A stretch of 64,000 bases of DNA from Phaeospirillum sp. (lineage in GTDB: Bacteria > Pseudomonadota > Alphaproteobacteria > Rhodospirillales > Magnetospirillaceae): contig JAUSFB010000032.1 in assembly GCA_030651575.1 (NCBI GenBank), forward strand, positions 86,001 to 150,000, in the 5' to 3' direction. The notes beneath the pieces were generated by a model, which ran no database searches, was not told the DNA's origin, and was given only the letters and a program-made list of their open reading frames with translations. This document shows, in pieces, positions 1 through 64,000 of the stretch (position 1 is the stretch's first letter; every line of letters starts with the position of its first letter). A program made the translations under genes and the position numbers.

Positions 1-594
1 CTCGCAACCCCAATAGGGTGGGTCGAGGTAGAACAGGGTCTCGGGCCGGTCGTAGCGGGTGATAAACTCGCCATAGGGCAGGCACTCGATCACCACGCCG
101 GAAAGGCGGGTGTGGAGATCCTCCAGCATCGGCCCCAGCTTGGTGATGTCGAACCGGGCTGGGTTGGCCGGCGACACCCCGAAGTTCCGACCCGAGACCT
201 TGCCCCCGAATGCTGTGCGCTGGAGGTAGAGGAATCGGGCGGCCCGCTCCAGATCGGTCAGGGTAGTGGAGTCGGTGGAGATCAAGCGCTCGAATTCCGC
301 CCTGGTGGTGAGCTGGAACCGGATCATCTCCATGAAAGCGACATAATGGCGCTGGAGGATGCGGAAGAAGGTGGCGACCTCGCGGTTTAAGTCATTGATG
401 ATCTCTGATTTTGGCGCTGTCTCGCGTCGAAGAAACACCCCGCCCATACCGACGAACGGCTCGGCGTAGATGGTGTGGGGAGTCTCCTCGATCTTGGCGC
501 ATACACGTTTGGCCAGATTGCGCTTACCGCCCAGATAGGGAGCAACCGGCCGAACGGGCCGAACAGGGGAGTGGTGATCGGGGGTGATGGTCAT
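1..594 (-). CDS. D12-class DNA adenine methyltransferase (partial, C-terminus outside window)
   Basis: The first 198 residues of an N6-adenine DNA methyltransferase of the Dam/D12 class are visible. The N-terminal region has APYLGGKRNLAKRV, the AdoMet-binding start of the class, followed by EPFVGMGGVFLR. The catalytic DPPYWG motif lies at about residues 191-196, at the window edge, so the C-terminal part is missing only because the window ends. The ATG at 594 is the first start in frame. It sits 71 nt inside the com gene, the position that mom occupies in phage Mu. It probably modifies phage DNA against host restriction; that role is inferred from position. Confidence 0.9.
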   Translation of the reverse strand, partial: MTITPDHHSPVRPVRPVAPYLGGKRNLAKRVCAKIEETPHTIYAEPFVGMGGVFLRRETAPKSEIINDLNREVATFFRILQRHYVAFMEMIRFQLTTRAEFERLISTDSTTLTDLERAARFLYLQRTAFGGKVSGRNFGVSPANPARFDITKLGPMLEDLHTRLSGVVIECLPYGEFITRYDRPETLFYLDPPYWGCE

Positions 595-754
595 GAACCT
601 TGATCCTGTGGCTCTCATGGGGGCTCGGGCGGGGGCTCATGGCCCTCTGGATATTGTTCATGTCCCCGCAGCGGGGGCATTTGATGGAAAGGTGGCCGAC
701 GATATCGGCCTCGGCCAGCTTGCGCCGGCAGCTACCGCAAAGGATGGACTCCAT
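524..754 (-). CDS. com: Com-type zinc-finger translational activator (Mu Com family)
   Basis: This is a 76-aa protein that starts MESILCGSC and has two CxxC pairs (C6/C9 and C26/C29, the latter in KCPRCGD). The arrangement and flanking residues match phage Mu Com, a zinc-finger RNA-binding protein that opens the mom start site for translation. The tail is basic and His-rich. A longer open frame continues upstream to 871, but similarity begins at the ATG at 754. The gene overlaps the start of the downstream methylase by 71 nt, the same com/mom overlap design as Mu. The target here would be the methylase mRNA (inference). Confidence 0.85.
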   Translation of the reverse strand: MESILCGSCRRKLAEADIVGHLSIKCPRCGDMNNIQRAMSPRPSPHESHRIKVHDHHPRSPLPCSARSAGCSLSGR

Positions 755-906
755 GGTGATACATGCCCATAGTCGCCCCGCCCGTGCACCGGGTGCGGGG
801 ATGGCCAGATTGCGGCCGGGTTTGGTACATGCGGGCTTATCTCCCGTGGCTCTGGGCGTTGGAGCGCCCATCCCCCCGCCGGTCGGAACCGGTGAGGTGG
901 CTTAAA

Positions 907-1413
907 TCAGGTGCCAGCCGGATATGCGGGGCGAGCAGGCGCCGGGCCGGCGACCCGCCCTGAGATGATGTCGCGCAAGGTTTGGCGATACGGAAACCAC
1001 GCCTGCACATCGGCGGCCGCCCAGGTGGTTTTGCCTTGCGCCACCGCCTCCGTGACGCGCTCAAGCGTAATGCCGCTTTGCAGCAACGCGGCAGAGGCCA
1101 CGCCGGCATCCCGCTGAGCGTCTGCCGCCGCCCGTTCGGCCGGCGTGAAATCCGGGCGCGGGATCGCATGCCAGACCTGCACTCCGTCGACCACGGACCA
1201 TGGAGCGCCGGGATCAACGGAGACGCCGCCGCGCGGTTGGCCATCCACCGTGTAGCCGGCGGGAGACTCGTCGGGTCGAGGCGCGGCGACACCAACCCTC
1301 AGCGCGGCGATCTCGGCCTTGGGGTAGTCGGCCCCGAAATACGTCCCGTCCACATCGGTGTAGGGCTCGCCGCCAAGCACGCCCACGCCCCGATCGTCAT
1401 ACCAAATGACCAT
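907..1413 (-). CDS. phage tail-fibre assembly-like protein
   Basis: A 168-aa phage protein. It ends with a segment around AWFPYRQTLRDII, which resembles the W..YR..LRDI motif common at the C-terminus of tail-fibre assembly chaperones and related fibre-adjacent proteins. The first half (VIWYDDRG, TYFGADYPKAEI) is less informative. The ATG at 1413 has a GAGGAG ribosome site about 9 nt upstream, better placed than the TTG at 1419. It follows the glycine-rich fibre gene and precedes com, where Mu carries its fibre-assembly gene U. The function is inferred from position plus the C-terminal motif. Confidence 0.55.
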   Translation of the reverse strand: MVIWYDDRGVGVLGGEPYTDVDGTYFGADYPKAEIAALRVGVAAPRPDESPAGYTVDGQPRGGVSVDPGAPWSVVDGVQVWHAIPRPDFTPAERAAADAQRDAGVASAALLQSGITLERVTEAVAQGKTTWAAADVQAWFPYRQTLRDIISGRVAGPAPARPAYPAGT

Positions 1414-1424
1414 GCCCAAGCTCC

Positions 1425-2141
1425 TCAGTAAAATGTGATTGTCGCCGAGCCGTTGGCCCCGCCAGCCGCGCCGCCGCCCTGGGTCAGGGTATCGCCCTGG
1501 CCCGATCCGCCGCCGCCGCCGCCCTGATCGCCGCCGGCGCCGCCGCCGTAAAGGCCGCCGCCACCGCCGCCACCCCAGCCGCCGTTATTGGCGTTGCCAC
1601 CCTGACCGGCGGTGCCGGCGGTGCCCGCATTATTGGTGCCGCTGGCGCCACCGGCGCTTTGCGTGCCGCCGATCCCGGAGTTGGCGGCAAGCGAGGTATA
1701 CCCGCCATTGCCGCCTGCTGGCCCGCCCCCCAACCCGCCTACGGCCGAGGAGCCATAGCTGCCGCCCCCACCGCCGCCAGCCCAGGCCACGAACGACGCA
1801 CCATCGGTGAGCTTGGTGCCGCCACCGCCACCACCGCCAGGGCCATTCGTGGCGCCCTGGCCGCCGCCGTTATAGCCGCCGGTCAGACCAGAGGCGGTGC
1901 CGCCAACCGTGATGGTGAAGGTCTGGCCGCCGGTGACGTATTTAAGGCCCTGGGATCGCCCGCCGGCCCCGCCAAGGCCGCCCGCTCCCGCCCGAGCCAA
2001 GCCCCCACCCGCTCCCTTGAGGTCATAGACCATACGGGTTGCCCCGGACGGCACGGTCACCGTCTGAGCGCCGCCGGTAAAGGCGTAATTAATTGTCACG
2101 GGGACGAACCCGCCGAGAGCGCCCATGGTCGAATTCAGCAT
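1425..2141 (-). CDS. glycine-rich phage tail-fibre/tip protein
   Basis: A 238-aa protein. From about residue 45 it is dominated by Gly, Ala, Asn and Ser in GG-rich stretches, and it ends in a beta-strand-like ATITFY. Such glycine-rich domains occur in phage fibre tips and adhesins, where polyglycine helices form the receptor-binding surface. The early segment, with VPVTINYAFTGGAQTVTVPSGAT, looks like a beta-sandwich. The ATG at 2141 lies just past the stop of the upstream fibre gene. A longer frame reaches 2288 but would overlap that gene heavily. Low complexity hinders family assignment. Confidence 0.7.
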   Translation of the reverse strand: MLNSTMGALGGFVPVTINYAFTGGAQTVTVPSGATRMVYDLKGAGGGLARAGAGGLGGAGGRSQGLKYVTGGQTFTITVGGTASGLTGGYNGGGQGATNGPGGGGGGGTKLTDGASFVAWAGGGGGGSYGSSAVGGLGGGPAGGNGGYTSLAANSGIGGTQSAGGASGTNNAGTAGTAGQGGNANNGGWGGGGGGGLYGGGAGGDQGGGGGGSGQGDTLTQGGGAAGGANGSATITFY

Positions 2142-2143
2142 GA

Positions 2144-3091
2144 CTAGGCCGCCACGTTGAATTTGACGGCCACCAGCTTGTAATACGTCCCGTCGAAGTA
2201 AAACGTCAGGACATCCTCGGCTCCGGCGGTCCCGGTCAAGCTGACCCCGGCCACGCCCTTGTAGATGGCGTTGTAGGCTAGCGCCCACCCGCCCGCGCCG
2301 CCCTGAATGGCGTGCAGCTGGTAAAACGTGCCGGCGACGCCATTGGTGGGAGCCCCAAGGATGCGACTGGCGGTGAGCGTCACCTGGGCCAGCTGGCGGG
2401 TCGGCACATCCCAGGCGATAGTGCCGACGTCGACAAGAGTCGCCATGACGCCGGACTGATGCTGCGGCCAGACATTGGCGTTGGCCAGATAGGCGATTCC
2501 GGCCGGCACGCCGGCATCGATGTCGACGTACAAGACCCCCGCAGACTTCGCCACGCCGACTCTCACAAGGTCGGGCGCCGCCGTGGCGGTCAGGCCGCCG
2601 GCCAGGGCGAGATAGTAGGCCGCGCCGGGGGTCAGGCCGGTCACCAGACCGGCGCGGGTCTCGCCATACAGCACCACCTCGGCGTTGGTGACGTCGGCCA
2701 GACCCAGCCCCAGATCATTGGCGCTGCCATCGGCCAGGGCCTTGGCCCAGCGGGTGTTGGCCGCGTCCCACCGGACCGGGTCGCTATCGGCGACGCCGGG
2801 CGCGAAGGTCTGGGCGGTGGCGATCAGCGACCGCTGCTTGATCGAGATGGACCCGATGGCGGCGGCGATCAAGGCCTGCACGGCGTCGTAGAGTTGGGTG
2901 TGGTTGCCCTTGGCCAGGGCGATCCCGGCAGCCTCGATAAGCCGTGCCAGATTTTCCTGGACGTCGTCGCACCATTCCGGGGTGAAGCGGGTTGACGGGG
3001 TCGCGGTCATTGGATTCCCACCGGTAAAGCCCGGCTTTCCCACACCATGCTTAGTCTGGTCGGCGGTAGTGCTGTCGATGCGATGCATCAT
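2144..3091 (-). CDS. phage tail-fibre protein, Mu-like
   Basis: A 315-aa protein beginning MMHRIDSTTAD, followed by a Gly-Phe-Thr-Gly-Gly-rich stretch and a TPEWCDDVQENLARLIE helix. This N-terminus is typical of fibre proteins in Mu-like and P2-like phages. The middle and C-terminus are repetitive beta-strand sequence. GGAG lies a few bases upstream of the ATG at 3091, and this start overlaps the stop of the truncated gp48 frame. It is directly followed by the glycine-rich fibre gene. It would bind the host surface, although no tail is encoded in this window to carry it. Confidence 0.75.
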   Translation of the reverse strand: MMHRIDSTTADQTKHGVGKPGFTGGNPMTATPSTRFTPEWCDDVQENLARLIEAAGIALAKGNHTQLYDAVQALIAAAIGSISIKQRSLIATAQTFAPGVADSDPVRWDAANTRWAKALADGSANDLGLGLADVTNAEVVLYGETRAGLVTGLTPGAAYYLALAGGLTATAAPDLVRVGVAKSAGVLYVDIDAGVPAGIAYLANANVWPQHQSGVMATLVDVGTIAWDVPTRQLAQVTLTASRILGAPTNGVAGTFYQLHAIQGGAGGWALAYNAIYKGVAGVSLTGTAGAEDVLTFYFDGTYYKLVAVKFNVAA

Positions 3092-3385
3092 GCGTCTCCA
3101 TAGGCGAAGCTGAGAAAAAGATGGCGGGTCATGCGGCGGCGGCGGAACTCGCGGCGCATGACGCATTCGAGCAGGCGGTTGCCCCAGGTCCGCAGCGGCT
3201 CGTCGCAGCCGCCGGCGGCGCAGTCCAACTCATGGATGGTTTCGGTGGGGGCATGGATATCGACCGCGTAGCACCATGGCGTGGGCTTTCCGGCCACGAC
3301 CAGGTCATCTGGATCGAGAGGGGACAAACAGTCGGACTCGCAAGTGGCGGGCCGATGCTCGGTGATGGTGATGGCGTACCTGCAA
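3088..3385 (-). pseudogene. 3' remnant of a Mu gp48-like (DUF2313) tail protein
   Basis: The reading frame ending at 3088 gives RYAITITEH at its start, then PWCYAVDIHAPTETI, LRTWGNRLLECVMRRE and a final FLSFAYGD. This is the pattern of the C-terminal quarter of DUF2313 baseplate proteins (Mu gp48, YmfQ type). No N-terminal part is present. Upstream the DNA passes into the first quarter of the portal gene in a different frame. The stop (TGA) overlaps the fibre start, which is the normal gp48-fibre spacing, so only the 5' side has been lost. The join lies at roughly 3370-3395 and cannot be placed exactly. Confidence 0.7.
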
Positions 3386-3631
3386 GCGCCTGGTGCCCAG
3401 CACCGAGCGGTAATGCAGATCTTTCTCCTCGATTTCCTCGGCCACCTCCAGATAGGAATCGGCATCGCCATCCTCGGCGGCGTGCAGCACCTGGGCCAGC
3501 CGGTAGGGCGTCATGCCCCGCCAAGGATGGTCGGATAGGATCTGGCGCACGCCGGTGATGGACGGTCCAGATTCCTCGACCGCCAGCCGCTTGATGTCGA
3601 TGGGATTGCCGTATTGGTCGAGGATGGCCAT
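3386..3631 (-). pseudogene. 5' remnant of a Mu gp29-like (DUF935) portal protein
   Basis: From the ATG at 3631 the frame reads MAILDQYGNPID, then HPWRGMTPYRLAQVLHAAE and SYLEVAEEIEEKDLHYRSVL-GTRR. This is the standard start of DUF935 portal proteins. After about 82 residues it leaves family-like sequence and runs out of frame into gp48 DNA, stopping at 3305. Portals of this family are about 500 aa, so most of the gene is gone. It follows the terminase gene by 2 nt, as in Mu. An upstream TTG at 3637 is an alternative start. Confidence 0.8.
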
Positions 3632-3633
3632 GG

Positions 3634-5274
3634 TCAATAGGCTCCGTGGCCGAACTGGCCGTTGTCGTCGTCATCGTGATCCGGGGTGTTGGCATTCGGC
3701 GCCGGCCGGGCGGATTGATAGGCGTACTCGCCGACTTCGCCGAAGGTCGCGGCATAGAAATTGAGGATGGCCACCGCCGCGTCGGCATGGCGCTTGCCGC
3801 CATCGGTGCCCACGGTCCGGACGTCGCGGGGGATCTTGCCGACGCCGCCGACAAGGCGGAACTGATGCAGATCGCCGCGCACGTCGAGATGGGCCGGCAG
3901 GTGGATGGTTTTGTCCTCGAACGCGGCCGACAGCTTGGGCGTCATCTCGCGCAACCAGGCGTCGGAGGGCATCAGTTCGGTGATGCGGTCCGGCCCGAAC
4001 TCCTGGCGAGCCTCCTGGGCCAGCACCATGCCGTTGCCATTGGCATCCAGCACACCGGCCTGGAATCGGCGATGCCGCAGCAGCCAACGGCCGATGAAGA
4101 CCAGTAGTTGCTTTTGCTGGTCATAGGGGCATTGACGCAGCTCGACGATCAGCGGGACATGGCGGTGCAGGACGTGATCGGTATAGCCCACGGCGTAATC
4201 GGCCCGGTCCTGGCGCATGGCAAAGTCACCGCCGATGGCGCAGAGGGCATCGGCGGGAAGCTTCTCCAGCTCACGGACCACATGCTCGGCGATCCACAGA
4301 TCCATATGGGCGCGGCGCAGTTGCTCGGGCCAGTCGACGAATTCCAAGGCTCCAGCCGGTGGAGGCGGCTCCCATCGCACCAACCGATAATCCTGGCGCT
4401 GGGCCGCCTCGATCAGGGCCAGCGGCAGCATGGTGCCGTCACCCTCGCGCGGGACGGCATCCAACTCCTCCCGCATGGCCTCGGTACGGGAACCATAGGA
4501 CCGGCGAATCTTGGAATACCATGCCGCCTTGTCCTGGGGACTCATGGCGCGGCCGGTGACGGCGCACATACGCTCGTACAGGCCACCGGCGACGGCGTCG
4601 TCGAAGGTGGCGCGATGCAGCGACGCCTCCTGAATGCCCGCGCGGATCTCCTTGATCAGGGTGTTGTAGGCATTGGTGTTGCCGTTGTGGGTGCTGATGA
4701 TGCGGATTTTGCCGCCCCAGATCAGCAGGGCCAGACAAGCCTCGATCACTTTGCCGACATCCTGGTGGAAGGCGGCCTCGTCGATCACCACGATGCCCTG
4801 CAGGCCGCGAATGTTGGCGGGCCGGGACGACAGGGCGGAGACGCGATGGCCCGAGGCGAAAGTGATGCGGAAGGCGGCGATCTGGCGGGTCTTGGCCTCA
4901 CCGCGCTCGTCCACCTCCACGTCCTCGAAGACGAACTCCTCGATGTCCAGCAATTCACCGGCCAGCCGCGAGGCAAATCCGGCGGAGGTGGCCACGAACT
5001 CGCGGCCCTTTTCCTTGGTGTCGCCGATATACCAGATATCATCGCCGCCCGCTGATTTGGCGGCCGAGGCGATCAGAGTGTCGTCCCATGCCTCGGCCCA
5101 AGTGAAGCCGGTACGGCGCCCCTTTTCGGCGGCCTTAAAGGCTGATTGATCCTCGACCCACCGCTTCTGGTGGTCCATGAGGATGCCCTCGCCCAGCGGG
5201 TCGTAGGTGGAAAGCGCCGTGGTACCCCACAGATCATCGATCAGGGATTTAGGCGGCACCCATTTAACGGCCAT
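3634..5274 (-). CDS. phage terminase large subunit, Mu gp28 type
   Basis: A 546-aa DNA-packaging motor. Near residue 50 it has AAEKGRRTGFTWAEA, the Walker A-like motif of the Mu gp28 family. The Walker B/catalytic segment GIVVIDEAAF follows near residue 160, and the coupling motif ISTHNGNTN comes after. The C-terminal half holds the RNase H-like nuclease, with acidic residues in IGGDFAMRQDRADY and GVLDANGNG, plus a GTDGGKRHADAAVA segment. It appears full length and undamaged. It lies between the gp27-like gene (0 nt gap) and the truncated portal. With no portal or capsid genes here it has no local partner. Confidence 0.93.
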   Translation of the reverse strand: MAVKWVPPKSLIDDLWGTTALSTYDPLGEGILMDHQKRWVEDQSAFKAAEKGRRTGFTWAEAWDDTLIASAAKSAGGDDIWYIGDTKEKGREFVATSAGFASRLAGELLDIEEFVFEDVEVDERGEAKTRQIAAFRITFASGHRVSALSSRPANIRGLQGIVVIDEAAFHQDVGKVIEACLALLIWGGKIRIISTHNGNTNAYNTLIKEIRAGIQEASLHRATFDDAVAGGLYERMCAVTGRAMSPQDKAAWYSKIRRSYGSRTEAMREELDAVPREGDGTMLPLALIEAAQRQDYRLVRWEPPPPAGALEFVDWPEQLRRAHMDLWIAEHVVRELEKLPADALCAIGGDFAMRQDRADYAVGYTDHVLHRHVPLIVELRQCPYDQQKQLLVFIGRWLLRHRRFQAGVLDANGNGMVLAQEARQEFGPDRITELMPSDAWLREMTPKLSAAFEDKTIHLPAHLDVRGDLHQFRLVGGVGKIPRDVRTVGTDGGKRHADAAVAILNFYAATFGEVGEYAYQSARPAPNANTPDHDDDDNGQFGHGAY

Positions 5275-5919
5275 TTAAGCCATCCCCGCGATGTCGCGCC
5301 GCAGTTGGGCAATGCGCTCGGCCGACAAGCCTTTCTCACCAGCCTTGGCGGCGTCCTTAGCTGCGAGATCTAGCTTGCTGGCGGCCCGCTTTGCCATCTC
5401 CTTGGCCGTTTCCTCGCGGACCTTCAACACCAGATCCGCATCCTTCTTGCGGGCGCTGGCCAGATGATCGAGAGCCTTGGATAGGTCGTGGATGGTCTTG
5501 GGATCGAACGCCACCGCCTCGCCGGTCGCAGCCGCCTCTTCGGCTTTGAGAAACACATCGGTGACCACCGAATGCATCAGCTCGACGTTGAGCTGCATCT
5601 GCCGGCTTTCTGGGGCCTTGCCCAATTGACGCACCAGCCCCTCGGACACGGCGCGGGAGCGCTGCAGCCGTTCGGCCAACTTGTCCAGACCCTGGACGTG
5701 CCGGTGCAGTCCGGACCGGGACGGCATGGCGGTGGGCGGGATGACGGCGTCGTCGGGAAGATCGTCCAGTTCGGGCGGCAGCATGTCGCGGCGGCCGGCG
5801 GCGACATCGTCGAGGAAGGTTTTGATTTGGTCCAGGGTGTAGCGGCGGGAATACCATAACTCCGCCAAGGCCTCCCTGAGGAAGCCCGGCAGGCGGTCGG
5901 CCTTGGAGGGCGTCGCCAT
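5275..5919 (-). CDS. Mu gp27-like DUF3486 protein (probable small terminase subunit)
   Basis: A 214-aa protein starting MATPSKADRLPGFLREALAE, typical of DUF3486, which sits immediately upstream of the large terminase in Mu-like phages and is probably the DNA-recognition subunit. The N-terminal helix-rich part is followed by a long charged Ala/Lys/Glu region likely to be coiled coil, ending in LRRDIAGMA. The ATG at 5919 is preferred over the longer frame to 6030, because it follows the stop of the upstream gene directly and begins the conserved block. Confidence 0.85.
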   Translation of the reverse strand: MATPSKADRLPGFLREALAELWYSRRYTLDQIKTFLDDVAAGRRDMLPPELDDLPDDAVIPPTAMPSRSGLHRHVQGLDKLAERLQRSRAVSEGLVRQLGKAPESRQMQLNVELMHSVVTDVFLKAEEAAATGEAVAFDPKTIHDLSKALDHLASARKKDADLVLKVREETAKEMAKRAASKLDLAAKDAAKAGEKGLSAERIAQLRRDIAGMA

Positions 5920-5921
5920 GC

Positions 5922-6224
5922 TTAAGCCCGCCAGGGAGAGCGTTCTACCCCGGCAACCTCGACACGACCGTAGGCGGCATCTTCGCCGCGTTCGGTGATA
6001 GCCACCACGCGCACGGCGTCGTCGAACCATTCCTCGGTGGTGCAGCCCCGCGCCTTAAGCAGGTCGAGATCCTTGCGGATGTCGTCGCGGGTGGCCTGAC
6101 CAAAGCCACCCTGGACAGTGGCGCTGGTGATCACCGATTCGTTGGCGGTGGCCCCCAGGGTCACCAGCAAGCGTAGGACGAAGGTACGGCGGCTGGCCGC
6201 CACGGTCTCGGCGAACTTGCCCAT
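5922..6224 (-). CDS. Mu gp26-like winged-helix phage protein
   Basis: A 100-aa protein: RRTFVLRLLVTLGATANESVI, then VQGGFGQATRDDIRKDLDLLKARG and VVAITERGEDAA-GRVEVAGVERS. The helical start, helix-turn-helix and wing-like end match the small family found between gp25 and gp27 in Mu-like phages (VpaChn25_0724-type). Its biochemical role is unknown. The ATG at 6224 shares one base with the stop of the gp25-like gene, consistent with translational coupling. Confidence 0.75.
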   Translation of the reverse strand: MGKFAETVAASRRTFVLRLLVTLGATANESVITSATVQGGFGQATRDDIRKDLDLLKARGCTTEEWFDDAVRVVAITERGEDAAYGRVEVAGVERSPWRA

Positions 6225-6601
6225 CAGTTATCTCCATCCAAGGCGCGGCCCATCAGCTGATCGACCGGCTTTTCCACCGCGCCCAACCGGGCGGCGACTT
6301 CGCGGATATGGCCGCTCATCCGAATGACGCCCTTGTCCACCGTATGCAGGGTCTCTTTGAGATCCTCGATATCTCGGCGGGTGGGGAGATGCTTGAGTTC
6401 GGTGGTGATCTCAGAGAACATCCTCCGCCCCTCGGCAAAATCGGCGGTGATGCCGTCATGGGCTTTGGTGTGGGTCTCCTTGAACGCCTCGAAGGCGTCA
6501 TGGGTGACGAATTGCTGGCGCATGGACCAAAGCACCCAGGCCAGAATGCACTGGACGATGACCAGCAATATCGGCCACCACGTCAGAAACACGTCCATCA
6601 T
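6224..6601 (-). CDS. Mu gp25-like DUF2730 membrane protein
   Basis: A 125-aa protein with one N-terminal transmembrane helix (WWPILLVIVQCILAWVLWSM). A long charged alpha-helical region containing RRDIEDLKETL and HIREVAARLGAVEKPVDQL follows, probably coiled coil. The layout is that of DUF2730, the gp25 position in Mu-like phages. An AAGGGGGG ribosome site precedes the tandem ATGATG at 6601/6598, so either ATG may be used. The role is not established; position next to the spanin genes suggests a membrane-associated late protein. Confidence 0.75.
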   Translation of the reverse strand: MMDVFLTWWPILLVIVQCILAWVLWSMRQQFVTHDAFEAFKETHTKAHDGITADFAEGRRMFSEITTELKHLPTRRDIEDLKETLHTVDKGVIRMSGHIREVAARLGAVEKPVDQLMGRALDGDN

Positions 6602-6813
6602 CGCCCCCCCTTGTCCAACTGATGGCCACACGGCCCACACAAAGCGCCAACCTCGGGCTTACCGCCGCAGGCGCGGCAGAAAGCGGGTTCGGGGTCTGGG
6701 TCGTAATGGGGTGGCGGAATAATGGTTTGGCTGGACTTCACCCCCGCCCTGGCTAATGAGCGTTGCAGGTGGCGCTCCTGCGCCTCGGTCGCGTCGTCGC
6801 CGAAGTCAGTCAT
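6598..6813 (-). CDS. small TraR/DksA-like C4 zinc-finger phage protein
   Basis: A 71-aa protein. The N-terminal half is charged and helical (MTDFGDDATEAQERHLQRS). The C-terminal half holds two cysteine pairs (CRACGG and CGPC), the C4 zinc-finger signature of phage TraR/DksA-type proteins. The spacing between pairs is shorter than in cellular DksA. The ATG at 6813 has GGAGG 7 nt upstream and is a better start than the one at 6837. In Mu-like genomes a protein of this kind follows the spanin genes. Binding to RNA polymerase is possible but not shown. Confidence 0.65.
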   Translation of the reverse strand: MTDFGDDATEAQERHLQRSLARAGVKSSQTIIPPPHYDPDPEPAFCRACGGKPEVGALCGPCGHQLDKGGR

Positions 6814-7360
6814 GACCGCCTCCGGCAGCCTGTTCATCCCGCAACGCCTTCACTCTCAGGGCGTAGGCATGGCCGAGCTGGGCGTAAGCCCCGCAGGTTT
6901 CGGCGCGGTCGGTTTCGGCGAGAAGAAATTCAGCAGCCTCTCCCGATAGCGGGCTTCCGGCGGCGGCATCAGCAGCGCCGGCGGCGGGGCCGGCGGCAAC
7001 GGAGATGGGGCAGCCACCACCTTTCCCACGGGCTCCGGGGTCGCGCAGCCCGCCAGCGGCTGCAACAGCGCGGCGAGCGGCAGCAGCATCAGCAGCCAAG
7101 GCCGTAATCGTCTGGACATGATCAGTCTCCATCTGGTCGCGCTGGGCGATCCACGCCCGCTCCTGGGCCAATACCCTACCGGTTGCGGTGGCCAAGGCCG
7201 TGGCGGCGGCGGCGCGCAGATCGGCGACGACCTTGTCGTGCCGCGCCTGGTCATAGCGGTGGACCAACACGCCGGAGATCGCGGCCGACCCCAGGCACGT
7301 CACCACCAGGGCGACCACCACGATGTCGATGCCGAAAAAACGGGCGATGGCAGAGATCAC
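6806..7360 (-). CDS. Rz: Rz-like inner-membrane spanin
   Basis: A 184-aa protein with a GTG start at 7360 (GGAGG upstream, overlapping the stop of the lysozyme gene as GTGA). It has a single N-terminal membrane segment (IDIVVVALVVTCLGSAAI). A periplasmic helical region rich in Ala, Arg and Gln (VADLRAAAATALATATG, ERAWIAQRDQMETDHVQTI) follows. This is the i-spanin plan: inner-membrane anchor plus periplasmic coiled coil. With Rz1 it would bridge to and fuse the outer membrane at the end of lysis. The C-terminal part is Gly/Ala rich, partly because it is read in two frames. Confidence 0.8.
   Translation of the reverse strand: MISAIARFFGIDIVVVALVVTCLGSAAISGVLVHRYDQARHDKVVADLRAAAATALATATGRVLAQERAWIAQRDQMETDHVQTITALAADAAAARRAVAAAGGLRDPGARGKGGGCPISVAAGPAAGAADAAAGSPLSGEAAEFLLAETDRAETCGAYAQLGHAYALRVKALRDEQAAGGGHD
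6856..7119 (-). CDS. Rz1: Rz1-like outer-membrane lipoprotein spanin, nested in Rz
   Basis: An 87-aa lipoprotein in another frame, lying wholly inside Rz. The start MSRRLRPWLLMLLPLAAL leads to a lipobox, LAGC, and a proline-rich mature part (PSPLPPAPPPALLMPPPE). Signal peptide, lipobox and proline-rich body are the defining traits of Rz1 o-spanins, and full nesting in Rz is a known arrangement. The ATG at 7119 has GGAG about 9 nt upstream, supporting independent initiation. Confidence 0.85.
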   Translation of the reverse strand: MSRRLRPWLLMLLPLAALLQPLAGCATPEPVGKVVAAPSPLPPAPPPALLMPPPEARYRERLLNFFSPKPTAPKPAGLTPSSAMPTP

Positions 7361-8097
7361 AGCCCGGCCTCCAGCATCGCGCGGTAGCGGTGGATGCGCT
7401 CCACATAGGTGGTGGTCTCGCGGGCATGGATGCCGGTGACCTGGGGCAGACAAGGGGCAATCCCGGCCCACAACCGGGCGCCGCCGCACAAGCCCTGAGC
7501 TTTGACGATATGACCCATGCCCGCGTTGTAGCTGGCCTGGGCCAATTGATTGCGGTCGCCGGCCGCACGTTCAGAGCGCCAGCCCCGGCGCAACTTGGCC
7601 ATGTAATAGGCCCCTGCCTCAATGGCGATGGCGGCATGTGGGGAGGCGTTGCCCAGCCGCAGTTCGCGGGTGAGGTCGCCCCAGGTGCCCGGCATGATCT
7701 GGGCCAGACCGGCGGTGCCCACCGGCGAAACCGCCGAAGGGTCGAGGCGGGATTCTTGATACAGCTGGGCCTTCCAGGCGGCCGGGGCCGGATAATCCGG
7801 CCAGTAGGTTTTAACGGCGGAACTGATCTCGGCATCATAGCGGGACGGAATCACGGTGCCGGCGCTGGCGGCCGAGCAGCCCATCAGCATACCCAGCAGC
7901 AGGGCCAGACCGACGAAGCGCAGGCCGTAATACAGCGCCAGGGCGATGGGGTCCTTGGCCATCTCCTCCATGCTATCGCCGAAGCTGCGCTTGGCCCGCT
8001 GATCGAGGTGAGATGACAGCCAGATGATGCCGATGACGGCGACGATGCCGTAGGCGAGGCGAAGCGCGAAGGCCGTGATGGCAAAATCGTCGAACAT
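7357..8097 (-). CDS. phage lytic transglycosylase (SLT domain) with N-terminal membrane segments
   Basis: A 246-aa cell-wall lytic enzyme. The catalytic Glu is in LYQESRLDPSAVSPVGTAGLAQIMPGTW (seen at about residues 112-140), followed by SYNAGMGHI, all hallmarks of soluble-lytic-transglycosylase domains. Residues 1-75 hold two hydrophobic segments (ALRLAYGIVAVIGIIWLSSH and GLRFVGLALLLGMLMGC) that look like a small holin-type membrane protein joined to the enzyme. The second ends in a lipobox-like LMGC. It stands where Mu carries lys, directly before Rz. The upstream hairpin at 8104-8129 may control its translation. Confidence 0.88.
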   Translation of the reverse strand: MFDDFAITAFALRLAYGIVAVIGIIWLSSHLDQRAKRSFGDSMEEMAKDPIALALYYGLRFVGLALLLGMLMGCSAASAGTVIPSRYDAEISSAVKTYWPDYPAPAAWKAQLYQESRLDPSAVSPVGTAGLAQIMPGTWGDLTRELRLGNASPHAAIAIEAGAYYMAKLRRGWRSERAAGDRNQLAQASYNAGMGHIVKAQGLCGGARLWAGIAPCLPQVTGIHARETTTYVERIHRYRAMLEAGL

Positions 8098-8103
8098 GGG
8101 AGC

Positions 8104-8129
8104 CCCTCGGAGTGGTGATTATCCGAGGG
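8104..8129 (-). promoter_or_regulatory. hairpin covering the ribosome site of the lytic transglycosylase
   Basis: A perfect 7-bp inverted repeat (CCCTCGG / CCGAGGG on the minus strand, 12-nt spacer) ends 6 nt before the ATG at 8097. The only Shine-Dalgarno-like sequence, GAGGGG, lies in the downstream arm. If formed in the mRNA, the stem would hide the ribosome site. The structure is read from sequence only. Confidence 0.5.
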
Positions 8130-8136
8130 TATAAGC

Positions 8137-8150
8137 CGCGCGCGCGCGCG
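8137..8150. repeat. alternating CG tract
   Basis: Fourteen bases of pure alternating CG lie in the 137-bp gap between the transglycosylase gene and the Ner-Mor regulator. Such tracts can form Z-DNA and slip in replication. No function is visible. The gap would be expected to hold the late lysis promoter, but no clear -35/-10 pair was identified. Confidence 0.6.
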
Positions 8151-8234
8151 ATAGGACGGACACTTGTCCGGTACTGATGGGATTGTGAGGGATGCCGGTG
8201 ATATTGACCTGCTCGCGACCGGTATGCAATCGGC

Positions 8235-8861
8235 CTAGAAGAGGTCGCCCTGATCGGGATCGATCCGCCTTGCGCCGGAGTGGCCATTGCGGTGGCGGCG
8301 CACCGTCCGGGAATGGACGCCCGCCGCCCGCGCGGCCTGCCGCGTGCTCTTGCCCTCGGCCAGGGCGTTGCTGATCATCGCCCATGCGCGGGCGCGATTG
8401 CCCGATGGCCCCATGGGCATCAGGACATCGCCGCCGCCCAACCGCTCGGCGATGGCCCGCGCAGGCTCCATCCCGACCAAACAGACCAGCCAGTGATCGT
8501 CATGCAGATTGTCGGGCAGCGGAATGTAGACCCGTTCTCCGGCTTTCCCTTCTTCGACATTGCGCCCATGGGGGCGCGTGCTACGCTGTTGATCGCGAAT
8601 TCGTCCCAGGTGGTTGCCCTTGCCGTCGTAACGCTCGGGGTACAGTTGCCAGGGGGTGAGATCGATTTCCCGGGCGATTGCCTCCCGGAGGTGGCTGCTG
8701 CCATGACCCGCTGCCGACTGGCAGACGGCCTGATGGCTCACCCCTTCCCGGAAGGCGAACGACCGAAACGACAGGCCCTTGGCTTCGAATAAAGCCTTCA
8801 CGAACCCCCGCCGCGTTGCGGGGTTTTGTAGGGCGCTTAAGATTGCAGGTGCGATAGACAT
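8235..8861 (-). CDS. Ner-like / Mor-like composite phage transcription regulator
   Basis: A 208-aa protein. Residues 12-75 (VKALFEAKGLSFRSFAFREG, then AIAREIDLTPWQLYPERYD) match the Ner/Nlp winged-helix family, the early repressor made from the first early gene of Mu. Residues about 115-195 (LVGMEPARAIAERLGGGDVL, then ISNALAEGKSTRQAARAAGV and SRTVRRHR) fit the Mor/C middle-late activator family, which in Mu lies just before lys. Mu has transposase A, B and other early genes between them. A single in-frame protein therefore suggests a deletion join. No Shine-Dalgarno precedes the ATG at 8861. Confidence 0.65.
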   Translation of the reverse strand: MSIAPAILSALQNPATRRGFVKALFEAKGLSFRSFAFREGVSHQAVCQSAAGHGSSHLREAIAREIDLTPWQLYPERYDGKGNHLGRIRDQQRSTRPHGRNVEEGKAGERVYIPLPDNLHDDHWLVCLVGMEPARAIAERLGGGDVLMPMGPSGNRARAWAMISNALAEGKSTRQAARAAGVHSRTVRRHRNGHSGARRIDPDQGDLF

Positions 8862-8868
8862 GACAAGC

Positions 8869-8897
8869 GTTATAACTCCGTTTCTGGGATCAGACAA
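8869..8897 (-). promoter_or_regulatory. probable early promoter of the Ner-Mor gene
   Basis: On the minus strand TTGTCT (8897-8892) and TATAAC (8874-8869) are separated by 17 nt, a good sigma-70-type pair. The -10 box lies about 7 nt before the ATG at 8861, so the transcript would start at or next to the start codon and be leaderless. The -35 box overlaps the palindrome at 8894-8922. Confidence 0.6.
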
Positions 8898-8922
8898 CAC
8901 CGATTTCCGATTTCGGTGTTGT
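8894..8922. promoter_or_regulatory. phage operator palindrome 1
   Basis: A perfect 10-bp inverted repeat, ACAACACCGA / TCGGTGTTGT, with a 9-nt spacer. It contains the core CCGATTTCGG (8907-8916) and covers the -35 box of the early promoter. It is a likely binding site for the divergently transcribed repressor at 9030, or for the Ner-type protein. Confidence 0.65.
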
Positions 8923-8983
8923 TGTCGCGCTGTATTTCTGCGAATTCCAGCTACAGAACTGATATTAAATGGTTATTTTAAAG

Positions 8984-8995
8984 TCCGAAATCGGA
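8984..8995. promoter_or_regulatory. phage operator palindrome 2
   Basis: TCCGAAATCGGA is a perfect palindrome outside its central AA. It shares the core CCGA-WW-TCGG with operator 1, 78 bp away, and ends 34 bp before the repressor start codon, fitting an autoregulatory site. Confidence 0.55.
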
Positions 8996-9029
8996 GCGAG
9001 GCCTCGAACTCCAGTTCGGGCTTACGGCT

Positions 9030-9548
9030 ATGAACCCCGAAGCGCCTTATGCAGGCTTTCGGACGCGACTCGCTGATCTAGTCGGCGAGGAGGAGCCCTT
9101 TGTGTGGGCGCGGAGCGTCGGCATACCGAGCAGCACCTTTGACCGGATGTGGAATGGCGGCTCAATCCCGAAAGCGGAAACGCTGTTGCGGATTTCCGAT
9201 ATTAAGGGTGTGACGCTTGATTGGCTTCTGAAGGGCGTCGGGCCGATGCGCCCTGGTGGTGTCGGCGTCTCACCGCCCGCGCCCAGCAGCGCGGCGGTCG
9301 CCATCGACGCCGACCTGTATGGCCAGGTCACCGAGGCGGTTTCGGCGGCTTATAAGGAGTGTGGCTATACCATAACCCTGCGCGGCATCGCTGCCGAAGC
9401 CGCCAAGATCGCTGCCGACCTGTCGGAGGATGTCCCGCCCGAGGACCGCCCCGCCGCCATCCGTGGCGCCATCGGCCAACTGCGGCGCCGCCTGCGCGAG
9501 GCCCTCGCCAACCCTCATGGGGCTGAGGCAAGCACCCAAAAGGCCTGA
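9030..9548 (+). CDS. phage repressor-like HTH protein
   Basis: A 172-aa protein read away from the prophage body. Residues 1-65 form a helix-turn-helix of the phage repressor type: FRTRLADLVGEEEPFVWARS, then GIPSSTFDRMWNGG, then ETLLRISDIKGVTLDWLLKG. That last block is the usual end of CI/C2-like DNA-binding domains. A Pro/Ala linker follows, then a helical tail. No Ser-Lys protease motif (LexA type) is seen, so SOS self-cleavage is not supported. Position and divergence from the Ner-Mor gene, across two related palindromes, suggest it maintains lysogeny. Confidence 0.75.
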   Translation: MNPEAPYAGFRTRLADLVGEEEPFVWARSVGIPSSTFDRMWNGGSIPKAETLLRISDIKGVTLDWLLKGVGPMRPGGVGVSPPAPSSAAVAIDADLYGQVTEAVSAAYKECGYTITLRGIAAEAAKIAADLSEDVPPEDRPAAIRGAIGQLRRRLREALANPHGAEASTQKA

Positions 9549-9904
9549 GACTTGTATACTATTCCGCGCCGGACGCTTTCACGGTCCCGCCCGCTCCGAT
9601 ATGCGTAGAAACTACTTACTCGACACCACCATCGGCACCCGGCAGAATTCTACGCCTCATCCAAAACCACCCGCCGAAAACACCGCTTCCCCTCAACCCA
9701 AATGCAGAATCGCTCATCGAGCACCCCGGGGCCGAAAATTTTTACAAGATGGTCGCGAATGGCGGATTTCTGCTGTTCCCATCCCACCACATCCCGTCCG
9801 TTCCAGGCTTATCCCACCATCCTGGTTATCTAAGACTGAGTGCCGGGTTACACTACAACCGGATAGGCTGATTTGAAGGGTATCCCCATGCAGGACACAC
9901 GACC
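9549..9904. other. prophage/chromosome junction region without genes
   Basis: No convincing gene is seen in these 356 bases between the repressor and ubiX. The Mu-type left end of the prophage should lie here, but neither a terminal TG/CA boundary nor a 5-bp host duplication can be fixed without the other end. TGCGTAGAAACTAC at 9602-9615 matches part of the palindrome found upstream of the XRE gene at 13487. Confidence 0.5.
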
Positions 9905-10474
9905 GTGAGCGCTCCGCCACCGCGTTTGATCGTGGGAATCAGTGGTGCTTCCGGTGTTGCTTACGGCATTCGGATCCTGGAGATGCTTCGGCGTCTCGGC
10001 GTCGAGTCCCATCTGGTGATGAGTCGTGCGGCCGAGATCACTCTTTCCCACGAAAGTGATCTGAAGGTTTCGGATGTCCGGGCCTTGGCCAGCCATTGGT
10101 ACAAGGCCGACGACATCGCCGCCGCTCCGGCTTCGGGGTCGTTTCGGACTATGGGAATGATCGTGGCGCCGTGTTCGATCCGCACCATGAGCGAGGTCGC
10201 CAGCGGCGTCACCACCTCGCTGCTGACGCGAGCCGCCGACGTGGCCTTGAAGGAGCGTCGGCGTCTGGTCCTGATGGTGCGTGAGACGCCGCTTCATACC
10301 GGACATCTGCGAAGCATGTTGCAACTGTCCGAGATGGGGGCGGTGATTGCGCCGCCGGTTCCCGGTTTCTATGCGCGCCCGAACACCCTGGACGACATGA
10401 TCGAGCATACCGCCGGGCGGATGCTTGACCTGTTTGGGCTGGATTGCGGCACCATCCGACGCTGGGGCGAGTAA
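9905..10474 (+). CDS. ubiX: flavin prenyltransferase UbiX
   Basis: A 189-aa protein that makes prenylated FMN, the cofactor of UbiD decarboxylases in ubiquinone synthesis. It begins with the FMN-binding motif LIVGISGASGVAYG and contains MGMIVAPCSIRTMSEVASG and RRLVLMVRETPLH, all family signatures. The length is normal. The GTG at 9905 is used: an upstream ATG at 9889 meets a stop after six codons, and AGGA lies 9 nt before the GTG. It is followed 2 nt later by a LysE-type exporter gene. Confidence 0.95.
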   Translation: MSAPPPRLIVGISGASGVAYGIRILEMLRRLGVESHLVMSRAAEITLSHESDLKVSDVRALASHWYKADDIAAAPASGSFRTMGMIVAPCSIRTMSEVASGVTTSLLTRAADVALKERRRLVLMVRETPLHTGHLRSMLQLSEMGAVIAPPVPGFYARPNTLDDMIEHTAGRMLDLFGLDCGTIRRWGE

Positions 10475-10475
10475 A

Positions 10476-11111
10476 ATGATGCTTCTCGGACTGTGGCAGG
10501 CGACGGGTTTCCTGGTGGCGGCCATGCTGATCACCCTGTCGCCCGGCCCGGACAATCTGATGGTGCTGAGCCTGGGAATCTCGCGCGGCCGCCGCCAGGG
10601 CATGGTGTTTGGTCTGGGTTGCGCCTTGGGCTGTCTTAGCCACACCATCCTGGCCGCTCTGGGGATCAGCGCCTTGATCGCGGCGTCGGAGTGGGCTTTT
10701 CTGGGACTCAAGCTGTGCGGCGGCCTCTATCTGGTCTGGCTGGGCATCCAGGCTGTGCGGAGCACCGGCGGGGTCTCGGTCGCGGCTCAGAATGGCGACG
10801 GCTCCGACCGGCTATGGCCGCTATTCGTCAAAGGGCTGGTCGCCAATGCCATTAATCCCAAGGTGGTGTTGTTCTTTCTCGCCTTCTTGCCCCAATTCGT
10901 CGATGCCGGCCGGGGGGATGTGGCGTGGCAGACCGCCCAATTGGGGGGGCTGTTCACCCTTCAGGCGGTGATCTTGTTTGGAACCATCGGCTATTTTTCC
11001 GGTCTGGTCGGACAGGGACTCAACCGTGCGCCGGGGGCCGGTCGCTGGCTGGACCGCGTTGCCGGCGGCGTGTTCATCGCACTGGGGGTCAAGCTGATCG
11101 CCTGGTCATAG
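10476..11111 (+). CDS. LysE/RhtB family amino-acid exporter
   Basis: A 211-aa membrane protein with about six hydrophobic segments. The LysE-family start MLITLSPGPDNLMVLSLGIS is followed by GCALGCLSHTILAALG and KGLVANAINPKVVLFFLAFLP. Members export amino acids or homoserine lactones, and the substrate cannot be read from sequence. Tandem ATG codons at 10476 and 10479 follow the ubiX stop by 1 nt, so the two genes are probably co-transcribed. Confidence 0.9.
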   Translation: MMLLGLWQATGFLVAAMLITLSPGPDNLMVLSLGISRGRRQGMVFGLGCALGCLSHTILAALGISALIAASEWAFLGLKLCGGLYLVWLGIQAVRSTGGVSVAAQNGDGSDRLWPLFVKGLVANAINPKVVLFFLAFLPQFVDAGRGDVAWQTAQLGGLFTLQAVILFGTIGYFSGLVGQGLNRAPGAGRWLDRVAGGVFIALGVKLIAWS

Positions 11112-11175
11112 CGACCGACCGGCGGGCTTTCCTCGCATGGCGGGGCCAGCTATCCATGGCGGTGGGAGGCGGCTT

Positions 11176-12630
11176 GTGAGCGTTCTTGGCGGCAATTCGA
11201 TCTTTAATAAGGGGATCGGTTCCAGGCTATTGCTGGCGATCGTGCTGTTCAGCTCGATCATTACCTTGGCCCTGACTGTTTTTCAGCTTTACCTGGAGTA
11301 TCGGGACGAGGTTGAAAATATTCAGGCGCGTTTCAATGAAGTCGAGCGGAGTTACCTTGCCAGTCTGGGAGGAGCCCTGTGGAGTCTGGATGTCGATCAG
11401 ATACAGCTTTTGATCGAAGGAATCCGGCATCTGCCCGATATGCAATATCTTGAGGTGCGAGAGGTCGGCCGAGTCCGAAAGCGCCAAGTCGGAATTTCAG
11501 TCGGGGAGCGTGGCGTCGGTCCGATCCTCAGTCGTGAATACCCGATTCTCTACGCTGAGATCCGGGACCGGGAGGCGCCGCAGCTGATCGGGGCGCTTTA
11601 TGTGGAAGCCACCCTGTCCGGGGTCTATGGGCGGCTGACCGAGCGGGCCATGAGCATCCTGATCACCCAGGGGGTGAAAACGTTCCTGGTTTCGGCCTTC
11701 ACTTTGTTCATCGTTCATCGCCTGGTCACCCGCCACCTGATCGCCATCAGCGGATTCCTGCGCGGCTATACCCTGGGAGCGGGAGCCGTGGCGCTTCGGC
11801 TGTCGCGGCGGCCGCCTTCGCGGGCCGATGAACTGGACGATATGACGGCGGCTTTGAACGTCATGTCCACCGGTTTGGTGGACAGCGTCCATGACCGCGA
11901 GCAAACCCTGCGCGAGTTGAGGCGTCAGGAGGCGGCGCTGGACCGGGCCTATCGTCACTTCACCACCCATGAGACGGCCGCCAAACTGGCCCACGAGATC
12001 AAGCAGCCGCTCGCCTGCCTGACGACCTACACCCAAGGCCTGCAATCCATGGTCCTGCGCGGCGAGGTCAATCCCGAGGAGTTGCCGCAATTGGTGGACC
12101 GCATGGTGCGCGAGGTGCAGCGGGTCCGTGAGATTATCGCCATCAGCCAGTCGCAGATCGAGCATTCCGTCGGCGCGTCCGAGTCGCTATCCGTCGGCGA
12201 CCTGCTCCGCGACGTCATCCCGCTTCTTTACCAGATTTGCGATGACCATGGCGTCGCGGTCCGGGTGGAAGGGGACGATCTGGAGGTTTTCATCCTGGGG
12301 AACCGCGTTTCGTTGCAGCAGGTGCTGGTCAATCTGGTCCGCAACGCCTGCGAGGCTATGACGTCGCAGCCGGAGGCGGGGCGGCGGTTGAGGCTCTCGG
12401 TCCTTGAGGGGAAGGGCAAGGTCGCGTTCACGATTCATGACAGCGGCCCTGGCTTTCCCGCCGCCATTCTTCAGACTGGCCACGCCCTGTTCGCCTCGGC
12501 CAAGCGGACGGGGAGCGGGTTCGGTTTGCCGATCGTCACCGCAATCCTCGCCACTCATGGAGGAAGGCTTGAAATCTCCAATGACGAAGATGGGGGGGGG
12601 CGGGTAGTATGCTCGTTACCGAAGGCATGA
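11176..12630 (+). CDS. membrane sensor histidine kinase
   Basis: A 484-aa kinase with two membrane segments (about residues 15-40 and 165-185) around an extracytoplasmic sensor region of about 125 aa that has no recognised domain. A linker, a dimerisation/phosphoacceptor domain with KLAHEIKQPLACLTTYTQGL (His phosphoacceptor) and an ATPase domain with VNLVRNACEAM and IHDSGPGFP follow. The phosphoacceptor region resembles DctB/FixL-type kinases. The GTG at 11176 has GGGAGG 7-8 nt upstream. It is 9 nt from the FixJ-type regulator downstream, its likely partner. Confidence 0.92.
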   Translation: MSVLGGNSIFNKGIGSRLLLAIVLFSSIITLALTVFQLYLEYRDEVENIQARFNEVERSYLASLGGALWSLDVDQIQLLIEGIRHLPDMQYLEVREVGRVRKRQVGISVGERGVGPILSREYPILYAEIRDREAPQLIGALYVEATLSGVYGRLTERAMSILITQGVKTFLVSAFTLFIVHRLVTRHLIAISGFLRGYTLGAGAVALRLSRRPPSRADELDDMTAALNVMSTGLVDSVHDREQTLRELRRQEAALDRAYRHFTTHETAAKLAHEIKQPLACLTTYTQGLQSMVLRGEVNPEELPQLVDRMVREVQRVREIIAISQSQIEHSVGASESLSVGDLLRDVIPLLYQICDDHGVAVRVEGDDLEVFILGNRVSLQQVLVNLVRNACEAMTSQPEAGRRLRLSVLEGKGKVAFTIHDSGPGFPAAILQTGHALFASAKRTGSGFGLPIVTAILATHGGRLEISNDEDGGGRVVCSLPKA

Positions 12631-12639
12631 GACGAGAAA

Positions 12640-13272
12640 ATGCTCCCAGAACGTAGGTTTTCAGTAGCACTTGTCGATGACGATTCGGGGTTTAGGGAAG
12701 CCCTTCAATGGTTGCTGACTTCCGTTGGTTATGATGTGCGGTGCTTTGGCGATGCGGCCTCTTTTGTCGGTCAGCATGACGTGGACGCGTGCGGCTGTTC
12801 CTTGATCGATCTTCGGCTGGGCAGCGATAGCGGGATCGAGGCGCTGAAGACGTCGCGGCGTCAGGGGCATGACGCGCCGGTCATCATGATCTCGGCCTAT
12901 GGCGATATTCCAACCGCCGTGCGGGCGGTTCAGTTGGGTGCGTTCGGTTTTATCGAAAAGCCCATCGACAATGACAAGCTGTTGAGCGTCGTTGCGGACG
13001 CCTGCCGCCACCATGTGGAAATCCGCCGCCAGCATGGCCGGGCCATCGACGCTTTGCGGAAGTTCAATCGCCTGACGGATCGGGAGGCCGATGTCTACTG
13101 GCTGTTGGTGGGGGGGGCCGCGACCAAGGAACTGGCGGCGAAACTCAACATCAGCACACGAACCGCGGAAACTCATCGGGGGCGGGTGTTCGACAAGTTC
13201 GAGGCCCGCGGCCTTGATGATATTGTCCAAGCCGCGTTTCATCTCAGGCTTTTGGTGGATTCGTCTTTGTGA
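12640..13272 (+). CDS. FixJ/NarL-type response regulator
   Basis: A 210-aa regulator. The receiver domain has VALVDDDSG (acidic pair), CSLIDLRLGSDSG (phospho-Asp), MISAYGDIPTAVRAVQLGAF and EKPI (conserved Lys). A LuxR-type HTH (LTDREADVYWLLVGGAATKE, LAAKLNISTRTAETHRGRVF) ends the protein. This is the FixJ architecture. It follows its kinase by 9 nt. Target genes are unknown. Confidence 0.93.
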   Translation: MLPERRFSVALVDDDSGFREALQWLLTSVGYDVRCFGDAASFVGQHDVDACGCSLIDLRLGSDSGIEALKTSRRQGHDAPVIMISAYGDIPTAVRAVQLGAFGFIEKPIDNDKLLSVVADACRHHVEIRRQHGRAIDALRKFNRLTDREADVYWLLVGGAATKELAAKLNISTRTAETHRGRVFDKFEARGLDDIVQAAFHLRLLVDSSL

Positions 13273-13410
13273 TCGTGGGGCGTAGCGCATGCGTCACCAC
13301 TTTTTGTCTGTAGGCAAAATTCAGCAACCTTAAAACGCGAGCATTCTTAGCCGCATTCTGTTGTTGAAGCATCTCGTCTCGCCATATTAGTAACCTTCCG
13401 GTGGTCGGAG

Positions 13411-13427
13411 TGCGTAGTTTCTACGCA
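13411..13427. promoter_or_regulatory. palindrome upstream of the XRE regulator
   Basis: TGCGTAG-TTT-CTACGCA is a perfect 7-bp inverted repeat with a 3-nt centre, 60 bp before the XRE start codon. It is a candidate operator for self-regulation. A 14-base match to its reverse complement occurs at 9602-9615. Confidence 0.5.
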
Positions 13428-13486
13428 TCTTCTTCTGTCAGGCCAAGTGCTAGGGTTCACCAACTTGCTGTTCCAGGAGGTTGGTA

Positions 13487-13945
13487 ATGACCCTTGAGCT
13501 ATGCGCTGCTACACCCAAGAGTATCTCGAAGGTCGGGCCGGAGATTGCTCAGCCCAACCCCATCGATACGCATGTGGGGGAGCGCATTCGTCTTCGCCGG
13601 TTGCGGCTGGGGATGACGCAGACTGAATTGGGGCGGGCTATCGGCCTGACCTTGCAGCAGGTGCAGAAATACGAGCGCGGCATCAATCGGGTCAGCAGTT
13701 CGCGCCTGTTCGATCTGTCGGGCGCTCTTCAAGTCTCGGTCGGATATTTCTTTGACGAGATTCCCGACGGTGAGTCTTTGGCCGAGCCGGTTGTGGTGAT
13801 TCAGGACGGCCCGATCTCGGAGGACGAGGATCTGACCTCGCGCTACGAGACCAAGCTGCTGGTTCGCGCCTATTACGGTATCAGCGATCCGGCGTTGCGT
13901 GCCCAGGTGTGCGAATTGGCCAAGGCGCTGGCCCCCTCGGTTTAG
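13487..13945 (+). CDS. XRE-family HTH transcription regulator
   Basis: A 152-aa protein. After a short N-terminal extension comes the XRE helix-turn-helix: NPIDTHVGERIRLRRLRLGM, TQTELGRAIGLTLQQVQKYE, RGINRVSSSRLFDLSGALQV, then VSVGYFFDEIP. This block is close to the PraR/PhrR-like regulators of alphaproteobacteria. The C-terminal helical part (ALRAQVCELAKALAPSV) likely dimerises. The ATG at 13487 has AGGAGG exactly 6 nt upstream. It stands alone between the two-component system and the convergent cobW gene. Confidence 0.9.
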   Translation: MTLELCAATPKSISKVGPEIAQPNPIDTHVGERIRLRRLRLGMTQTELGRAIGLTLQQVQKYERGINRVSSSRLFDLSGALQVSVGYFFDEIPDGESLAEPVVVIQDGPISEDEDLTSRYETKLLVRAYYGISDPALRAQVCELAKALAPSV

Positions 13946-13969
13946 CGGTTCGGGCTGCAAGGCCTTGGA

Positions 13970-15007
13970 TCACCCGAGGCTTTCCAGCGACAATACCCCT
14001 TTCAACAGGTCTTCCACCATCTGACGGCTGATGTCGCGGGTGATGAAGACGATTCGTGTCCGGTGATCGGAATCGGGCCAGCCGGGCAGGGGGACCGGCG
14101 GGTGAAACACGTGCTGGACGCCATGGATAGCCAGCGGATATTCGGATTCGCGCGCGTTGACGATCCCCTTGATGCGCAGCAGATTCTCGCCCTTGGACGA
14201 GATCATCAACTCCAGGGCAAAGCCCAGGGCCGTCCAGGATACCGGGGCGGAAGCGGTAAAGACGAAGGCCTGGATATGGGCGTCGTGCCGGTTCGGATCA
14301 TGATGATGATGGTGCCCGTTCTGTGCCGCCTGATGGGCCAGATAGGCTTCCTCGTTCAGCCAGCGGGCCACGTCGGGAACCTTGGACTCCTTGTTGAACA
14401 GACCGGCGTCCAGGATCTCGGCGGGATTCACCCGTCCCATGGCGGCCGGGATGATCGGGGCCGCGGGGTTCAGGCCGCGCAGGCGGGCTCGCAGCATTTC
14501 CACTCGGGTCGGATCGGCGATGTCGGCCTTGGTCAGGACCAGACGGTCGGCCACCGCGACCTGCTTGACCGCCTCGACCTGGGCGTCGAGGGTGCGTTCT
14601 CCGTTGACGGCGTCGATGGTGGCCACGATGCCGTCCAGCTTGTAGCGGCTGGAAATCAGCGGATCGGTCATCAAGGTGTGGATGATGGGGGCGGGGTCGG
14701 CCAACCCGGTGGTTTCGATCACCACCCGGCCGAATTCCGGCACCTCACCCTTGACCCGCTTCAGGAACAGGTCGCGCATTCCTTCGACCAGATCCCCCCG
14801 CACGGTGCAGCACAGGCAGCCGGATTGCAGCAAGACCACATCCTCGGCGATTTTTCGCACCAGCAGGTGGTCGATTCCCACCGCACCGAATTCGTTGATC
14901 AGCACGGCGGTGTCGGACAGGTCGGGTTGGGCCAGCAGATGATTGAGCAAGGTGGTCTTGCCGCTGCCCAAAAAGCCGGTCAGGACGGTGACGGGGATCA
15001 GGCTCAT
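13970..15007 (-). CDS. CobW/COG0523-family GTP-dependent metallochaperone
   Basis: A 345-aa protein with P-loop GFLGSGKTT (residues 11-19), metal-binding SGCLCCTV (CLCC at 64-67), [10 protein letters not shown], a TKAD nucleotide-specificity motif, a His-rich stretch ([13 protein letters not shown]) and a CobW C-terminal domain. COG0523 GTPases deliver zinc or other metals to client enzymes. The start overlaps the hisI stop by 4 nt. The znuA-hisI-cobW order behind a Zur box makes it probably a zinc-scarcity chaperone of the ZigA/ZagA kind (inference). Confidence 0.9.
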
Positions 15008-15402
15008 TTCTTGTACAGTTCCTCGGGCGAGATCTTGACCTTTTCCACCTCGGCCAGTCCTTCCGGCCGGGCGGCGGTGTAAAAGCAGGTGCGCCGTCCG
15101 GTGTGGCAGGCGACGCCGTCCTGATCGACCTTCAGCAATATGGTGTCACCGTCGCAGTCGATCAGGAAATCGATCAGCCGCTGCTGCTGGCCCGAGGTCT
15201 CGCCCTTGCGCCATAGTCCCTTGCGGGAGCGCGACCAGTAGCAGACCCTGCCGGTGGTCAGGGTCTCGATCACCGCGTCGCGGTTCATCCAGGCCATCAT
15301 CAGGACTTCGCCGGTGTCGTGTTGCTGGGCGATGGCCGGGACCAGGCCGTCGGCGTTGAAGCAGAGGAGGCCGAGCGCGGCGGAAGGATCGGTGGTGGTC
15401 AT
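15004..15402 (-). CDS. hisI: phosphoribosyl-AMP cyclohydrolase HisI
   Basis: A 132-aa monofunctional enzyme that opens the purine ring of phosphoribosyl-AMP in histidine synthesis. It has [31 protein letters not shown] and [20 protein letters not shown], then HTGRRTCF. The three zinc-ligand cysteines known for the family (here in DCDGD, ACHTGR and RTCF) are all present. The usual his genes are absent here. It lies between znuA (44 nt) and cobW (4-nt overlap) under probable Zur control, which is unusual and suggests zinc supply to HisI is the point of the operon. Confidence 0.95.
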
Positions 15403-15446
15403 GATGAAACCCTTACAGGATGCGACTCATGGGTATAGAGCATCGC

Positions 15447-16346
15447 TCAATGGCCAAGGCAATCGAAGAGTGAGTCGCCAAGGCCGGTCATGAGAGTGAA
15501 ATAGGCGTCGGGACCGGCTGGAACCAGGGTTCCTTCGGGATCGAGTTGACCGACCCGCGCGCCAGAGGCCTCGGCCAGGGTCTGGACGGTGGGGCTGGTG
15601 ATGCGGGGCTCGCGGAAGACGCATTTCGCCCCGGAACTCTTGATCCGATCGCGCAGCGCGGCCAGCCGTTTGGCGCTGGGGGGGCGCTCGGGGTCGACGG
15701 TGATGGCTCCGGCTGGGTTCAGGCCATAGCGCATCTCGAAATAATGATGGGCATCGTGAAACACCACATAGGGCTTGTCGGCCAGCGGCGTCAGTTTGGC
15801 GGTTAACGCCTTGTCCAGGGTCGCCAGCTTTTGGCGGGTTTCGGCGGCATTGGCGTCGTAGACGGTGGCATGGGCTGGGTCGAGACTCTTCAGCCGCGCC
15901 GCCACGGCATCCACCAGCCGGCCGGCATTGTCGGGATCGAGCCAGAAATGGCCATCGATGTCGTCGGCCTCGTCCTTGTGATCGTGGGCCTCCCACACGC
16001 CGCCTTCACGGGTGGGAAGGGTTTTTATGCCGGCGATCGCCTGCATGGCCAGTCCTTCCCTGGCCTTGGCTACCGGGCGCACCAACCAGGTCTCGAAATC
16101 CTTGCCGACCCACACTACGAGGCGGGCGCCTTCCAGGGCGCGCATGTCTGACGGCTTCATGGCGTAGCCGTGGGGGGAGTTGGCGCCCGAGACGATCAGC
16201 CCCGGCTCCGCTACGCCCTTCATCACGGCCGCGACCAGCCCGTGCAGCGGTTTGATGCTGACCAGGACGGCGGGGGGGGCATCGGCCAAGGCCGGAGCGG
16301 TGTTTAGCAGTCCAAGCAGGGTGGCGGCGAGGAGGGGCTTTCGCAT
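15447..16346 (-). CDS. znuA: periplasmic zinc-binding protein ZnuA
   Basis: A 299-aa solute-binding protein of the zinc ABC importer. The signal peptide MRKPLLAATLLGLLNTAPALA is followed by SIKPLHGLVAAVMKGV (first His ligand), SPHGYAMKPSDM (second His), a short charged His loop (EAHDHKDEADDIDGHFWLDP) and VVFHDAHHYFEMRYGL (third His). The ATG at 16346 has GGAG upstream, and longer frames precede the signal peptide. It is divergent from zur across a 67-bp gap holding the Zur box. Confidence 0.95.
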   Translation of the reverse strand: MRKPLLAATLLGLLNTAPALADAPPAVLVSIKPLHGLVAAVMKGVAEPGLIVSGANSPHGYAMKPSDMRALEGARLVVWVGKDFETWLVRPVAKAREGLAMQAIAGIKTLPTREGGVWEAHDHKDEADDIDGHFWLDPDNAGRLVDAVAARLKSLDPAHATVYDANAAETRQKLATLDKALTAKLTPLADKPYVVFHDAHHYFEMRYGLNPAGAITVDPERPPSAKRLAALRDRIKSSGAKCVFREPRITSPTVQTLAEASGARVGQLDPEGTLVPAGPDAYFTLMTGLGDSLFDCLGH

Positions 16347-16382
16347 TGGTCTGCTCCATGCGATGATCAGGATTGACGATAC

Positions 16383-16395
16383 GTTATAATATAAC
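16383..16395. promoter_or_regulatory. Zur box between znuA and zur
   Basis: GTTAT-AAT-ATAAC is a perfect 5-3-5 palindrome that fits the alphaproteobacterial Zur operator pattern. It lies in the 67-bp divergent gap, 18 bp before zur and 36 bp from znuA, so one site could control both operons. Confidence 0.85.
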
Positions 16396-16413
16396 AAGAC
16401 GCGGAAACCAAGC

Positions 16414-16896
16414 ATGGCCTTTCCTGTTCCCCAGCACGATCACCTCATCTGTATCCACGGGGCGCTCGAAGCGGCCGAGGCTGCGTGCCGACAGAAGGGG
16501 GCTCGCCTGACCGAAATCCGGCGGCGGGTGCTGGAACTGGTATGGGAGAGCCATCAGCCGGTCGGGGCCTACGCTTTGCTGGAGACTCTGGCGCGGGAGG
16601 GGCGTTCCGCCGCTCCGCCCACGGTTTACCGGGCGCTGGAGTTCCTGCAACGGCATGGGTTGGTCCATCGCATTGCGTTGTTGAATGCTTTTACCGGATG
16701 TTCGAGGCCGGGCCACCCCCATGCCGGCAAGTTTCTGCTTTGCGCCGGTTGCGGCATGGCGGCGGAGTTGGAGGACGAAGATATCGACCGCGCCGTGAAC
16801 GAGGCCGCCGACCGGCTTGGCTTCACGGTATCGCGTCAGACCATCGAGGTCGAAGGGGTGTGCCCCAGTTGCCGGGGTAGGGAGGCTGTACGATGA
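16414..16896 (+). CDS. zur: Fur-family zinc uptake regulator Zur
   Basis: A 160-aa Fur-type regulator. The winged helix includes RLTEIRRRVLELVWES, VGAYALLETL and APPTVYRALEFLQRHGLVHR. The dimer/metal part has a GHPHAGKFLLCAGCG segment and a second CPSC pair near the end, forming the structural zinc site. Gene context (znuA, znuC, znuB and the Zur box) decides Zur over Fur. It overlaps znuC by 4 nt (ATGA), so regulator and transporter are made from one mRNA and repress themselves when zinc is plentiful. Confidence 0.95.
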   Translation: MAFPVPQHDHLICIHGALEAAEAACRQKGARLTEIRRRVLELVWESHQPVGAYALLETLAREGRSAAPPTVYRALEFLQRHGLVHRIALLNAFTGCSRPGHPHAGKFLLCAGCGMAAELEDEDIDRAVNEAADRLGFTVSRQTIEVEGVCPSCRGREAVR

Positions 16897-17687
16897 CGGC
16901 GGCTCCCCTGGTCCGGGTCGCCGATGTGTCCGTGGCGTTTCGCGGTCATACTGTGCTCGATGGCGTCAACCTGATAGTTGACGCCGGGCGCATTGTCACC
17001 GTGGTGGGGCCGAATGGCGCGGGAAAGTCGACTCTGCTTCGGGTGGCGGTGGGGCTTCTCGGGCCGGATCGCGGCACCGTGGCGTTGGGCGCCAAGGCGG
17101 TGGGGTATGTGCCCCAGAAGCTTGCCGTCGAGCGGATTCTACCGCTGTCGGTTCGCCGGTTTCTCGCCATGGCGGTTCAAGGCCCGGTGGGCCACCGTCA
17201 GTTGGAGGATGCCTTGGAGACGGTCGGCGCCGGCCATGTCCTGGGGCGTCAGGTGGCGGATCTGTCCGGCGGCGAGATGCAACGGGTCTTGCTGGCTCGG
17301 GCCTTGCTGCGGCGGCCCGATCTGCTGGTGCTGGACGAGCCGGTGGGGGGGGTGGACATGGCGGGCCAGGCCGAACTCTACGACCTCATCGCCGCACTGG
17401 CCCATCGCGACGGGGTTGGCGTGCTGATGGTTTCGCACGATCTGCACGTGGTCATGGCCGCCACCGATGAAGTGGTCTGTCTGAACCGCCATGTCTGTTG
17501 TGCCGGTCACCCCGAGGCGGTCAGCCGCCATCCCGAGTATCTCGCCCTGTTCGGACCTCGGGTGGCTGGCAGTCTGGCCATCTATACCCATGCCCACGAT
17601 CATGGGCATCTGGCCGATGGCAGCGTGTTGCCGCTCGATCCGGAGTCCGCGGGCCATCGGCACGGACCGGAGTGCCGCCATGGATGA
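16893..17687 (+). CDS. znuC: zinc ABC transporter ATP-binding protein ZnuC
   Basis: A 264-aa ATPase with Walker A GPNGAGKSTLL, Q-loop YVPQKL, signature LSGGEMQRVLLARAL, Walker B LLVLDEPVGGVD and switch VSHDLHVV. The C-terminus carries many histidines (HAHDHGHLADG, HRHGPECRHG), common in ZnuC and possibly zinc-sensing. It overlaps zur by 4 nt and znuB by 8 nt. Confidence 0.95.
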   Translation: MTAAPLVRVADVSVAFRGHTVLDGVNLIVDAGRIVTVVGPNGAGKSTLLRVAVGLLGPDRGTVALGAKAVGYVPQKLAVERILPLSVRRFLAMAVQGPVGHRQLEDALETVGAGHVLGRQVADLSGGEMQRVLLARALLRRPDLLVLDEPVGGVDMAGQAELYDLIAALAHRDGVGVLMVSHDLHVVMAATDEVVCLNRHVCCAGHPEAVSRHPEYLALFGPRVAGSLAIYTHAHDHGHLADGSVLPLDPESAGHRHGPECRHG

Positions 17688-18468
17688 GTTCCTCATGCGC
17701 GCCCTGCTGGCGGGGCTGGGGCTGGCGACCGTCACCGGGCCGCTGGGCTGTTTCGTGGTCTGGCGGCGGATGGCCTATTTCGGCGATGCGCTCGCCCATA
17801 CCGCGCTGCTGGGCATCGTCGTCGGGCTGCTGTTCGGGGTGGCCCCCCTGTGGGGCGTGGTGGTGGTTTGCGTCATCGTCGCCTTGATGTTGGGAGGAAT
17901 GCGCAGGGATGGACGATTGGCCTCGGACAGCCTGCTTGGCATCCTTGCCCATGGTTCGCTGGCCCTGGGCCTTGTGCTTCTGTCAACCATGGAGCGGGTG
18001 CGGGTTGACATGATGGGGTGGCTGTTCGGCGATATCCTGGCGGTATCATGGAGCGATGCGATCCTGGTCTGGGTGGGGGCCGGTTTCGTGTTGGCTCTGC
18101 TGGCGGCGCATTGGCGTTGTCTGGTGGCCATGGCGGTGGACGAAGATCTGGCGCGGGTGGAGGGGCATAACGTCGGCCGCGCCCGTATCGTCCTTATGCT
18201 GCTGGTGGCGCTATCCGTGGCGGTGGCCATGAAAGTGGTTGGCGTCATGCTGATCACCGCCATGCTGGTGATTCCGGCGGCCAGCGCCCGGCGCGTCGCC
18301 CGGACCCCGGAACAGATGGCCGTTGCCGCCTCGGTGGCGGGAGGGCTGGCGGTGATCGCCGGATTGGCGGGGAGCTGGCGCTATGATACCCCTTCCGGCC
18401 CCAGTATCGTGGCGGCGGCCGTCGCCTTGTTCGTGCTATCGCGACTTGTACCCGGCGGACGCTCGTGA
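17680..18468 (+). CDS. znuB: zinc ABC transporter permease ZnuB
   Basis: A 262-aa inner-membrane permease with eight or so hydrophobic segments. It starts MDEFLMRALLAGLGLATVTG, and GCFVVWRRMAYFGDALAH, DSLLGILAHGSLALGLVLLS, VEGHNVGRAR and KVVGVMLITAMLVIPAASAR are typical of the ZnuB/ABC-3 family. A longer upstream frame exists but overlaps znuC deeply; the ATG at 17680 begins the conserved block. Confidence 0.95.
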   Translation: MDEFLMRALLAGLGLATVTGPLGCFVVWRRMAYFGDALAHTALLGIVVGLLFGVAPLWGVVVVCVIVALMLGGMRRDGRLASDSLLGILAHGSLALGLVLLSTMERVRVDMMGWLFGDILAVSWSDAILVWVGAGFVLALLAAHWRCLVAMAVDEDLARVEGHNVGRARIVLMLLVALSVAVAMKVVGVMLITAMLVIPAASARRVARTPEQMAVAASVAGGLAVIAGLAGSWRYDTPSGPSIVAAAVALFVLSRLVPGGRS

Positions 18469-18539
18469 GCGGCTTGCCCATGAGCGCCGGTAATGCCAAT
18501 ATCGCCAAATCATGTGAGCTGGTGGGCGCGAAGTAGCAG

Positions 18540-19703
18540 ATGACTGACGCAGCACGTAGAGCGAAATTCGAGAGTAAGGTTGCCGAGTTGCTGGCCGTTA
18601 CTTCCGGCCTGACCGTCACCCATATCTTTATGTTGCGACGCATGACCATGGCCGACCCGGAAACCAAGTCCTGGGCCAGTGACCGGGAACTGGGCGTAGT
18701 GTTCGATACGATCCTTGATCGGGCGGTGGCCGCGATCGAGGTGGAAGAGTTGGGCTCTGCCGCCGACAGTCAGTTTGACACGCTGTTGCCCCTCGGCGAC
18801 GAAGATGTTCGCGACAAGGAACGCTGGCAGCTTTTCGATGTCGCCAAGAAATATTTGTCCAAGCGCAAGAAGGTCGATGTCGTGGCGGAAGCGGTCCCGC
18901 CGCCATTGAATGACGATGACGGTGAAGAGCCGGTCCAGTTCAGCAATTTCAAGCAGCTGTTCGACGAGACGATCGCTCGCTATACCCGGCGGTCGTTGTT
19001 GTCGTTGGTGGTCAGCTCGAATCACGCCACGTTGCGCCCGCATATTCCGGTCCCCTTCATCGTCGCCCCTGGTTTCGCCGTTTGTTACGAGAAGCTGCTG
19101 CGTAAATTCGTTCTGCCCGATATCAGGGCCACCAAGCGAATCACGGAACTGGCGAAAAGCCGGACCTGGGACGCCAGCGGCAGCAATCGGCTGATCGGCA
19201 TGGTCCAGGCGGGGGGGGCCGGCAACGCCATTCTCGATACTTGGGATGCCCGTTGGGCCGCCTATAACTCGGAGGGCATCGGCGCCAAACACCACAAGAA
19301 GGATGAGGATCCTTGGGAGGTGTTTGTCGAGGCCGCCAAGATCGGCGGTTACACTCCGCCCCATGTGGCGGATATCCCCCTCCTGCATTCGGTGATCCGT
19401 TGGGAGCCCGAATCGCTGTCCGAGGCCTGGCGTGAGTTGATGCTGCTCTATCAACAGGAATTCCACGCCAAGAATCGGCACGAACAAGCCCGCGAGGGCG
19501 CCGTGCGCGATTGTATCGTCCGCTATATCCGCGATCTGCCCAAGCGAGCCGGCGATATGGTGGCGATCAAGGCGTTCTTTGAGCTGCCGAAATGTGACCG
19601 CATGTTTTTGCGCAAGCTGATGCATTCGGTCGGTGGCACCGATACCGAGCGCCGGCGGGTAGCCCCTGGACTGGTTCATTTCTTCAACAATCTGCCCATG
19701 TGA
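18540..19703 (+). CDS. uncharacterised 387-aa soluble protein
   Basis: No family is recognised. The protein has no signal peptide or membrane segment and is rich in charged and aromatic residues. It starts MTDAARRAKFESKVAELLAV and has an acidic hinge (NDDDGEEP) at about residue 125. Helix-like stretches follow (FKQLFDETIARYTRRSLLSL, IVRYIRDLPKRAGD). The coding character is good: long frame, consistent codon use and no plausible competing gene. It begins 71 nt after znuB in the same direction but without a strong ribosome site, so whether it belongs to the zinc operon is open. Confidence 0.7.
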   Translation: MTDAARRAKFESKVAELLAVTSGLTVTHIFMLRRMTMADPETKSWASDRELGVVFDTILDRAVAAIEVEELGSAADSQFDTLLPLGDEDVRDKERWQLFDVAKKYLSKRKKVDVVAEAVPPPLNDDDGEEPVQFSNFKQLFDETIARYTRRSLLSLVVSSNHATLRPHIPVPFIVAPGFAVCYEKLLRKFVLPDIRATKRITELAKSRTWDASGSNRLIGMVQAGGAGNAILDTWDARWAAYNSEGIGAKHHKKDEDPWEVFVEAAKIGGYTPPHVADIPLLHSVIRWEPESLSEAWRELMLLYQQEFHAKNRHEQAREGAVRDCIVRYIRDLPKRAGDMVAIKAFFELPKCDRMFLRKLMHSVGGTDTERRRVAPGLVHFFNNLPM

Positions 19704-19807
19704 TCCGCTCTGGACTTTAGTATTGGTTTTATTCAAGACAGTTGCTGCGCTTGTGGTCCCTCTCGGGTAGGCTTTCGTTTGGGTATCTTTTGCGGGAAGC
19801 GCGGTGG

Positions 19808-21802
19808 ATGGCGGTTTTGAGACGAGAAACGTGGATGGGGCGGCGCGTGTGGCCCTTGATCCCGTTTGTTGCCGCCAGCTTGATTTCCGCCCTTGCCGCC
19901 CTTGCCCTGACCGAGGTCTACCAATTGCAGGTCAGGCATCGTCAGGAAGCGGCGCGCGTCGACGTGGTTGCCCATCTCGGCGCTGTCCGGGGGCTGTTGG
20001 AGGGGGCGTTGACCGCTCCGCTTTTGGTGACGCGCGGTCTTGTCGCGAACATCATCCAGCACGGCGACGTTTCAGACGCCAACTTTGCCGGAACCGCCGC
20101 CATCGTGCTGATGGACTATCCCAGCATCCGCAACTTGACCCTGGCGCGGGGAACGGTGATCGCCGCAGTCTATCCGCTGACCGCCAATCAAGCTGTTCTC
20201 GGCGTTGATTATCGCAGTCGGGCGGATCAGTGGGCGACGGTGGAACGGGCGATTCAGTCGCGCCGGCCGGTGGTGGCCGGGCCGGTGAACCTGATTCAGG
20301 GCGGGTCCGCCCTGATCGGGCGAGTTCCCATCTTCTTGCCCGCCAAGAAAGGGGGCGATCCAAGTCTGTTCGGATTGCTGAGTGTTGTGATCGATATTCC
20401 CAGCATATTTGCGTCTGCGGGAATCTCGCAAGATGACGTGCCCATTGCCGTAGCCATTCGAGGCCATGACGGTCTGGGGCGGGCCGGCGGGATGGTCTGG
20501 GGGGATGAGGCCATCTTTGACCGCGACGCGGTGGAGATGGATGTCACTCTTCCGGATGGCACATGGCGTCTGGCTGCGACCCCAAGGGACGGGTGGGAGG
20601 TCACCAACGGCGAATTGCGGGTGACGCGGCTATTGGGTGGAGCCTTATGGCTGTTCGTGGCCTTCGCATCGTTTGGCACCGCGTTTTACGCCATGTCACT
20701 GCGGTGCGCCCGTGGACGGATTGCCGAAAGCGAGGAGCGGTACCGCGCCTTGGTGGAGACGGCGCCCATGGCGGTTTGCGTTCACCGCGACGGCAGGATC
20801 ATCTTTGCCAATACCGAGGCGCACCGCATGGTCGGCGCGCCCGATGCCGATGGTCTTGTCGGTGCGAATGTCCTTGATCTGGTTCATCCCGAGAGCAAGG
20901 CCCTGGCGGAAGAGCGCATCTCCTCGGTCATGGCCGAGGGGGGAAAGAGTCCCGTGGCGGCGTATGATTGCGTCACTCTGGACGGGCGGATCATCAATGC
21001 CGATGTGGCATCCACCCGGGTGATGCTGGACGGTCGGCCGGCGGTGTTGTCGCTTATTCACGATGTCACCTTACAGCACCGGGCCGCGGCCGAGCGCGAG
21101 CGGCTGGTTCTCAGCCTGCAACGCTCGAACGAGGATCTCCAGCAATTCGCCTATATCGCCAGCCACGATTTGCAAGAACCGCTGCGCAATGTCGCCAGCT
21201 ATGTTCAATTGTTGGCGCGGCGCTATCGGGGCCGGCTTGATCACGATGCCGATGAATTCATCGGTTATGCCGTCGGAGGCGCCCGACGGATGCAGGAAAT
21301 GATCACGGATCTTCTTGAATATTCGCGAATTCAGGAAGAGGGCGATGCCGGCGGAACGACCGACAGCCGCAAGGTGGTCGAGCGGGTTCTGTCGGACCTC
21401 GCGATCGTGATCGATGAAAGTGGGGCATTGGTGGAGGTGGACCAACTGCCGATGATCTGTTGCCGCGAGCATGAACTGGGCCGTATCTTCTTGAATCTGA
21501 TCGGCAACGCCATCAAGTACCGCCGACCCGACATCATTCCGAGGGTGAGGATTTCCGCCCATTGGGATGATCGGTTCTGGACGTTCTCGGTGACCGATAA
21601 CGGTATCGGCATCGCTCCGGAATACTATGAACAGATCTTTTCGTTATTTACACGCCTGCATCCGCGCAGTTCCTTTGGCGGAACTGGGATCGGTCTGGCC
21701 ATCTGCCGTAAGCTGATTCAGCATAACGGAGGCCGGATCTGGGTCGAGGCCGGGGAGGGGCAGGGCTCCCGCTTCCGCTTTACCCTGCCGGCTGCGCGGT
21801 AA
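19808..21802 (+). CDS. CHASE/PAS sensor histidine kinase
   Basis: A kinase of about 664 aa. A membrane segment near residues 18-40 is followed by a periplasmic CHASE-like sensor (VDVVAHLGAVRGLLEGAL, then LARGTVIAAVYPLTANQAVL), a second membrane segment at about 275-295, a PAS domain (RYRALVETAPMAVCVHRDGR), and a phytochrome-type dimerisation domain FAYIASHDLQEPLRNVASYV with the phospho-His. The ATPase domain has FLNLIGNAIKY, VTDNGIGIAPEY and FGGTGIGLAICRKL. No response regulator is adjacent. Start choice (19808 or the upstream TTG at 19742) is uncertain. Its 3' end overlaps the convergent efflux gene by 23 bp. Confidence 0.88.
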   Translation: MAVLRRETWMGRRVWPLIPFVAASLISALAALALTEVYQLQVRHRQEAARVDVVAHLGAVRGLLEGALTAPLLVTRGLVANIIQHGDVSDANFAGTAAIVLMDYPSIRNLTLARGTVIAAVYPLTANQAVLGVDYRSRADQWATVERAIQSRRPVVAGPVNLIQGGSALIGRVPIFLPAKKGGDPSLFGLLSVVIDIPSIFASAGISQDDVPIAVAIRGHDGLGRAGGMVWGDEAIFDRDAVEMDVTLPDGTWRLAATPRDGWEVTNGELRVTRLLGGALWLFVAFASFGTAFYAMSLRCARGRIAESEERYRALVETAPMAVCVHRDGRIIFANTEAHRMVGAPDADGLVGANVLDLVHPESKALAEERISSVMAEGGKSPVAAYDCVTLDGRIINADVASTRVMLDGRPAVLSLIHDVTLQHRAAAERERLVLSLQRSNEDLQQFAYIASHDLQEPLRNVASYVQLLARRYRGRLDHDADEFIGYAVGGARRMQEMITDLLEYSRIQEEGDAGGTTDSRKVVERVLSDLAIVIDESGALVEVDQLPMICCREHELGRIFLNLIGNAIKYRRPDIIPRVRISAHWDDRFWTFSVTDNGIGIAPEYYEQIFSLFTRLHPRSSFGGTGIGLAICRKLIQHNGGRIWVEAGEGQGSRFRFTLPAAR

Positions 21803-23336
21803 CCTCGCCAACCTCATCCATCGCGGGGGGAAGATCCGAAGGCTCCTTCGGCGCTTCGTTTCGCGTTTCGGCCGTTTCCTCCGGGGCGGGGAGGTCTTCC
21901 TGACGCTCCATTCCGCCGCCGAGCGCCTTGTACAGCGCGACGACGGCGCTTAGACGCCCAAAGCGTGATTGCACATTGGCGTCCTCGGCCTGGAAGCGGG
22001 TACGCTGGGTCTCCAGCACGTTGAGATAGTCGACCATACCCAGGCGGAAGGCTTCCGAACTCAGCTGGTAGGCGTCAAGCGAGGCATTGAGAACCTCGGT
22101 CTGCGCCACTTCCAACTCGCCTTCAAGCCGCACCGCCGCCAATGCGTCTTCCACATCGCGCAGGCTGTTCAGCACGGTCTGCTGGTAGGCTTCGACCAGT
22201 TCGGCGAATTTCGCCCTACTATAGGCAATATCGGCCTCGGTCTTGCCGTTGTCGAAAATGGTGGTGGCGACGGAGGCGGCGAGGGTGAAATAGATGCTGC
22301 CGGGCGATGTCAGAGTGTCGAACAACTGACTGGCCCAGCCCCGGTCGCCGGTCAGCGAGAACGACGGCAGCATCTTGGCCCGCGCGACCCCGATATTGGC
22401 GTTGGCGGCAACCAGATTGGCCTCGGCCTTCTTGATATCGGGACGGCGCAGCAGCAGGTCCGAGGGCAGCCCCGGCCCCACTTCCGGGATCTTCAACTCG
22501 GAAAGCGACTTGCCGGTCAGGCTCAATGCGCCGGGAGCTCGCCCCAACAGGGCGGCGATCTTGTTGAAGGAGCGTTCGCGCAACAGCACGATCGGCGGAA
22601 TCGAGGCCTCGCCCTGGGCCAGGACATTGCGTTGCTGCGCCAGTTCCAACTGCGAACTTTCGCCCAGGCGGACCCGCTCGCGCACGGCGGCGTGCATGGT
22701 CTTCATATTGGCGATGTTCTGAAGCGCCACCGACTCGCGGTCGACACTCTGGAGATATTGGATATAGGCGCCGACCAGATCCGAGACCATGGTGATGGCC
22801 AGGGTTTCCCGGTCATGGACATTGGCCAGGGTCGTCGCCAGCGCCGAGGCTTCCGAAGCGCGAATTTTGCCCCACAGGTCCAGTTCATAGCTGGCCGAGA
22901 AGCCAACGGAAGACAGGCGATGGGTCCGGTTGGTTCCCGAACCGAGGATGGCGCCTTGGCCGCCGGTGGGGGAGTCGACGCTACGCTTGGCGTTCAGGGT
23001 CACGCTGGGCAGCATCGCCGATCCGGCCGACCCGGCCAGGGCCTCCGCCTGGGCGATCCGCTGGGTGGCGGCCTTGATATCGTGGTTGTTGGCCAGCGCC
23101 TCTTCCACCAGGGCATCCATCTCGACCGAGTCGAACGACTTCCACCACAGGGACAGGGGACGCGGAATCTCGGGCGAAGGATCGGGCAGCGGATTGCGGT
23201 AAGTGCCGGGAAGATCTTGCTGGGGACGCTCGTAATCGGGGGTCAGATTGCAGGCGGACGGCAGCGTGGTTGCGATGGCCAGCAATGCCCATCGTCCCAT
23301 ACGCCCGGTCAGGCCGTAATTTATTGCTTTGCCCAT
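21780..23336 (-). CDS. outer-membrane efflux lipoprotein, NodT/OprM family
   Basis: A 518-aa TolC-like channel. A signal peptide leads to a lipobox near SACNLTPDYERP. The typical FDSVEMDALVEEALANNHDI, ASYELDLWGKIRASEASALA, ELAQQRNVLAQGEASIPPI and ALLGRAPGAL blocks follow. The second repeat ends with GMVDYLNVLETQRTRFQAED, and a Pro/Glu-rich tail follows. The ATG at 23336 has GGGAAG upstream; longer frames precede the signal peptide. No membrane-fusion or RND pump gene is adjacent, so the partner must be encoded elsewhere. Confidence 0.92.
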   Translation of the reverse strand: MGKAINYGLTGRMGRWALLAIATTLPSACNLTPDYERPQQDLPGTYRNPLPDPSPEIPRPLSLWWKSFDSVEMDALVEEALANNHDIKAATQRIAQAEALAGSAGSAMLPSVTLNAKRSVDSPTGGQGAILGSGTNRTHRLSSVGFSASYELDLWGKIRASEASALATTLANVHDRETLAITMVSDLVGAYIQYLQSVDRESVALQNIANMKTMHAAVRERVRLGESSQLELAQQRNVLAQGEASIPPIVLLRERSFNKIAALLGRAPGALSLTGKSLSELKIPEVGPGLPSDLLLRRPDIKKAEANLVAANANIGVARAKMLPSFSLTGDRGWASQLFDTLTSPGSIYFTLAASVATTIFDNGKTEADIAYSRAKFAELVEAYQQTVLNSLRDVEDALAAVRLEGELEVAQTEVLNASLDAYQLSSEAFRLGMVDYLNVLETQRTRFQAEDANVQSRFGRLSAVVALYKALGGGMERQEDLPAPEETAETRNEAPKEPSDLPPAMDEVGEVTAQPAG

Positions 23337-23410
23337 TTGCTTCCCATGGTCGCAAGCCTTACGGCCCCTGGGATTGTTCCTAACACAACTGTGGGAACGC
23401 AGGAAGTGTC

Positions 23411-23863
23411 CTAACGTCGTGTCGGGATGTCGTGGCAGATCGCCTTGGCGACGTTGGAGACCCGGCATTCGGTGGTGACGTCCCACACCCGGATGATCAG
23501 AAACGTCGCCTTGTCGCGGTAGTCGAGGATCAGATTTTGGAATGACGAGGTCACCAGGATCGGTTTTTGGGTGATCTGGCGGAACACCAGCAGGGGGCAG
23601 CCCTTGGCCCGCTCACAGACCGCTACCGATTCCAGGCTGATCAGGGTGGTGGCGTCGCTGCGGGCGACCTTGGCGAAAATCGGCCGGCCGGCGGCCTTGG
23701 CCTTGGCGTAAAGCTCGGGAGCGGCGTGTTCCGCCGCATTGATCTCCGCCGTGGTCGGTTCGGAACCGAAATCGGCAAAAATCCGCCGGCCGACGATCGT
23801 TTCGGCATCGGCCGCGAAGGGAGCGAGGATCAGGGCCGCGAGCAGCCATGGGCGCAGAAACAC
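23411..23863 (-). CDS. secreted hypothetical protein
   Basis: A 150-aa protein with an N-terminal signal peptide (FLRPWLLAALILAPFAADA) and a small mature domain containing two central cysteines (VCERAKGC) and a late pair (TECRV, AICHD), possibly disulfide-linked in the periplasm. No family is recognised. The start is GTG with AGGGG about 9 nt upstream. It lies upstream of, and in line with, the efflux lipoprotein gene (74-nt gap). Confidence 0.65.
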   Translation of the reverse strand: MFLRPWLLAALILAPFAADAETIVGRRIFADFGSEPTTAEINAAEHAAPELYAKAKAAGRPIFAKVARSDATTLISLESVAVCERAKGCPLLVFRQITQKPILVTSSFQNLILDYRDKATFLIIRVWDVTTECRVSNVAKAICHDIPTRR

Positions 23864-23958
23864 AAAGCATCCCCTTCAGGTCGGACATATGATCATCTCA
23901 TGTGCCATGTTCCGGCGCGAGTGTTAGGTTCTCGCCTTCATAACATCGAGGTTTCGCC

Positions 23959-24936
23959 TTGCTTCGTTCGTTGTCGCGTGTGGGGATCGACGCCTTTCTG
24001 ATCGGTCTGGTATCCATGGTGGCCTTGGCCTGGATGGTTCCCGGCCTGGGGCGTAGCGGCGGTGTCTTGCTGATGGACCAGATCACCGGCTATGGCGTGG
24101 CGCTGGTGTTCCTGCTGTATGGCCTGACCCTGCCGCCAGAGCGGCTTCGGGCCGGAATGCTGAACTGGCGGCTTCACACCTTGGTGCAGGCTTCCACCTT
24201 CCTGCTGTTCCCCCTCGCGATCTGGGGTGTCGCGGCGGCGCTGGCGGGGCGGGTTCACCCCGATCTGCTGCTGGGATTCTTTTTCCTGGCGTCGCTGCCT
24301 TCCACCATTTCGTCCTCGGTCGCCATGACGTCCATCGCCAGGGGCAATGTGGCTGGGGCGATCTTCAACGCTACCCTGTCCAGCCTGATCGGGGTGGTGC
24401 TGACGCCGCTCTGGGTGAACTGGTATCTGTCGGCCAGTGGCGGCTCGCTGGATCTGGGGTGGGTGCTGACCAAGATTGTTCTGCTGGTCTTGCTGCCCAT
24501 CGTCCTCGGCCAGATCTTGCGGCCCTGGCTGCGGGGGTGGGTCGAGCGCAATATCCGGTGGCTCAAGACGCTGGACCGCTTCGTCATCTTGCTGATCGTG
24601 TTCAACTCGTTCAGCGACTCGGTCGCCGGGGGAGTCTGGGCCGAGCATGGCGGCGACACGCTGGCGGTGGTGGCGGGCGGCGCGCTGGTGCTGTTCTTCA
24701 CGGTGTTCGGGCTGCTGACCCTGATCTGCCGCTGGCTGGGCTTCTCGCGGGAGGACGCTATCGCCGGGGTCTTCTGCGGAACCAAGAAATCCCTGGCTAC
24801 CGGCGTTCCCATGGCCAAGATCATGTTCGGCGCCAGCCCGGTGTTGGGCATGGTGATCGCGCCGACCATCCTTTACCACCTTATCCAGCTGATTGCCGCC
24901 AGCGTTATCGCCCGGAGGTATCAGGGGCGCGCCTGA
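23959..24936 (+). CDS. bile-acid:sodium symporter family transporter
   Basis: A 325-aa protein with about ten membrane segments. LVFLLYGLTLPPERLRAGM, SLPSTISSSVAMTSIARGN, VAGAIFNATLSSLIGVVLTP and FCGTKKSLATGVPMAKIMF are the signatures of the SBF-like (YfeH/DUF4137) branch. Substrates of this branch are poorly known. The start appears to be TTG at 23959, with GAGG about 7 nt upstream and no better start nearby. It is convergent with the MFS gene, 7 bp apart. Confidence 0.88.
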   Translation: MLRSLSRVGIDAFLIGLVSMVALAWMVPGLGRSGGVLLMDQITGYGVALVFLLYGLTLPPERLRAGMLNWRLHTLVQASTFLLFPLAIWGVAAALAGRVHPDLLLGFFFLASLPSTISSSVAMTSIARGNVAGAIFNATLSSLIGVVLTPLWVNWYLSASGGSLDLGWVLTKIVLLVLLPIVLGQILRPWLRGWVERNIRWLKTLDRFVILLIVFNSFSDSVAGGVWAEHGGDTLAVVAGGALVLFFTVFGLLTLICRWLGFSREDAIAGVFCGTKKSLATGVPMAKIMFGASPVLGMVIAPTILYHLIQLIAASVIARRYQGRA

Positions 24937-24943
24937 GCGAGCG

Positions 24944-26197
24944 TCACTGCTTTTTTTGCGCCGGCAGGAAGGCGGCTCCGACCACGGCGGTGGCGGCGAT
25001 GGCGGTCGCCATGGCGAAGCTGCCGGAAAAACTCCCCCAGGCATCGGCCATGCGCCCGGCCAGGGCGGGGCCGATGATCTGGCCGATGGCGAAGGCGACG
25101 GTGATGGTCCCGAAGGCCGAGGCCGCCTGCTCTGGCCCCAGATAGTCGCCCACCGCCGCCGCCATAATCGAAGGGATGGCCCACAGCGCCAGCCCGAACA
25201 GCAAGATGGAGGCATAAAGGAAGGGTTCGGGCAGGGGCAGCGCCACCAGGAGGTAGGCGGTGGCCTGGAAGGAAAACACGATCATCATCCCCTTGCCCCG
25301 GCCGATACGGTCGGACAGGCCGCCGAACACCGGCCCCGAGGCCAGCGACAACAGGCCGATCGCCGACCAGAACCAGCCGGCGGTGGATTCGGGAAAACCA
25401 CGCTCCTGCACCAGGGTGGTGACGATGAAGGTGGCGTAGATGACGTAAGTGAAGCCGAACGCGGCATAGAGCGCCCCGAGATGGGCCAGGATTTTGCGTC
25501 GTGACACAGTGGGGGCGTCGGCGCATGGGGCGTGGTCCGGCGTTTCCGTCGGGCTTATTCCCGTTACGGGCTCCAGCCCCAGTTCGGAGGGATGGTTGCG
25601 CAGCACCGCCCAGTCGAGCATCGCCGCCAGCAGTACGATTCCGCCGATCGCCAGCCAGGACAGCCGCCAGCCCTCGGCTCCTTGCGAGGCGTTGATGGCC
25701 GGTACCAGGATGCCGCTGACCGCGATGGCGGCGCCGGCTCCGATCACCACGAAACCGGCGGCCCGGCCGCGCACGCGGCGGCCGAACCAGTGGGCGATCA
25801 GCCCCATGACCGGTACGTTGGCGGCGCCGCTGCCATAACCGGTCAGCACATAGAAGGCCAGGACCTGGGCGAAGCCCTCGGCCCGCGAGACCAGCATCAT
25901 CGACAGCCCAACCAGGGCCAGCCCCATGACGATGGTCCGCCGCGCCCCGAGCCGGGCGACCATGCGGCCGCCCAGCGCCACGGCAGCCATGTAGCCGATG
26001 AAATTTCCGGTGGAAATCCAGCCCATCTCGCTCCGGCTGAGCGGCAGCGCCTGGCCCATGGACGGCAGCAGCATGCCCAGCGCGAAGCGGCCCATCCCCA
26101 GACAGGCGAAGGTTGTGACCGCGCCGGCCATCACGATTGCCCAGCCGTAGTGAAACGGCAGGCGACCGGCAAGGCCGGGGGCGGGCGGCGTGGCCAT
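24944..26197 (-). CDS. MFS transporter, YbfB/YjiJ-like
   Basis: A 417-aa transporter with twelve predicted segments. It has FHYGWAIVMAGAVTTFACLG and MGRFALGMLLPSMGQALPLS, then GYMAAVALGGRMVARLGARR (the MFS loop 2-3 motif), and a second-half GGLSDRIGRGKGMMIVFSFQ. Family members are putative metabolite exporters and the substrate is unknown. The ATG at 26197 has GGGAGC about 9 nt upstream and is preferred to the ATG at 26215. It is divergent from glutathione reductase. Confidence 0.88.
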   Translation of the reverse strand: MATPPAPGLAGRLPFHYGWAIVMAGAVTTFACLGMGRFALGMLLPSMGQALPLSRSEMGWISTGNFIGYMAAVALGGRMVARLGARRTIVMGLALVGLSMMLVSRAEGFAQVLAFYVLTGYGSGAANVPVMGLIAHWFGRRVRGRAAGFVVIGAGAAIAVSGILVPAINASQGAEGWRLSWLAIGGIVLLAAMLDWAVLRNHPSELGLEPVTGISPTETPDHAPCADAPTVSRRKILAHLGALYAAFGFTYVIYATFIVTTLVQERGFPESTAGWFWSAIGLLSLASGPVFGGLSDRIGRGKGMMIVFSFQATAYLLVALPLPEPFLYASILLFGLALWAIPSIMAAAVGDYLGPEQAASAFGTITVAFAIGQIIGPALAGRMADAWGSFSGSFAMATAIAATAVVGAAFLPAQKKQ

Positions 26198-26345
26198 TGT
26201 TGTTGCTCCCAACATTTCGCCAGAGCTTTGCACGGGGCGTATCGTCCTGCCAAGCGGCATTGAGCTTCTCCAGACCGCTTCCACTTGCTAGGTTGATGGG
26301 GGGGAACCAGCCAGTGGCTCGCCGGTAGACAGAGGATGATCTTTT

Positions 26346-27698
26346 ATGACCGCCCATGATTTCGACCTGATCACGCTTGGCGCCGGCTCTGGCGGGGTGC
26401 GGGCCAGCCGGCTTGCGGCCCAGGCCGGTCGTCGGGTAGCGGTGGTCGAGGAAAGTCGGGTCGGCGGCACCTGTGTCATGCGCGGTTGCGTGCCCAAGAA
26501 GCTGTTGGTCTATGGCGCGCATTTCGCCGAGGATTTGACCGACTCCTTCGGCTATGGCTGGAGCATCGAGGGGCTCGATTTCGATTGGGCTCGGCTGGTC
26601 GCGGCCAAGAATGCCGAGTTGAACCGGTTGGAGGGGGTCTATAACCGTATTCTGCGCGATAATGGCGTGACGGTGATCGAGGGGCGCGGCCGGCTGGCCG
26701 ATGCCCATACCGTCATGGTCGCAGGTGAGGCTTATACCGCCGACACCATCCTGATCGCCACCGGCGGCCGGCCGTCGCTGCCCGATGTTCCCGGTATCGA
26801 GCATGTGGTCACCTCCAACGAGGCGCTCGACCTGATGCAGCTGCCCGAGCGTATGGTGATTGTCGGCGGCGGTTATATCGCCGTTGAATTCGCCGGTATC
26901 TTTAATGCGCTGGGGGTCAAGGTTATCCAGGTGTTGCGCGGCGACACCGTATTGCGCGGCTTTGATCAAGACGTCCGGGCCGCCCTGGCCGAGGAGATGG
27001 TCAAGAAGGGGGTTGATCTGCGCTGCGAGACGGTGGTTCGCTCCATCGAGCGCGCCGGGCGGTCGTATAGCGTGCGGTTATCGGGCGACGAGACCATCGA
27101 GACCGACCTTATTCTCTATGCCACTGGCCGCTCGCCCAACAGCGCCGGCCTGGGGCTGGAGAGCGCCGGGGTCGCGGTCGACGCGAATGGCGCCATCGTG
27201 GTGGACGAGTATTCCCGGACTTCCGTCGAGCATATTTGGGCGGTGGGCGACGTCACCGACCGGGTTAACCTCACTCCGGTGGCCATCGGTGAGGCCATGG
27301 CTTTCGTCAAGACCGCCCTTCAGGGGCTTCCCACCGCCATGGCCTATGACAACATTCCATCGGCGGTGTTCAGTCAGCCCCCCATTGGCACGGTCGGTCT
27401 GACCGAGGCGGAGGCCCGGCAGCGGCATGGCTGCATCGACGTCTACCTGTCGCGCTTCAAGCCCATGCGTAATATTCTGGCTGGCCGCGACGAGCGCACC
27501 ATGATGAAGCTGATCGTCGAGCGGTCCAGCGATCGGGTGCTGGGGGTCCATATGGTGGGGCCGGACTCGCCAGAAATCCTCCAGGGCTTTGCCGTCGCCC
27601 TGAAATGCGGCGCCACCAAGGCCCAGTTCGACGCCACGGTGGGTATCCATCCCTCCGCCGCCGAGGAACTGGTCACCATGCGCGACAAGCGGTCATGA
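26346..27698 (+). CDS. gor: glutathione-disulfide reductase
   Basis: A 450-aa FAD/NADPH enzyme that regenerates glutathione. It has LGAGSGGVRASRLAAQAG (FAD motif), the redox disulfide in VGGTCVMRGCVPKK, an NADPH-binding IVGGGYIAVEFAGIFNALGV, YATGRSPNSAG, WAVGDVTDRVNLTPVA and a dimer-interface VGIHPSAAEELVTM with the active His-Glu pair. Full length. It overlaps the radical SAM gene by 4 nt. Confidence 0.96.
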   Translation: MTAHDFDLITLGAGSGGVRASRLAAQAGRRVAVVEESRVGGTCVMRGCVPKKLLVYGAHFAEDLTDSFGYGWSIEGLDFDWARLVAAKNAELNRLEGVYNRILRDNGVTVIEGRGRLADAHTVMVAGEAYTADTILIATGGRPSLPDVPGIEHVVTSNEALDLMQLPERMVIVGGGYIAVEFAGIFNALGVKVIQVLRGDTVLRGFDQDVRAALAEEMVKKGVDLRCETVVRSIERAGRSYSVRLSGDETIETDLILYATGRSPNSAGLGLESAGVAVDANGAIVVDEYSRTSVEHIWAVGDVTDRVNLTPVAIGEAMAFVKTALQGLPTAMAYDNIPSAVFSQPPIGTVGLTEAEARQRHGCIDVYLSRFKPMRNILAGRDERTMMKLIVERSSDRVLGVHMVGPDSPEILQGFAVALKCGATKAQFDATVGIHPSAAEELVTMRDKRS

Positions 27699-28570
27699 TC
27701 GATTACGACTTTCCCCTGTGGCGGCCGCCGTCGGAGGGCGACAACCTGATCATCCAGGCGACGCTGGGTTGCCGCTATAACCAGTGCAGCTTCTGCTCCA
27801 TGTATAAGGCCAAGACCTATCGGGCGCGGCCGCTGGATGACGTCTTCGCCGACATGGAAACGGCGGCGCGCGAATGGCCCGAGGCGTATCGGGTGTTTCT
27901 GGCCGACGGGGACGCCTATTGCCTGCCGACCGAAACCCTGGTGGCGCTCTGCGACCGCCTGGCCTCGGTCTTTCCCAGGCTTCAGCGGGTGTCGGCCTAC
28001 GCCACCCCGTTCGACATCTTGAAGAAAACCCCGGAAGAGATCGCGCTGTTGAAGTCCAAGCGGTTGGGGCTGGTCTATCTGGGCATCGAGTCGGGCTCGG
28101 ACGTCATGCTCAAGCGTATCGCCAAGGGCTCCAGCCAGCAGATGGCGGCCGCGCTGACGCGGGCGCGCGGTGCCGGGCTCAAGGTCTCGGCCACGGTGAT
28201 CCTGGGCTTGGGCGGCAAGCGGGACTGGCAGGAACACATCGACGCCACCGCCGATTTGGTCAATCGGGCGCCGCCGGTCTACCTCTCCACCTTGCAACTG
28301 GGTCTGGAGAACGAGGTGGCGCCGCGCTTTTTCGAGCGGTTCGGCGATGGATTCGAGTGGCAGGACGACCGGGACGTGCTGGTGGAACTGCGCCGGCTGA
28401 TCGAACGTCTGGACCCGCCCCATCCGGTGATTTTCCGTTCCAACCATGCCAGCAACACTCTGGCGTTGGCCGGCAATCTGCCGCGCGATCGCGACAAACT
28501 GCTGATGCAGTTGGATGGGGCCATAACCGGTCAGGTACGGCTGCGCCCCCGTTGGATTCGAGGGCTGTAG
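27695..28570 (+). CDS. radical SAM protein
   Basis: A 291-aa enzyme with the [4Fe-4S] motif CRYNQCSFC near residue 27, then VFLADGDAYCLPTETL, LGLVYLGIESGSDVMLKRI and VSATVILGLGGKRDWQEHI. This is the compact radical SAM branch that often appears beside redox genes, with no assigned reaction. The ATG at 27695 overlaps the gor stop by 4 nt, so the two are translated together. Confidence 0.9.
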   Translation: MIDYDFPLWRPPSEGDNLIIQATLGCRYNQCSFCSMYKAKTYRARPLDDVFADMETAAREWPEAYRVFLADGDAYCLPTETLVALCDRLASVFPRLQRVSAYATPFDILKKTPEEIALLKSKRLGLVYLGIESGSDVMLKRIAKGSSQQMAAALTRARGAGLKVSATVILGLGGKRDWQEHIDATADLVNRAPPVYLSTLQLGLENEVAPRFFERFGDGFEWQDDRDVLVELRRLIERLDPPHPVIFRSNHASNTLALAGNLPRDRDKLLMQLDGAITGQVRLRPRWIRGL

Positions 28571-28625
28571 CTGCCCTCGGGGCGAGGCCATCGATACGGC
28601 CCCACCCCGAGGAAGCTGCGAAGGA

Positions 28626-29801
28626 TCAAACTTTCCCGATACGCTTGGCGGCCGCCAGCAGCATGGCGTCGCCGCCGCGCGGGCCGATCAGCGACAGGCC
28701 CAGCGGCAAGCCGTCGACCTTGCACAGCGGCAGGCTGATCTGCGGGCAACCGGCCATGCCGGCGATGGTGGTCAAGCTGACCATGCGCGAGCGGATGTCC
28801 CACAACACCGAACGTTGGCTGTGAACCGGCGGCGCGGTGACCGGAGTGGTCGGCAGCACCAGCACCGCATTGCCGGCCAGGGCCTCGGCGATCCAGCGTT
28901 TGGCGCGCAGGCGAAAGCCGCGAGCCGCAGAAAGGGTGCGGTTGGCGACGCGGGAGCCGCGCAGGAAGTTGTCGGCGACCTCGAAGCCAAAGCGGGGATT
29001 CGAGCGATTGATCCAGTCGCCGAAGGTTTCCCAGGCTTCGCGGCCCTGGATGGCGTTCTGGTGCTCGACCCAATCGGCCAGCGGGACCGGAGAAATCCGG
29101 GTGCCGCGCACTACCGGGGCCACCGCGTCCTGAATGCGGGGCAGCAGGGCTTCGATGGCGGCGGCGACGGCGGGGTCGGAGGCTTCCAGGGCGTCTTCCA
29201 GCACCACCGCCCTGGCCGGCCGGATTTCCTTGATCTTCTTGCGCAGCAGAACCTCGGCCATCCTGGCCAGCATCTCGGCGTCGTCGGCCATCATGCCGAC
29301 GGTGTCGAAGGTGTTGGATTGGCTGAGAACGCCGTCCATGGAGATCTCGCCCAAAGTGGGGCGCAGGCCGTAGATGCCACAGAATGAGGCGGGGACGCGG
29401 GTCGAGCCGGCGGTGTCGGTCCCCAGCGCCAGATTGCACAGGCCGCCGGCCACCGCCGCCGCCGAGCCGCTGGACGAGCCGCCCGGCACATGACCGGGAG
29501 CGCGCGGGTTTTCTGGCGTGCCGTAATGGGCGTTGTCGCCGAAGATGCCGCGGGTCAGTTCGTCGGTATGCGTCTTGCCGACCAGACGCGCGCCGGATTC
29601 CAGCAAGGTGGCGACGGCCCAGGCGGTGTGCTTGGCCGGTTCGGCAAGGCGGCGCCAGTCGGGGTTGCCGGCCCCGGTGACATAGCCGGCCACGTCAAAG
29701 ACGTCCTTGGCGGCAAAGGTCAGGCCGGTCAGTGGGCCGGTCTTGGCGCCATCGATATAGACATCGCCGCCCAGGGCGAAAGCATTCAACGGATCATGCA
29801 T
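28626..29801 (-). CDS. amidase-signature family hydrolase
   Basis: A 391-aa protein with the Ser-Ser-Lys triad of the amidase-signature family: FAAKDVFDVAG (Lys, about residue 32), PGGSSSGSAAAVAGGLC (cis-Ser) and LGTDTAGSTRVPASFCGIYG (nucleophile Ser). It is somewhat short against the 450-500 aa of GatA and close to the AtzF/AtzE-type small amidases. No gatB or gatC is nearby, so a role in tRNA amidation is unlikely. Substrate unknown. Confidence 0.9.
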   Translation of the reverse strand: MHDPLNAFALGGDVYIDGAKTGPLTGLTFAAKDVFDVAGYVTGAGNPDWRRLAEPAKHTAWAVATLLESGARLVGKTHTDELTRGIFGDNAHYGTPENPRAPGHVPGGSSSGSAAAVAGGLCNLALGTDTAGSTRVPASFCGIYGLRPTLGEISMDGVLSQSNTFDTVGMMADDAEMLARMAEVLLRKKIKEIRPARAVVLEDALEASDPAVAAAIEALLPRIQDAVAPVVRGTRISPVPLADWVEHQNAIQGREAWETFGDWINRSNPRFGFEVADNFLRGSRVANRTLSAARGFRLRAKRWIAEALAGNAVLVLPTTPVTAPPVHSQRSVLWDIRSRMVSLTTIAGMAGCPQISLPLCKVDGLPLGLSLIGPRGGDAMLLAAAKRIGKV

Positions 29802-29927
29802 GACGGGGTGCCCTCACGAGATAGCGATACCGTTTGGCGCGCGAAGATCGAGCCAAGTCGCATCGAAGACGACGAAGGGCAAAATAACCACAACCAATGA
29901 GCCGGTCCAGCGGAATGGGAGGAGGGG

Positions 29928-31613
29928 CTATTCCGCCGCGGAGTTCTCGTCGGCGGTCTTGAGGTGGTCCTTGAAATATTTGATCCGTCTTGCCGCATCA
30001 ATGGCGGGTGGGGCGAAGAAATAGCCCTGAGCGTAATCAATGCCCACATCCTTGAGAACCGCCATCATGTGGCTGTCCTCGACACATTCGGCGATGCTGG
30101 TCATGCCGAGATCGTGGGTCAGGCTGGTCAGGGCGCGCAGCACCGAGCGCCCGCGTTTCTCCCGCGCCTCCAGGATGTAGGACGAGTCGATCTTGACGAA
30201 GTCCACCGGCAGGATCTTCAAGATATCGAATGCCGAGCCGCCGGAACCGAAATCGTCGAGCGACAGGCGTACCCCCAGCCGCTTGATTCGAGCCAGCAGG
30301 CGGCGGGCCTCGTCCAAGTTGTAGATCCGGGCCGCATCGGTGATTTCCAGCACCAGGCGCGACAGCATCGGCTTGTTCAATTCCAAGATCTTGAGCAGCG
30401 CGTGATAAAACGCCGGATTGCCCAGCGACGTGCCAGACACATTCACGGCGATGCTGGCCAGCGAGGAAATATCCGTGGCCGCCTTCATGGTCGCCAACGC
30501 CTTTTTGACCGCGATCAGGTCGAACTCGCCGATCACGCCCATATCGGTTGCGAAAGGAATGATCTGGGCCGGGTTGAAATAGCCCTTGTCGTGGGATATG
30601 CGGCCGAATGCCTCATAGGCCAGGATGCCGCCGGTATGAATATTGACCATGGGCTGGTAGAGGAAGATGAGGCGATCTCCCTTGATCATTTTGCGGAAGT
30701 TGCGCACCCGGACCAAATTGTCTTCCACCGCCACCTTGGCGCCCTCGGCCAGCGACTTGATTTTGAAGTTGACGCCGTCCTTGGCGAAGCCGTTGATGAT
30801 GAAGGTCAGCGCCTTGCCGATATCGTCTTCCGACAGCGATTTGTCGTCCATCTCCAGCGTCGCAGTGTGTATTTTGAGTTTGGCGTCCTTGATCTTGCCG
30901 CCGAACTGCCGGATCGTTTCCGCCACCTTCTGCTGGACGTCGGCGGCGCTGAAATTGTTGTCGTGAACGATGCCAAAAGCGCGGCCGTGCAGCGCCGCCG
31001 CCGAGGACTGACGCACCGAGCATTCTTCCAGGATGTGGTGGACAGTGGAGAAGAAGCTTTGCAGGGTCGCCGGCTCGCAGGCGCCGAAATTGGATGCCGA
31101 CAGATCGAAGAGGGTCAGGCTGTACTCCTCCCCCATGCGGTTGGCCTCGTTCAGGCGTTGCTGCACCATCTCGACAAAGCGGATACGCGGGTCGGTGGGG
31201 GCGGTGGAGTTCTCGCCTTCTGTCTCGGCCAATGGCGAGAGCCGGGATAGAACCAGATGATATCCCTTGGGAAACTGAGGCAGCTTGATGCCGGCCATGC
31301 GCATGCGCGACATGGCGCCGCTTGTTCCGACCATGGTCAGGGGAGTGTGATCGAGGCGTCCGGTATTATGCAGGCGCTGAATTGATTCGGTGAACTTCTT
31401 GCGATCCCGAATGGCGACGAAATCGGCAAGGGGCTTGCCCAGCAGATCGCTGTCGGCGATGCCGTACAGCGCCTCGCCGGCGCCGGCTGAATAGGTGATC
31501 ACGTCGGCGTCATCCATTTCGATGAGAAGGTCGGCACCGGCAAAGGCGAACGCAATGAAGCGGTCCCGCTGCTGTTTTAGTTTTTCAACAAGTGAGTGCT
31601 CACCATTCACCAT
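29928..31613 (-). CDS. PAS-EAL domain protein (putative c-di-GMP phosphodiesterase or receptor)
   Basis: A 561-aa cytoplasmic protein. Residues 15-95 form a PAS-like sensor. A central region of about 200 aa has no recognised domain. From about residue 300 comes an EAL domain: IFLYQPMVNIHTGGILAYEA (EAF instead of EAL), IAVNVSG, LVLEITDAARIYN, LSLDDFGSGGSAFDILK, VDFVKIDSSYI, IAECVED and QGYFFAPP. The metal-binding Glu, Asn, Asp-Asp and Lys positions appear kept, while EAL and the usual AEGVE are altered. It may be active or a binding-only protein. No GGDEF domain is present. Confidence 0.88.
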   Translation of the reverse strand: MVNGEHSLVEKLKQQRDRFIAFAFAGADLLIEMDDADVITYSAGAGEALYGIADSDLLGKPLADFVAIRDRKKFTESIQRLHNTGRLDHTPLTMVGTSGAMSRMRMAGIKLPQFPKGYHLVLSRLSPLAETEGENSTAPTDPRIRFVEMVQQRLNEANRMGEEYSLTLFDLSASNFGACEPATLQSFFSTVHHILEECSVRQSSAAALHGRAFGIVHDNNFSAADVQQKVAETIRQFGGKIKDAKLKIHTATLEMDDKSLSEDDIGKALTFIINGFAKDGVNFKIKSLAEGAKVAVEDNLVRVRNFRKMIKGDRLIFLYQPMVNIHTGGILAYEAFGRISHDKGYFNPAQIIPFATDMGVIGEFDLIAVKKALATMKAATDISSLASIAVNVSGTSLGNPAFYHALLKILELNKPMLSRLVLEITDAARIYNLDEARRLLARIKRLGVRLSLDDFGSGGSAFDILKILPVDFVKIDSSYILEAREKRGRSVLRALTSLTHDLGMTSIAECVEDSHMMAVLKDVGIDYAQGYFFAPPAIDAARRIKYFKDHLKTADENSAAE

Positions 31614-31873
31614 GGTTCTGATAGCCCTCTCCCCCTAATCCCGTTTCCAGGATGAAATTCCCCAGTCCAAAGTTACAAAACGACATGTTTGGTTTCAAGC
31701 TTATTACACTTGACCAGACTCGCCCCATACGGAAGGGAGGGGATTCAATCAGTAAATCGGTACGAAAATGCGTATTTTTTTGTGGCGTAAGCCGTTGCTC
31801 TCGGGTTAAATAGGCTCTTAGATAAGCTATGCGGCGAGATAAGCCGTGAGCTGCTTCTGGGAGGAACATAAAG

Positions 31874-33028
31874 ATGCGTAACCTCGTTAAATTGGGGGTG
31901 GTGACTGTTGTCGCCGCCGGAGTCTGCGCGGTGGCCGGTGTCGCCAGCGCCGCGGAGCCGATCAAGATCGGCGCCTTTCTGTCCGCGACCGGACCTGCGT
32001 CATTTCTCGGCGAGCCCGAGAAGAAGACCCTCGAAATGTATGTGGCGAAGCTGAACAAGGACGGTGGCGTTCTTGGTCGTAAGGTCGAGCTGGTCGTCTA
32101 TGACGACGGCGGCGCCGGCGACAAGGCCTCCACCTTCGCCAAGCGTTTGATCGAGAGTGACAAGGTTGACCTGATCATCGGCGGCAGCACCACCGGCACC
32201 ACCATGGCGGCGATCCCGCTGATCGAACGGGCGCAGATTCCGTTTATCTCGCTGGCTGGCGCGGTCGTGATCGTCGAGCCCGTGAAGAAGTGGGTCTTCA
32301 AGACCCCCCACACCGACCGCATGGCGGCCGAGAAGGTCTTTTCGGATATGAAGAAGAAGGGCATCAGCAAGATCGCCCTGATTTCCGAGGATGCCGGCTT
32401 TGGCAAGTCCGGTCATGACCAGTCGGTGGCCGTGGTCAAGAATTACGGAATCGAGATCGTCGCCGACGAGGTTTACTCCCCGAAGGATCCCGACGTCACC
32501 GCTCAGCTGACCAAGATCAAGAATGCCCCTGGCGTCCAGGCGGTCTTCAATTTCGGCTTCGGCCAGGGTCCGGCCATCGTCACCAAGAACTACAAGCAGC
32601 TCAGCATGCCCATGCCGCTGTACCAGTCCCACGGCGTGGCCTCCAAGGACTATATCCGGCTTGCCGGCGAGGCCTCCGAGGGCGTGCGCCTGCCGGCCGC
32701 CGGTCTGGTGGTTCCCGACCAGTTGGCGGCGACCGATCCGCAAAAGCCGGTCGTCACCGCCTTCAAGAAGGAATACGAGGCCGCCTTCAAGTCGGACGTT
32801 TCGACCTTCGCCGGTCATGCCTATGACGGCCTTCAGATCGCCCTGGTCGCCATCGCGCGCGCCGGTTCGGTCGATAAGGCCAAGGTGCGCGACGAGATCG
32901 AGAAGACGTCGGGCTATGTCGGCACCGGCGGTTTGGTGTCCATGTCGCCCACCGATCACATGGGCCTGTCGCCCGCGGCCTTCCATATGGTGGAAATCCG
33001 CAAGGGCGACTGGGTTCTGAGCGACTGA
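31874..33028 (+). CDS. livK: branched-chain amino-acid ABC transporter substrate-binding protein
   Basis: A 384-aa periplasmic protein with a signal peptide (LGVVTVVAAGVCAVAGVASA) and the Leu/Ile/Val-binding fold: PIKIGAFLSATGPASFLGEP, VDLIIGGSTTGTTMAAIPLI and SEDAGFGKSGHDQSV. It opens a five-gene transporter operon. GGGAGG lies about 9 nt before the ATG. The 260-bp upstream gap is A+T richer and likely holds the promoter, though no box was assigned. Whether the ligand is a branched-chain amino acid or another acid or amide is not decided by sequence. Confidence 0.92.
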   Translation: MRNLVKLGVVTVVAAGVCAVAGVASAAEPIKIGAFLSATGPASFLGEPEKKTLEMYVAKLNKDGGVLGRKVELVVYDDGGAGDKASTFAKRLIESDKVDLIIGGSTTGTTMAAIPLIERAQIPFISLAGAVVIVEPVKKWVFKTPHTDRMAAEKVFSDMKKKGISKIALISEDAGFGKSGHDQSVAVVKNYGIEIVADEVYSPKDPDVTAQLTKIKNAPGVQAVFNFGFGQGPAIVTKNYKQLSMPMPLYQSHGVASKDYIRLAGEASEGVRLPAAGLVVPDQLAATDPQKPVVTAFKKEYEAAFKSDVSTFAGHAYDGLQIALVAIARAGSVDKAKVRDEIEKTSGYVGTGGLVSMSPTDHMGLSPAAFHMVEIRKGDWVLSD

Positions 33029-33095
33029 TCCAGCGAGCTTTCGGCGGCCCGTTATCGCGGGCCGCCGGTCAGTCTCATCAAGGGCCGGGGGAATC

Positions 33096-33971
33096 ATGTT
33101 CGCCGCATTTCTACAATATCTGTTCTCGGGGCTGACCTCCGGCGCCATCTATGCGCTGGCCGGTCTGGGCTTCGCCATCATCTATAACTCCAGCCAAGTG
33201 ATTAACTTTGCCCAGGGCGAGTTCATCATGATCGGCGGCATGTCATCGGCCACCTTGGTGGCGTCCGGTGTTCCCATGCCGCTGGCAATCTCGCTCGCCA
33301 TGCTGATTTCCATGGCGGCCGGTATCGCCTTGGAGAAGTTCGCCATCGAGCCGGCGCGTAATTCGGATGTGGTGACGATCATCATCATCACCATCGGCGC
33401 CTCGATTTTCATGCGCGGAGCGGCGCAGCTGATTTGGGACAAGGAGTTCCACTCGCTGCCGGCCTTCTCGGGCGAAAGCCCAATCGCCGTCATGGGCGCG
33501 ACCTTGATGCCGCAAAGCCTGTGGGTGTTTGCCGTGTCGGGCGTGGTGATCGTGGCGTTGTGGTGGTTCTTCAACCGGACCATGTTCGGCAAGGCCATGC
33601 TTGGCACCTCGCATAATCGACTGGCGGCCCAGTTGGTGGGCGTCGGCGTCAAGAAAGTGCTGCTGGCCAGCTTTGCCCTGTCGGCCCTGTTGGGGGCGGT
33701 GGGCGGCATCGTGGTCACGCCGATCACCTTCACCAATTACGAAGCCGGCATCATGTTGGGGCTCAAGGGCTTCAGCGCGGCGGTGCTGGGGGGATTGGGC
33801 AATGGCGGCGGCGCCATCGTCGGCGGGCTGATCGTGGGGATCGCCGAGGCGCTGGCCTCCGGCTATCTGTCTTCCGCCTACAAGGACGCCATCGCCTTCG
33901 TGATCATTCTCTTCGTGCTGTTCTTCATGCCCAATGGCCTGTTTGGCAAACGCGGCACGGATCGGGTGTAG
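33096..33971 (+). CDS. livH: branched-chain amino-acid ABC transporter permease LivH
   Basis: A 291-aa permease: YLFSGLTSGAIYALAGLGFA, IIYNSSQVINFAQGEFIMIG and GGLGNGGGAIVGGLIVGIAE are the LivH family blocks, with eight predicted helices. It is 6 nt upstream of livM and 67 nt after the binding-protein gene. Confidence 0.95.
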   Translation: MFAAFLQYLFSGLTSGAIYALAGLGFAIIYNSSQVINFAQGEFIMIGGMSSATLVASGVPMPLAISLAMLISMAAGIALEKFAIEPARNSDVVTIIIITIGASIFMRGAAQLIWDKEFHSLPAFSGESPIAVMGATLMPQSLWVFAVSGVVIVALWWFFNRTMFGKAMLGTSHNRLAAQLVGVGVKKVLLASFALSALLGAVGGIVVTPITFTNYEAGIMLGLKGFSAAVLGGLGNGGGAIVGGLIVGIAEALASGYLSSAYKDAIAFVIILFVLFFMPNGLFGKRGTDRV

Positions 33972-33977
33972 AAAATC

Positions 33978-34921
33978 ATGAATATCAAGACCGCACGGAC
34001 TGGAGGGTTGGCGTTGCTGGCGATTATTATCGCCTCGGCGCCGCTGGGCTTCTCCAATACTTATTTCTACGATGTCGGCGTCAACGCCATGTTCAACGCC
34101 ATCGTCTGCGTCGGCCTGAACCTTCTGATCGGCTATGCCGGTCAGATCAGCCTGGGCCATGCCGGCTTTTTCGCCCTTGGCGCCTATGGCTCGGCGATCC
34201 TGACCGTTACCTACGGCGTCCCGCCCATCGTGGCGATGCTGCTGTCGGCGGCGGTGGTGGGGCTGCTGGCCTTCGTGGTCGGGCGTCCCATTCTCAAGCT
34301 GAAGGGCCATTATCTGGCCATGGCGACCTTGGGGATCGGCATCATCATCCATATCGTGTTGAAGACCGAATCCAAGATCACCGGCGGTCCCGATGGCATG
34401 TCGCTGGATAATTTCAGCATGCTGGGTTTCACCATCATGGGTGACCGCATGTGGTACTGGGTGTCGGGCGTGCTGTTGGTCCTGACCGTATGGCTGGCGC
34501 TCAACCTGATCGATTCTCCGGTCGGTCGCGCCCTGCGCGCGGTGCACGGTTCCGAGGTCGGGGCCGAGGTGGTCGGCGTCGATACGTCCAGCTACAAGGT
34601 GTTGGTGTTCGTGGTCTCCGCCGTGTTCGCCTCCATCGTCGGCAGCCTGTTCGCCCATAAGAACGGCTTCATCACCCCGGATATCGGCAGCTTCTTCCAT
34701 TCGGTCGAGTTGGTGACCATGGTGGTGCTGGGCGGCATGGCCTCCATCTTCGGCGCCTTGATCGGTGCGGTGATCCTGACCCTGTTGCCGCAGATCCTGG
34801 CGGCGGTAGAGCAGTATGAGGCCATGATCCTGGGCGCCATCATGATGGGAACCATGATCTTCATGCCCAAGGGCCTGTTGCCAAGCATCGTTTCATCGGT
34901 CAAGCGGCTGGGAGGCGGACG

Positions 34922-34925
<4 letters not shown>
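33978..34925 (+). CDS. livM: branched-chain amino-acid ABC transporter permease LivM
   Basis: A 315-aa permease: NLLIGYAGQISLGHAGFFAL, LRAVHGSEVGAEVVGVDTSS, YKVLVFVVSAVFASIVGSLF and VLGGMASIFGALIGAVILTL are typical of LivM. It pairs with LivH to form the membrane channel. The end overlaps livG by 4 nt. Confidence 0.95.
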
Positions 34926-35682
<757 letters not shown>

Positions 35683-35683
<1 letters not shown>

Positions 35684-36393
35684 TGGCGACGCTTCTCGAA
35701 ATCTCTGGGTTGACCAGTCATTACGGCCGCATCCAGGCGCTGAAGGGGATCGACGTCACGGTGGCCGAGGGCGAGCTGGTTGCTCTGGTCGGCGCCAACG
35801 GCGCCGGCAAGACCACCTTGCTGCGTTGCATCTCCGGCGTTCAATCGGTGACCAGCGGATCGATCTCGTTCGCGGGGCAGGATATTACCAAGATGCCGCC
35901 CGAGCACCGGGTCGGTCTTGGCATCAGCCAGTCGCCGGAAGGCCGTCAGGTGTTCGGCCCCATGTCGGTGGAGGACAATCTGCGCTTGGGGGCCTATCGC
36001 CGCCACGGTCCCAGCATCAAGGCCGATCTGGATCGCATGTATGAGATGTTCCCGATCCTGTATAAAAAGCGGGAACTGCCGGCCGGCACTTTGTCGGGTG
36101 GTCAGCAGCAGATGCTGGCCATCGCGCGGGCGTTGATGGCCAATCCGCGCGTACTGCTGCTGGACGAGCCCAGCATGGGGCTGGCGCCGTTGCTGGTGGC
36201 TGAAATTTTCCGCACCATCGTGGCCTTGAAGGAAGCCGGCACCACCATTTTCCTGGTGGAGCAGAACGCCTATGCCGCCTTGGCCATCGCCGACCGCGGC
36301 TATGTGCTGGAGACCGGCTCGGTGGTTCTAAACGATATCGGTTCGAATCTGTTGGCCAACGACAAGGTCAAGGAAGCCTATCTGGGCCTGTAG
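35683..36393 (+). CDS. livF: branched-chain amino-acid ABC transporter ATPase LivF
   Basis: A 236-aa ATPase with LVGANGAGKTTLLRCISGV, LGISQSPEGRQVFGPMSVED, TLSGGQQQMLAIARALM, LLLDEPSMGLAPLLVAEIF and IFLVEQNAYAAL, all LivF signatures. It starts at the ATG at 35683 (GTG 35680 is possible) and completes the operon, which ends in a rho-independent terminator 25 nt later. Confidence 0.95.
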
Positions 36394-36418
36394 CCGGGCT
36401 CGACTTCCGGATATCAGG

Positions 36419-36461
36419 AACTCCGCTCTTCCCATGATAGGGGGGAGCGGAGTTTCTTTTT
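36419..36461 (+). terminator. rho-independent terminator of the liv operon
   Basis: AACTCCGCTC (36419-36428) pairs perfectly with GAGCGGAGTT (36445-36454), followed by a T-rich run (TTCTTTTT). It lies 25 nt after the livF stop. Confidence 0.9.
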
Positions 36462-36586
36462 GCCTGTCCGCCCGATTCCCAACCGTTTCGAGACCGATGC
36501 GATGGGAATGAAAAGCCCCGCCGGCCGGGCGCTCACGCTTGGCTTTCGTGCCACGTGGCGCGGCGGGCTTCGCCCCTGCCTTCTCA

Positions 36587-36614
36587 CCATCGAACTGAAA
36601 GGTCAGTTCGATGG
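36587..36614. terminator. perfect 12-bp hairpin downstream of the DUF6481-like gene
   Basis: CCATCGAACTGA and TCAGTTCGATGG form a perfect stem with a 4-nt loop, 19 nt past the stop of the minus-strand gene at 36633. No T-run follows on either strand, so it may protect the mRNA end or act as a weak terminator. Confidence 0.55.
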
Positions 36615-36632
36615 CTCGGCGGTATTCTTCGA

Positions 36633-37055
36633 TTACTTGCGGGCCTTGCGGGCCGCGTAGCGGGCGTCGCGGGCGGCCTTTTGCTGTTCGGCCAGCGCGA
36701 CCAGCGCGGCGGCGGCCTCGACTTCGGCGGCCTCGCGGGCGGCTTGCTCGGCGAGGGTCTCCGCCTCGGCGGCGGCACGGGCGGCCTCGATGGCGTCCTG
36801 CGCCGCCTTGCGGTCGGCGGCGATTTGCGCCTTGATGGCATTCTTCTCGGCGTTGCGAAGGGCATCACGCTCGGCCTGGGCGGCGGAGGCGGCCCGACGG
36901 ATGGCCTGTTGCTTCAGGTACGCCGGATCGTTGACGTCCACCTTATTGGCCCGAAACTTTTCCAGCAGTGCCTTCTTGGCGGCGGCCGCCGTATTCATCC
37001 GCTCGCCAAGACCGCCAACGGCCTTGGACTCGCTCCGCTTATCAACCTTTTGCAT
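36633..37055 (-). CDS. DUF6481-like small coiled-coil protein
   Basis: A 140-aa protein made almost entirely of Ala, Glu, Lys, Arg and Gln in long helix-forming runs (AERDALRNAEKNAIKAQIAA, DRKAAQDAIEAARAAAEAET) and ending in a basic RDARYAARKARK. The composition, length and opening (a short basic start, then MNTAAAAKKALLEKFRA) resemble the DUF6481 family of alphaproteobacteria, whose function is unknown. It stands alone with its own hairpin downstream. Confidence 0.7.
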   Translation of the reverse strand: MQKVDKRSESKAVGGLGERMNTAAAAKKALLEKFRANKVDVNDPAYLKQQAIRRAASAAQAERDALRNAEKNAIKAQIAADRKAAQDAIEAARAAAEAETLAEQAAREAAEVEAAAALVALAEQQKAARDARYAARKARK

Positions 37056-37172
37056 ACGTACTCCATAATCGATGAGACCGGCTGAGGCGGCGCGTTGGGA
37101 CTGTTCCCACCGTCATTCCGCCACACCTGCCGTCGTCTATAGGGTGGGCATAGAGCGACGGCATCGGGCAAG

Positions 37173-37206
37173 CAAAATAAGGGGCCGACCGCTTCTGGTC
37201 AGCCCC
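37173..37206 (-). terminator. rho-independent terminator after the dihydroorotate dehydrogenase-like gene
   Basis: On the minus strand GGGGCTGACC and GGTCGGCCCC form a 10-bp stem (one G-U pair) followed by TTATTTT, 22 nt after the stop at 37228. Confidence 0.8.
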
Positions 37207-37227
37207 TTTTCGCATGTTCGGGTGTTT

Positions 37228-38217
37228 TTACGACGAGTGAACGCCACCGCGCAGGATCCGGATATAGTTGACCCGGTCGAAAGCGCCGAGATCGCTGGTG
37301 GCTCCACGGCTCATACGGCCGCGGATATCGGACAGCTTCCCGACCTCTCGGGCGTTGAGATCGGCGACCATCCCATCGTGGAGGGTCTTCATATAGCCGA
37401 CGCCGTGGCGCATGAGAGCGGATGTGGTCATGACCACATCCGCCCCGACGAACAGATACTTGATCACCTCGGCGGCGGTCTGGACGCCGGAACTGGCGGC
37501 GATGGAGCCCTTGATCTTGCCGGCCAGGGCGGCGATCCACAGCAGTGGCAGCCGGATTTCACCCTTGTGGCTCAACTTCAGATCGCGCAGCAAGGAGAGT
37601 TCTTCCAGGTCGATATCGGGCTGATAGAAGCGGTTGAACAGAACAAAGCCGTCGGCGCCAGCCTGATCCAGGGTCTTCACCATATGGCCGGGCGAGCTGA
37701 AATAGGGGCTGAGTTTCATGGAAACCGGAAGCGAAACGGCCTGTTTGACCGCCTTCAGGATGTCCAGATACAGGGCTTCGACCTCCGCCCCGCTTTGGCT
37801 TATATCGGTCGGCAGGAAATAGATGTTGAGTTCGATGGCCTGGGCGCCGGCCTGTTCGATCTGCTTGGCGTAATCGGTCCATCCGGTGCGGGTGGTGCCG
37901 TTCAGGCTGGCGATCACCGGCATGTCCACGGCCGCACGGGCGCGCCGGATCAGATCGAGGTAGTTCTTGGGGCCGACATTCTCCGACATATGGGCCGGGA
38001 AGTAGGAGAAGGCCTCGGAGTTGCCCTCCGCCACTAGGCGCTCCATCTCGTCGATCTCGTTTTCGATGTCTTCCTGGAAGATGGAGGGCAGCACGATGGC
38101 CGCCGCGCCAAAATCCTCAAGCTTGCGGACATTGCCCAGATCAAGTCCCAGTGGCGAGGCAGAGACCACCAGGGGATTCTTGAGATCAAGGCCAAGATAG
38201 CGAGTGGACAGGTCCAT
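37228..38217 (-). CDS. dihydroorotate dehydrogenase-like flavoprotein
   Basis: A 329-aa TIM-barrel flavoprotein of the dihydroorotate dehydrogenase superfamily. It begins MDLSTRYLGLDLKNPLVVSA and has MPVIASLNGTTRTGWTDYAK, AIELNIYFLPTD, LPVSMKLSPYFSSPGHMVKT, a late SSGVQTAAEVIKYLFVGADV and VMTTSALMRHG, with FMN-phosphate positions present. Where class 1 enzymes have a catalytic Cys after NCPN and class 2 a Ser, this protein reads ELNIYF, with neither. True dihydroorotate oxidation is therefore doubtful. Such proteins often accompany anaerobic pyruvate or amino-acid metabolism. It has its own terminator. Confidence 0.88.
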   Translation of the reverse strand: MDLSTRYLGLDLKNPLVVSASPLGLDLGNVRKLEDFGAAAIVLPSIFQEDIENEIDEMERLVAEGNSEAFSYFPAHMSENVGPKNYLDLIRRARAAVDMPVIASLNGTTRTGWTDYAKQIEQAGAQAIELNIYFLPTDISQSGAEVEALYLDILKAVKQAVSLPVSMKLSPYFSSPGHMVKTLDQAGADGFVLFNRFYQPDIDLEELSLLRDLKLSHKGEIRLPLLWIAALAGKIKGSIAASSGVQTAAEVIKYLFVGADVVMTTSALMRHGVGYMKTLHDGMVADLNAREVGKLSDIRGRMSRGATSDLGAFDRVNYIRILRGGVHSS

Positions 38218-38352
38218 GGGACGATCCTTGAGATTGCCGGGCGTTATATAAGGCTATCCTGGCCTGCGCCGACAGGCAAGCCGCCCCGCGTCGACAGAGG
38301 GGCGCTTAACCGTTATCTTTCGCCTCGTGATCCTCCTTATAGCGGAATTCCG

Positions 38353-39477
38353 ATGACCAAGGCCTCCTTCCGGCATTTATGGCTTGCCCTGTCTCCCCAT
38401 GGCTTTGGCCATGCCGCCATGACCGCGCCGGTGGTCAACGAGCTGCGCCGCCGTCGTCCCGGACTGCGTTTGACCATTCAGACCGGGGTTCCCAGGGCTT
38501 TTCTTGAAACCCGCTACGGCACCGATTTCACCTATGTGGGTGAGATTCCGGATTTTGGCCTGCGCATGCGCTCGTCCACCGAAATCGATCTCGACGCCTC
38601 GGCCCGGGGCTATGCCGAGCTGCATGCCGATTGGCCGGCGGTGGTGGAGCGTGAAGCCCAAAGGTTGCTGGCGGCGGCTCCCGATCTGGTGCTGGCTAAT
38701 GTTCCTTATGTCACCATCGCCGCCGCCGCCCGGGCCGGCATTCCGGTGGTGGCTTTGAGTTCACTGCAATGGGCGGATATTTATCGTCATTACCTGGGGG
38801 ATCGGCCGGAGGCTGCCCGGGTCGGGGCAGAGATGGCCGAGGCTTACAATAGGGCGGCGGCCTTTTTGCGGGTGACTCCGGCCATGGCGATGCCGAGCAT
38901 TGAAAATCTGGTCGAGATTGGCCCTGTCGGCACATGCGGCACGGACAGGAAAGGCGAATTATGGGCCGCCTTGGGAGTGGAGGAGGGGACGCATATCGGG
39001 TTGATCGCTTTTGGCGGGATCGATCACGCCCTCGACTTCCGGGGCTGGCCGGTCCTGCCTGGGTGGCTGTGGCTGAGTTCCTTGGAGCTTCCCGCCGGCC
39101 GCCTCGATTTCCGGCCATGGACCTGCGCCGGCCTGTCTTTTTCAGATGTTTTGGCCTCGGCGGATGTCGTCGTCACCAAGCCGGGATATGGCACCTTTGT
39201 CGAAGCGGCCATGGCCGGCGTCTCCGTTCTTTATGTCGCCCGTCCGGATTGGCCCGAATGCCCGCCGCTCGACGATTGGCTTTGCCGCCATACGAGGGCC
39301 TTGCCGGTGGATATCGAGACCTTACTTGGCTCTGGCCTCGAATTACAACTGCACAAGTTGTTTTCCCTGCAAAAACCGCCGGTTGCTCTGCCTTGCGGTA
39401 ATGATCAGGGGGCATTCGCGCTGGAACGGATGCTGGATGAAATACATCAATCTGCGAAAGAAGTTGAATCCCGGTGA
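38353..39477 (+). CDS. glycosyltransferase-like protein (GT-B fold)
   Basis: A 374-aa protein. The N-terminal domain starts LWLALSPHGFGHAAMTAPVV, a UGT/MurG-like His-rich loop. The C-terminal domain has FSDVLASADVVVTKPGYGTF and VEAAMAGVSVLYVARPDWPE, like the nucleotide-sugar site of GT-B enzymes (MJ1255-type). No membrane segment is seen. Donor and acceptor are unknown. Monocistronic, with a terminator-like hairpin between it and cutA. Confidence 0.8.
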   Translation: MTKASFRHLWLALSPHGFGHAAMTAPVVNELRRRRPGLRLTIQTGVPRAFLETRYGTDFTYVGEIPDFGLRMRSSTEIDLDASARGYAELHADWPAVVEREAQRLLAAAPDLVLANVPYVTIAAAARAGIPVVALSSLQWADIYRHYLGDRPEAARVGAEMAEAYNRAAAFLRVTPAMAMPSIENLVEIGPVGTCGTDRKGELWAALGVEEGTHIGLIAFGGIDHALDFRGWPVLPGWLWLSSLELPAGRLDFRPWTCAGLSFSDVLASADVVVTKPGYGTFVEAAMAGVSVLYVARPDWPECPPLDDWLCRHTRALPVDIETLLGSGLELQLHKLFSLQKPPVALPCGNDQGAFALERMLDEIHQSAKEVESR

Positions 39478-39615
39478 ATTTGTCACGACGGGGTATCGAA
39501 ATCCATTTATGGAATCATTATGTATGTGTCATCGGATGGTCGTGCCGTAGTGCCTGACAATCCCAGACTCCTCCGGCTCGTTCTCCTCTTCCGGTGGAAG
39601 TCGACACAGACTTTG

Positions 39616-39655
39616 GTGGGGCTGTCCCGGTCGCGACGGGACAAGCCCCACTTTT
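39616..39655 (+). terminator. rho-independent terminator before cutA
   Basis: GTGGGGCTGTCCCG (39616-39629) pairs with CGGGACAAGCCCCAC (39637-39651), with one bulged base, and TTTT follows. It sits 31 nt before the cutA start and probably ends transcription of the glycosyltransferase-like gene. Confidence 0.8.
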
Positions 39656-39685
39656 CTTGTTTCGGGCGTACGAAGGGAAAAAGAG

Positions 39686-40006
39686 GTGAGTCACAGTCTG
39701 ATCTATGTCACCGCATCCAACCGTGATGAAGCCCTGAAACTGGCGCGTTCCCTGGTGGAATCGCGGCTGGTGGCCTGCGCTAACGTGTTGGATGGCGCAA
39801 CCTCGCTCTATTGGTGGGAGGGCAAGGTCCAGGAGGAATCCGAGGCGGTGATGATCTGCAAGACCCGTCGGGAGTTGGTCGGGCAGGTGGTCGCCAGGGT
39901 CGGAGAGCTTCACTCCTATGCGTGCCCCTGCGTCGTTGCCCTGCCGATCGCCGCCGGTAATCCGGCCTTTCTCGACTGGATCACGGCGGAGACGGTTTCC
40001 CCCTAG
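39686..40006 (+). CDS. cutA: divalent-cation tolerance protein CutA
   Basis: A 106-aa trimeric PII-like protein: [57 protein letters not shown] and [20 protein letters not shown] are CutA1 family blocks. The start is GTG at 39686, with a GAAGGGA ribosome site. Its precise role (metal binding is reported for the family) is unsettled. The last 4 bases overlap the convergent ispDF gene. Confidence 0.95.
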
Positions 40007-41154
40007 CGCGGCAGCCAGACCGAGGCCATGGCCTGAGCGGCGATGCCTTCCTTGCGGCCGGTGAAGCCCAGGCCCTCGGTGGTGGTGGCCTTGACGCTGA
40101 CCCGATCCTGGCTGATTCCCAGAATCTCCGCCACCCGTGCCGCCATGGCGGCGCGGTGGGGGCCGACCTTGGGCCGTTCGCAGACGATGGTGACGTCCAC
40201 ATTGACGATGCGGCCGCCCTTGGCGGTGACCAGCGAGCCGGCATGAGCAAGGAACAGGTGCGAAGCCGCCCCTTTCCATTTGGCGTCGGAGGGGGGGAAA
40301 TGGTGGCCGATATCGCCGGCGGCGATCGCCCCCAGGATGGCGTCGGTCAGGGCGTGTAGGGCCACGTCCGCGTCGGAATGGCCCTTGAGCTTACTGTTAT
40401 GGGGAACCAGGACGCCGCAGAGCCAGCAACCGTCTCCCTCCTCGAAGCAATGCACGTCGTAGCCGCTGGCGGTGCGGGTCTCGCCGGCTCCCGCGAATAG
40501 AAAGCGGGCGCGGGCCAGATCGGCGGCGGTGGTGATCTTGAAATTGTCCTCGTCGCCCTTGACCAGGACGACGGGCAGACCGGCCCGCTCGGCCACGGCG
40601 GCGTCGTCGGTCAGTTCCTCGCCGATCACGGCCTGATGCGCGGTCAGGATGTCGGCATAGCGGAAGGCCTGCGGCGTCTGGGCGCGGTAGAGGGTGCTGC
40701 GATCGACGGTGTCGGCGACAAAACCATCGGCGCCGCGCTTCAAGGTGTCGGCAACCGGAACCACCGGCAGGGCGGCGGGGTGGCGGTCCAGCGCCGCGAT
40801 GGCCCGGCCGATGGTTCCGGCATCGACGAAGGGGCGGGCGCCGTCGTGAATCAACACGTTGGACGGGTTGAGATCCTTCAGACTTTCCAGTCCGAGGCGG
40901 ACGCTGTCCTGACGGCTGGCCCCGCCCGGAACGGGGTCAAGGATGGCGAGGCCCTCGGCGGCGATGTCGTAGAGTTGGCGGTCGTCGGGGTGAATCACCG
41001 CCCGGACCGCGTCAATCTCGGGATTGGTGGCGAAGGCGGCCAGGGTATGACGCAAGATCATGCGGCCGGCCAGGTCGTGGTACTGCTTGGGCAGATCGCC
41101 GCCGAACCTGCGGCCGCGCCCTGCCGCAACCACCAATACCACCGTTCTAGCCAT
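40003..41154 (-). CDS. ispDF: bifunctional IspD/IspF isoprenoid enzyme
   Basis: A 383-aa fusion of two MEP-pathway steps. Residues 1-225 are the CDP-ME synthase ([57 protein letters not shown]). Residues 228-383 are the MEcPP synthase ([20 protein letters not shown] with metal Asp/His, [50 protein letters not shown]). The fusion is common in alphaproteobacteria. The ATG at 41154 is chosen because GGAGG lies 6 nt upstream; the in-frame ATG at 41160 directly abuts that site. Confidence 0.95.
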
Positions 41155-41248
41155 GGTCATCCTCCGATCCAAAGAGCGGCAAGCCTAAGCGGCATGAAGT
41201 TCAACCTCAACCTCTTTGCGTCGCGGCAAAGGATGGTATAGTCGCTTC

Positions 41249-42049
41249 ATGTCTTCCGTCGCTCTCAACATATTCGCCCTCGTGGCGCTGCTTCCGGCGG
41301 CGCTGGTGCCTCTTCGCGCCGGCGCGGGCAAGGATTTGCCGTTCTGGGGCTTTGCCACCCTGGCGGTGGCCGGGCCGGCCGTCTGGGTCATGTGGCTGAT
41401 GAGCGAGGCATGGCAGACCAGCCTGTCCGCCGCGCTGTGGGTCAGCATCGCCGCCAGCGCGGCGCTGTTCGCGGCATTGGCGGCCGCGACCGTTCAGTCC
41501 TGGCGGCTGGCGCCGTTACTGATGCCGTTTCTGGCCGCCCTTGGCCTGCTGGCGTCGCTGGTGCATGGGGTCGAGGCGCCGCGCCCCCTGACCGGCGGCG
41601 CGCCGGCCGCTTGGCTTGACCTGCATATTATTGTTTCGGTGCTGACCTATTCCCTGCTGACCCTGGCGGCGGTGGCCTCGCTGGCGGCGTTCCTGCAGGA
41701 GCGTTCGCTGAGGCGCAAGCACCCGACCCGCCTGACGCGCATGCTGCCCAGCGTGGTCGATGGCGAGCGGCTGGCGGGCCGTCTGCTGCTGGCCAGCGAA
41801 GTGGTGTTGGGGCTTGGCCTGATGACCGGCATGGCGACCCAGTATTTCGAAAGCGGCTCGTTGCTGATGCTCCAGCACAAGACCTTGCTGTCGCTGCTGG
41901 CCTTTGGTCTGATCGGACTGCTGTTGATCGGTCACCGGGTCTGCGGCGTGCGTGGCCGGATCGCCGCCCGCGTCGTGCTGGTATCGTATTTGCTGCTGAC
42001 CCTGGCCTATCCCGGCGTGAAGTTCGTCACCCAGGTGCTGCTTTCCTAG
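41249..42049 (+). CDS. CcsA/HemX (YpjD)-type cytochrome c assembly membrane protein
   Basis: A 266-aa membrane protein with eight hydrophobic segments. WLDLHIIVSVLTYSLLTLAA and AAFLQERSLRRKHPTRLTRM resemble the YpjD/HemX branch of the CcsA haem-handling family, with His residues at membrane edges (LHIIVS, QHKTLLS). The role in cytochrome c maturation or haem handling is inferred from family. The ATG at 41249 is divergent from ispDF and lacks a strong ribosome site. Confidence 0.82.
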   Translation: MSSVALNIFALVALLPAALVPLRAGAGKDLPFWGFATLAVAGPAVWVMWLMSEAWQTSLSAALWVSIAASAALFAALAAATVQSWRLAPLLMPFLAALGLLASLVHGVEAPRPLTGGAPAAWLDLHIIVSVLTYSLLTLAAVASLAAFLQERSLRRKHPTRLTRMLPSVVDGERLAGRLLLASEVVLGLGLMTGMATQYFESGSLLMLQHKTLLSLLAFGLIGLLLIGHRVCGVRGRIAARVVLVSYLLLTLAYPGVKFVTQVLLS

Positions 42050-42104
42050 GCTTGCCGGTTTTAAGCGTTGCGCCCGATGGGGTCTGCATAATAAATAAGC
42101 ACCC

Positions 42105-43112
42105 ATGTGTACGAAGATACGTCAAACCGTCAAAATCGGCTCGGTCACCCTTGATAATGGGGTGATCCTGGCTCCCATGGCCGGCGTCACCGACATGCCG
42201 ACCCGTCGTCTGGTCAAGCGCATGGGGGCCGGGCTGGTGGTGTCCGAGATGATCGCCAGTCAGGCGATGATCCGCCAAAACCGTCAGACCATGCAGATGG
42301 CGGCTCATACTCCCGAGGAATTCCCCATGTCGGTGCAACTGGCCGGCTGCGAGCCCGAGGTGATGGCCGAGGCCGCCAGACTCAACCAGGATCTGGGCGC
42401 CGCCATCATCGACATCAACATGGGCTGCCCGGTCAAAAAAGTGGCGCTGAAGGGGGAGGCCGGCTCGGCCCTGATGCGCAATGAAAATCTGGCGGCTCGC
42501 ATCATGACGGCGGTGGTCAAGGCGGTGGATATCCCCGTGACCCTGAAGATGCGCACGGGCTGGGATCAGACCAGCCGCAACGCCCCCAGTCTGGCGCGCG
42601 TCGCCGAGGAGTGCGGTATTCAGATGGTGACCGTCCATGGCCGGACCCGCAGCCAGATGTATACCGGCGCGTCCGACTGGTCCTTCATCGGCGAGGTCAA
42701 GCGGGCGGTTTCCATTCCGGTGATCGGTAATGGCGACGTGGAAAGCATCGACGACGCCCAACGCATGCTGGAGATGTCGGGCGCCGATGGGGTGATGATC
42801 GGGCGAGGCACCTATGGCCGGCCCTGGCTGCCGGGGCAGGTGGCCCACTTCCTGGCGACCGGCGAGCGGCGGCCCGACCCGACCCTGGCCGAGCAGTTCG
42901 ACATCTTGCTGGAGCATTACGAGGCCATGCTGCTCCATTACGGAGCCGTGACGGGGGTCCGGATCGCCCGCAAGCATATGGCTTGGTATTCCAAGGGGCT
43001 GCCGGGATCGGCGGAGTTCCGCGCCGAGATCAACCGCTTGGCCGACGCCTCGGCGGTCCGTGACGCGGTCGTCGCGTTCTACGCCCCGCTGGTGCAAAGG
43101 AATGCCGCCTGA
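42105..43112 (+). CDS. dusB: tRNA-dihydrouridine synthase DusB (NifR3)
   Basis: A 335-aa FMN enzyme that reduces uridines in the tRNA D-loop: VILAPMAGVTDMPTRRLVKR, DINMGCPVKKVALKGEAGSA (catalytic Cys in NMGCP), VTLKMRTGWDQ, MVTVHGRTRSQMYTGASDW and IGNGDVESIDDAQRML. Its place directly before ntrB is the classical nifR3-ntrBC layout. It overlaps ntrB by 1 nt. Confidence 0.96.
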   Translation: MCTKIRQTVKIGSVTLDNGVILAPMAGVTDMPTRRLVKRMGAGLVVSEMIASQAMIRQNRQTMQMAAHTPEEFPMSVQLAGCEPEVMAEAARLNQDLGAAIIDINMGCPVKKVALKGEAGSALMRNENLAARIMTAVVKAVDIPVTLKMRTGWDQTSRNAPSLARVAEECGIQMVTVHGRTRSQMYTGASDWSFIGEVKRAVSIPVIGNGDVESIDDAQRMLEMSGADGVMIGRGTYGRPWLPGQVAHFLATGERRPDPTLAEQFDILLEHYEAMLLHYGAVTGVRIARKHMAWYSKGLPGSAEFRAEINRLADASAVRDAVVAFYAPLVQRNAA

Positions 43113-44221
43113 TGGCCGGCCCCGCCAAGCATAATCCGAGCGGTGCCGGGATCGATCCCGCCATGGTCCTGGGGGCTTTGGGGGCAGCGGTGCTGGCGGT
43201 GGATTCAGATAACGTCGTCCGCTATGCCAATGGCGGCGCCGAGGAGTTGTTTTCGTGCGGGGCGAGCTATCTGTGCGGCCATCCGCTCATCGACTTCCTG
43301 CCCCCCGATTCCCAGGTGCTGGCCCTGCTGGAGCAGGCGCGTAACGGGGCCATTTCGGTGGCCGAGCATGGCATTGCCCTCGACACCCCCAGAACTGGCC
43401 ATCGCATCGTCACCGTTCAGGTCTCTCCCATCATCGAAATTCCGGGTTCGGTGGTGCTCAGCCTGTACGAGTTGTCCATCGCCCAAAGGATCGGCGCCCA
43501 GCTGACCAGCCGCCATGCCGCCCGCTCGGTGACCGCCATGGCGTCGATTCTGGCCCATGAGGTCAAAAATCCGCTGTCCGGCATCCGGGGGGCCGCCCAA
43601 TTGCTGGAGCAGAACGCCAGCGAAGATGACTGCGTCCTCACCCAGCTGATCTGTGACGAGACCGATCGCATCGTCGCCCTGGTCGATCGGATGGAAGCAT
43701 TCTCCGACATGCCCAACGTGGTGCGCCAAGCGGTCAATATCCATCAGGTGCTGGAGCATGTGCGGCGGATCGCCCAGGCCGGTTTCGCCCGAAATATCCG
43801 TCTGGTCGAGCATTACGATCCTTCATTACCGCCGGTTCTGGGCGACCGCGACCAGTTGATCCAGGTATTTCTCAACCTGATCAAGAACGCCGCCGAGGCG
43901 GTGCCGGAGGAGGGGGGCGAGATCACCCTGTCCACCAGTTACCAGCACGGCGTCCGGCTGGCCTTGCCGGGCAGTGAAGTCCGGCGGCATCTGCCGCTGG
44001 TGGTCAGCATCGCCGATAACGGCCCTGGAATCCCGGACGATCTGCGACCCGATCTGTTCGACGCCTTCGTCACCACCAAGACCTCTGGAACCGGGTTGGG
44101 ATTGGCGCTGGTGGCAAAGATCGTGGGCGACCACGGCGGAGTGATCGAGTTCGACAGCGTGCCCAGGCGGACGATCTTCCGGGTAATGCTGCCGATGGTC
44201 CAAGATGGGGACGTCCAGTGA
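43112..44221 (+). CDS. ntrB: nitrogen-regulation sensor kinase NtrB
   Basis: A 369-aa soluble kinase: an N-terminal PAS domain ([20 protein letters not shown]), phosphoacceptor [20 protein letters not shown], then [33 protein letters not shown] and [20 protein letters not shown]. No membrane segment. In the family, PII protein controls whether it phosphorylates or dephosphorylates NtrC. It overlaps ntrC by 4 nt. Confidence 0.96.
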
Positions 44222-45675
44222 CTACCATGACCACCACCGCCACCATCTTGGTGGCTGACGATGATCGCGGCATCCGCACAGTGCTGTCCCAGGCCTTGGG
44301 GCGCGCCGGCTACGACGTCCGGACCACCGGCAACGCTTCCACCTTGTGGCGCTGGGTCTCGGAAGGAGACGGCGATCTGGTGATCACCGATGTGGTCATG
44401 CCGGATGAAAGCGGGCTTGACCTGCTGCCGCGGATCAAGAAGATCCGCCCTGATCTGCGCATCATCGTCATGAGCGCCCAGAACACCCTGTTGACCGCCG
44501 TCAAGGCCACCCAGCGCGGGGCCTTCGAGTATCTGCCCAAGCCGTTCGACATCAAGGAGCTGGTCAACGTCGTCAATCGCGCCCTGTCGACTCCGCGCGC
44601 GGCTCCGGCCGAGACGGCTCCGGGGGATGACGAGGAAAAGCTGCCGCTGATCGGCCGGTCATCGGCCATGCAGGAGATCTATCGGACCCTGGCCCGCCTG
44701 ATGGGGACCGACCTGACGGTCATGATCACCGGCGAGTCGGGGACAGGCAAGGAACTGGTGGCTCGCGCCCTGCACGATTACGGCAAGCGCCGCAACAGTC
44801 CCTTCGTCGCCATCAACATGGCGGCCATCCCGCGCGAGCTGATCGAAAGCGAGCTGTTCGGTCATGAGAAGGGCGCCTTCACCGGCGCGACCCAGCGCAC
44901 CGCCGGCCGGTTCGAGCAGGCCGAGGGCGGAACCCTGTTCCTCGATGAGATCGGCGATATGCCGCCCGAGGCCCAGACCCGGCTGTTGCGGGTGCTGCAA
45001 GAAGGCGAGTACACCGCCGTCGGCGGCCGCACTCCCATCCGCGCCAATGTCCGCATCGTCGCCGCCACTCATCGCGACCTGACCCAGCTGATCCGCCAGG
45101 GCCTGTTCCGCGAGGATCTGTTCTACCGCCTGAACGTGGTGCCGATCCGCCTGCCGCCGCTGCGCGAGCGGGCGGAGGATATCGCCGAGCTGGTGCGGCA
45201 CTTCCTGGCCCTGGCCAGTTCCGAGGGGCTGCCCTCCAAGACCATCGACGCCCAGGCCATGGAACGGCTGAAAAAGCATCGCTGGCCGGGCAATGTGCGT
45301 GAGTTGGAGAATCTGGTCCGTCGTCTGGCCGCCTTGTATTCCGAGGAAGTCATCGGCATCGAGGTGATCGAGTCCGAGTTGGTGGGCGGCGCTCCCATGG
45401 CCGATTCCATCGGCGCCGGCGTCGAGGGCGAGGGGCTTTCGGCCACGGTGGAGCGCCATCTGCGCGATTATTTCGGCAATCACGGCGATGGCCTGCCGCC
45501 CGCCGGAGTCTATGACCGGGTACTGCGCGAGGTGGAAAAGCCGCTGGTGACCATCGCCTTGGAGGCCACCCGCAACAATCAGATCAAGGCCGCCCAACTG
45601 CTGGGACTCAATCGCAACACGCTGCGCAAGAAGATCAAGGATCTCGACATCCAGATCAGTCGCGGCCTGAAGTAG
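44218..45675 (+). CDS. ntrC: nitrogen-regulation response regulator NtrC
   Basis: A 485-aa sigma-54 activator: receiver ([38 protein letters not shown]), AAA+ domain with Walker [16 protein letters not shown], the sigma-54-contacting GAFTGA loop ([11 protein letters not shown]), Walker [14 protein letters not shown], and a Fis-type HTH ([20 protein letters not shown]). All elements for sigma-54 activation are present. GTG 44218 overlaps ntrB; ATG 44227 is a possible alternative. Confidence 0.96.
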
Positions 45676-45685
45676 GACGCCGATC

Positions 45686-47917
45686 ATGGCGAACGGCGCC
45701 GGTCGAAACGGGCTGTGGGGTGGCAAGGCCGGTCTGGCGGGGCGTCTGGCCTATGGTCTGACCGTCGTGGCGGTCCCCTCGGTGATCGCCACCGTCTGGG
45801 CCATGGCCGTCGCCGGGACCAAGGGCCTTGATACCCGCACTGTATTATCGCTGCTGGTGCTGGACGGCGTCTTGCTGCTGGCGCTGGGGGCTGTGGTCGG
45901 ATTCCAGGTGCTGGCGGTGTTGCGGGCGCGGCGTCAGGGGTCGTCCGGCTCCAAGCTGCATCTGCGCTTCATTATGCTGTTCGCGCTGGTGGCGGTGACG
46001 CCATCGGTGTTGATGTCGGTGGGTTCGGCAACCTTCTTTCGTTACGGTGTCGAAAGCTGGTTTTCGGACCGGGTCCGCACCGCATTGCAGGCTTCGCTGG
46101 AGGTGGCCCATGCCTATCTGGAGGAGCATAAGCAGATCATCGGCGGCGATGCCCTGGCCATGGCCAATGATATCAACCGCGAGGGGGCCATGCTGCTGCG
46201 CGCCCCCCAGGCCTTCACTCAGTTCATCGCCACGCAGGCCGCTATCCGTGGTTTGACCGAGGCGGTGGTGTTCGACAGCCGAGGCGCCATTCTGGCCCGG
46301 TCCGGTCTGATCTTCGCCACCGAAGCCAGCATCGACCAGATCCCCAGTTGGGCGTTCGACAAGGCGCGGGCCGGCGATGTGGCGGTTCTGACCAGTGGCG
46401 GCGACGACCGGGTCCGGGCGTTGGTGATGCTGCCGGGGCTGTTCGGCGACACCTATCTGTTCGTCGGTCGGTTCGTCGATCCCAAGGTGATCGGCCATAT
46501 GCAGCAAACCTCGGAGGCGGTGGCGCAGTACGAACGGCTGGAGGGGCGGCGGTCGGGGCTGGAGACCGCTTTTTCCCTGGTCTTCGCCGTGGTGGCGCTG
46601 CTCTTGGTGCTGGCTTCCATCTGGGTGGGGCTGACCATGGCGACGCGGTTGGCTACGCCCATCGCCCGGCTAATCGATGCCGCCGAGCGGGTGCGGTCGG
46701 GCGATCTCGACGCCCGCGTCGCCGAGGATGCCGCTGACGAGGTCGGAGTCCTCAGCCGCGCCTTCAATCGCATGACCCATCAGTTGTTCGAACAGCGTCA
46801 CGAGTTGATGGAAGCCAACCGCGAACTGGACGAGCGCCGCCGGTTCACCGAGACGGTCCTGGCCGGTGTTTCGGCCGGCGTCATCGGCCTGGATCGGGGG
46901 GGGCGGATCCATCTGCCCAATCGCTCCGCCAGCGAGTTGGTCGGCCGCGCCCTGGAGGACTCGGTCGGACAGGATCTGCGCGAGGTTCTGCCCGAATTGA
47001 CCGACACCTTGGATGAAGTCGTCCGTCGTCCCGACAAGCTGGTCCAGCACGAAGTCCGCCTGACCACCCCCGGCGGGCGCTCCCGCATCCTACTGGTTCG
47101 GGTTGCCGCCGAGCACCTGGAAGGTGAGACCATCGGCTATGTCGTCACCTTCGACGATATCACCGAGTTGGTCTCGGCCCAGCGCAAGGCCGCCTGGGCG
47201 GATGTGGCGCGGCGAATCGCCCATGAGATCAAGAATCCCCTGACCCCGATCCAGCTTTCGGCGGAGCGGCTTAAACGCAAGTATCTCAAAGAGATACATA
47301 GCGATCCTGAGACATACGTTGCGCTGATCGAAACGATTATCCGTCAAGTCGGCGATATCGGGCGCATGGTTGACGAGTTCTCGTCCTTCGCCCGTATGCC
47401 GGCGCCGCAGATGAAGCCGGACGATCTGGCCGATATCTGCCGTCAGGCGCTGTTCTTGCAGCGGACCGGCGCGCCGGAGGTCGAGTTCGTCAGCAAGCTG
47501 CCCGACCACAAGGTTCCGATCGTCTGCGACGGGCGGCTGATCGGGCAGGCTTTGACCAATCTGCTGAAGAACGCCCTGGAGGCGGTGCAGGGCCGCGAGG
47601 AGCCGGATGCGTCTCGCGGCCGGATCACCTTGACCCTGTCGCCCGATCCCGACCGTCTGGTGATCGAAGTGGCGGATAACGGCAAGGGGTTGCCGAAGGA
47701 AAACCGCGAGCGTCTGACCGAGCCCTATGTGACGACGCGGGTCAAGGGGACCGGATTAGGGCTTGCCATCGTCAAGAAGATCATGGAAGACCATGGGGGT
47801 GATCTGTATCTTGAGGATGTGCCAGAGGGGGGCGCGAGGGTGGGGTTGATTTTCCCCATTGCCGAGCCGCCGCTTATCCCCACATCCCCCGACGTAACGG
47901 TATCCCATGGCGCATGA
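45686..47917 (+). CDS. ntrY: membrane sensor kinase NtrY
   Basis: A 743-aa kinase. Several N-terminal membrane helices surround a periplasmic sensor region. HAMP (AERVRSGDLDARVAEDAADE), PAS (RFTETVLAGVSAGVIGLDRG), phosphoacceptor DVARRIAHEIKNPLTPIQLS and ATPase blocks (LTNLLKNALEAV, VADNGKGLPKENRERLTEPY, GTGLGLAIVKKIMEDHGG) follow. In alphaproteobacteria NtrYX links nitrogen, redox and envelope signals. It overlaps ntrX by 11 nt. Confidence 0.96.
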   Translation: MANGAGRNGLWGGKAGLAGRLAYGLTVVAVPSVIATVWAMAVAGTKGLDTRTVLSLLVLDGVLLLALGAVVGFQVLAVLRARRQGSSGSKLHLRFIMLFALVAVTPSVLMSVGSATFFRYGVESWFSDRVRTALQASLEVAHAYLEEHKQIIGGDALAMANDINREGAMLLRAPQAFTQFIATQAAIRGLTEAVVFDSRGAILARSGLIFATEASIDQIPSWAFDKARAGDVAVLTSGGDDRVRALVMLPGLFGDTYLFVGRFVDPKVIGHMQQTSEAVAQYERLEGRRSGLETAFSLVFAVVALLLVLASIWVGLTMATRLATPIARLIDAAERVRSGDLDARVAEDAADEVGVLSRAFNRMTHQLFEQRHELMEANRELDERRRFTETVLAGVSAGVIGLDRGGRIHLPNRSASELVGRALEDSVGQDLREVLPELTDTLDEVVRRPDKLVQHEVRLTTPGGRSRILLVRVAAEHLEGETIGYVVTFDDITELVSAQRKAAWADVARRIAHEIKNPLTPIQLSAERLKRKYLKEIHSDPETYVALIETIIRQVGDIGRMVDEFSSFARMPAPQMKPDDLADICRQALFLQRTGAPEVEFVSKLPDHKVPIVCDGRLIGQALTNLLKNALEAVQGREEPDASRGRITLTLSPDPDRLVIEVADNGKGLPKENRERLTEPYVTTRVKGTGLGLAIVKKIMEDHGGDLYLEDVPEGGARVGLIFPIAEPPLIPTSPDVTVSHGA

Positions 47918-49301
47918 CATCCTGATCGTCGATGACGAGGGCGATATTCGCGCACTCATCGCCGGTATTCTTGAAGACGAAGGCCATAGCACCCGCACGG
48001 CCAGCAATTCCGACGAGGCGTTGGAGGGGATTCGCGCCCGAAGGCCCAACCTGATCATCCAAGATATCTGGTTGCAGGGCTCGCGCCTCGACGGGTTGGG
48101 CGTGCTGGATGCGGTCAAGCTCGACCACCCCGAGGTGCCGGTGGTGATGATTTCGGGCCATGGCACCATCGAGACCGCCGTTCAGGCCATCAAACAGGGC
48201 GCCTACGACTTCATCGAAAAGCCATTCAAGGCCGACCGTCTGCTGCTGGTGGTTGATCGCGCCATCGAGGCCGCAAGGCTCCGGCGTGAGAATGAGGAAC
48301 TGCGCCTGCGGACCGGCTCGGTCGGCGACCTGATCGGCTCATCCTCGGCGGTGATGCAGGTGCGCCAAGCCATTGACCGGGTGGCTCCCACCAACTCCCG
48401 CGTTCTGGTGACGGGTCCGGCCGGGTCCGGCAAGGAAGTGGCGGTTCGCCTGATTCACGCCCGGTCGCGTCGGGCCGATGGGCCGTTCGTGGTGATCAAT
48501 TGCGCCGCCATGCATCCCGACCGCATGGAGATCGAGCTGTTCGGAACCGAACACGGCATGGATGGCCCCGATACGGCCCGCAAGATCGGCACGTTCGAGC
48601 AAGCCCATGGTGGAACCCTGCTGTTGGACGAGGTCGCCGACATGCCGCTGGAGACCCAGGGCAAGATCGTGCGCGTGCTTCAAGACCAGATGTTCGAACG
48701 GGTCGGCGGCGGCAAGAAGGTCGAGGTCGATGTTCGCGTCATCGCCAGCACCAATCGCGATCTTCAGACCGAGATGGTGGCCGGGCATTTCCGCGAGGAT
48801 CTGTATTACCGCCTGAATGTGGTGCCGGTGAAAATGCCATCCTTGCGGGATCGTAAGGAAGACATCCCGGCTTTATCGCGCCAGTTCATGCAGATTTCGG
48901 CCAATATGGCGGGGGTCCAGCCGCGCCCGATTTCCGAAGACGCCCTGGCGGCGCTTCAGGCCTATGACTGGCCTGGCAATGTGCGCCAACTCAGGAATGT
49001 GGTCGACTGGCTCTTGATCATGGCCCCGGGAGACCCGCGCGAGCCGATCCGCGCCGATATGCTGCCCAGCGAAATCGGGGCTATCACCCCGGCCGTCTTG
49101 CGCTGGGACAAGTCCAGCGAGATCATGACCTTGCCGCTGCGCGAGGCGCGCGAGTTGTTCGAACGCGAATATCTGTTGGCGCAGGTCAACCGATTCTCTG
49201 GCAACATCTCCCGCACCGCCACGTTTGTGGGCATGGAACGCTCGGCGCTACATCGCAAGCTCAAGCTGCTGGGCGTCAACACCGACGAGAAGGCGCGCTA
49301 G
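47907..49301 (+). CDS. ntrX: response regulator NtrX, lacking the GAFTGA loop
   Basis: A 464-aa regulator with receiver (ILIVDDEGDIRALIAGILED, VVMISGHGTIETAVQAIKQG), AAA+ domain (GPAGSGKEVAVRLIHARSRR; GGTLLLDEVADMPLETQGKI) and a C-terminal Fis-type HTH (NISRTATFVGMERSALHRKL). At the position of GAFTGA it reads TEHGMDGPDTARKIG, so the sigma-54-contacting loop is missing. It probably works as a direct DNA-binding regulator instead of a sigma-54 activator. It is followed 1 nt later by trkA. Confidence 0.95.
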   Translation: MAHDILIVDDEGDIRALIAGILEDEGHSTRTASNSDEALEGIRARRPNLIIQDIWLQGSRLDGLGVLDAVKLDHPEVPVVMISGHGTIETAVQAIKQGAYDFIEKPFKADRLLLVVDRAIEAARLRRENEELRLRTGSVGDLIGSSSAVMQVRQAIDRVAPTNSRVLVTGPAGSGKEVAVRLIHARSRRADGPFVVINCAAMHPDRMEIELFGTEHGMDGPDTARKIGTFEQAHGGTLLLDEVADMPLETQGKIVRVLQDQMFERVGGGKKVEVDVRVIASTNRDLQTEMVAGHFREDLYYRLNVVPVKMPSLRDRKEDIPALSRQFMQISANMAGVQPRPISEDALAALQAYDWPGNVRQLRNVVDWLLIMAPGDPREPIRADMLPSEIGAITPAVLRWDKSSEIMTLPLREARELFEREYLLAQVNRFSGNISRTATFVGMERSALHRKLKLLGVNTDEKAR

Positions 49302-49302
49302 G

Positions 49303-50679
49303 ATGAAGGTCATAGTCTGCGGTGCCGGCCAGGTCGGCTTCAACATCGCCCATTATCTTGCCGGCGAGAACAACGACGTCACCGTCATCGATCAGCGTCC
49401 CGACCTGATCCGCAAGGTCAGCGATACCCTGGACGTGCAGGTGGTGCTGGGCTTCGCCTCCCATCCGCTGGTGCTGGAACAGGCGGGGGCCGCCGACGCC
49501 GACATGCTGATCGCCGTCACCGCCGCCGACGAGGTCAACATGGTGGCCTGTCAGGTGGCGCACTCCCTGTTCAACGTGCCCACCAAGATCGCCCGCGTGC
49601 GTAGTCAAAGCTACCTGCAACCGATCTGGGCAAACCTGTTCTCGCGCGAGCACCTGCCCATCGACGTCATCATCAGCCCGGAGATCGAGGTTGCGCGCGC
49701 CATCACCCGGCGGTTGCAGGTTCCCGGCGCGCTGGACGTTATTCCGCTGGCCAATGACAAGGTGCGCCTGATCGGGGTGCGCTGTACCGAGGCCTGCCCC
49801 CTGATCAACACGCCGCTTCGTCAGCTGACGGTTCTGTTTCCCGATCTGGCCATCGTTATCATCGGCATCGTCCGCGACGGCAAGGCCATCGTTCCCTCCA
49901 GCGACGACCAGATGCTGGAAGGCGATGAGGTTTATTTCGTGGTCGATACCAGCCATGTGGACCGCGCCTTATCGGCCTTCGGGCGCGAGGACAAGGAAGC
50001 GCGGCGCATCGTCATCTTTGGTGGCGGCAATATCGGGCTGTTCCTGGCGCAGCAGCTGGAGGAGGCGCATCCCGGCACTTCCATCAAGGTGATCGAGGCC
50101 AACAAGGAACGGGCCGAGTTCGTCGCCAAGACCCTGAACCGTACCGTGGTGCTGCACGGCGACGTGCTGGCCCCGGAAATTCTTGAAGAGGCCTCGGTCA
50201 GCGCCGCCGAGGCGGTGGTGGCGGTGACCAATGACGACGAGACCAATATCCTGGCGGGGTTGCTGGCCAAGCGTTACGGCTGTCGCCGCACCATGACCCT
50301 GATCAACAAGACCACCTACAGCGCCCTGATCGGGCCGCTGGGGATCGACGTGGTGATTTCCCCACGAGCCATCACGGTCTCGAATATCCTTCAGCATGTG
50401 CGGCGCGGGCGTATTCATGCCGTCCATTCCCTGCACGAGGGATTCGGCGAATTGATCGAGGCTGATGCCCTGGAAACCTCCAGTCTGGTGGGCAAACCCC
50501 TGCGCGACGTCAAGCTTCCGGCCGGCGTCCTGCTGGGCGCGGTAGTCCATAACGGTCAGGTGATTTCCCCGCGTGGCAGCACGGTGGTGCAGGCGGGGGA
50601 TCGGGTGATCCTGTTCGCCACCGCCGGTGCGGTCAAGAAGGTGGAAAAGATGTTTTCGGTCCGGCTGGAATACTTTTAA
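49303..50679 (+). CDS. trkA: Trk potassium uptake regulatory protein TrkA
   Basis: A 458-aa protein with two NAD-binding RCK modules. The first begins MKVIVCGAGQVGFNIAHYLA and the second RRIVIFGGGNIGLFLAQQLE; each is followed by a TrkA-C domain. It gates the Trk potassium channel in response to nucleotides. The ATG at 49303 follows the ntrX stop at once; a longer upstream frame overlaps ntrX and is ignored. Confidence 0.95.
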   Translation: MKVIVCGAGQVGFNIAHYLAGENNDVTVIDQRPDLIRKVSDTLDVQVVLGFASHPLVLEQAGAADADMLIAVTAADEVNMVACQVAHSLFNVPTKIARVRSQSYLQPIWANLFSREHLPIDVIISPEIEVARAITRRLQVPGALDVIPLANDKVRLIGVRCTEACPLINTPLRQLTVLFPDLAIVIIGIVRDGKAIVPSSDDQMLEGDEVYFVVDTSHVDRALSAFGREDKEARRIVIFGGGNIGLFLAQQLEEAHPGTSIKVIEANKERAEFVAKTLNRTVVLHGDVLAPEILEEASVSAAEAVVAVTNDDETNILAGLLAKRYGCRRTMTLINKTTYSALIGPLGIDVVISPRAITVSNILQHVRRGRIHAVHSLHEGFGELIEADALETSSLVGKPLRDVKLPAGVLLGAVVHNGQVISPRGSTVVQAGDRVILFATAGAVKKVEKMFSVRLEYF

Positions 50680-50742
50680 CCGAGCGCGCCACGGATGTGG
50701 GCGCCCAACGACAGAGACAACAAACAGCCATAGGTCATCGTT

Positions 50743-51402
50743 GTGATCATTTCTCCTTTGTCTCGTCCCCGCGCCGTGATCTTTGACTGGGATAACACCT
50801 TGGTGGACTCGTGGGTATGCATCCAGGAATCCTATAACACGACGTTTCGTTATTTCGGCATGCCGGAATGGAGCCTGGACGAGACCCAGGACCGCGTCGC
50901 CGCCTCCATGCGCGATTCCTTTCCCACCATGTTCGGCGAACGTTGGCCAGAGGCGAGGGACGTTTTCACCGCCAGCTTTGAAGCCATTCATATGGAGCAT
51001 CTGCGGCCGTTGCCCGGCGCCGCCGAGATGCTGGGCAGCCTGCGCGACGCCGGGCTGGTCCTGGCCGTGGTCAGCAACAAGCGCGGTTCATTCCTGCGCA
51101 AGGAAGCCGACATCATGGGGTGGAGTCCGTTCTTCGCGCATCTGATCGGCGCCGATGACGCCGTGGCCGATAAGCCCGATGCCGCGCCGGTCCATCTTGC
51201 CTTGGCCAGCACGGGGGTTTCACCCGGTCCCGAGGTTTGGTTTGTCGGAGATTCTCCCATTGATATGCATTGTGCCGTCAACTCGGGCTGTGTCCCGGTT
51301 CTGATGCGGCCCCACCCCCCGTATGACGGTGAGTTCGCCCATGCGCCGGTCCGGTATTTATCGGGTTGTGGCGATTTGGCGGATCTTGTCCGAGAACTAT
51401 AG
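50743..51402 (+). CDS. HAD-family phosphatase, phosphoglycolate-phosphatase-like
   Basis: A 219-aa HAD hydrolase: AVIFDWDNTLVDSW (nucleophile and acid Asp), LAVVSNKRGSFLRKEADIMG (motif II Ser), KPDAAPVHLAL (motif III Lys) and VWFVGDSPIDMHCAVNSGC (motif IV). The first motif is DWDNT instead of the usual DxDGT. Substrate unknown. GTG start at 50743. It occupies the slot between trkA and hfq where some other alphaproteobacteria carry a different gene. Confidence 0.88.
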   Translation: MIISPLSRPRAVIFDWDNTLVDSWVCIQESYNTTFRYFGMPEWSLDETQDRVAASMRDSFPTMFGERWPEARDVFTASFEAIHMEHLRPLPGAAEMLGSLRDAGLVLAVVSNKRGSFLRKEADIMGWSPFFAHLIGADDAVADKPDAAPVHLALASTGVSPGPEVWFVGDSPIDMHCAVNSGCVPVLMRPHPPYDGEFAHAPVRYLSGCGDLADLVREL

Positions 51403-51444
51403 GTTCCCATCTGTAGCGAATGGTGATAACGAAATGGGTTCGAC

Positions 51445-51469
51445 GGGGAGGGCCACTGGCCCCTCTCCC
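51445..51469 (+). terminator. GC-rich hairpin upstream of hfq
   Basis: GGGGAGGGCC and GGCCCCTCTCCC form a strong stem around an ACT loop, with one bulge, between the HAD gene stop and hfq (28 nt before the hfq start). No T-run follows, so it may be a partial terminator, mRNA stabiliser or leader structure. Confidence 0.5.
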
Positions 51470-51497
51470 ATACCCATAATAAGAACGGATCTTATCT

Positions 51498-51752
51498 ATG
51501 TCCGCGGAAAAGTCACAAAATGTGCAGGATGTGTTTCTCAACTTCATCCGCAAGAACAAGACTTCGGTCACCATTTTCCTGGTCAATGGCGTCAAGTTGC
51601 AGGGAATCGTAACTTGGTTTGATAATTTCTCGGTTCTTCTGCGCCGGGACGGCCATACCCAGCTGGTGTACAAGCACGCCATCTCCACGATCATGCCGTC
51701 CACGCCAATCTCGCTGTTCGAGCCGCCGATCAAGGAAAACGGCGAAGAGTAA
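51498..51752 (+). CDS. hfq: RNA chaperone Hfq
   Basis: An 84-aa Sm-like protein: [60 protein letters not shown]. Sm1 and Sm2 motifs (including the KHA segment) are intact, with the short C-terminal tail usual in alphaproteobacteria. It pairs small RNAs with their targets. Directly followed by hflX with no gap. Confidence 0.97.
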
Positions 51753-53069
51753 GTGGCGAACGGACAGCCCGACTCCCCGACACCCTCGCGCCAGCGCGCC
51801 ATGGTCATTCACCCCGCCTTCAAGGCGGGGGAGGCCATGCGCCTGCCCGAGGCCCGTCTGGCCGAGGCGGTTGGGCTGGCCCAGGCCATCGACCTTCTGA
51901 TCGTCGCCGCCGAAGCGGTGAATGTTGCCAAGAAACGGCCGGCCACCCTGTTGGGCAAGGGCGCGGTCGAGCGTCTGGCCATGGAGATCGAAGACAAGGA
52001 CGTCGCACTGGCGGTGGTGGATGGCCACCTTTCGCCGGTTCAGCAACGAAACCTGGAACGGGCCTGGGGCTGCAAGGTCATCGACCGAACCGGCCTGATC
52101 CTGGAGATTTTCGGGGCGAGGGCGCGAACCCGTGAAGGATCGTTGCAGGTGGAACTGGCGGCGCTCAGTTATCAGCGCTCGCGGCTGGTTCGGTCCTGGA
52201 CCCATCTGGAGCGTCAGCGGGGCGGCTTTGGCTTTCTGGGCGGTCCTGGCGAAACCCAGATCGAGGCCGACCGTCGCCTGATCGGGGATCGGATCACCAA
52301 GCTTGAACGCGAGCTTGAGGACGTCAAGCGCACCCGCGACCTGCACCGCAAGGCCCGTCGCCGGGTACCTTATCCCATCGTGGCCCTGGTGGGTTACACC
52401 AATGCCGGCAAGTCCAGCCTGTTCAACACCATCACCCGCGCCGAGGTGGAGGTGAAGGACATGCTGTTCGCCACCTTGGATCCGACCATGCGGACCCTGG
52501 CGCTGCCATCGGGGCGCAAGATCATCTTGTCGGATACGGTCGGATTCGTTTCGGACCTGCCGCACGAACTGGTCGCCGCCTTCCGCGCCACCCTGGAAGA
52601 GGTGCTGGAGGCCGACGTGGTGGTGCATGTGCGCGATATCTCCCATCCGGATACCGAGGCCCAGGCCGTCGACGTGGAAACCGTATTGCGGGAGTTGGGA
52701 TTGGCCGAGGTGGTCGATCGCGGTCTGGTCGAAGCCCTGAACAAGATCGACCTGCTGGATGAGGGTCGCCGCGCCGAAATCTTGAATCAGGCCAAGCGCC
52801 GTCCCGATACACTGGCGTTGTCCGCCTTGACCGGCGAGGGGGTGGGCGATCTGCTGGCCGAGTTGGATCGCCGGCTTGGCTCTGGCCGCGAAGTTATCGA
52901 CGTGTCCTTGTCGCTGGCCGATGGCGCATCCATTTCCTGGCTGTATCGTCATGGTGAAGTGGTGGCCCGGCGCGACGACGAGTTGCACGCCTTTTTGCGG
53001 GTCCGGCTCGACCCCGCCGATATCAAGCGGTTCCAGCAGCGTCAAGCCGATGGGAGAGGTGTTTCGTGA
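51753..53069 (+). CDS. hflX: ribosome-associated GTPase HflX
   Basis: A 438-aa GTPase. The N-terminal domain has RPATLLGKGAVERLAMEIED, then DRTGLILEIFGARARTREGS and GGFGFLGGPGETQIEADRRL. The G domain has VALVGYTNAGKSSLFNTITR, LDPTMRTLALP, LSDTVGFVSDLPHELVAAF and NKIDLLD. It rescues stalled ribosomes by splitting them. GTG start directly after the hfq stop. Confidence 0.96.
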   Translation: MANGQPDSPTPSRQRAMVIHPAFKAGEAMRLPEARLAEAVGLAQAIDLLIVAAEAVNVAKKRPATLLGKGAVERLAMEIEDKDVALAVVDGHLSPVQQRNLERAWGCKVIDRTGLILEIFGARARTREGSLQVELAALSYQRSRLVRSWTHLERQRGGFGFLGGPGETQIEADRRLIGDRITKLERELEDVKRTRDLHRKARRRVPYPIVALVGYTNAGKSSLFNTITRAEVEVKDMLFATLDPTMRTLALPSGRKIILSDTVGFVSDLPHELVAAFRATLEEVLEADVVVHVRDISHPDTEAQAVDVETVLRELGLAEVVDRGLVEALNKIDLLDEGRRAEILNQAKRRPDTLALSALTGEGVGDLLAELDRRLGSGREVIDVSLSLADGASISWLYRHGEVVARRDDELHAFLRVRLDPADIKRFQQRQADGRGVS

Positions 53070-53836
53070 GCGCAATGATCGATCCCGTCATCGTCGCCCG
53101 CATCATCCGCGAGACCGCGGAGGACGAGATTCTGCCGCGCTTCGGCCATTTGGCTGCTGGCCAGATCCGCGAGAAAAAGCCGGGTCAGATGGTGACCGAG
53201 GCCGATGTGGAGGCCGAAAAGGTTCTGTCGCGCCGCTTGCTCGATCTGTTGCCGGGCTCCAAGGTGGTGGGGGAGGAGGCGGTCGATGCCGACCCGACCC
53301 TGCTGCGGAATCTGGAGGGGGCGGGGGCCGTCTGGGTGATCGATCCGGTGGACGGCACCAGCAACTTCGCCAAGACCAATCCCCGGTTCGCCGTGATCCT
53401 CGCCCTGGTGGTCGATGGCGTCACCCGCGCGGGATGGATTCATGACCCGGTGACCGACCGCATGGTGGTGGCGGAGAAGGGGGAGGGGGCTTGGCTGGCG
53501 GATCAACGCCTGTCGGTCTTGCCCGATGGCCCGCTCGACATGCTTAACGGTTCGGTCAAGCGGTCGGGTCGGCTTGCCTCGCTGGTGGCCCAGGTCGGCC
53601 GCCGGGGCAGCGCCGCCCACGATTATATCGATCTCGTCACGGGCGTTCTCCACTTTGCCCATTTCAAGAAGCTGATGCCGTGGGACCACGCCGCAGGGGT
53701 GCTGATCCATGCCGAGGCGGGGGGATTCTCCCAACTGCTCAATGGCAGGGCCTACCAGCCCAGATCCTGCGACGCCGCCCTTTTGCTGGCCCCGACCGAA
53801 GGATGCTGGCGGTCGCTCAAGCCGCTGGTGGAGTAG
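53066..53836 (+). CDS. inositol monophosphatase family protein
   Basis: A 256-aa Mg-dependent phosphatase with VTEADVEAEKVLSRRLLDLL, VVGEEAVDAD, VWVIDPVDGTSNFAKTNPRF (the DPVDGT metal site) and MPWDHAAGVLIHAEAGGF (WDHAAG motif). It could act on inositol phosphate, FBP or a related substrate. The GTG at 53066 overlaps hflX by 4 nt; ATG 53075 is an alternative. Confidence 0.93.
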   Translation: MSAMIDPVIVARIIRETAEDEILPRFGHLAAGQIREKKPGQMVTEADVEAEKVLSRRLLDLLPGSKVVGEEAVDADPTLLRNLEGAGAVWVIDPVDGTSNFAKTNPRFAVILALVVDGVTRAGWIHDPVTDRMVVAEKGEGAWLADQRLSVLPDGPLDMLNGSVKRSGRLASLVAQVGRRGSAAHDYIDLVTGVLHFAHFKKLMPWDHAAGVLIHAEAGGFSQLLNGRAYQPRSCDAALLLAPTEGCWRSLKPLVE

Positions 53837-53842
53837 GGCGCT

Positions 53843-53882
53843 GGTGTTTCACAGGGATGCCGCAGGGCTTCCGTGAAACACC
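53843..53882. terminator. long-arm inverted repeat after the inositol phosphatase gene
   Basis: GGTGTTTCAC and GTGAAACACC are perfect 10-bp arms 20 nt apart, 6 nt past the stop codon. There is no T-run. It is a probable mRNA-end hairpin or weak terminator of the dusB-to-phosphatase block. Confidence 0.5.
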
Positions 53883-53943
53883 GCAATACATTGAATATAA
53901 ACACTTAATCAAAATTGTGTGCGAGACGCTGAGGATTTTATGC

Positions 53944-54048
53944 CTAGCCTTCGCGGTGAATTGTCAGCCCCGTCGGGGCCTGACAGACCGGCATCATCTC
54001 GATCCGGTTGATGTTCACATGGGCCGGAGCCGAGGCCGCCCAGTACAC
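53944..54048 (-). pseudogene. 3' remnant of a short-chain dehydrogenase (YdfG-like) gene
   Basis: The minus strand reads VYWAASAPAHVNINRIEMMP, then VCQAPTGLTIHREG and a stop. This is the C-terminal end of YdfG-type SDR oxidoreductases. The coding similarity runs exactly to base 54048, where the Tn3-type inverted repeat begins, so the gene was cut by that insertion. The rest of the SDR gene is not found on the other side of the transposase. Confidence 0.75.
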
Positions 54049-54086
54049 GGGGGCTGAGTAGCAGCGGAACAGAAAACCTAGGTAAG
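54049..54086 (+). repeat. Tn3-family 38-bp terminal inverted repeat
   Basis: Thirty-eight bases starting GGGGGCTGAGTAGCAGCGGA and ending CTAGGTAAG resemble the Tn3 terminal repeat (GGGG, CTGA, GGAAC, GAAAAC and TAAG positions shared). The repeat points into the element, and the transposase stop is 38 bp inside it. No matching repeat was found at the other end. Confidence 0.8.
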
Positions 54087-54123
54087 AGCCTGGGGTTGAA
54101 ATACGGTGCCGAAACTGGTCGGT

Positions 54124-55881
54124 TCAGTCATTATCTTCGGACAGGCTTGCAGGGCTGCGTAGCGGTCGGAGTTCCCCGCGGGCGACCATCTCAGGTAAGG
54201 TGAAGGCGTACCGGCCGAGCATATTTATGTGCTCATGCACAAGCGGCGACAGGCGCGCTAGGTCCTCATCGCGAACGTCGAACCCTTCTGCCCGCAATTG
54301 GTCGATGGCCGCGTCCATATAGATCGTGTTCCACAGGATAATGGCATTGACGACAAGTCCAAGCGCACCGAGTTGGTCCTCCTGGCCCTCGCGGTAGCGT
54401 TGCCGCAGTTCACCCCGCTTGCCGTGAAAGACAACACGGGCAAGCTGATGTCTGCCCTCACCCCGGTTGAGTTGGGTGAGGATGCGACGGCGATAGGCTT
54501 CATCATCAATGTAGGCCAGCAGGTAGAGTGTCTTGACGATGCGGCCGAGTTCTTCCAGTGCCCGCGCCAGCCGCGTCGGTCGGTCTTTCGTCTGGAGGGT
54601 CCGTATCAGCCCACCGGCTTGCACAAGGCCCAACTTGAGCGAACCCGCCAAGCGCAGCATGTCATCCCAATTCTCGGTGATGATCGCCGTCTTCGCTTTG
54701 TGCGCGGCGAGCTTGTTGAGCGGGCCGTAATCAGCGGCAGGATCGACACGCCAGAACCGAGAGCCACCGATGTCCGCGATTCGTGGGCTGAATTGGTAGC
54801 CAAGCAGCCAGAAGATGGCGAAGATTACGTCGGTGTAAGCGCCGGTGTCGGTCATGATCTCGGTCGGCTCCAACTCCGTTTCCTGTTCCAGCACGACGCT
54901 GAGCAACACGAGGCTGTCCCGCAAGGTGCCCGGCACGGTGATGGCGTGCAGGCCGGTGAACTGGTCGGAGACGAGATTGTAGTAGGTGACGCCGCGCTCG
55001 GAGCCGAAATATTTTGGATTGGGGCCGGCATGGATGGTCCGCACAGGCACGATGAAGCGGAGCCCATCCGCCGAGGCGACGTCGCCACCACCCCACCGGT
55101 GCGCAAGGCCGATGCTATTCTGAGCCGAGACGAGTTGGGCATTCGCCAGGGTCAGTGTTTCCGCGCGAAGATAGTTCTGCCGGACCCAGCTCATCCGCGG
55201 CCGTCTCAGCGACGGATTATCCAGACGTACCAGCGGTTCCAGTCCGGTGTTGCACGCCTCGGCCAACAGGACGGCGCACACCGTCGTCGGCAAGTCCCGC
55301 GCACGTGAGTCTGATTCGCTGGCGTGCGTGAATGCGCTGGCGAACCCTGTTCGAGCGTCGATCTCCAGCAGCAACTCGGGCAAATCGACGCGCGGCACCC
55401 CCGGCAACAGCACCTTGTGCATGACCAGCCATACCGTCGCCTGATCGAAGAGGACGCTTGGCCGGTCTGTCCCGGTCCAGCAAAGCGCGTATAGCCAGCG
55501 AATGAGCCGCCATTGCGCGGAGACGTCCGAGAAATCACGATAGCCATACCGTTCCCGGATTTCGAGAGGGTGTCGCCAACGCCATTGGCTCGCCCTATAC
55601 GCTTCGAGTGTTCCCTCAATTGGAGTGTTGAGTTGGGTGCTGAGGAAGCTCACCACGCATGATGGCACATTGCATGGATCTTCTACGAATGTTCCAAGAA
55701 ATCGCACCGTGCCAAGTTGAACTGCGCAGCCAAGTCGCATATGGGCACCGCGATGCGTCAGAACGAATGCACGATCCGTGTCGTCGAGGTGGAAAAAGCG
55801 GGCCAACTGCTCGGCCGATACATCGGTCGGAAACCGCCCGTATTGCCTTTCTTGCTCCGGTGAGAGAAAATTGACCGGCAT
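54124..55881 (-). pseudogene. tnpA: Tn3-family transposase with in-frame internal deletion
   Basis: A 585-aa open frame where Tn3 transposases are about 970-1000 aa. Residues 1-165 are the N-terminal DUF4158-type domain (MPVNFLSPEQERQYGRFPTD to TVWLVMHKVLLPG). The frame then passes directly into the C-terminal DDE domain (LPELLLEIDARTGFASAFTH, ADGLRFIVPVRTIHAGPNPK, TEIMTDTGAYTDVIFAIFWL, LNRGEGRHQLARVVFHGKRG, LSPLVHEHINMLGRYAF). About 400 middle residues, which carry DNA-end binding, are missing. The start is ATG 55881. It is probably inactive. Confidence 0.85.
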
Positions 55882-56112
55882 CAGATTTGTCCGATGACGG
55901 TATCGATCACATCTCTTGTCGCGACTATCATGTTCCACATTCTCGAAGTACCACCGCTGCGGCGGCGCACCAGACGCGGGCCAGCAGGCTCTGGCGCTGC
56001 CCGTCTATGCTGATATCGCCACACAATGATGCCGGCGCCTTCTCCCTCGGCTTGGTGGTGACGATTGCCGTCGATAAGGGCTGACTGAAGCTGACCTGAC
56101 GGTCCACCGCGA
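55882..56112. other. gap right of the transposase, no recognisable gene
   Basis: These 231 bases should hold the other end of the Tn3 element. No copy of the 38-bp repeat, no resolvase gene and no res site were recognised. They may be a scrambled or foreign remnant. Confidence 0.45.
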
Positions 56113-56607
56113 TCAGTTGATCGGCACCACCGCATACCCCTGCGCCTGATAGCCAATCAGCGACACCCAGGTATTCCCAACGACGTGGTAGTTCGGCTTG
56201 ATGCTGGCGTTGTCGACGCCGAACAGGCGGTTGGCGATCGAGCACACCTCGATGCGGATTCCGGGGCGCTTGGCGAGGTCGTCGAGCACGTCGTTGATCT
56301 TGTCGACGGCGGCACCGGTTTCCAGCGGCAGGTCGTCGCGGTTGGCGCGGACGTATTTCACCGGCACGCCGTGGATCGCCAGCACCATCTCGGGCTTCAC
56401 GTTCTGGCGGGCGAGGTCGTCGTAGGTCTCCCGCACCACCGACAGGAACAGCGCCAGGGACTCCGGGTTGGCCATGCTGATGTCCCAGACCACCCTGCCG
56501 GTCTTCACTCCCTTGAGGGCGGCGGCGTCGCTGGGTTTGTCAGCGGCATGGACTGGGGCGGCGGCAAACATGACCAGCGCCGCCACGACGAGAATCAGTC
56601 TCTTCAT
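56113..56607 (-). CDS. periplasmic DsrE-family protein
   Basis: A 164-aa protein with a signal peptide (MKRLILVVAALVMFAAAPVH-A) and a DsrE-like fold: GRVVWDISMANPESLALFLS, EMVLAIHGVPVKYVRANRDD and GIRIEVCSIANRLFGVDNAS. The single cysteine in EVCSIA sits where DsrE proteins carry the sulfur-accepting Cys. Export makes it a periplasmic member of a family best known in cytoplasmic sulfur transfer. The ATG at 56607 has GGGAGGGAAG upstream; the long frame upstream is ignored. It lies downstream of, and in line with, the ArsR-rhodanese gene (49-nt gap). Confidence 0.85.
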   Translation of the reverse strand: MKRLILVVAALVMFAAAPVHAADKPSDAAALKGVKTGRVVWDISMANPESLALFLSVVRETYDDLARQNVKPEMVLAIHGVPVKYVRANRDDLPLETGAAVDKINDVLDDLAKRPGIRIEVCSIANRLFGVDNASIKPNYHVVGNTWVSLIGYQAQGYAVVPIN

Positions 56608-56656
56608 GGTGTCTTCCCTCCCATAAGCGGGGGCTGTGGCGCCCCTCTGGAAATCG

Positions 56657-57328
56657 TCAGTGCGTCGCCGCTTCCACCGGCAGCCCGGCTGCTCGCCATT
56701 CCGGGAAGCCGTCCTCCATGCGTCGGGCGGTACGGCCCTGCTCGCGCAGGGCTGCGACCGCCTCATAGGCCAGCACGCAATAGGGGCCTCGGCAATAGGC
56801 AACCACCTCGGTGCCTTCGGGCAGTTCGCCCAGGCGCCGCTTCAGATCCTTGACCGGGATGTTGACGCTGCCCGGCAGGTGGCCCGCCGCGTATTCCTCG
56901 GGCGGGCGGACATCGACGATGGTGACCAGACCAGCCTTCATGCGCGCCACCAGATCGTCGCGCGACACCGCTTCCAGCGCGTCCTTCTCGTGGAAGTAGC
57001 CGCGCACTAGGCGGTCGACTTCGGCGACGTGGCGCTCGGCGGTGTGGCGCAGCGAGGCCAGCAGGGCGAGAACGTCGTCGTCCGACAGGCGGTAGAGGAC
57101 GTGCGGCCCGCTCTTGCGCGATACCACCAGACCGACCCGGCGCAACACTTGAAGATGCTGAGAGGTGTTGGCGACCGACAGGCCGGTGGCGGTGGCCAGA
57201 CTTTCGACACCGCGTTCGCCCTGGGCCATCAGTTCGAGGAGGTCGAGGCGGTGCGCGCTCGACAGCGCCTTGGCCACGGCGGCGAACTGCTCCAGCATCG
57301 CCAGCTTGGGGCTAACCCTAGTTGACAC
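56657..57328 (-). CDS. ArsR-type HTH / rhodanese fusion regulator
   Basis: A 223-aa protein. Residues 10-100 are an ArsR winged helix (QFAAVAKALSSAHRLDLLEL, TGLSVANTSQHLQVLRRVGL). Residues 115-220 are a rhodanese domain (TIVDVRPPEEYAAGHLPGSV, VVAYCRGPYCVLAYEAVAAL), with C179 as the persulfide-forming Cys and C184 close by. The HTH half has no cysteine. Such fusions probably sense sulfane sulfur through the rhodanese Cys (inference). The GTG at 57328 has AAGGAG 6 nt upstream. It is divergent from the rest of the cluster across an operator-like repeat. Confidence 0.92.
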   Translation of the reverse strand: MSTRVSPKLAMLEQFAAVAKALSSAHRLDLLELMAQGERGVESLATATGLSVANTSQHLQVLRRVGLVVSRKSGPHVLYRLSDDDVLALLASLRHTAERHVAEVDRLVRGYFHEKDALEAVSRDDLVARMKAGLVTIVDVRPPEEYAAGHLPGSVNIPVKDLKRRLGELPEGTEVVAYCRGPYCVLAYEAVAALREQGRTARRMEDGFPEWRAAGLPVEAATH

Positions 57329-57345
57329 GGCCGCTCCTTCCAAAA

Positions 57346-57363
57346 TTCAATTAAACACTTTAA
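57346..57363. promoter_or_regulatory. operator-like repeat upstream of the ArsR-rhodanese gene
   Basis: TTCAA-N8-TTTAA, an A+T-rich near-palindrome 17 bp before the regulator's start. The same half-site and spacing recur at 57816-57833 (TTCAA-N8-TTGAA). Confidence 0.5.
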
Positions 57364-57422
57364 TAAGCTCACGCCCGCCTGGGGTCAACCTCGGGGGTAA
57401 CGGGAATCAGGGGAGACACGTC

Positions 57423-57776
57423 ATGAAAAAATTGTTGCCGGCCGTCGCCGTGTTGGCTTCGCACCAGGGCGCCCAGGCCGAGGACAAGGCGGTGCAGATC
57501 AAGCGAGACGGCCTCGGGCTCAACGGCAATCTGTCGCTGGCGAGCGGCAAGACGGTCAAGGACGGGGTGATGTTGCTGGCGCCCATGGCCTATGACGAGA
57601 AGGCCGAGCGCGATACCTATCAGGCCAAGTACGGCAAGCCCACGGCCGAGGCGGTCAAGCCGCTGGCCGACGGCAAGCCGGTGAAGTTGGTCACCATCCC
57701 CAACGCCGACCACTTCTTTCTCGACCTCGCCGCTGACGATGCGGCCGACGCCATCAAGGGATTCCTCGTCGAATAG
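57423..57776 (+). pseudogene. alpha/beta-hydrolase reduced by internal deletions
   Basis: A 117-aa open frame. Residues 1-50 are a signal peptide and the opening of a secreted alpha/beta-hydrolase (DKAVQIKRDGLGLNGNLSLA, SGKTVKDGVMLL). It then jumps to a mid-protein piece (APMAYDEKAERDTYQAKYGK) and then to the C-terminus (VKPLADGKPVKLVTIPNADH, FFLDLAADDAADAIKGFL). The His-Gly oxyanion loop and the GxSxG nucleophile are gone, while the catalytic-His segment (NADHFF) remains. Full-length relatives are about 300 aa. Both joins keep the frame, so a small protein may still be made, but hydrolase activity is not possible by the usual mechanism. Confidence 0.7.
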
Positions 57777-57815
57777 GTTTCAGCCTGTTGACGCACCGGC
57801 CTGAACCCTCTAACG

Positions 57816-57833
57816 TTCAAGAAATCGATTGAA
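57816..57833. promoter_or_regulatory. operator-like palindrome upstream of the TauE/SafE operon
   Basis: A perfect TTCAA-N8-TTGAA repeat 18 bp before the permease start. It matches, in half-site and spacing, the site next to the ArsR-rhodanese gene, so that regulator probably controls this operon too. Confidence 0.55.
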
Positions 57834-57851
57834 TAATAGAAGGTGGTGCCC

Positions 57852-58646
57852 ATGTCGCCGCTTGCCATCGTGGCCGGACTTGCCACCGGCCTCATGTTGG
57901 GTCTGTTCGGGAGTGGGGGGTCGATCGTCACCCTGCCAGCCCTGATTTATCTGCTTGGCGTCGAGACCAAGCCCGCCATCGCCATGAGCCTGGGCATCGT
58001 GGGCGTCACCGCCGCGATTTCCGCCGTCACCCATTGGCGGCGCGGCAACATCAACGTGCCGGTGGCGGCGGTGTTCGGGCTGTTCGGGGCGGCGGGCACC
58101 TACGGCGGCGCCCGCCTCGGCGTGATGACGCCGGAACTGGTTCAGTTGCTGCTGTTCGCGGCGATCATGTACGCCGCGTCATGGCGGATGTTCCGGCCCA
58201 GTGCGGTGGTGCCGAAGACCGACATGCTGGTGCGTATGGATTGCTCTGGCGCCGCGACCATGGTGTGCTTCGATGCCTCCCGCGTCGGCCACATTGCCAT
58301 TCACGGCATCGTTGTCGGCGTCTTGACCGGGATGGTGGGCGTTGGTGGCGGCTTTCTGATCGTGCCCGCCTTGGTGCTACTGTCGGGCCTGCCGATGAAG
58401 CAGGCGGTCGGCACCTCGCTGGTCATCGTCTCGGCCAAGTCCTTCGCCGGGTTCGCCGGATACATGGGTGCCATCGCCATCGACTATTCGCTGATGGCGA
58501 CCTTCACCGGCATCGCCGTGGCCGGAAGCTTCCTGGGATCGGCGGTGTCCAAGCGGATGTCGGCCGAGGGCCTGAAGAAAGGCTTCGCCATCTTTCTGGT
58601 GGTGGTGGCGACCTACATCGTGTTCCGCGAGACGATGGGAGGCTGA
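57852..58646 (+). CDS. TauE/SafE-family sulfite/sulfonate-type permease
   Basis: A 264-aa membrane protein with eight segments: [60 protein letters not shown] and [20 protein letters not shown]. The two GxxxGxGGG-type repeats mark the TauE/SafE family, members of which export sulfite, sulfoacetate or other sulfur anions. First gene of a run of closely spaced plus-strand genes. ATG 57852 or the GTG 9 nt before it. Confidence 0.9.
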
Positions 58647-58649
58647 GCC

Positions 58650-58946
58650 ATGAAGATCACCATCGTTTCCAAGGACCCGCCCGGCGGTCGCTGCACTCTC
58701 TACAGGCGTTATGCCGAGGTGATCGCCGAAGGCTGCGGCGCCGAGGTCGAGACCGTTTTTCCGACAGCGGGGAGCGCGGTCGAGCCGCCCGCCCTGCTGG
58801 TGGACGGGAGCGTCATCGCCCCGGCCGACGGCCTGATTCTTTCACCGATGGACGTCCATCTCGGCCTTGCCGGGGCGGGCTGTCCCGACCTGTCGACCTC
58901 TCTGGAAGCGGCCGAAGCCCGCTTCATGGACGAGTGCGGCGCTTAA
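58650..58946 (+). CDS. small conserved-looking protein of unknown function
   Basis: A 98-aa protein, 3 nt after the permease gene. It opens MKITIVSKDPPGGRCTLYRR like a beta-alpha fold and has cysteines at about residues 15, 29, 78 and 96. PPALLVDGSVIAPADGLILS resembles the late strands of thioredoxin-like domains, but the CxxC active site is absent. No family is assigned. It is probably a cytoplasmic partner in the sulfur cluster. Confidence 0.7.
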   Translation: MKITIVSKDPPGGRCTLYRRYAEVIAEGCGAEVETVFPTAGSAVEPPALLVDGSVIAPADGLILSPMDVHLGLAGAGCPDLSTSLEAAEARFMDECGA

Positions 58947-58963
58947 CCGTCAGCGAGGCTTGA

Positions 58964-60175
58964 ATGAACGAGAACAGACGTATGATCGCCAATGTGGGGG
59001 TGTTAGCGCTGGCGCAAGCCCTTCTGCTGACCACGGTGGTGGGCGGCATGGCCGTCAGCGCACTGGCGGGGCGGACCTTGGTGGCCGATCCGGCGCTTGC
59101 CACCATGCCGGTAGCGGCGCTGCTGGTCGGGCCGTTCCTGACCTCCTGGCCCGCCTCCATGTTCATGGAAAGGTTCGGACGGCGGTCAGGTTTCATCCTG
59201 GGCGCATGCCTTGCCGTCATCGGCGGCGTCTTGGCGGCCTTCGGAATCGCGGAACGCGATTTCTGGCTGTTCACGGCCGGGCATCTGTTCATCGGGGCCT
59301 TCCAGGGATTCGGCAATTACTATCGGTTCGCCGCCATGGAGGCCGCGAATGACCAATTCCGCCATCGGGCGATGTCGTGGGTGATCGCGGCGGGCGTGGT
59401 CGCCGCCTTCGCCGGTCCCGCATTGGCCCATGCCACCCGCCCCCTCGGTCCCGTCGAGTTCCTGGGCACTTACGCGGCCATGGCTGTCCTCGGCATCCTG
59501 TCGGCCGGGATCGTCAGCCGCCTGAGCCTGAAGCGTCCGCATGTGACCCTCGCCAACGCGGCCAGCGCCCGGCCGCTCAGGAGCATCGTTGCGAGCTACC
59601 CGGTTATCGCCGCCGTGGCGACGGGATCGATCGGCTACGCGGTGATGATCCTGGCCATGACCGCGACCCCGCTGGCGATGTCCGATTGTGGGCTGGGCAT
59701 GGAGCTATCGCGCTCGGTCATCCAATGGCATGTCCTGGGGATGTTCGCGCCCTCCTTCTTCACCGGCCGGGTGATCCAGAAGTTCGGCGCTCCCCGCGTG
59801 GCGATGGCCGGGCTTTTCCTGCTGACGGGGCATATCCTGGTCGCCGTTTCCGGCTCGGAGATGCTGCAGTTCACCTCGGCCCTGGTCCTTCTTGGAATCG
59901 GCTGGAACTTCACATTCCTCGGCGGGACGGCGATGCTGGCGCAGACCCATAATCCGGCGGAGCGGGCCAAGGTCCAGGCGATCAACGAATTCATGGTGTT
60001 CGGTTTCTCCGCCTTCGCGTCGCTGTCGGCGGGTTGGCTCCTCACCCATGTCGGCTGGGCCACTCTCAACCTGATCCTGCTGGTGCCGTTGGCCGTGGTC
60101 GCCTTGATCCTGCTGCCCTCGGTTGCGCCGCTTCGCTGCCCGATGATGCGTTCGGCCCCGCAGGAAGGCCGCTAA
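58964..60175 (+). CDS. MFS transporter
   Basis: A 403-aa carrier with twelve hydrophobic segments. SWPASMFMERFGRRSGFILG is the loop 2-3 motif; GHLFIGAFQGFGNYYRFAAM and GIGWNFTFLGGTAMLAQTHN resemble the YnfM/YgaY-type exporters. The substrate is unknown, but its place in the operon suggests export or import of the pathway's product or substrate. 17 nt after the preceding gene. Confidence 0.88.
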   Translation: MNENRRMIANVGVLALAQALLLTTVVGGMAVSALAGRTLVADPALATMPVAALLVGPFLTSWPASMFMERFGRRSGFILGACLAVIGGVLAAFGIAERDFWLFTAGHLFIGAFQGFGNYYRFAAMEAANDQFRHRAMSWVIAAGVVAAFAGPALAHATRPLGPVEFLGTYAAMAVLGILSAGIVSRLSLKRPHVTLANAASARPLRSIVASYPVIAAVATGSIGYAVMILAMTATPLAMSDCGLGMELSRSVIQWHVLGMFAPSFFTGRVIQKFGAPRVAMAGLFLLTGHILVAVSGSEMLQFTSALVLLGIGWNFTFLGGTAMLAQTHNPAERAKVQAINEFMVFGFSAFASLSAGWLLTHVGWATLNLILLVPLAVVALILLPSVAPLRCPMMRSAPQEGR

Positions 60176-60198
60176 TTAAATTCAAAAGGAATAACCCA

Positions 60199-60552
60199 AT
60201 GAACATTCTCATCATCCTCAACGACCCGCCCTATGGCACAGAACGCAGCTACAACGGCCTGCGCCTCGCCCATTCGCTCAAGAAGAACGCCACTGAAGCC
60301 GGGATCACAATCTTCCTGATGGCTGACGCGGTGCTGTGCGCGAAGGCCGGGCAGAAAACTCCCGAAGGGTTCTACAATATCGAGAAGATGGTGCGCCGGG
60401 TCGTCAGCGGCGGCGGGCGGGTGCTGTTGTGCGGCACCTGCATGGACGCAAGGGGCATCGCCGAGACCGAACTCACCGAAGGGGCCGTCCGCAGCACCAT
60501 GGATGTCCTGGCGGCGGCCACCCTGGAGGCAGACAAGGTGATGGTGTTTTGA
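60199..60552 (+). CDS. DsrE/TusD-like sulfur-carrier protein
   Basis: A 117-aa cytoplasmic DsrE-family protein: MNILIILNDPPYGTERSYNG, LRLAHSLKKNATEAGITIFL, MADAVLCAKAGQKTPEGFYN and VLLCGTCMDARGI. The cysteines of LLCGTC lie where DsrE/TusD carry the persulfide. AAAAGGAA precedes the ATG at 60199. The start of the methyltransferase overlaps its stop by 4 nt. Confidence 0.92.
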   Translation: MNILIILNDPPYGTERSYNGLRLAHSLKKNATEAGITIFLMADAVLCAKAGQKTPEGFYNIEKMVRRVVSGGGRVLLCGTCMDARGIAETELTEGAVRSTMDVLAAATLEADKVMVF

Positions 60553-61238
60553 CCCCTGCCGCCATTGGTCCCGGTCGCTACGCCTCCTGGCGCACCACTC
60601 GGCTCGGCTGCATCACCGAAAGGCTGGAGTACGACCTGTTGTTTGGCATGCTTGGGCCGCTGACGGGGCGGCGGGTGTTGGACATCGGCTGCGGTGATGG
60701 CGTCTTGACCACCAGGCTGGCGGCGGGCGGGGCCATCGTCACCGGCATCGATTCCGACCCGGAAATGGTGGCCGCCGCTGCGGCGACGGTATCCTCGGCC
60801 ACGATCATGGTGGCCGAGGCGGAACGCCTTCCCTTCGCCGACGGCAGCTTCGACATGGTGGTGGCGAACACCGTCCTCTGTCTCGTGGATGATCGCCGCG
60901 CCGCCCTCGCCGAAGCCGTCCGGGTCCTGCGGCCGGACGGTAGCATGGTGCTCGGTGAACTTGGCCGCTGGAGCCTGTGGGCGGCCAAGCGGCGGATCAA
61001 GGGGATGCTCGGGTCTCGGCTTTGGCATCATAGCCACTTCTCCGACGCTCGCTCTCTGACGGCTGAACTTGCCGAGGCCGGGCTGACGATTGGCGTGGTC
61101 CGGGGCGCCGTGTTCTATCCACCTGTCAAATGGGTGGCACGGCTGATGGCGCCCATCGATTCCGGCCTCGGCCGATACACCACCATCGGCGCGGCCTATC
61201 TCGCCGCCGCCGCCACCAAACCCGAGGGACATCAATGA
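60549..61238 (+). CDS. class I SAM-dependent methyltransferase
   Basis: A 229-aa enzyme with the SAM motif VLDIGCGDGVLTTRLAAGGA, GIDSDPEMVAAA, LPFADGSFDMVVANTVLCLV and EAVRVLRPDGSMVLGELGRW, the UbiE/Coq5-like Methyltransf_11 pattern. The acceptor is unknown. The start is TTG 60549 (TTGA overlap with the dsrE stop); no ATG or GTG start fits. It overlaps the cysteine desulfurase gene by 4 nt. Confidence 0.9.
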   Translation: MTPAAIGPGRYASWRTTRLGCITERLEYDLLFGMLGPLTGRRVLDIGCGDGVLTTRLAAGGAIVTGIDSDPEMVAAAAATVSSATIMVAEAERLPFADGSFDMVVANTVLCLVDDRRAALAEAVRVLRPDGSMVLGELGRWSLWAAKRRIKGMLGSRLWHHSHFSDARSLTAELAEAGLTIGVVRGAVFYPPVKWVARLMAPIDSGLGRYTTIGAAYLAAAATKPEGHQ

Positions 61239-62395
61239 CCACTGAAGATCCCATCTATCTCGACTTCAACGCCACCACGCCCATCGACCTGGAAGTGGTC
61301 GAGGCGATGCTGCCTTTCTTACGCACCCATTTCGGTAACCCGTCCAGCGGCCACATCTACGGCCATCGGGCGCGGGAGGCCATCGAGCACGCCCGCGCCC
61401 AGGTCGCTGCGCTGATCGGCGCGCGGCCTTCGGAGATTGTCTTCACCGGCAGCGGCACCGAGGCCAACAACATGGCGTTGCGCGGTGCTGCCTGCGCTCA
61501 CGACCGGGGCGGCCGGATGGCCTGCTCGGCCATCGAGCACCCCGCCGTTGCCAAGCCCTGCCAGTTCCTTGGGCTTCGCGGCTGGGCCATCGCCACCATC
61601 CCAGTCGATGAAACGGGCTTGGTCGACATGCAGGCGGCGGATGCCGCCATCCGTCACGGCACGGTGATGGTGTCGGTGATGCACTCCAACAACGAAATCG
61701 GCACCATCCAGCCGATCCGCGCCCTGGCGGATTTGGCCCATTCCCGTGGTGCCCTGATGCATACCGATGCTGCCCAATCCGTCGGCAAGGTGTCGGTGAA
61801 CGTCAACGACCTCGGCGTGGACGCCCTGACCATCGTTGGCCACAAGCTCTACGCCCCCAAGGGAATCGGCGCCCTCTACATCCGCAAGGGTGCCGCCATC
61901 GCTCCCACCAGCTTTGGTGGCGGCCAGGAAGGCGGCATGCGCCCCGGTACGGAGAATGTCGCGCTGATCGTCGCCCTGGGGGCCGCCTGCGGGATCGCAC
62001 GCCGCAATCTGGCTGAGGACGAGCCTCGGCTGCGGACGCTGCGTGATCGCCTGTGGTCGCGGCTTCAGGCAGATATCCCCGGCATCCGCCTCAACGGCCA
62101 CCCTGAGTGGCGCCTGCCCAACACCCTGAACGTCAGCTTCCCCGGCGTGCGGGGCAATGCCGTCCTGACCGCCGCGCCCAACCTCGCGGCCTCGACCGGC
62201 TCGGCTTGCCACGAAGGGGAGGAGGCGCCGTCTTCGGTTCTCACCGAGATGGGGTGCTGCCACGAAAGAGCCTTGGGCGCCGTCCGCCTGTCGGTCGGTC
62301 GGACGACCATGATCGCAGAAGTGGATTCCGTTGTGGCCGATTTGGTGAAGGCGTGGCAGCACGTTCGGGCGCGCACCGCGAACGGGGGGAAATGA
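61235..62395 (+). CDS. cysteine desulfurase, NifS/IscS-like
   Basis: A 386-aa PLP enzyme that takes sulfur from cysteine as a persulfide: IYLDFNATTPIDLEVVEAML, FTGSGTEANNMALRGAAC, MHSNNEIGTIQPI, HTDAAQSVGKVSVNVNDLG, VGHKLYAPKGIGALYI (PLP-Lys) and STGSACHEGEEAPSSVLTEM (persulfide Cys). No iscU, iscR or nif genes are adjacent, so the sulfur is probably passed to the DsrE or rhodanese proteins of this cluster. 4-nt overlaps on both sides. Confidence 0.95.
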   Translation: MTTEDPIYLDFNATTPIDLEVVEAMLPFLRTHFGNPSSGHIYGHRAREAIEHARAQVAALIGARPSEIVFTGSGTEANNMALRGAACAHDRGGRMACSAIEHPAVAKPCQFLGLRGWAIATIPVDETGLVDMQAADAAIRHGTVMVSVMHSNNEIGTIQPIRALADLAHSRGALMHTDAAQSVGKVSVNVNDLGVDALTIVGHKLYAPKGIGALYIRKGAAIAPTSFGGGQEGGMRPGTENVALIVALGAACGIARRNLAEDEPRLRTLRDRLWSRLQADIPGIRLNGHPEWRLPNTLNVSFPGVRGNAVLTAAPNLAASTGSACHEGEEAPSSVLTEMGCCHERALGAVRLSVGRTTMIAEVDSVVADLVKAWQHVRARTANGGK

Positions 62396-62916
62396 TCGTG
62401 CAGGACACGCTTTACCGACGCCTGGAGCAGTTGGGCATTCAGATCACTGCCCCCGCACCCTATCCCATTCATCGGAGTGTCGAGGAAGGCAAGCTGCTAC
62501 GTGGCGACATGGCCGGAACCTTCACCAAGAACCTTCTCCTGAAGGACAAGAAGGGGCGCCTCTTCATGGTCGTGGCCCATGAGGACCGCCCCATCGACCT
62601 CAAGACACTCCATCAGCGCATCGGCGCCAGCGGGCGGGTCGGCTTTGCCGCTGCGGATCAGATGACCGGTCTGCTGGGTGTCCAGCCCGGAGCCTTGACG
62701 CCCTTTGCCGTCATGAACGATCACGATGGATTGGTCGCCGTTGTTCTCGATGCGGATCTCAGCAGCGCCGAGCAACTGAATTTCCATCCCATGGTCCAGA
62801 CTCTCAGTGTCGGGATTTCCGGCAAAGACCTTGTAAGGTACATCGCATCTTGCGGGCGACCGCCGCATATTGTCGATCTCGCTGGCGCCGCCATCCCATC
62901 GGAAACGGGCGAATGA
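62392..62916 (+). CDS. YbaK/ProX-family aminoacyl-tRNA deacylase-like protein
   Basis: A 174-aa protein: TLYRRLEQLGIQITAPAPYP, GDMAGTFTKNLLLKDKKGRL, FMVVAHEDRPIDLKTLHQRI, GVQPGALTPFAVMNDHDGLV. These are hallmarks of the ProX/PrdX branch of the YbaK superfamily, which clears mischarged Ala or Cys from tRNA(Pro). In a cysteine-sulfur operon, protection against mischarging is a plausible role (inference). Confidence 0.9.
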   Translation: MIVQDTLYRRLEQLGIQITAPAPYPIHRSVEEGKLLRGDMAGTFTKNLLLKDKKGRLFMVVAHEDRPIDLKTLHQRIGASGRVGFAAADQMTGLLGVQPGALTPFAVMNDHDGLVAVVLDADLSSAEQLNFHPMVQTLSVGISGKDLVRYIASCGRPPHIVDLAGAAIPSETGE

Positions 62917-63698
62917 TGAATATCCCACCAATCCTGGACCTCAAGGACGCCGCCGCGCCCTCCGTGTTTCAGCCCGCCAACCTGCTGCGCGAGGCCCGTC
63001 GCCAGCGCGGCCTCGGCCATGCCGAGGTGCCCGCGATCTGTTTGCTCGATCCCGATGGCGACATGGTGCGCTATCTCAAGCGCACCGGTCGGGCCGAGCC
63101 GGTCGAGCACTGGGCCTGCTACCACACCGAGATGTGGCGGTTCGAGTGGGAGGGTATCGAGATCGGCGTTGTCGGCTGCGCCGTCGGCGCCTCTTTCGCG
63201 GTGCTGCTGGCCGAACAGATGTTCGCCAGCGGCTGCCGCTTCCTGATCAGCGTCACCTCATCGGGCCAGATAACGCCAGTCGGCGAGGGGCCGTATTTCA
63301 TCCTGATCGACCGGGCGCTGCGGGACGAGGGCACCAGTTACCACTATCTGCCGCCGTCGCGCTTCGCCGAGGCCGACCCGGCGGTGCTGGCCCGCTTGGC
63401 GCCGCTGGTCGGCACCGCGCCGGTCACCGTCCACCGGGGCGCCAGTTGGACCACCGACGCCCCCTACCGCGAGACCGAGGAGGCCATCGCCGCCCATCGT
63501 GCGGTAGGCATCCTGGCCGTCGAGATGGAAGCGGCGGCGCTCTATGCCTTCTCCCGCGCCCGTGGCTGCCCCGTCGCCTGCTTCGCCCATGTCACCAACA
63601 CCATGGCCCAGACCGAGGGTGATTTCGAGAAGGGAGAGGCTGATGGCGCCCTGGATGCTCTTGCCTTAATCGCGGCGGCAGCCAAAGCATGGCTCTGA
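62913..63698 (+). CDS. nucleoside phosphorylase family protein
   Basis: A 261-aa protein of the PNP/UDP family: LREARRQRGLGHAEVPAICL, GVVGCAVGASFAVLLAEQMF, FLISVTSSGQITPVGEGPYF, HRGASWTTDAPYRETEEAIA and AVGILAVEMEAAALYAFSRA (the catalytic VEMEAAAL motif). It could be a purine/uridine phosphorylase or an MTA/SAH-cleaving enzyme. Next to a SAM methyltransferase the second is attractive but unproven. Last gene of the overlapping operon. Confidence 0.88.
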   Translation: MMNIPPILDLKDAAAPSVFQPANLLREARRQRGLGHAEVPAICLLDPDGDMVRYLKRTGRAEPVEHWACYHTEMWRFEWEGIEIGVVGCAVGASFAVLLAEQMFASGCRFLISVTSSGQITPVGEGPYFILIDRALRDEGTSYHYLPPSRFAEADPAVLARLAPLVGTAPVTVHRGASWTTDAPYRETEEAIAAHRAVGILAVEMEAAALYAFSRARGCPVACFAHVTNTMAQTEGDFEKGEADGALDALALIAAAAKAWL

Positions 63699-63825
63699 TT
63701 ACGCCACGCTCCAATAGGGGGGGGCACCTAACGAAAGTGCATTCTTTGTACGCCAAAGTCGCACGAAGCAAGAACATCACCGCGCATGTCCCTGACTCTC
63801 TCGACTGTTCAGCGATAATCCCAGA

Positions 63826-64000
63826 TCAATGTCCCCTTGGCCGGATGTTCCGCACCTCGACGCCCAATATGTCAGCCAGCGGCTCCCAGGCAGCCTCGGC
63901 GGTCAGGGCCGGCAGCCTCAACGCCCGTGCGGTGGCCAGACAACAGCGGTCACCCAGCGACAGGCCAGCCGAACGGGTGCTCGGACGCAACTGGCCAGCT
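63826..64000 (-). CDS. VapC-type PIN-domain toxin (partial, N-terminus outside window)
   Basis: The last 57 residues of a VapC ribonuclease are visible: LRPSTRSAGLSLGDRCCLAT, ARALRLPALTAEAAWEPLAD, ILGVEVRNIRPRGH then stop. SLGDR with its acidic residue and the LTAEAAW segment match the C-terminal half of PIN toxins. An antitoxin gene would lie beyond the right edge. The 127 bases between the phosphorylase stop and this stop show no gene. Confidence 0.8.
   Translation of the reverse strand, partial: AGQLRPSTRSAGLSLGDRCCLATARALRLPALTAEAAWEPLADILGVEVRNIRPRGH

Follow-up and report, generated by a model that had tools for sequence, protein, structure and literature searches.

We found that a set of ten sulfur-related genes (56113..63698), in a 64,000-nt stretch of DNA from a Magnetospirillum-like host (the window), is carried as cargo by a Tn3-family transposon. 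We lean towards the reading that this cargo works as a sulfane-sulfur (persulfide/polysulfide) response. Judging from the residues and sites described below, reactive sulfur probably induces the set via an unusual combined sensor-repressor.

The transposon spans 54049-65380 and runs beyond the end of the window. Its left 38-bp terminal inverted repeat (54049..54086, plus strand) pairs with a right copy outside the window (65343-65380). The two are complementary at 37 of 38 positions, and TACAC flanks both outer ends as a 5-bp target duplication. The Tn3-family transposase (604 aa, 54124..55938, minus strand), recognised by its domain profiles, is internally shortened: DUF4158 (residues 24-181) is directly followed by DDE_Tnp_Tn3 (188-577; 495 bits, whole profile covered), whereas in the best ten plasmid relatives listed these residues are spread across two or three pieces covering about 3.0 kb. 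The same transposon contains a PIN-domain gene (63826-64362), the C-terminal part of which lies in the window (63826..64000, minus strand), and, outside the window, a serine resolvase (64621-65286; Resolvase domain, 99.5 bits). The element thus has the DDE transposase, the 38-bp repeats with 5-bp duplication and the resolvase expected of the family. Tn3-family transposons are associated mainly with drug and metal resistance; this case would be one with a sulfur-stress operon as cargo. In the parts of the report available to us, Tn6517 of Arthrobacter, a Tn3-family transposon carrying five hypothetical genes, is alike in its 38-bp repeats with a similar start (GGGGTCTGAG..GCAGCGGAACAG), its 5-bp duplication and its serine resolvase, whereas the present element has an internally shortened transposase and its passengers form a putative sulfur-response operon (PMC6305408). 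The window's terminal repeats were absent from every other locus collected when up to nine mismatches were allowed. Inverted-repeat pairs unlike those of the window were present in L040, L041 and L042, and no long inverted repeats were found in L036, L043, L044 or L045. The large c32 proteins beside relatives of the last gene of the set (L035, L041, L085) were considered as Tn3 transposases and rejected; they are RND efflux pumps.

All ten genes proposed in the initial annotation were present, with profile matches supporting most of their families. The tauE to pnp genes form an eight-gene run with gaps of at most 23 nt, and the last five genes do overlap by exactly 4 nt each, as had been proposed (60549-60552, 61235-61238, 62392-62395 and 62913-62916). 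The transposon, two operator copies and an extra frame at 57423..57776 (plus strand) had been missed. This frame looks like what remains of a gene for an alpha/beta hydrolase; elsewhere, longer relatives adjoin a pnp gene (L046-L048) or sit between two operators (L206).

The regulator is a single-chain ArsR-rhodanese repressor (56657..57328, minus strand) with Pfam/NCBIfam matches to rhodanese and to the ArsR HTH. Cysteine is conserved in it at just two positions, C179 and C184 of the rhodanese loop (YCRGPYC): each is Cys in 73/73 homologues, and no other column reaches 30% Cys. The ArsR domain has no conserved Cys column, and residues 1-110 are Cys-free in 59 of the 73. A predicted operator with the consensus ATTCAA-N8-TTGAAT is found upstream of arsR (O1, ATTCAATTAAACACTTTAAT, 57345..57364) and again upstream of the eight-gene run that starts with tauE (O2, GTTCAAGAAATCGATTGAAT, 57815..57834), each copy matching 11 of 12 consensus positions. 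Sites of at least 11/12 were present in the 300 bp upstream in 28 of 39 ArsR-anchored loci (the score was below 11 in 11/39) but in only 1 of 1397 control windows. Loci collected for the PNP-fold gene (83 loci, 1.32 Mb) contained 26 sites in 23 loci, whereas each of 30 palindromes made by permutation gave 0-4; a single random seed and a single set of 30 permutations served for the operator controls. Operator-like sites at C3, C7 and C86 of G000 are located within reading frames, and we discounted them as chance matches. A simple scan found no sigma-70 promoter at O1 or O2.

SqrR and YgaV are ArsR-type repressors that sense sulfane sulfur via a two-Cys tetrasulfide (PMC9774250), the cysteines being part of the ArsR fold itself (PMC9774250, PMC9995734). 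BigR is another ArsR-family sulfane-sulfur repressor, and an SQR-PDO-TauE operon is given as FisR-controlled in the same report (PMC7315123). As far as the available parts of these reports go, the ArsR-rhodanese repressor has in common with them an ArsR-type winged helix and a palindromic operator with ATTC...GAAT arms (PMC9774250, PMC9995734, PMC7315123). Two cysteines are the likely sensor in both, and the SqrR regulon includes SQR and a rhodanese protein (PMC9995734). In contrast to SqrR and BigR, the putative sensor cysteines are located in the fused C-terminal rhodanese domain and not in the ArsR domain. The operator spacing also differs: ATTC-N12-GAAT occurs exactly in 44 of 73 regions upstream of ArsR-rhodanese genes, while the published SqrR site, ATTC-N8-GAAT, occurs in none of them. 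sHdrR and SoxR of Hyphomicrobium denitrificans are likewise ArsR-type sulfane-sulfur-responsive repressors, controlling sulfur-transfer genes that include a DsrE-type one, but their gene set is different and a rhodanese fusion is not named for them in the portion of the report available (PMC12423496). No ArsR-rhodanese regulator or such a gene set is described in the literature searched, as represented by titles and the start of abstracts. In this regulator family as a whole, conserved cysteines are confined to a fused rhodanese domain and the predicted operator is the family's own, which makes a sulfurtransferase domain as sensor directly testable.

The rhodanese-loop cysteines, together with the neighbours of the regulator, point to sulfane sulfur (persulfide) as the putative ligand. 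Within 5 kb of 39 ArsR genes we counted DsrE (12), VTT-rhodanese (10), SQR-III-like flavoproteins (6), methyltransferase (4), TauE (3) and desulfurase (2); this sample excludes ArsR loci already collected for PNP and so holds no PNP by construction. The commonest neighbour was an FA_hydroxylase-like protein (16 of the 39), which has no obvious sulfur role. Co-occurrence of the set's families in other genomes exceeds chance. The neighbour control of 25 loci included L134, itself a member, which accounts for its single matches to SQR and ArsR-rhodanese; two further control matches were methyltransferases (L130, L158). The families recur together and have one predicted operator in common, so the genes belong together as the initial annotation had proposed, as far as the sequence tells. 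The outcome that was to refute this, a lack of co-occurrence or of common control, is not what the sequences show.

In the mechanism that we propose, the ArsR-rhodanese repressor would sit on O1 and O2 and block both arsR and the tauE-to-pnp operon. On persulfide build-up, C179 and C184 would become sulfurated or cross-linked, which would release the repressor from the DNA. Sulfane sulfur would then be moved by the cytoplasmic DsrE protein, the cysteine desulfurase and the periplasmic DsrE-like protein. The first of these (60199..60552, plus strand; DsrE, 85.0 bits) has a CGTC motif with C78 and C81 conserved in 24/24 sequences, as in carriers of the TusD/DsrE type, though it reached only 26.1 bits against the TusD equivalog cut-off of 89.25. 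The desulfurase (61235..62395, plus strand) has the class-V aminotransferase fold and the active Cys325 in 16/16 relatives; its best model is NifS-like (435.8 bits), below the NifS equivalog cut-off of 530.75. The conserved cysteines of these two proteins support the handling of cysteine sulfur suggested earlier. The periplasmic protein (56113..56607, minus strand), with a signal-peptide-like start, scored 19.2 bits against a DsrE cut-off of 22.7, which two relatives (51% and 47% identical) exceeded with 31.8 and 26.5 bits. Among 297 genomes of the order, 4 encode it (E<=1e-15), so it does not belong to the recurring core.

An oxidised sulfur anion would be exported by the TauE/SafE-family permease (57852..58646, plus strand; TauE, 154.9 bits), while the MFS transporter (58964..60175, plus strand; MFS_1) may export a product or relieve stress. 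Between them lies a 98-aa protein (58650..58946, plus strand) with Cys15 and Cys96 kept in 6/6 aligned sequences. Its structure model is confident (pLDDT 92.9) and has a weak thioredoxin/glutaredoxin-like likeness; a structure comparison gave no match at E<=0.001. The YbaK/ProX-type aminoacyl-tRNA editing-domain protein (62392..62916, plus strand) matches the general editing domain (tRNA_edit, 88.4 bits) and scores 24.5 bits against the cut-off of 153.25 for the YbaK equivalog TIGR00011. It had been suggested as a guard against mischarging, but it occurs within 6 kb of PNP in only 2 of 88 loci and seems to be an occasional extra member with an accessory role.

The class I SAM methyltransferase (60549..61238, plus strand, TTG start; Pfam/NCBIfam) would S-methylate a thiol, a persulfide or another small acceptor as a cap. 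C48, in the SAM loop, and C111 are its only conserved cysteines (17/17). The best NCBIfam match is the DVU_1556 family (NF045667), at 90.4 bits, below the cut-off of 155. ArsR-rhodanese was found within 5 kb of the methyltransferase in 12 of 13 loci, and in 27 of 68 loci a methyltransferase lay no more than 1.5 kb from PNP, where about 0.02 is expected per 3 kb. Three methyltransferase-PNP gene fusions were found, with both orders represented; Methylocystis rosea has such a fusion. By their gene order the two proteins form a module that recurs in distant microbes, and the predicted regulon thus holds a recurring, sometimes fused pair in which the phosphate site of the PNP-fold member is altered.

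That member (62913..63698, plus strand; PNP_UDP_1, 99.2 bits) reached no curated NCBIfam cut-off. It has in common with PNP/UP phosphorylases (1odi, 4lnh, 1jds) and HpnG-type phosphorylases the nucleoside phosphorylase fold (Foldseek TM about 0.7) and the EMEA motif (E204 and M205 in 87/87, E206 in 84/87), which we take to be the ribose motif of the PNP/UP family. It differs from them in an LDPDGD loop, four conserved cysteines, Asn229 and the replacement of two arginines that presumably bind phosphate. The arginine of the DHRGLW loop of 1odi aligns to T72 (Thr in 76 and Ser in 11 of 87) and that of the LVRVGT strand to S113 (Ser in 82/87); the N-terminal phosphate loop aligns poorly. All 87 homologues have Asn229 in the base site; the corresponding residue is Asp in the solved MTA phosphorylase 1jds and in the DeoD-type 4m3n, though another DeoD-type entry, 3uay, also has Asn. 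With both arginines replaced and Asn in the base site, the protein is probably no ordinary phosphorylase. It may act with the methyltransferase on a reaction-linked nucleoside, in which case it would probably be a nucleosidase or use a different acceptor. One possibility, which we put forward tentatively, is that the pair is a new two-step enzyme module, with a range extending from proteobacteria to a haloarchaeon, that methylates and cleaves a thiol- or persulfide-bearing or SAM-derived nucleoside in sulfane-sulfur detoxification. Its control would lie with a new class of sensor that detects persulfide through the rhodanese domain instead of the ArsR domain. On the PNP tree, 10 groups required 13 phylum changes, against a mean of 15.4 after shuffling (1 of 200 shuffles gave as low a value; long branches flagged), and this lack of clean phylum separation fits horizontal transfer but does not prove it.

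The PNP-fold enzyme might instead be a housekeeper that cleaves SAH, MTA or 5'-deoxyadenosine, by-products of the methyltransferase or of a radical-SAM enzyme, much as had been suggested for SAH/MTA. The enzyme is paired or fused with different methyltransferases and elsewhere lies beside radical-SAM enzymes, SAM use being the common factor. MTA/SAH nucleosidase is a hydrolase, and loss of the phosphate-site arginines would suit such a type. Its Asp protonates adenine, however, and the invariant Asn229 (aligned to phosphorylases) disfavours MTA/SAH clearance, with the reservation of 3uay. The best 50 structural matches listed were purine, uridine and MTA phosphorylases, with no MTA/SAH nucleosidase among them. 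We regard this role as possible but, on balance, unlikely.

A metal or metalloid cassette, in which the ArsR-type protein responds to Cu, Hg, As, Se or Te, the methyltransferase yields a methylated metalloid and sulfide from DsrE and the desulfurase precipitates metal, appears rather less probable. Several ArsR-rhodanese or PNP relatives do adjoin copper, mercury, cytochrome or RND efflux genes on plasmids, and the methyltransferase profile weakly matches arsenite methyltransferases. Yet the ArsR domain is without a conserved cysteine in the 73 homologues, the methyltransferase keeps only its two cysteines and scores at most 65.9 bits with ArsM-type models (cut-offs at least 240), and the loci chosen independently of PNP have sulfide-type neighbours (SQR-III-like, DsrE, VTT-rhodanese). 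An arsenosugar reading was also rejected: arsenosugar-type radical-SAM/glycosyltransferase genes were not found among the window genes and occur only in a separate PNP context.

It is quite improbable that the set is a composite without joint function, made of two independently regulated pieces joined by recombination on the transposon. Genome G180 has close relatives of the two halves at separate loci, with 19 kb between them and an ArsR-rhodanese and an operator at each, but related one-piece operons exist (L046, L048). The operator type is identical for both pieces, which argues for one response wherever they lie.

Very doubtful is the pathway of the initial annotation, in which cysteine sulfur is placed on a nucleoside-like acceptor, methylated and exported: gene content, operon structure and the methyltransferase-PNP fusions agree with it, but the set holds no recognised gene joining sulfur to a base or sugar, YbaK is rare, and MFS, desulfurase and DsrE are each found in only 16 of 88 PNP loci. 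The earlier reading as a whole is partly supported: it holds for the genes belonging together and for cysteine sulfur handling, not for YbaK as a constant safeguard. Regulator, regulon and mobile element, all absent from that annotation, explain the set better.

The 88 PNP loci, 57 of which have 4 kb on both sides, comprise 83 loci and five plasmid loci (L139-L143). L033 (31% identical) and L059, L060, L070 and L094 (contigs equal in length to those of other records, hence taken as second copies) were omitted, and L114-L116, L119-L133 and L135-L138 were treated as distant. The enzyme has other contexts, since within 6 kb of it ArsR-rhodanese, DsrE, desulfurase, TauE and methyltransferase are all missing in 38 of the 88 loci. 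These contexts include radical-SAM/glycosyltransferase clusters, and TIGR04282 was above its cut-off only in one of them (L100). In-frame TGA codons inside three methyltransferase matches were considered as selenocysteine and rejected, the TGA being the terminal stop. At least 61 viral-contig loci encode methyltransferase-like proteins, mostly partial matches of 22-53% identity, which we have taken as general relatives.

All ten genes that the initial annotation had placed at 56113-63698 of the window (G000:C71:86001-150000 of a 4.2 Mb, 87-contig genome) were found there. arsR, encoding an ArsR-rhodanese regulator, and the gene for a periplasmic DsrE-like protein run leftward. The tauE, 98-aa, MFS, dsrE, methyltransferase (start codon TTG), desulfurase, YbaK-type and PNP-type (pnp) genes run rightward in this order; the first three intervals measure 3, 17 and 23 nt, and the last five genes show the four reported 4-nt overlaps. 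The arsR-tauE interval holds a 118-codon frame that looks like what is left of an alpha/beta hydrolase gene; relatives of greater length adjoin PNP in three loci (L046-L048) or lie between two operators (L206). The proposal of a joint sulfur system held in outline, but instead of the pathway drawn with it (cysteine sulfur mobilised on DsrE, methylated or transferred, and exported) the best-supported reading is that of a sulfane-sulfur response which is mobile, is sensed through a rhodanese domain and includes a methyltransferase-PNP pair. The enzyme chemistry of this response can be read only tentatively.

That the window genes are part of one regulon under a shared predicted operator is well supported. 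A palindrome of the form ATTCAA-N8-TTGAAT, equal to ATTC-N12-GAAT, lies upstream of arsR (O1, 57345-57364) and of tauE (O2, 57815-57834); a simple sigma-70 scan detected no promoter near either. Among 39 loci collected around further ArsR-rhodanese genes (L206-L244), a site of at least 11/12 was present within 300 bp upstream in 28, against 1 of 1397 control stretches, the remaining 11 loci falling below 11/12. The 83 PNP loci (1.32 Mb) contained 26 sites in 23 loci, against 0-4 when any one of 30 permuted palindromes was used instead; an ArsR-rhodanese match was also present in 22 of these 23, the exception (L091) having its site 9 kb from PNP. Six exact-core sites were found in the source genome (one for the reversed control pattern), three belonging to its three PNP cassettes and three lying inside reading frames. 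The exact ATTC-N12-GAAT preceded 44 of 73 ArsR-rhodanese homologues, whereas ATTC-N8-GAAT, the deduced SqrR site published in PMC9774250, preceded none of the 73.

In the same homologues, cysteine reached at least 30% at two columns only, C179 and C184 of the rhodanese loop YCRGPYC (73/73 each); residues 1-110 were free of cysteine in 59, while 12 homologues had a single one there and 2 had two. SqrR and YgaV respond to reactive sulfur via a two-cysteine tetrasulfide (PMC9774250), and the SqrR regulon includes SQR and a rhodanese (PMC9995734). By analogy with this two-cysteine sensing, we infer that the rhodanese loop is the sensor, with sulfane sulfur as a moderately supported ligand. Gene families found no more than 5 kb from these 39 ArsR genes were FA_hydroxylase (16), DsrE (12), VTT-rhodanese (10), SQR-III-like flavoprotein (6, without reaching the SQR-III model cut-off), methyltransferase (4 of the window type and 1 of a second type), TauE (3), alpha/beta hydrolase (3) and desulfurase (2). 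Among the 25 control loci there were two methyltransferase matches (L130, L158), one SQR match (L134, which belongs to the system and was wrongly placed among the controls) and otherwise none of these families. The commonest neighbour (16/39) is a fatty-acid-hydroxylase/sterol-desaturase-like membrane protein with no obvious sulfur-stress role, and the VTT-rhodanese neighbour (10/39) is a fusion. Near ArsR-rhodanese on Bradyrhizobium and Methylobacterium plasmids (L034, L147) stands a MerT-family gene, after which comes a gene for a GDCCVxC (seleno)protein.

We counted neighbours within 6 kb of PNP in 88 loci, only 57 of which have 4 kb on both sides: methyltransferase 33, ArsR-rhodanese 24, DsrE, desulfurase and MFS 16 each, MBL 10, TauE and FA_hydroxylase 7 each, 98-aa protein 6, alpha/beta hydrolase and SQR-like 4 each, VTT-rhodanese and radical SAM 3 each, and YbaK 2. 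ArsR-rhodanese, DsrE, desulfurase, TauE and methyltransferase were all absent within this distance in 38/88. Where ArsR-rhodanese was near (the window arsR, more than 6 kb from pnp, counting as not near), DsrE, TauE, MFS and MBL were enriched (Fisher p 0.0003-0.0014, kinship ignored); methyltransferase (p 0.15) and desulfurase (p 0.12) were not significantly so in the same test. In a second context, a radical-SAM/SPASM enzyme accompanies PNP in L064, L100 and L110 with DUF2064- or GT2-type genes, and L061 has DUF2064 and GT2 genes. The GT2 genes are AglJ-like, and DUF2064 corresponds to TIGR04282, a family of arsenosugar glycosyltransferases whose cut-off is exceeded in L100. We know of no description of this context.

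The METHYLTRANSFERASE-PNP module was assessed in those PNP loci that extend at least 1.5 kb to either side of the gene (68 of 83). A methyltransferase lay within 1.5 kb of PNP in 27 of them, and in 21 it was no more than 400 bp away, compared with about 0.02 per 3 kb expected from far flanks. Both were joined in one frame in three loci, methyltransferase first in a Methylocystis rosea plasmid (L031) and an Acidobacteria MAG (L065), PNP first in a Chitinophagaceae MAG (L101). The methyltransferase itself occurred in 11/297 genomes (E<=1e-35; 13 loci), with ArsR-rhodanese within 5 kb in 12/13 (exception G155) and PNP in 7/13. At L166 (G200:C2) a readable PNP gene start behind a methyltransferase breaks off, perhaps a decayed pair.

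The confidently predicted PNP structure (pLDDT 93.0) had purine, MTA and uridine phosphorylases as its best 50 listed structural matches (TM to query 0.66-0.72). T72 (T or S in 87/87 homologues) and S113 (S in 82/87) align where solved phosphorylases have arginines, which we take to bind phosphate. N229 (87/87) aligns with Asn in the Thermus enzyme 1odi and DeoD-type entry 3uay, whereas MTA phosphorylase 1jds and DeoD-type 4m3n have Asp. Asp serves adenine and Asn 6-oxopurines, so the N229 comparison is only suggestive. D48, W67, H71, R137, D182 and E204 are invariant in the 87, and cysteines C43 (78/87), C69 (85/87), C108 (78/87) and C223 (84/87) are kept. A nucleosidase or changed acceptor therefore appears more likely than phosphorolysis.

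It is well supported that the ten genes are cargo of an 11,332 bp Tn3-family transposon, as a 38-nt repeat (54049-54086) has an inverted copy (65343-65380, 37/38 matching) with TACAC at both outer flanks. The element also encodes a Tn3-type transposase (55938-54124, minus strand, 604 aa), a PIN-domain protein (63826-64362) and a serine resolvase (64621-65286). Its terminal repeats start like those of Tn6517 (PMC6305408). In the best plasmid relative of the transposase, 588 matching residues fall into two pieces that together span 3009 nt; the window copy thus seems to lack about 400 aa of its middle, and the transposon may therefore be unable to move on its own. The same contig carries another two partial copies of these repeats some 2.2 kb from each other (G000:C71:266355-268630), perhaps a short derivative of the element. 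In L040 (G200), a different, 47-nt inverted pair (2121-2167 / 17813-17859, 87% complementary, 15.6 kb apart) flanks an ArsR-tauE-PNP region and may be a dispersed repeat.

PNP was patchy, occurring in 20/297 genomes of the order (E<=1e-10). Among the best 80 of 369 loci, relatives of 55-66% identity lay on contigs titled Rubrobacteraceae, Mycobacterium, Anaerolineae, Bacteroidetes, Acidobacteria and halophilic archaeon. Two further copies (90-91% identical) were found in the source genome on C24 and C36, each with its own ArsR-rhodanese gene; the stretches examined around them showed no copy of the window's terminal repeats. In another genus of the family (G180), relatives of MFS, dsrE, desulfurase, YbaK and PNP (84-89%) sit beside one ArsR-rhodanese (60%) and operators, and a 93% ArsR relative with its own operator lies 19 kb off. 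Judged by sequence, the operon in the window seems to have been joined from two pieces that share one type of control. The G180 methyltransferase is only 62% identical, so this gene may have been exchanged within the set. The source genome also has two additional DsrE-family genes arranged in tandem (G000:C71:663122-663860).
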